Shown one piece after another: positions 1 to 14,126 of a stretch of 14,126 nucleotides of DNA. Source of the stretch: an uncultured Oscillospiraceae bacterium (GTDB lineage: Bacteria; Bacillota; Clostridia; Oscillospirales; Oscillospiraceae); the NCBI GenBank assembly GCA_934630555.1, contig CAKTXB010000028.1, positions 1 to 14,126 of the forward strand, in the 5' to 3' direction. The translations under genes were made by a program, and so were the position numbers. Each line of letters begins with the position of its first letter. Positions within the stretch are counted from its first letter, which is position 1. Under the pieces are notes generated by a model, which saw nothing but the letters and a program-made list of their open reading frames with translations, ran no database searches and was not told where the DNA came from.

Positions 1-190
1 TACCGGGGCGAAGCCCCGCACCCTCCCTTGCAGGCACTGCAAGTAAATCGTAAAACCTGTCAGGTTTTGCAAAACAAAGGGTACCGGGGCGAAGCCCCGC
101 AAACCCCGCACGACCTGTAAGGTCGCAAAACCAACAGGCCACCGGGGCGAAGCCCCGCACCCCCCCTGCGCCCCACCGGGGCGCGAAAGG
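1..190. repeat. Repeat A, copy 1: modular hairpin array upstream of mfd
   Basis: This gene-free stretch holds three copies of the 15-base palindrome CGGGGCGAAGCCCCG (4-18, 85-99, 143-157) alternating with other small hairpins: CTTGCAG/CTGCAAG (27-43, loop GCA), AAAACC/GGTTTT (52-68, loop TGTCA), CGACCT/AGGTCG (111-125, loop GTA) and GCGCCCC/GGGGCGC (168-184, loop ACC). The part from about 31 to 185 aligns well with 7579-7743 upstream of pgi, so this is a dispersed repeat. It ends directly at the mfd ribosome binding site, so it would form the 5' leader if transcription starts upstream of or inside it. A weak promoter-like pair, TTGCAG (28-33) and TAAAAC (51-56) with a 17-bp spacer, lies inside it but is not convincing. 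Function unknown. Confidence 0.8.
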
Positions 191-192
191 AG
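186..192 (+). promoter_or_regulatory. Ribosome binding site of mfd
   Basis: AAAGGAG lies eight bases before the ATG at 201 and immediately after the GCGCCCC/GGGGCGC hairpin (168-184). It fixes the mfd start. The adjacent hairpin could keep the site unstructured or influence its access; that is inference. Confidence 0.75.
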
Positions 193-200
193 TTCCCCTC

Positions 201-3200
201 ATGCTGCTCAAACTTCTCGCGGCTCTGCCGGAATATCAAAAGCTTCTCGCCTCGCTGGAGGCGCGCCAGACCGTGTCCGTCACAGGCGTGGGGCAGATCT
301 GCCGCAGCCACGTTATGGCCACCCTGTGTCAGGACATCGGCCGCCCCGCGCTCATCGTCTGTCAGGACGATCTGGCCGCGCAGCGCGTGCAGACGGAGCT
401 GGCCGCGTTTCTGCCCCAGCCGCCGGAGCTGCTGCCCGCGCGGATGCTCACGTTCTACGACGCCGCGGGCGTATCGCGCGAATGGGAGCATAAGCGTCTG
501 CGGCTGCTCTATGCGCTGGCCACCGGGCAGGTGCGCACCGTCGTCGCGTCGCTGGAAGCCCTCACGCTGCGTACCATGCCGCGCGCGGCGCTGTTCGAGC
601 ATACCATTCTCCTCAAGACCGGCGCGAGCTACGATATGGACGCCCTCCTCCGGCGCCTGACACAGGCGGGCTATTCCCGCACCACGCTCGTGGAGGGCGT
701 GGGGCAGTTCGCGCTGCGCGGCGGCATTCTGGATGTCTACTCTCCCGCCGCCCCGCAGCCCGTCCGCGCCGAATTTATTGGCGACGAGCTGGATGCCATG
801 GGCTGCTTTGACCCTGTCACCCAGCGCCGCACCGAAAATACCGAGACGGCCGCACTCCTGCCCGTGGCTGAGAGCGTGCCGGACCTGCACCCCGGCGGGC
901 GTGCCGGTCTGTGTGATGATCTGCGCGCGCTCATCCAGCGCCAGCGCCGCCGCAAAAAGCCGAATGAAGCTCTTATCGCCACGCTGGAGCAGGACTGCGA
1001 AAAGCTGGAAAGCGGCCTGCCGTTTTCCGCCGCCGACCGCTACCTTGCCCTCATCTACCCCGAACTGACCACGGCGGCCGACTATATTTCGCAGGACGCA
1101 GTCGTGTTTTTCTGCAACCACGGCAATCTCCGCCGCGCGGAAAAAACGCGCACGGAGGAACTCGGTCTCTCGCTCGACGCGTTTTTGCAGGACGGCACGC
1201 TGGCCGGTGAGCTGTGCGATTTTTCGCAGAGTCTGGAAGATCTGGCCGGCAGCTTTTCCGGGCGCGGCGCGGCGTATTTTGACGCGTTTTTGTCGTCACA
1301 GTTCCCCGAAAGTCTGCCGCCGCAGGCGCTGTATACCATCACGGCCAAACAGCTGCCCGGCTATGGCGGCAGTCTGGACACCGCCGTGCAGGACCTCAAG
1401 CACTACGCCTCCAGCGGCTTCGGCTCGCTCGTTTTGTGCGGCGGCAGGCGCCGCGGTGAAATTCTCCAGGATATGCTGCGCCAGCAGCACGTGGATGCCC
1501 TGCTGGCCTTCCCCTGCACGGCGCTGCCCAAGCCCGGCCAGATCCTCATTACCGATGGCAGCCTCCCGGCGGGGATGGAATATCCCGACCTCCGCTTTGC
1601 CGTCCTCACCGAGGGTCAAATTCTGGCGCGCACGGAGCGCAGGCGCAAAGCCCCGCCCAAAAAGGCCACGAACCGCAGAAAGCTCGATTCGTTCACCGAC
1701 CTTGCCCCCGGCGACCTCGTGGTGCATGAGCACCACGGCATCGGCCGCTATGTCGGCATGGAGCAGATCCGCGTGGACGGCGTGCTCAAGGACTATGTCA
1801 AGATCGCCTATCAGGGCACCGACGCGCTGTATGTGCCCGCCACCCAGCTGGACCTTGTCAGCAAATACATCGGCGGCGGCGAGGACGCGCCGGTGCGCCT
1901 CAATAAGCTCGGCGGCGACCAGTGGCAAAAGGCCAAGGCCAAGGCCCGCGCCGCAGCCAAGGATCTTGCGGCCGGGCTCATCCAGCTCTACGCCGCGCGC
2001 AAGCGCCTGCCGGGCTTTGCCTTTGCCGCCGACACGCCGTGGCAGCAGGAGTTTGAGGAAGCGTTTGAATACCCCGAGACTGACGACCAGCTGCGCTGCA
2101 TCGAAGAGATCAAGCACGATATGGAAGCCCCCACGCCCATGGAGCGCCTGCTCTGCGGCGACGTGGGCTTCGGCAAGACCGAGGTCGCCCTCCGCGCGGC
2201 CATGAAGTGTATGCTCGACGGCAAGCAGGCGGCCGTGCTGGTGCCCACCACCGTGCTGGCGCAGCAGCACTATACCACGGCCCTGCGCCGCTTCGGCTCA
2301 TTCCCCGTCACCATCGACGTCCTCTCGCGCTTCCGCACGGCGGCGCAGCAGAAAAAAACGCTGGCGGAGCTTGCCAGCGGTAAGATCGACATGATCATCG
2401 GCACGCATAAGCTGCTGCAAAAAGACATTCATTTCAAAGACCTGGGCCTGCTCATCGTGGACGAAGAACAGCGCTTCGGCGTCAGCCACAAAGAGCGCCT
2501 CAAAGAGCTTTCCCGCGGCGTGGATGTGCTCACGCTTTCGGCCACGCCCATCCCGCGCACGCTCAACATGGCCCTGTCGGGCCTGCGCGATATGTCCACC
2601 ATCGAGCAGCCGCCGCAGGACCGCTATCCCGTGCAGACCTTTGTGCTGGAGCATAACGACCGCGTGATCGACGACGCCATCCGGCGGGAGCTCGAGCGCG
2701 GCGGGCAGGTGTATTACCTGCACAACCGCGTGGAGTCCATCGACCAGTGCGCCGCCCGCCTCAAGCAGCGTCTTGGCGACGTGGAGGTCGCCGTGGCGCA
2801 CGGCAAAATGAATGAGGAACAGCTCGGCGACGTCATGCAGCGCATGACCGACGGCGAGATCCAGGTGCTCGTCTGCACCACCATCATTGAGACCGGCATC
2901 GACCTGCCCAACGTGAACACCCTCATCATTGAGGACGCCGACCGGCTGGGTCTTGCCCAGCTGCACCAGCTGCGCGGCCGCGTGGGCCGCTCCAACCGCC
3001 ACGCGTTCGCCTATCTCACGTTCCGCCGCGGCAAGGTGCTCACCGAGGTCGCGGAAAAGCGCCTGAATGCCATCCGCGAATACGCCGAGTTCGGCTCCGG
3101 CTTTAAGATCGCCATGCGCGATCTGGAGATCCGCGGCGCCGGCGACCTGCTTGGCGCGGAGCAGTCCGGCCACATGATGTCCGTCGGCTATGATATGTAC

Positions 3201-3719
3201 CTCAAGCTGCTGGAAGACGCCGTGCTCGAGCAGCGCGGCGAGCAGACGCTCAAGGAGCCCGAATGCACCGCCGACCTGAACGTCACCGCCAACATCGACA
3301 AGAATTACGTACCCTCCGGTGAACAGCGCATGGACCTCTACCGCCGCATGGCCGCCGTGCGCACACAGCAGGACGCCGATGAGCTGCTCGATGAGATCGT
3401 CGACCGCTTCGGCGACACGCCCAAGGGCGTTTTGAACCTTCTGGACATCGCGCTCCTGCGCGCCCGCGCCGCCGCGGCCGGCATGACGGAGATCGTGCAG
3501 AAGGGCGACACGCTCACGTTCACCCTCGGCGCGTTCGACTTTGCCGCCATCGCTGAGATCTGCGGCATGAAGCCCTATCAGGGCCGCGCGTTCTTCTCGG
3601 CCAAAATACCCGCCGCCATCACGCTGCGGCTCAGAAAGGGCGAGGACCCGCTCAAGCTGGCAAAAGCCCTCGTCGCCGACTACGCCGCCCGCCGCGGCGC
3701 CGCGGCGCAGGGATCCTGA
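201..3719 (+). CDS. mfd: Transcription-repair coupling factor Mfd
   Basis: This is the 1172-residue DNA translocase that removes RNA polymerase stalled at DNA lesions and recruits UvrA for nucleotide excision repair. Length is normal for Mfd. The N-terminal part is UvrB-like and contains a G-G-I-L-D-V-Y-S-P stretch around residues 177-185. An RNA-polymerase-interacting domain follows at about 497-560 ([15 protein letters not shown] and the segment after it). The superfamily 2 helicase motor has Walker [10 protein letters not shown] at 653-661, the DEEQ box at 754-757, an [10 protein letters not shown] motif III, and the [10 protein letters not shown] motif VI at 921-930. The C-terminal domain begins with a segment around [16 protein letters not shown], as expected for the UvrA-regulating D7 domain. 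The start follows a good ribosome binding site. It stands alone, between repeat A and a palindromic element that may end transcription. Identification is secure. Confidence 0.98.
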
Positions 3720-3723
3720 AAAT

Positions 3724-3865
3724 AGGGGCTGTCTCAAAATAGAAGTATCTAAAGAATAGCCCAACAAAAAAGTCGTGAGGATCCATTAAAAACCGGATCC
3801 TCACGACTTTGTCTGACTTTTGGCGGGGACTATTCTCTTGCGATCTGCATTTTGAGACAGCCCCT
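3724..3865. mobile_element. MITE-like nested palindrome between convergent genes
   Basis: A 142-bp element has perfect 17-bp terminal inverted repeats beginning AGGGGCTGTCTC (3724-3740 and 3849-3865). At its centre is a perfect 16-bp hairpin, AAAGTCGTGAGGATCC (3769-3784) with its complement at 3795-3810 and a 10-base loop. The arms between are also partly complementary (AGAATAGCCC against the complement of GGGGACTATTCT), so the whole element is one imperfect palindrome. It is clearly richer in A and T than the genes around it and encodes nothing. The ends resemble terminal repeats of insertion sequences, which suggests a non-autonomous miniature element; family assignment and a target-site duplication are not evident. 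It sits five bases after the mfd stop and is followed by six T residues, so it probably also acts as the mfd terminator. Confidence 0.65.
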
Positions 3866-3880
3866 TTTTTGCGTTTCGTT

Positions 3881-4513
3881 TCAGTTTTCTTCAATATGGC
3901 GCTGGATGCGGTTTACGATCATTTCCAGTGCAATGAGGTTCTTGCCGCCCTCCGGCACGATCAGGTCGGCGTTTTTCTTGCTCGGCTCCACAAACTGCTC
4001 GTGCATGGGCTTCACTGTGGCCAGATACTGGTCGATGACCGACTCGATCGTCCGCCCGCGCTTGCGCACGTCGCGGCGGATGCGGCGGCACAGGCGCACG
4101 TCCGCGTCCGTGTCCACAAAAATTTTGATGTCCATTTCGCGGCAAAGCTCCAGATCCTGAAAGATCAGAATGCCCTCCACCACGATCACCTTTTCCGGCT
4201 CAATGTGCAACATTCCCTCCGCCCGGTTGTGAATGGTGAAGTCATACGTCGGGCAGTCAATGGCCACGCCCTGCTTTAAAAGCCGCAGATGCCCGATCAT
4301 CATGTCCGTGTCAAACGCGTCCGGATGGTCGTAGTTGAGCTTTGTCCGCTCCTCATACGTCAGCTCGTTGTGCTGCTTATAATAGTTGTCGTGGCTCAGC
4401 ACGGTGATGTTTTCGCCAAAACGCTCCATCAGCGCCTTCACCAGCGTTGTCTTGCCGCTGCCCGTGCCGCCGGCCACGCCGATGACAATGATGCCGCTCT
4501 TTTTGCACTCCAT
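3881..4513 (-). CDS. udk: Uridine kinase
   Basis: This 210-residue cytoplasmic kinase phosphorylates uridine and cytidine to UMP and CMP in pyrimidine salvage. The P-loop GGTGSGKTT is at residues 15-23, followed by the family-typical SHDNYYK and NYDHPDAFD segments that form the nucleoside site. An ATG 45 bases upstream (4558) is also open, but the ATG at 4513 is preceded by AAAGGAGAG at 4521-4529 and gives the usual N-terminus and length, so it is chosen. It is the second gene of a minus-strand operon, 22 bases after the phosphatase-like gene, and converges on mfd across the palindromic element. Identification is firm; phosphoribulokinase-like relatives share the fold but lack these uridine-kinase segments. 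Confidence 0.95.
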   Translation of the reverse strand: MECKKSGIIVIGVAGGTGSGKTTLVKALMERFGENITVLSHDNYYKQHNELTYEERTKLNYDHPDAFDTDMMIGHLRLLKQGVAIDCPTYDFTIHNRAEGMLHIEPEKVIVVEGILIFQDLELCREMDIKIFVDTDADVRLCRRIRRDVRKRGRTIESVIDQYLATVKPMHEQFVEPSKKNADLIVPEGGKNLIALEMIVNRIQRHIEEN

Positions 4514-4535
4514 GGCTTTTCTCTCCTTTTTTTGC

Positions 4536-4982
4536 TCAGTCTGCGCCGTCCAGCTCATTCAGCAGCGCCTCGCAGCCGGCCAGCACGTCGCAAAATGCCG
4601 TTTCAAAGTTGCCTGTGTACCACGGGTCCGCCACCTCGCGCCCCGGCAGCAGCAGCCGGCACTTGCCCGCCGCGTCGCCGCCGAACACGCGCCGCATCCC
4701 ACGCAGATTGCTCTCATCCATCCCGATGAGCCAGTCGAATTTTTCATAGTCCGCCGGCGTGATCTGCCGCGCCCGGTGCGGCAGGACCGGTATGCCGTGC
4801 TCGTTCAGCGTCCGCCGCGCCGGGGGATAAATGGGATCGCCCAGCTCCTCCCGGCTCACCGCCGCCGAGGCGATCTGAAACCGCTCCCGCGCCCCGCGCC
4901 GCATCACCAGATCCGTCATCACGCACTCCGCCATCACCGACCGGCAGATATTCCCATGGCAGATAAACAGTATTCTCGTCAT
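4536..4982 (-). CDS. Low-molecular-weight protein-tyrosine-phosphatase family protein
   Basis: This 148-residue protein belongs to the low-molecular-weight protein tyrosine phosphatase family. The P-loop CX5R reads CHGNICRS, with nucleophile Cys8 and Arg14, and the general-acid loop is ADPWYTGNFE with Asp119-Pro120. Both are intact, so activity on phosphotyrosine, or phosphoarginine as in the YwlE type, is expected; the physiological substrate cannot be read from sequence. The open frame extends 40 codons further upstream, but the start at 4982 is chosen because GGAG at 4990-4993 is spaced seven bases away and MTRILFICHGNICRS is the normal family N-terminus. The upstream extension would also run across the predicted promoter. 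It is the first gene of the operon with udk and is read from a near-consensus promoter. Confidence 0.93.
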   Translation of the reverse strand: MTRILFICHGNICRSVMAECVMTDLVMRRGARERFQIASAAVSREELGDPIYPPARRTLNEHGIPVLPHRARQITPADYEKFDWLIGMDESNLRGMRRVFGGDAAGKCRLLLPGREVADPWYTGNFETAFCDVLAGCEALLNELDGAD

Positions 4983-5018
4983 ATCCACGCTCCATGATCC
5001 GTTTCTTTCTTTTTTATC

Positions 5019-5047
5019 ACTATACCCGCTCCGCGCCTGCTTGTCAA
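5019..5047 (-). promoter_or_regulatory. Sigma-70-type promoter for the phosphatase-udk operon
   Basis: On the minus strand TTGACA (5047-5042) and TATAGT (5024-5019) are separated by exactly 17 bases, close to the vegetative consensus. Transcription would start near 5012, giving a leader of about 30 bases before the ATG at 4982. Its -35 box overlaps that of the promoter on the other strand. Confidence 0.7.
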
Positions 5048-5069
5048 CGCGTGCAAAGTGTGCTAAACT
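5041..5069 (+). promoter_or_regulatory. Extended -10 promoter for the hydrolase-kinase operon
   Basis: TTGTCA (5041-5046), a 17-base spacer and TAAACT (5064-5069) preceded by TGC (5061-5063) form an extended -10 promoter. Transcription would start near 5076, about 32 bases before the ATG at 5108. The -35 box shares five of six bases with the minus-strand -35, so the two promoters probably cannot be occupied at once. Confidence 0.6.
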
Positions 5070-5092
5070 GTTCTCCTGAAAAAGCAACACAG

Positions 5093-5098
5093 TAAGGA
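5093..5098 (+). promoter_or_regulatory. Ribosome binding site of the metal-dependent hydrolase
   Basis: TAAGGA lies nine bases before the ATG at 5108. It is weaker than most other sites in this window, which mostly read AGGAGG, and it supports the assigned start. Confidence 0.55.
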
Positions 5099-5107
5099 CC
5101 ATTTCTC

Positions 5108-5902
5108 ATGAAGATCGCAGACATTCACGCCCATATTTTCCCAGACGCGCTGGCTGCCAAGGCCACCCACTCCATCGCGTCGTTTTACCACGACGACATC
5201 ATGGACTGCCGCCCGGCCAGCCTTTCATGCCTGCTGCAGGAGCACCGCGCAGCCGGTATCACCTGCGGCGTCGTCTGCTCCTCCGCCACCACCCCGGCGC
5301 AGGTGCAGCACATCAATGATTTCATTGCCAAAACGGCGCATGAAAATCCGCAGTACCTTGGCTTCGGCTCGGTCTATCCCGGTATGCCCGGCGTGGAGGA
5401 CGAGCTGGACCGGATGCTTTCCCTCGGCCTGCGCGGCATTAAGATCCACCCGGAGTTTCAAAAGCTTGCCATCGACGCGCCCGAGGCCGTCGATACCTAC
5501 CGCGCCATCGCAAAACGCGGCCTGCCGGTGCTGTTCCACATGGGCGACGCGCACTCCGACCTGTCCAGCCCCGAGCGGCTGCTGCATCTTTTGCGCCAGG
5601 TGCCCGACCTGCGCCCCATTGCCGCGCATTTCGGCGGCTGGCAGTCGTGGCAGCACGCCTATGAGCACCCGCTGCCGGACCCGGTCGTCTATGACACCTC
5701 CAGCAGCACCGCGCTCCTCTCTGCGGATATGGTGCTGCGCTTTCTGGACCGCTACGGCGAGGACCGGCTCCTCTTCGGCACGGATTTTCCCATGTGGAAG
5801 CCGCTGGACGCGGTCAATGAGCTGCGCGCCCTGCGCCTTGGCCGCGCTGCGGAGGAAAAGCTCTTTTATGGCAATTTCGCCCGCTATTTCGGGCTGCAAT
5901 GA
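5108..5902 (+). CDS. Amidohydrolase-2 family metal-dependent hydrolase
   Basis: This 264-residue protein looks like a TIM-barrel metal-dependent hydrolase of the amidohydrolase-2 (PF04909-like) group. Visible metal or catalytic positions are the HxH pair His7/His9 in ADIHAHIFP, His144 in VLFHMGD, His174 in AAHFGGW and Asp226 in FGTDFPMW. A conserved-looking GIKIHPEFQ segment (residues 110-118) also fits the family. There is no signal peptide, so it is cytoplasmic. Members of this group include decarboxylases and hydrolases acting on very different small molecules, so the substrate cannot be named. It is the first gene of a plus-strand pair with a ROK kinase 15 bases downstream, which hints at a carbohydrate or carbohydrate-derived substrate; that is inference only. 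Confidence 0.85.
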   Translation: MKIADIHAHIFPDALAAKATHSIASFYHDDIMDCRPASLSCLLQEHRAAGITCGVVCSSATTPAQVQHINDFIAKTAHENPQYLGFGSVYPGMPGVEDELDRMLSLGLRGIKIHPEFQKLAIDAPEAVDTYRAIAKRGLPVLFHMGDAHSDLSSPERLLHLLRQVPDLRPIAAHFGGWQSWQHAYEHPLPDPVVYDTSSSTALLSADMVLRFLDRYGEDRLLFGTDFPMWKPLDAVNELRALRLGRAAEEKLFYGNFARYFGLQ

Positions 5903-5917
5903 TTCAGGAGGCACATC

Positions 5918-6871
5918 ATGTATCACATCGGCGTGGACATCGGCGGCACAAACATCAAGCTCGGTCTTGTCACCGCGCAGCGGCAGCTGGCCGCGCACGT
6001 CAGCGTGCCCTTTCCGCACACCACTCCTGCCGCGGCGGCCGACGCCGTGCTGCACGCGGCTGAGCAGGCCCTGCGCCAGCTGGACGCTTCCATGCAGGAC
6101 GTTTCCAGCGTCGGCGTCATCATCCCCGGCTCGCTCGACCCCGCGTGCGAGGTCATCCTCAACGCCTATAACCTGGATTTTCACAACGTGCCTTTCCGCA
6201 CGCTCATCCGCGAGCGTTTTTTCAATGTGCCCGTCTACATGGCCAACGACGCCGACGGCGCGGCGCTGGCCGAGCTCTACTGCGGCGCGCTGCGCGGCTG
6301 CAAAACGGGCGTGCTCATGACGCTGGGCACCGGCGTCGGCGGCGGCCTTATTCTGGACGGGAAATTATTTTCCGGCGGCAAAGGCAACGGCGTGGAGCTG
6401 GGCCATATGCTCCTGCTTGACGGCGGCGCGCCCTGCACCTGCGGCAACCACGGCTGCATCGAGTCCTATTGCTCCGCCACCGCCCTCGCCCACGCGGGCG
6501 CCGTCACCATGCGCGCCCATCCCGAAAGCCTGCTCTATAAGGTTTCCGGCGGCGACGCACAGAATGTGGACGCCCGCCTTGTCACCGACTGCGCCAGATC
6601 GGGCGACCCGGCAGCCAAAGCTGTGTTTGACGACTTCGTCAGCCACCTTGCCTCCGCCTGCGCCACGATCTTCAATCTTCTTGACCCCGAGGTCCTCGCC
6701 ATCGGCGGCGGCCTGAGCGCGGCGGGTGCGTTTCTCTTTGACCCGCTCCAGCCGCTCGTCACGCAGCGCTGCTTCTACCACGCGGCGCGCGGCGCGCTCG
6801 TGCCGGCGCAGCTTGGCAACGATGCCGGGATGATCGGGGCGGCGATGCTTCACTTTAACAGCATTGCCTGA
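5918..6871 (+). CDS. ROK-family sugar kinase, probably glucokinase-like
   Basis: This 317-residue protein is a ROK-family kinase that transfers phosphate from ATP to the 6-hydroxyl of a hexose. The N-terminal phosphate-binding loop is DIGGTNIKLG (7-16), the catalytic Asp is Asp111 in ANDADGAA, a GTGVGGG loop lies at 137-143, and the sugar and zinc site has E160-L-G-H163 followed by the cysteine motif C173-T-C175-G-N-H-G-C180-I-E182. There is no N-terminal DNA-binding domain, so it is an enzyme and not a ROK repressor. Glucose is the most likely substrate; N-acetylmannosamine, fructose or allose remain possible. AGGAGG at 5906-5911 sets the start. It follows the hydrolase by 15 bases, and pgi lies downstream across an 889-bp island. 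Confidence 0.9.
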   Translation: MYHIGVDIGGTNIKLGLVTAQRQLAAHVSVPFPHTTPAAAADAVLHAAEQALRQLDASMQDVSSVGVIIPGSLDPACEVILNAYNLDFHNVPFRTLIRERFFNVPVYMANDADGAALAELYCGALRGCKTGVLMTLGTGVGGGLILDGKLFSGGKGNGVELGHMLLLDGGAPCTCGNHGCIESYCSATALAHAGAVTMRAHPESLLYKVSGGDAQNVDARLVTDCARSGDPAAKAVFDDFVSHLASACATIFNLLDPEVLAIGGGLSAAGAFLFDPLQPLVTQRCFYHAARGALVPAQLGNDAGMIGAAMLHFNSIA

Positions 6872-7044
6872 TGGCGGCGGGCTGCGCCCGTCACCGCAAC
6901 CGTGCCTCCGGCGGATTTGCCATAGTCGGCAGGCTTGCGCCCGCCCACCGTTTTTGCCTCAGTGTTTGCAACACTGCTCCTGTGCCTCCGGCGGCCCATT
7001 CTTTTCTGCCTTGCCAGAAAAGAATGGGGAGAAAAGAGGCGCTT
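6872..7044. repeat. Repeat B, copy 1, with covarying long hairpin
   Basis: This block starts at the kinase stop codon and aligns with 13970-14121 after deoC. Shared parts are GCCTCCGGCGG (6904-6914), a CAGTGTT/AACACTG hairpin (6960-6976, loop TGC), TGCTCCTGTGCCTCCGGCGG (6975-6994), and a perfect 14-bp hairpin at 6995-7008/7015-7028 with loop CCTTGC, followed by AAAAGAGGCGC. The long stem differs from that of the other copy at four positions, each compensated on the opposite arm. The right arm is A-rich and no T-tract follows, so it is not an ordinary intrinsic terminator. Short reading frames across it are not credible genes. Confidence 0.85.
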
Positions 7045-7433
7045 TAGGACGCGTGGACTTCTACCGCATTACCACTACTGAAGCCCCCAAACTTGTAACT
7101 AGTTGCAAATGAACGTCCTCTTCCAAAAGGAACTACCCCCTCCAAGCTCGCCAGAGCAACTCGCCAAGCTTGCCACTCGCTGCCTCAGAACAAGTGCCAA
7201 CAATGCCCACAACTCAAAAGCCAAGACCTCTGTAACGTATTCGCCGGAACTGCCGACCCTAAGAACCAACTCTCGTTGAAATCGGGCAACAGCGAAGCGC
7301 TTTGCCCCGCAGCAAGCACGAACATCTACAGCTCGCGCCTCCGGCGCACTCGCTCGGCAGTACAGCCGCCCAGTGTAGATCGCGCCTCCGGCGCTCTCGA
7401 ACGCACTCACGCACCCCGGGGGATTAATCCAGA
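7045..7433. other. Lower-GC spacer without a credible gene
   Basis: About 390 bases separate repeat B from a hairpin cluster. Base composition is more balanced than in the flanking genes, and no reading frame has a ribosome binding site with a plausible start and protein-like content. Visible items are an imperfect palindrome around ACTAGT (7093-7108), and two near-identical 20-mers beginning TCGCGCCTCCGGCGC (7333-7352 and 7380-7399, one mismatch), each folding as GCGCC-TCC-GGCGC. The 7-bp inverted repeat ATCTACA/TGTAGAT (7324-7330, 7374-7380) encloses the first of these. I recognise no RNA family here. Confidence 0.6.
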
Positions 7434-7556
7434 AAAGGGGGCCGCAGCCCCCTTTATTGGCCGTTGGGGGATCGTCAAGGGGGCCATTCGGAAGGCCCCC
7501 TTGACCGCCTTTCTTTACACCGCCGGCGGCGCTTTCTTTCCCCGCGGGAAAGAAAG
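7434..7556. repeat. Cluster of three strong hairpins
   Basis: Three perfect stem-loops follow one another: AAAGGGGGC/GCCCCCTTT (7434-7455, loop CGCA), GTCAAGGGGGCC/GGCCCCCTTGAC (7474-7505, 8-base loop) and CTTTCTTTCCC/GGGAAAGAAAG (7532-7556, loop CGC). The third is preceded by CCGGCGGC, as is the long hairpin of both repeat B copies, so it may be a diverged relative. Frames crossing this region translate the palindromes and are rejected as proteins. A run of T after the first stem (TTTATT) is too short for a convincing terminator. Confidence 0.7.
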
Positions 7557-7578
7557 GGGGGCCGAGCCGCCCCCCTAG

Positions 7579-7743
7579 CAGGCACTGCCAGAATAAAATG
7601 CAAAAACCAAAGGTTTTGCAAACCCCAAAACCACGGGGTACCGGGGCGAAGCCCCGCAAAAACCCCGCACAACCTGTAAGGCTGCAAAAAACAACAGGGT
7701 ATCGGGGCGAAGCCCCGCACCCCCGCACGCCCCCAAGGGGCGC
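7579..7743. repeat. Repeat A, copy 2: modular hairpin array upstream of pgi
   Basis: This copy aligns with 31-185 upstream of mfd. It begins with the same CAGGCACTGC (7579-7588), has an AAAACC/GGTTTT hairpin with a different loop (AAA rather than TGTCA), two CGGGGCGAAGCCCCG palindromes (7642-7656, 7703-7717), an imperfect hairpin around CAACCTGTAAGGCTG between them, and the hairpin CGCCCC/GGGGCG (7728-7742, loop CAA) next to the ribosome binding site. The final hairpin differs in sequence and loop from that of copy 1 but occupies the same place. No convincing promoter for pgi is visible inside it. Confidence 0.85.
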
Positions 7744-7746
7744 AAA

Positions 7747-7753
7747 AAGGAGG
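7747..7753 (+). promoter_or_regulatory. Ribosome binding site of pgi
   Basis: AAGGAGG lies seven bases before the ATG at 7761 and four bases after a GC hairpin, the same layout as at mfd. It decides the pgi start. Confidence 0.8.
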
Positions 7754-7760
7754 AACTATC

Positions 7761-9044
7761 ATGATAAAACTTGACCGTACCGGCGCGCAGCCCTTTGCGC
7801 CCCAGCTCGACACCGCCGCCTGTCAGGCGGCCATCCACACGCTCGTAAATGGCACGGGCGCGGGCAGCGATTTTACCGGCTGGGTAGACCTGCCGGAGGA
7901 CTACGACCGCGCGGAATTTGCCCGCATCCAGGCCGCCGCTGAAAAGATCAAGGCCCATTCCAAGGCGCTCGTCGTCATCGGCATCGGTGGCTCGTATCTT
8001 GGCGCGCGCGCCGTCATCGAGCTGCTGAAAAGCCCGAACTACAACGCGCTGCCGAAGCAGACGCCCGACATTTACTTTGCCGGCAACGGCATCTCCGGCG
8101 AGGCTCTTTCGGAAATTCTCACGCTCATCGGCGACCGCGACTTCTCCGTCAACGTCATCTCCAAATCCGGCACCACCACCGAGCCTGCCATCGCGTTCCG
8201 CATTTTTAAGGAGCTTCTGGAAAAACGCTACGGAAAAGACGGCGCGCGCGAGCGTATCTTCGCCACGACCGACCGCGCCCGCGGCGCGCTCAAAACACTG
8301 GCCACGCAGGAGGGCTATGAGACCTTCGTCGTGCCCGACGATGTCGGCGGCCGCTACAGCGTGCTCACCGCCGTGGGCCTTCTCCCCATTGCCTGCGCGG
8401 GCATCGACATTGAAGCGCTCATGCGCGGCGCGCAGGAAGAGCGGAAGCAAATTCTTGCCGAGGGCGTCAAGAGCGCCGCGGCGCAGTACGCCATGCAGCG
8501 CCAGTATTTCTACAAGCAGGGCAAAAAGATCGAGATCCTCGCCGCCTACGAGCCCGCGTTCCGTTTTATGGCCGAATGGTGGAAGCAGCTCTACGGCGAG
8601 TCCGAGGGCAAGGACGGCGTCGGCATTTTCCCCGCCTCCGTCGACCTTACGCCCGACCTGCACTCCATGGGCCAGTACATTCAGGACGGCGAGCGGATGC
8701 TGCAGGAGACCGTCGTGTTCTTTGACCGCGCCCGCGCCGAGGTCACCGTTCCCAGTGACGAGGCGAATCTCGACGGGCTGAACTACCTCGCGGGGCGCAC
8801 GATGAGCTACATCAACGAAAAGGCCATGGAGGCCACCCGCGCCGCGCACGTAAGCGGCGGCGTGCCCGTCACCGTCCTGCGTCTGGAGGCCGACACCGAG
8901 CAGGCCGTCGGCGCGCTCATCTACTTCTTCGAGTTCGCCTGCGGTGTGTCCGGCTACATGAGCGGCGTCAACCCCTTCAACCAGCCCGGCGTGGAGGCCT
9001 ACAAAAAGAATATGTTCCACCTTCTCGGCAAGCCGGGATATTGA
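7761..9044 (+). CDS. pgi: Glucose-6-phosphate isomerase
   Basis: This 427-residue cytoplasmic enzyme interconverts glucose 6-phosphate and fructose 6-phosphate in glycolysis and gluconeogenesis. The sugar-phosphate site shows [11 protein letters not shown] (74-84) and [10 protein letters not shown] (134-143). [19 protein letters not shown] (193-211) matches PGI signature 1. Catalytic candidates are Glu280 in [10 protein letters not shown], His301 in DLHSMGQ and Lys415 within signature 2, [10 protein letters not shown]. Length is at the short end for the compact Gram-positive-type isomerases of about 445 residues, with no missing motif. It is monocistronic: repeat A lies upstream and a strong terminator follows. 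The ROK kinase upstream would supply its substrate if it is a glucokinase. Confidence 0.98.
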
Positions 9045-9061
9045 GCATCCATTGCACCTAT

Positions 9062-9097
9062 GCAGCACCCTGCCCAAAACAGGGTGCTGCTTTTTGT
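9062..9097 (+). terminator. Intrinsic terminator of pgi
   Basis: An 11-bp perfect stem, GCAGCACCCTG (9062-9072) and CAGGGTGCTGC (9080-9090), with loop CCCAAAA, is followed directly by TTTTTGT. It lies 17 bases after the pgi stop and isolates pgi from the exporter operon. Confidence 0.92.
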
Positions 9098-9136
9098 ATA
9101 AGTTCACAGTCTGTTCACCATTTCGCACGCTGTTTG

Positions 9137-9145
9137 TGCTAAATT
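9137..9145 (+). promoter_or_regulatory. Extended -10 element of the marR-exporter operon
   Basis: TGC TAAATT is an extended -10 sequence; the matching -35 position (about 9117-9122) is poor, so this promoter would rely on the TG element. Transcription would start near 9152, inside the operator-like palindrome. The same TGC-TA(A/T) form appears upstream of the hydrolase gene and deoC. Confidence 0.5.
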
Positions 9146-9169
9146 TGGATAGTCCAATATTGAATTATC
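9145..9169. promoter_or_regulatory. Probable MarR operator palindrome
   Basis: Two overlapping inverted repeats lie here: TTGGA-TAG-TCCAA (9145-9157) and a 22-base imperfect palindrome (9148-9169) with the perfect core CAATATTG between GATA and TATC ends. It is A/T-rich in a GC-rich region, overlaps the predicted transcription start and lies 18 bases before the MarR gene. MarR proteins usually bind such palindromes to repress their own operon, so autorepression is inferred. Confidence 0.55.
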
Positions 9170-9187
9170 TAAAAAGGAGACCATCTT

Positions 9188-9676
9188 ATGTCTGACCCGC
9201 ACGGCGCGGCGCACATTTTTCTGAACGCCGCCAAGCTCATGGACGCCTACGCCGCCGTCATGCAGCCCGTCTGCCAGCGCGCGCAGCTGCCGCCCGTGGC
9301 CGTGGACATCGTTCTGTTTCTGGCCAACAACCCCGGCTATGACACCGCGCGCGACATCTGCCGCTATCGCGGCCTCAAGCCCGGCCTTGTGTCGTTCCAC
9401 GTGGAAAAGCTCGTGCAGGACGGCTATCTCACCCGGCAGGACGACACCGCCGACCGCCGCCGCACCCATCTGCAATGCACCCCCAAAGCGGATCCGCTCA
9501 TCGCCATGGGCCGCGCGCGCCAGCACCAGTTTACCGCTGCCGCCATGCAGGGCCTGAGCGAGGAAACGCGCAGGCAGCTGCGCGCCGCCATGGCCATCAT
9601 CACCCAAAATCTTGAAGCCATCCGCAAAAACGGCCTTCCCGCCCAGACAGGACCACGATCGGAGGAACATCCATGA
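9188..9676 (+). CDS. MarR-family transcriptional regulator
   Basis: This 162-residue protein is a winged-helix regulator of the MarR type, acting as a DNA-binding dimer. The helix-turn-helix spans about residues 52-81, with recognition helix KPGLVSFHVEKLVQDGYL (64-81), and the wing is RQDDTADRRRTHLQC with the family-typical D-R-R (89-91). The dimerisation helices are the N-terminal 1-35 and C-terminal 105-150 segments. AAAGGAG at 9173-9179 sets the start. Its stop overlaps the start of the first exporter gene (ATGA, 9673-9676), so the genes are translationally coupled. The likely role is ligand-responsive repression of the exporter through the palindrome upstream; the ligand is unknown. Confidence 0.92.
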   Translation: MSDPHGAAHIFLNAAKLMDAYAAVMQPVCQRAQLPPVAVDIVLFLANNPGYDTARDICRYRGLKPGLVSFHVEKLVQDGYLTRQDDTADRRRTHLQCTPKADPLIAMGRARQHQFTAAAMQGLSEETRRQLRAAMAIITQNLEAIRKNGLPAQTGPRSEEHP

Positions 9677-11448
9677 TAAAACTTTTCAAGCAGCTGCGCC
9701 CGCGTGAGCTGCGCACGGCGCTGCTGTGCGCGCTGCTCGTGCTTGGGCAGGTCTATTTTGACCTGCGCCTGCCCGACTACATGACGGCGCTCACTGCCCT
9801 TATCAAGACCCCGGGCACTGCCCCGGCAGACATTGCCGCCGTCGGCGGCCAGATGCTGCTGTGCGCACTGGCCAGCGCCGTGCTGGCCGTTATCTGCGGC
9901 TTTCTGGCCGCGCGCACGGCGGCGGGCTTCAGCTTCACCGTCCGGGAAAAACTGTTCCATCACGTGCTGGAGCTTGGCAGCGAGGAGCTGCAGGACTTCT
10001 CCGTGCCCAGCCTCATCACCCGCACCACCAACGACATCACCCAGATCCAGATGATCGTCGCCATGGGCCTGCAAATGGTCGTCAAGGCGCCGGTCATGGC
10101 CATCTGGGCCGTCATCAAGATCCTTGGCAAGAGCTGGCAGCTGTCCGCCGTCACGGCGGCGTTCGTCGTGGTGCTCTGCGCCACCATCATAGCCGTGCTC
10201 AGCGTGTGTCTGCCGCGCTTTCGCATCGTGCAGAAGCTCACCGACCAGATCAACCGCGTCGCGCGGGAAAACCTCACCGGCATCAACGTCGTCCACGCCT
10301 TCAACGCTGAGGATTACCAGAACCATAAATTTGACGGCTACAGCAAGGACATGATGGACACGCAGATGAAGAACCAGAAGCTCTTCTCCGTCATCCAGCC
10401 CGCCATGCTGCTGGGCATGAACGGTCTGTCGCTGGCCATCTACTGGCTCGGCGCGGCGCTTTTGGAGCAGACCGCCGGCGACGCGGCCCGGCTGACCATG
10501 TTCACAAACATCGTTGCCTTCGGCACCTACGCCGCCTATGTCGTCATGTCGTTCATGATGCTCGTCATGATCTACATGATGCTCCCCTCCGCACAGGTGT
10601 CGGCTGAACGCATCAACGCCGTTCTCGCCCGCAAGCCCGCCGTCACGCCGGGCACGGAGGCCCAATCGCCGGAGACCGGCACCGTCGAGTTTTGCGACGT
10701 GTCCTTCCGCTATCCCGAAGCCGGCGACGACGCGCTCACAAACATCTCCTTCAAGGTGCAGCGCGGCCAGACGCTGGCCATCATCGGCGCGACCGGCAGC
10801 GGCAAATCCACGCTCATCGGCCTCATCCCGCGCTTTTATGACGCAACAAAGGGCACCGTCCTCGTCGATGGCCGCGACGTGCGCGACTACGCGTTTGACG
10901 CCCTCTATGACCGCCTCGGCTACGTCACGCAGAAGGCCACGCTCTTTGCCGGCAGCGTCCGTGACAACGTCTTTTTCGGCCAGAGCCGCGCGGCGCATAC
11001 CGACGATGCGCTCCGGCAGGCCCTTTCCCTCTCGCAGGCGCAGGAATTTGTGGAAAAATACCCCGAAGGGCCCGCGCACGCCATCGCCCAGCTGGGCCGC
11101 AACGTGTCCGGCGGACAGAAGCAGCGCCTGTCCATCGCCCGCGCCCTCGCGCGCGGCGCGGAGATCCTCATCTTTGACGACTCGTTCTCCGCGCTCGACT
11201 ACCGCACCGACGCCAGGCTCCGCGCGGGCCTGAACGAGCAGCTGGCCGGCGCCACCAAGATCATCGTGGCCCAGCGCATCAGCACCATCCGTCACGCCGA
11301 CCAGATCCTCGTCCTTGACCGCGGCGAGATCGTCGGCCGCGGCACGCATGATGAGCTCATGGCCGCGTGCCCCGTCTATCAGCAGATCGCCGCCTCGCAG
11401 CTGAGCGCTGCGGAGCTGGCTGAAGGAGGTGCGCGGCATGAAGCGTAA
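9673..11448 (+). CDS. ABC exporter half-transporter, subunit with degenerate ATP site
   Basis: This 591-residue protein fuses an exporter transmembrane domain (about six helices in residues 1-325) to an ATP-binding domain. Walker A is GATGSGKS (372-379) and the signature is VSGGQ (478-482). Walker B is ILIFDD, with Asp503 where the catalytic glutamate normally stands, and the H-loop reads VAQRIST with Gln534 in place of histidine. These substitutions are typical of the non-hydrolytic partner of heterodimeric exporters such as LmrC, BmrC or TM287, and the next gene supplies the other half. GGAGG at 9661-9665 and the ATGA overlap with the MarR gene set the start. The substrate is probably a drug-like, lipid or peptide compound; sequence does not tell which. 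Confidence 0.93.
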   Translation: MIKLFKQLRPRELRTALLCALLVLGQVYFDLRLPDYMTALTALIKTPGTAPADIAAVGGQMLLCALASAVLAVICGFLAARTAAGFSFTVREKLFHHVLELGSEELQDFSVPSLITRTTNDITQIQMIVAMGLQMVVKAPVMAIWAVIKILGKSWQLSAVTAAFVVVLCATIIAVLSVCLPRFRIVQKLTDQINRVARENLTGINVVHAFNAEDYQNHKFDGYSKDMMDTQMKNQKLFSVIQPAMLLGMNGLSLAIYWLGAALLEQTAGDAARLTMFTNIVAFGTYAAYVVMSFMMLVMIYMMLPSAQVSAERINAVLARKPAVTPGTEAQSPETGTVEFCDVSFRYPEAGDDALTNISFKVQRGQTLAIIGATGSGKSTLIGLIPRFYDATKGTVLVDGRDVRDYAFDALYDRLGYVTQKATLFAGSVRDNVFFGQSRAAHTDDALRQALSLSQAQEFVEKYPEGPAHAIAQLGRNVSGGQKQRLSIARALARGAEILIFDDSFSALDYRTDARLRAGLNEQLAGATKIIVAQRISTIRHADQILVLDRGEIVGRGTHDELMAACPVYQQIAASQLSAAELAEGGARHEA

Positions 11449-13207
11449 CGACTGCAAAAAGCCCGCCGTCACGGCGGCCCTCGGCAAAACGGCCGACTAT
11501 ATGCGCAAAAGCCTGCCGCTGGCCATTCTGGCGCTCATTCTCGCCGCCCTCGGCGCGGCGCTCACCATCGTCGGCCCGGGCCAGATCGGCAAGATCGCAA
11601 CGCTCATGTCTGCCGGGCTCACCGGCCGCATCGACCTTGCCGCCATTGCGCGCCTTGGCATCGTGCTCGTCGTCATTTACCTGCTCAGCGCGGCTTTCAC
11701 GTTCGTGCAGCACTATATCATGGCCGTCATCACGCTGAAAATGTCGTATAAAATGCGCGGCGAGCTGTCCGAAAAGATCAACCGCGTGCCGCAGAAATAC
11801 TTTAATTTCCACGCCCAGGGCGACATCCTCAGCCGCATCACCAACGACGTATCCACGCTCCAGCAGGGCCTCACCAACGCCCTGCCCATGATCATCAGCT
11901 CCGGCACGCAGTTTATCGGCTGCGTCATCATGATGCTCGTCACCGAGTGGCGTCTTGCCCTCGCAGCGCTGGCCGTGACGTTTGTCGGCCTTGTGCTCAT
12001 GGCCGTCATCATGGGCCGGTCGCAGAAATATTTCACCAAGCGCCAGGAATCCCTCGGCGCGCTGGGCGGCTACATCGAAGAGATGTACTCCGGCCACACC
12101 GTCGTCCGCCTCTCCCGCGCGGAAGAAGCCGTCGGGCAGGAATTTGACCGCCTGAACGCGGAGGTCTACGACGCCAACTGGCGCTCGCAGTTCCTCTCCG
12201 GCGTCATGCAGCCGCTCATGAGCATCATCAGCAACATCGACTATGTGGCCGTCTGCGTTCTCGGCGCGGCCATGGCGCTGGCCGGCACGATCGACTTCGG
12301 CGTCATCGTGGCCTTTATCCTCTATGTCCGCCTGCTCACCTCGCCGCTCACACAGATCGCGCAGGGCCTTACGAATTTGCAGACGGCCTCCGCCTCCGCG
12401 CACCGCATCTTCGAGTTCCTCGAAGAGGAGGCGCTGCCCGACGAACACGAAAAAACGGAGCGCCTGCCGGACGTCCGCGGCGCCGTCAGCTTCCGCCACG
12501 TGCAGTTCCGCTACCCCGACGCGCCCGACAAGCCCGTCATCCGCGACTTCTCCGCCGAGGTGCAGCCCGGCCAGAAGGTCGCCATCGTCGGCCCGACCGG
12601 CGCGGGCAAGACCACCATGGTGAACCTCCTCATGCGCTTTTACGAGCTCACCGGCGGCGAGATCCGCATCGATAACGTGCCCATCTCCGACCTGCCGCGC
12701 AAACGCGTGCACGAGCTGTTCGGCATGGTGCTCCAGGACACCTGGCTCTTTGAGGGCACCATCCGCGAGAATCTCGTCTACAACCTGCAAAACGTGACGG
12801 ACGAACAGCTGGAAGCAGTCTGCCGCGCCTGCGGTCTTGAAAAATTCGTGCACAGCCTGCCGCATGGCTTTGACAGTGTGCTCACCGAAGCCACCACCAT
12901 CTCCGCCGGGCAGAAACAGCTGCTCACCATCGCCCGCGCCATGCTCCAGAACGCGCCCATGCTCATTCTGGACGAGGCCACCAGCTCCGTCGATACCCGC
13001 ACCGAGCTCATCATCCAGCGCGCCATGGACGAACTGACGCACGGCCGCACGAGCTTTGTCATCGCGCACCGCCTGTCCACCATCAAAAACGCCGATCTCA
13101 TTCTGGTCATGCAGGGCGGCGATGTGATCGAAAGCGGCACGCACGACGCGCTCATGCAAAAGCACGGCTTTTACGCCGACCTTTATAACAGTCAGTTTGC
13201 AAGCTGA
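11438..13207 (+). CDS. ABC exporter half-transporter, subunit with complete hydrolytic residues
   Basis: This 589-residue half-transporter has about six membrane helices (roughly residues 25-310) and an ATP-binding domain with Walker A GPTGAGKTT (385-393), Walker B LILDE with catalytic Glu513, and H-loop IAHRLST with His544. Its signature is altered to ISAGQ (488-492). That change falls in the same composite ATP site as the Asp503/Gln534 changes of the upstream subunit, so the pair forms one degenerate and one canonical site. The frame also has a GTG at 11429, but AAGGAGG occupies 11423-11429, so the ATG at 11438 is the start. It overlaps the upstream gene by 11 bases. It is the last gene of the operon; a terminator follows. 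Confidence 0.94.
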   Translation: MKRNDCKKPAVTAALGKTADYMRKSLPLAILALILAALGAALTIVGPGQIGKIATLMSAGLTGRIDLAAIARLGIVLVVIYLLSAAFTFVQHYIMAVITLKMSYKMRGELSEKINRVPQKYFNFHAQGDILSRITNDVSTLQQGLTNALPMIISSGTQFIGCVIMMLVTEWRLALAALAVTFVGLVLMAVIMGRSQKYFTKRQESLGALGGYIEEMYSGHTVVRLSRAEEAVGQEFDRLNAEVYDANWRSQFLSGVMQPLMSIISNIDYVAVCVLGAAMALAGTIDFGVIVAFILYVRLLTSPLTQIAQGLTNLQTASASAHRIFEFLEEEALPDEHEKTERLPDVRGAVSFRHVQFRYPDAPDKPVIRDFSAEVQPGQKVAIVGPTGAGKTTMVNLLMRFYELTGGEIRIDNVPISDLPRKRVHELFGMVLQDTWLFEGTIRENLVYNLQNVTDEQLEAVCRACGLEKFVHSLPHGFDSVLTEATTISAGQKQLLTIARAMLQNAPMLILDEATSSVDTRTELIIQRAMDELTHGRTSFVIAHRLSTIKNADLILVMQGGDVIESGTHDALMQKHGFYADLYNSQFAS

Positions 13208-13225
13208 CGCAAGATCTGCTATCAT
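13197..13225 (+). promoter_or_regulatory. Possible deoC promoter overlapping the exporter gene end
   Basis: TTGCAA (13197-13202), a 17-base spacer, and TATCAT (13220-13225) preceded by TGC make a good extended -10 promoter. Its -35 box lies in the last codons of the exporter gene. Predicted transcription starts near 13232, just before the terminator hairpin at 13237, so deoC transcripts from it would have to read through that hairpin. Confidence 0.45.
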
Positions 13226-13236
13226 AGCCATAAGCA

Positions 13237-13272
13237 GCCCCGCCCGGCTCAGCTGCCGGACGGGGCCTTTTT
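13237..13272 (+). terminator. Intrinsic terminator after the exporter operon
   Basis: GCCCCG-C-CCGGC (13237-13248) pairs with GCCGG-A-CGGGGC (13255-13266), one internal C/A mismatch, loop TCAGCT, followed by CTTTTT. It ends the marR-exporter operon and lies in the deoC leader. Confidence 0.85.
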
Positions 13273-13290
13273 CATCCGTGTTTATCATGA

Positions 13291-13296
13291 AGGAGG
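13291..13296 (+). promoter_or_regulatory. Ribosome binding site of deoC
   Basis: AGGAGG lies seven bases before the ATG at 13304. An ATG at 13287 immediately upstream overlaps this site and is not used. Confidence 0.75.
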
Positions 13297-13303
13297 AACG
13301 CTC

Positions 13304-13969
13304 ATGTCTGAACTCACCCTGCAAAAACCGCTTTCCAAATACATCGACCACACGCTGCTCAAGCCCGACGCCACGCCGGAGCAGATCAAACGCCTGTGCG
13401 CCGAAGCCGCGCAGTACCATTTCGCGTCTGTGTGCGTCAACAGCTGCTACGCCAAGCTCGCCGCGCAGTGCCTGCATGACAGCGACGTCGCCGTCTGCTG
13501 CGTCGTCGGCTTCCCGCTCGGCAGCATGACCGCCCGCGCCATGGCCTATGAGGCCGGCTGCGCCGCCGAAGACGGCGCGGCAGAGATCGACATGGTCCTC
13601 CCCGTCGGCGCGCTCAAAGCCGGCGACGACGATACCGTCCGGGAAACCATCGCCGCCGTTGTCGAGGCCGTGCTCGGCCGCGCCATCGTCAAGGTCATCC
13701 TTGAAGCCTGTCTGCTGACCGACGAAGAAAAGGTCCGCGCCTGCAAGCTGGCCGAATCCGTCGGCGCGGCGTTCGTCAAGACCTCCACTGGCTTCTCCAC
13801 CGGCGGCGCGACCGTCCACGACGTCGCGCTCATGCGGCAAAGCGTCGGCCCCGCCGTGCAGGTCAAAGCCGCCGGCGGCATCCGCGACCGCAAGACGGCG
13901 CTGGAAATGATCGCCGCCGGCGCAGCGCGGATCGGCGCGTCCGCCGGGATCGCCATTGTGGAGGGGTGA
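13304..13969 (+). CDS. deoC: Deoxyribose-phosphate aldolase
   Basis: This 221-residue class I aldolase splits 2-deoxyribose 5-phosphate into glyceraldehyde 3-phosphate and acetaldehyde in deoxynucleoside catabolism. The N-terminal [12 protein letters not shown] segment is typical of the family. Catalytic residues are visible: Asp96 in [10 protein letters not shown], the Schiff-base Lys159 in FVKTSTGF, and Lys188 in [10 protein letters not shown]. Length matches bacterial DeoC of about 220 residues. It stands apart from other deo genes here; upstream is the exporter terminator and downstream repeat B begins at the stop codon. It may have its own promoter across that terminator. Identification is secure. 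Confidence 0.97.
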
Positions 13970-14126
13970 GGCGGGGTGCGCCCTCCGGCGGATTTTGCCG
14001 GAATCGGCAGATGGGCGCTTGCCCACCGTTCTTTCCTCAGTGTCTGCAACACTGCTCCTGTGCCTCCGGCGGCTGACTTTTTTCTGCCTTGCCAGAAAAA
14101 AGTCAGCAAAAAAGAGGCGCCGGAGC
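13970..14126. repeat. Repeat B, copy 2, truncated by the window end
   Basis: Starting at the deoC stop codon, this copy repeats the order seen at 6872-7044: CTCCGGCGGATTT, the CAGTGT/ACACTG hairpin (14038-14054), TGCTCCTGTGCCTCCGGCGG, then a perfect 15-bp stem, GCTGACTTTTTTCTG (14072-14086) and its complement (14093-14107), with the same CCTTGC loop, followed by AAAAAAGAGGCGC. The right arm is A-rich and no T-tract follows, so it does not look like a standard terminator of deoC. Confidence 0.85.

What the first reader, a model, noticed from the sequence alone, without database searches (positions are those of the whole stretch)
6995..7028. Long hairpin in repeat B shows four compensated base-pair changes and an invariant loop
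Seen directly: the stems at 6995-7028 and 14073-14106 are each perfect over 14 bp, share the loop CCTTGC and the adjacent CTG/CAG pairs, and differ at four stem positions (C-G to T-A, C-G to G-C, T-A to C-G, C-G to T-A). Every change is matched on the opposite arm and no position is left unpaired. Flanking sequence (TGCTCCTGTGCCTCCGGCGG before, AGAGGCGC after) is nearly unchanged. Covariation with a fixed loop is the usual mark of a selected fold, as RNA or as a DNA hairpin recognised by a protein. The A-rich right arm without a T-tract argues against a normal terminator. An alternative is conversion of one arm from the other by hairpin-templated repair.
Basis: seen in the sequence. Interest (0 to 1): 0.72.

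Follow-up and report, generated by a model that had tools for sequence, protein, structure and literature searches.

The report
Covarying triple-strand DNA hairpin repeat
The hairpin belongs to a widespread bacterial DNA repeat in which a third, A/G-rich strand changes in step with both hairpin arms, the sequence signature expected if evolution preserves a three-stranded (triplex) DNA fold.

Summary
In detail: two perfect 14-bp stems, one loop, four compensated changes. It missed the main feature. After each hairpin comes an 8-nt purine strand that mirrors the right-arm core, 8 of 8 positions in both copies. One of the four changes is three-way: C7001-G7022·G7031 becomes T14079-A14100·A14109.

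The hairpin belongs to a dispersed, mostly intergenic repeat family seen in Oscillospirales-like genomes, Pseudomonadota and one Fusobacterium. Over 43 distinct right arms, third-strand bases beyond position 3 match the mirrored arm at 131 of 140 sites (permuted 72±6, maximum 94). In a fixed-geometry alignment the two variable triads are C-G·G or T-A·A in 55 of 56 cells. The next bases pair with the apical loop and covary too.

That is the code of a purine-motif intrastrand triplex (class II; Holder 2015). No simple copying or arm-templated repair makes mirror repeats. Orientation is unrelated to genes in Oscillospirales (39:38), favouring DNA over RNA. Best reading: a selected, loop-clamped DNA triplex, a new A-rich variant of the BoxC/PIT/TM kind. 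Triplex formation and function are inferred, not shown.

The parts
6983..6994 (+). conserved leader TGCCTCCGGCGG, copy 1
   Evidence: same leader precedes copies in G676, G793 and others
6995..7008 (+). left (pyrimidine-rich) arm, copy 1; triplex part 7000-7007 TCTTTTCT
7009..7014 (+). apical loop CCTTGC, copy 1; 7012-7014 with 7015 (TGCC) is the candidate partner of the clamp strand
   Evidence: general rule
7015..7028 (+). right (purine-rich) arm, copy 1; core 7016-7023 AGAAAAGA
7030..7037 (+). third strand AGAAAAGA, exact mirror of 7016-7023; G7031 forms the triad C7001-G7022·G7031
   Evidence: 8 of 8 triads
7038..7041 (+). clamp strand GGCG facing 7012-7015 TGCC (3 Watson-Crick pairs and one G·T)
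   Evidence: family-wide loop-tail pairing
14061..14072 (+). conserved leader, copy 2
14073..14086 (+). left arm, copy 2; T14079 is the changed triad position
14087..14092 (+). apical loop CCTTGC, copy 2
14093..14106 (+). right arm, copy 2; core 14094-14101 AGAAAAAA
14108..14115 (+). third strand AAAAAAGA, exact mirror of 14094-14101; A14109 forms T14079-A14100·A14109
   Evidence: 8 of 8 triads
14116..14119 (+). clamp strand GGCG, copy 2, facing 14090-14093 TGCC
6916..7042 (+). 127-nt repeat unit that carries copy 1; lies 3' of the ROK gene 5918-6871
   Evidence: (D2)
13994..14120 (+). second 127-nt repeat unit (83% identical), 3' of the DeoC-family aldolase gene 13304-13969; close to the window end
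   Evidence: (D2)

Best explanation
A dispersed, mostly intergenic DNA repeat whose selected form is a three-stranded fold on one strand. The order is pyrimidine arm, loop, purine arm, short turn, then a purine third strand that runs antiparallel to the purine arm and reads it by the purine-motif code (G over C-G, A over T-A). The third strand's 3' continuation pairs with the 3' half of the apical loop and locks the fold (a pseudoknot-like clamp). Shown by sequence: the hairpin, the mirror code, the loop-tail covariation, the intergenic placement, the multi-copy state and the wide taxonomic spread. Inferred: that the third strand lies in the groove as a class II purine triplex when the strand is single-stranded (replication, supercoiling); that the fold acts at the DNA level, most likely by stalling synthesis or being recognised as a shape; and that copies spread within genomes as parts of larger non-coding repeats.
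For: Mirror rule. In 118 distinct elements (the two window copies are not among them) the third strand equals the mirrored arm at 369 of 400 sites beyond position 3 (permuted 218.6±9.5, maximum 253 of 5000). Of 90 asymmetric arms 88 fit mirror better than direct copy, 0 fit direct better, 2 tie. For the 74 of 118 that lie in loci fetched by searches without a tail constraint: 220 of 242 (permuted 115.9±8.4, maximum 146), 63 mirror, 0 direct, 2 tie. One tail per distinct arm: 131 of 140 (permuted 72.3±5.6, maximum 94 of 20000). Hairpin-only searches: perfect mirror tail at 4 of 4, 8 of 8, 20 of 40 and 4 of 6 sites in viral contigs and 15 of 20 in Burkholderiales loci; perfect direct-only tail at 0 of 78. 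Variable triads: C-G·G 28, T-A·A 27, one exception of 56. Clamp: loop-tail Watson-Crick run of at least 4 in 68 of 118, permuted mean 12, maximum 24; all four clamp pairs show two-sided changes. Within single genomes, different stem types carry matching third strands and clamps (G1149, G753, G1155). Intergenic: 84 of 88 (Oscillospirales) and 18 of 19 (Burkholderiales); no orientation bias in Oscillospirales, 39 to 38. Precedent: a class II intrastrand triplex folds in vitro (PMC4666352).
Against: No physical evidence was available. Geometry is unresolved: the lower stem (three variable pairs plus A-T and C-G) is also conserved (the three pairs fully formed in 72 of 118), yet 4 nt separate the arm's T from the third strand in 102 of 118. 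With the lower stem closed, about one nucleotide must bridge five pairs, so lower stem and in-register triplex may alternate. A-rich purine triplexes are weaker than G-rich ones (recalled), and Holder et al. saw no stable triplex in vivo even for the G/C-rich motif. In the window the clamp is only 3 pairs plus G·T, and 50 of 118 elements have a clamp run under 4. Of 31 mirror misses's count over all elements, 11 are A opposite G and 5 G opposite A; the rest are pyrimidines. In the C23 search 20 of 40 hairpins have no tail: 19 look unrelated by eye, one is cut by the contig end. In Burkholderiales the upstream gene is co-directed 10 to 5, so a transcript role there is not excluded. 44 of the 118 elements came from searches that fixed part of the tail or by similarity to a full element; leave most of these out.
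Confidence: 0.72

Rival explanations
1. An RNA H-type pseudoknot: the same hairpin with the A-rich strand crossing the minor groove and the 3' end pairing with the loop, acting in transcripts (3' end protection, attenuation).
For: The loop-tail pairing has the form of an H-type pseudoknot helix with a short first loop; A-rich third loops are common in RNA pseudoknots (recalled); the lower stem is conserved, which an RNA pseudoknot allows; Burkholderiales copies lean 10 to 5 towards the 3' side of co-directed genes; both window copies follow a stop codon in the same direction.
Against: No orientation bias in the 77 Oscillospirales elements with a called upstream gene (39 to 38). Minor-groove contacts do not ask for G over C-G and A over T-A, yet that holds in 55 of 56 cells. 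No Rfam family at the element in the window or in 8 relatives searched. Holder et al. state that purine-motif triplexes cannot form in RNA.
Confidence: 0.15
2. Folded ends of a mobile element: single-stranded DNA hairpins recognised by a transposase (REP/RAYT-like or another HUH enzyme), with the third strand part of the recognised shape.
For: Multi-copy in single genomes (98, 45, 32 and 20 pattern matches in four of 240 genomes); in G1149 the elements sit near both ends of roughly 600-850 bp non-coding repeats, facing inwards; variable stems with conserved flanks resemble REPs (recalled).
Against: No target duplication or empty site was shown. Compatible with the best explanation rather than opposed to it.
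Confidence: 0.1
3. No selected fold: related repeats copied around, arms kept complementary by hairpin-templated repair, tails similar by descent and A-richness.
For: Copies are repeats, and related copies inflate covariation; gene conversion between arms can make paired changes. None of the permutations here is phylogeny-aware.
Against: No simple copying process makes a mirror image; the mirror beats direct copy 88 to 0; the result stands with one tail per distinct arm and in hairpin-only searches over different contigs and orders.
Confidence: 0.03

Closest known systems
BoxC / PIT element / TMECO (G/C-rich class II intrastrand purine triplex; Hoyne and Maher; Holder et al. 2015)
   Same: Order pyrimidine - purine - reverse-Hoogsteen strand on one strand; purine-motif triads; multi-copy, intergenic, no strand bias; some in inverted pairs; copy number differs much among related strains (Holder's text).
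   Different: A-rich instead of G-rich; different sequence (TMECO consensus absent from the window); conserved leader and a loop-tail Watson-Crick clamp ('clamp' and 'pseudoknot' do not occur in Holder's main text); seen in Oscillospirales-like genomes, Burkholderiales, Pasteurella and Ilyobacter; one 53-nt query found none in E. coli genomes, where TMECO lives.
A/T-rich class II motifs of the ITxF database (Holder et al. 2015)
   Same: Same formal class; counted there among the 79% A/T-rich motifs with stems of 8 or more.
   Different: There only counted by composition; the authors followed the G/C-rich ones because these are rarer in scrambled genomes. No A-rich family, alignment, covariation or clamp in the parts I read. 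The window's first loop is 8 nt if the G-C closing pair is left out, above ITxF's limit of 6. I could not query ITxF, so whether it lists these sites is unknown.
H-type pseudoknot
   Same: Hairpin loop 3' half pairs with sequence 3' of the hairpin; short first loop; A-rich third loop.
   Different: Third loop copies the purine arm in mirror order base for base; orientation to genes random in Oscillospirales.
REP / BIME and MITE-type intergenic repeats
   Same: Short palindromic, dispersed, intergenic, in inverted pairs, genome-specific variants.
   Different: Extra mirrored strand; no associated transposase tested.
H-DNA (mirror-repeat triplex within double-stranded DNA)
   Same: Mirror symmetry and purine-motif triads.
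   Different: Here the third strand and both duplex strands lie on one strand, arranged as hairpin plus tail.

Membership tests
Class II intrastrand purine triplex motif (PIT/TM kind) | Pyrimidine, purine, reverse-Hoogsteen blocks in this order on one strand | tested here: met
   7000-7007, 7016-7023, 7030-7037 and the same in copy 2
Class II intrastrand purine triplex motif (PIT/TM kind) | Third strand antiparallel to the purine strand with C-G·G and T-A·A triads | tested here: met
   8 of 8 twice in the window; 55 of 56 and 131 of 140 in relatives. This is sequence potential, not a shown fold.
   Stem 8; second loop 6 (7024-7029); first loop 6 if the G-C closing pair is counted in the stem, otherwise 8
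Class II intrastrand purine triplex motif (PIT/TM kind) | Folds as a triplex in vitro (CD, NMR) | not testable with these tools
   needs synthetic oligonucleotides
TMECO / BoxC itself | Consensus CCCTCNCCC N3-6 GGGNGAGGG N3 GGGNGAGGG | tested here: not met
   0 matches in the window
REP / RAYT system | Cognate HUH transposase gene | not tested
Intrinsic terminator | G+C-rich stem followed by a run of T | tested here: not met
   0 terminator-like sites in 6860-7200; in 13960-14126 one weak site at 14012-14025, not at the hairpin (shuffles mean 0.5)
Known RNA family (Rfam 15) | Match to a covariance model | tested here: not met
   3 hits at E up to 1 in the window, all far below gathering score and none at the element; 0 in 8 relatives at E up to 0.5

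The most novel reading that the evidence does not exclude
A cross-phylum family of bacterial DNA repeats whose recognised, selected state is a locked DNA triple helix: hairpin, mirrored purine third strand and loop-tail clamp. It would be the first covariation evidence that I know of that an intrastrand triplex is kept by selection in living bacteria, and it may mark the folded ends of a so far unnamed mobile or chromosome-organising element.
Probability: 0.5. Interest if true: 0.9.

Novelty: new variant of a known kind. Interest (0 to 1): 0.8.

Why it matters
Whether intrastrand DNA triplexes matter in living bacteria is open: the known G/C-rich motif folds in vitro, but Holder et al. 2015 did not see a stable triplex in cells. 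Triad covariation is independent, genome-scale evidence that three strands are kept in register, and it yields exact predictions: a two-way change should break the fold and a three-way change should keep it. The motif is short, occurs in cultivable bacteria (plasmid records of named isolates) and is cheap to test as an oligonucleotide.

Tried and rejected
Close copies by DNA search: none in phages or plasmids with the 181-nt query. The first pattern gave 0 in viral contigs; a looser one gave 18 matches in genome contigs. The one Oscillospiraceae match (L008) reads like coding sequence by eye and its genome has no other real match; the other 17 were not read one by one, and 15 of those 17 genomes had no hairpin-plus-tail match. 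The four weak hits in 295 genomes of the order look like chance; by eye three lie in coding sequence and L022 does not. Relatives were placed by PGI (best 70% identity) after the ROK protein proved a poor guide. The six genomes nearest by PGI carry no leader-plus-ACTTTY match.

First idea for the tail, a direct repeat of the right arm or an alternative partner of the left arm, was dropped when asymmetric arms showed the mirror order. The outer stem GCCTC/GAGGC that the folding program draws in the window is not kept in relatives' tails (by eye) and was dropped as the general fold. Coding origin was dropped because A-runs of 3, 4 and 5 or more shift the frame and 84 of 88 elements are intergenic. 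The gene caller is crude: in the window it found 8 of the 10 Pfam-supported genes and replaced the other two by one antisense frame. An earlier, cruder caller put 22 of 43 elements inside frames. The plasmid records are weak support for intergenic placement: of 13 records 11 list no feature under the best place and 2 have no annotation, but at least one of the 11 has a single annotated feature in all.

Literature: sequence strings of the motif in full text (39 papers, 20 listed; 5 papers; judged irrelevant from titles and abstract starts); repeats and triplex papers (listings). Of PMC4666352 I read the abstract and parts 1, 3, 4, 5, 6 and 7 of 9 of its text, and one word search; of PMC2267715 two passages. 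Hoyne and Maher 2000 and 2002 I know from Holder's text and recall only. I found no description of this A-rich family in those searches; supplementary tables were not readable here and subscription papers are not in the library.

Full report
What is in the window. Two perfect 14-bp hairpins with loop CCTTGC lie at 6995-7028 and 14073-14106 and differ by four compensated pairs, as reported. They are part of a 127-nt direct repeat. Each follows the stop codon of a gene on the same strand: a ROK-family gene and a DeoC-family aldolase gene. Its PGI protein is 70% identical to the best relatives, in the order of G001; L008, in G001, is titled an uncultured Oscillospiraceae bacterium, so I call the group Oscillospirales-like by inference. 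Carriers of the same repeat lie in the family of G283, to which G676 belongs. The closest ROK protein cluster (99% identical) has 3 members on 2 contigs.

The missed strand. Past each right arm comes an 8-nt purine strand: AGAAAAGA at 7030-7037 and AAAAAAGA at 14108-14115. Each is the mirror image of the right-arm core (7016-7023 AGAAAAGA; 14094-14101 AGAAAAAA). The arm's purine run is one base longer, and that ninth base at the turn is not mirrored. So the two copies differ by a whole triad, C-G·G against T-A·A.

The family. BLAST over 150 genomes of the family gave 13 with a weak match; reading them showed clear relatives in G676 and G793, with leader TGCCTCCGGCGG, a variable hairpin around ACTTTY and an A-rich tail. 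The leader plus ACTTTY pattern (one mismatch allowed) occurs 37 times in G676 and 11 in G793, control 0, and 0 times in 6 other genomes. Leader plus hairpin core occurs in 15 of 240 family genomes, 239 matches in all (some elements counted twice), 98 in one genome, control 0. Hairpin plus tail without leader gave 71 stretches in viral contigs (not all are true members, for example the short ACTTTCTCCAGAAAGT group), and matches in 3 of 20 genomes: 18 in G676, 5 in G854 (a Burkholderiales MAG, L016) and 1 in G848, control 0. A 45-nt query found 48 places in 13 plasmid records of Caballeronia, Paraburkholderia, Variovorax, Chitinibacter, Pasteurella and Ilyobacter, the last a Fusobacterium relative. 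The asymmetric hairpin occurs in 21 of 240 genomes of G854's order. None was found in E. coli genomes or phage records with a 53-nt query.

Test 1, mirror or direct copy. I searched viral contigs for hairpins alone, with four asymmetric arms, so that the tail was free. A perfect mirror tail was present at 4 of 4, 8 of 8, 20 of 40 and 4 of 6 sites (one more of the 6 with one mismatch), and in the Burkholderiales loci at 15 of 20 with 3 more at one mismatch; a perfect direct-only tail at 0 of 78. Of the 20 tail-less sites of the third group, 19 look unrelated by eye and one (L223) is cut by its contig end. Over all loci, 354 hairpin hits (palindromic cores count on both strands) gave 142 with an AAA near the tail start and 118 after removing duplicates and loops outside 3-10. 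None of the 118 is from the window. Mirror identity beyond position 3 is 369 of 400 (permuted 218.6±9.5, maximum 253 of 5000). Of 90 asymmetric arms, 88 favour mirror, none direct, 2 tie. The 74 elements in loci fetched without tail constraint give 220 of 242 and 63, 0, 2. Counting each distinct right arm once, 131 of 140 (permuted 72.3±5.6, maximum 94 of 20000). By eye many misses fall on the top pair next to the loop, where the clamp begins.

Test 2, triads. In 28 sequences of equal geometry (A1), triads 1-3 are T-A·A because AAA was selected. Triad 4 is C-G·G in 15 and T-A·A in 13; triad 5 is T-A·A in 14, C-G·G in 13, and G-C·A once. Identity over the five triads is 139 of 140 at the mirror register and 43-92 of 140 at shifts of 1-3. 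Seven of the 28 rows lie in loci fetched only by the pattern, which names the tail; without their 14 cells the variable triads stand at 41 of 42. Two more rows (L062, L065) came by BLAST with the window's element.

Test 3, pairs and clamp. In A1 the outer three stem pairs, which were not selected, are paired in 28, 28 and 23 of 28 with several pair types. After the third strand the sequence pairs with the loop's 3' half: Watson-Crick runs of 4 or more in 68 of 118, against 12 expected and at most 24 in 2000 permutations; 45 of 74 in the unconstrained subset, expected 8, maximum 18. In A1 all four clamp pairs show two-sided changes, 79.5% of cells paired. Over the whole structure, paired cells (93.3% against 68.5%), cells with two-sided change (115 against 39) and the covariation score (0.626 against 0.180) exceed all 500 shuffles; the number of pairs with two-sided change (10 against 9.0) and of pair types (21 against 22.3) do not. 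Within one genome, G1149, loops CACGGA, TGCGAG, CGTCAA and CGCTGA go with tails TCCG, CTCGC, TTGAC and TCAGC; one TGCGAG copy has CTCCC instead. In the window the clamp is only three pairs and a G·T.

DNA or RNA. In Oscillospirales-like loci 84 of 88 elements are intergenic; the gene upstream of the element points with it in 39 and against it in 38 cases (crude gene calls). In Burkholderiales 18 of 19 are intergenic, 10 with and 5 against. Holder et al. report intergenic placement without strand bias for TMECO and state that purine-motif triplexes cannot form in RNA. I therefore favour a DNA fold, at moderate confidence.

Layout. In the G1149 regions fetched, elements come as inward-facing pairs near the ends of roughly 600-850 bp non-coding repeats that share sequence with one another. 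In some of these one member of the pair has lost its tail (for example L293 near 7243). This suggests spread as larger units; no enzyme was looked for.

Open problem. The lower stem is conserved too, and about one nucleotide links it to the third strand. With the lower stem closed an in-register triplex looks strained, so the two may alternate, or the third strand may lie otherwise than in textbook models. I did not model this.

Verdict. It is two thirds of a three-strand motif. The class (class II intrastrand purine triplex) is known from the G/C-rich BoxC/PIT/TMECO repeat; I did not find the A-rich, clamped, cross-phylum family or its triad covariation in the papers I could search.

Noticed in passing
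L290-L294 (G1149), e.g. L290 about 5820-5865: A second repeat in the same larger elements: CCTTCCCC..GGGGAAGGTG-insert-GGATGAGGGG. The insert is a hairpin rewritten from copy to copy: 10 distinct inserts, all 10 with a perfect stem of at least 5 bp. The G-rich blocks partly resemble a triplex motif.
   Followed up: partly
window 3719-3870: A 152-bp inverted repeat (56-nt arms, 73% complementary, 40 nt apart), outer ends AAAATAGGGGCTGTCTCAAAAT / ATTTTGAGACAGCCCC, between an mfd-like and a uridine-kinase-family gene; looks like a small non-autonomous mobile element (I1).
   Followed up: no
window 2-170 and 7612-7760: Repeats of ACCGGGGCGAAGCCCCGCA, some in 58-60 nt tandem units, just upstream of the mfd-like gene and the PGI gene (D1 and D3).
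   Followed up: no
window 6892-6991 and 13970-14060: Further short inverted repeats upstream of the main hairpin (CAGTGTT..AACACTG in copy 1; GCCGgaatCGGC and TGGGCgcttGCCCA in copy 2) that differ between the two copies; the last is called a weak terminator-like site.
   Followed up: no
L080, L098, L100, L101 (G676) downstream of the element: A second hairpin follows the element, with varying stem and similar flanks: CTTGAAACC..GGTTTCAAG-ACTTCC, CCAAAAACC..GGTTTTTGG, CAGAAACC..GGTTTCTG.
   Followed up: no
L202 and L240: The classical G/C-rich TMECO triplex motif occurs in these two loci together with the A-rich one.
   Followed up: no
L176 and L185 (G854, contigs C1 and C28): Copies lie 35 bases from a contig end in two contigs, as expected where a repeat breaks an assembly.
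   Followed up: no
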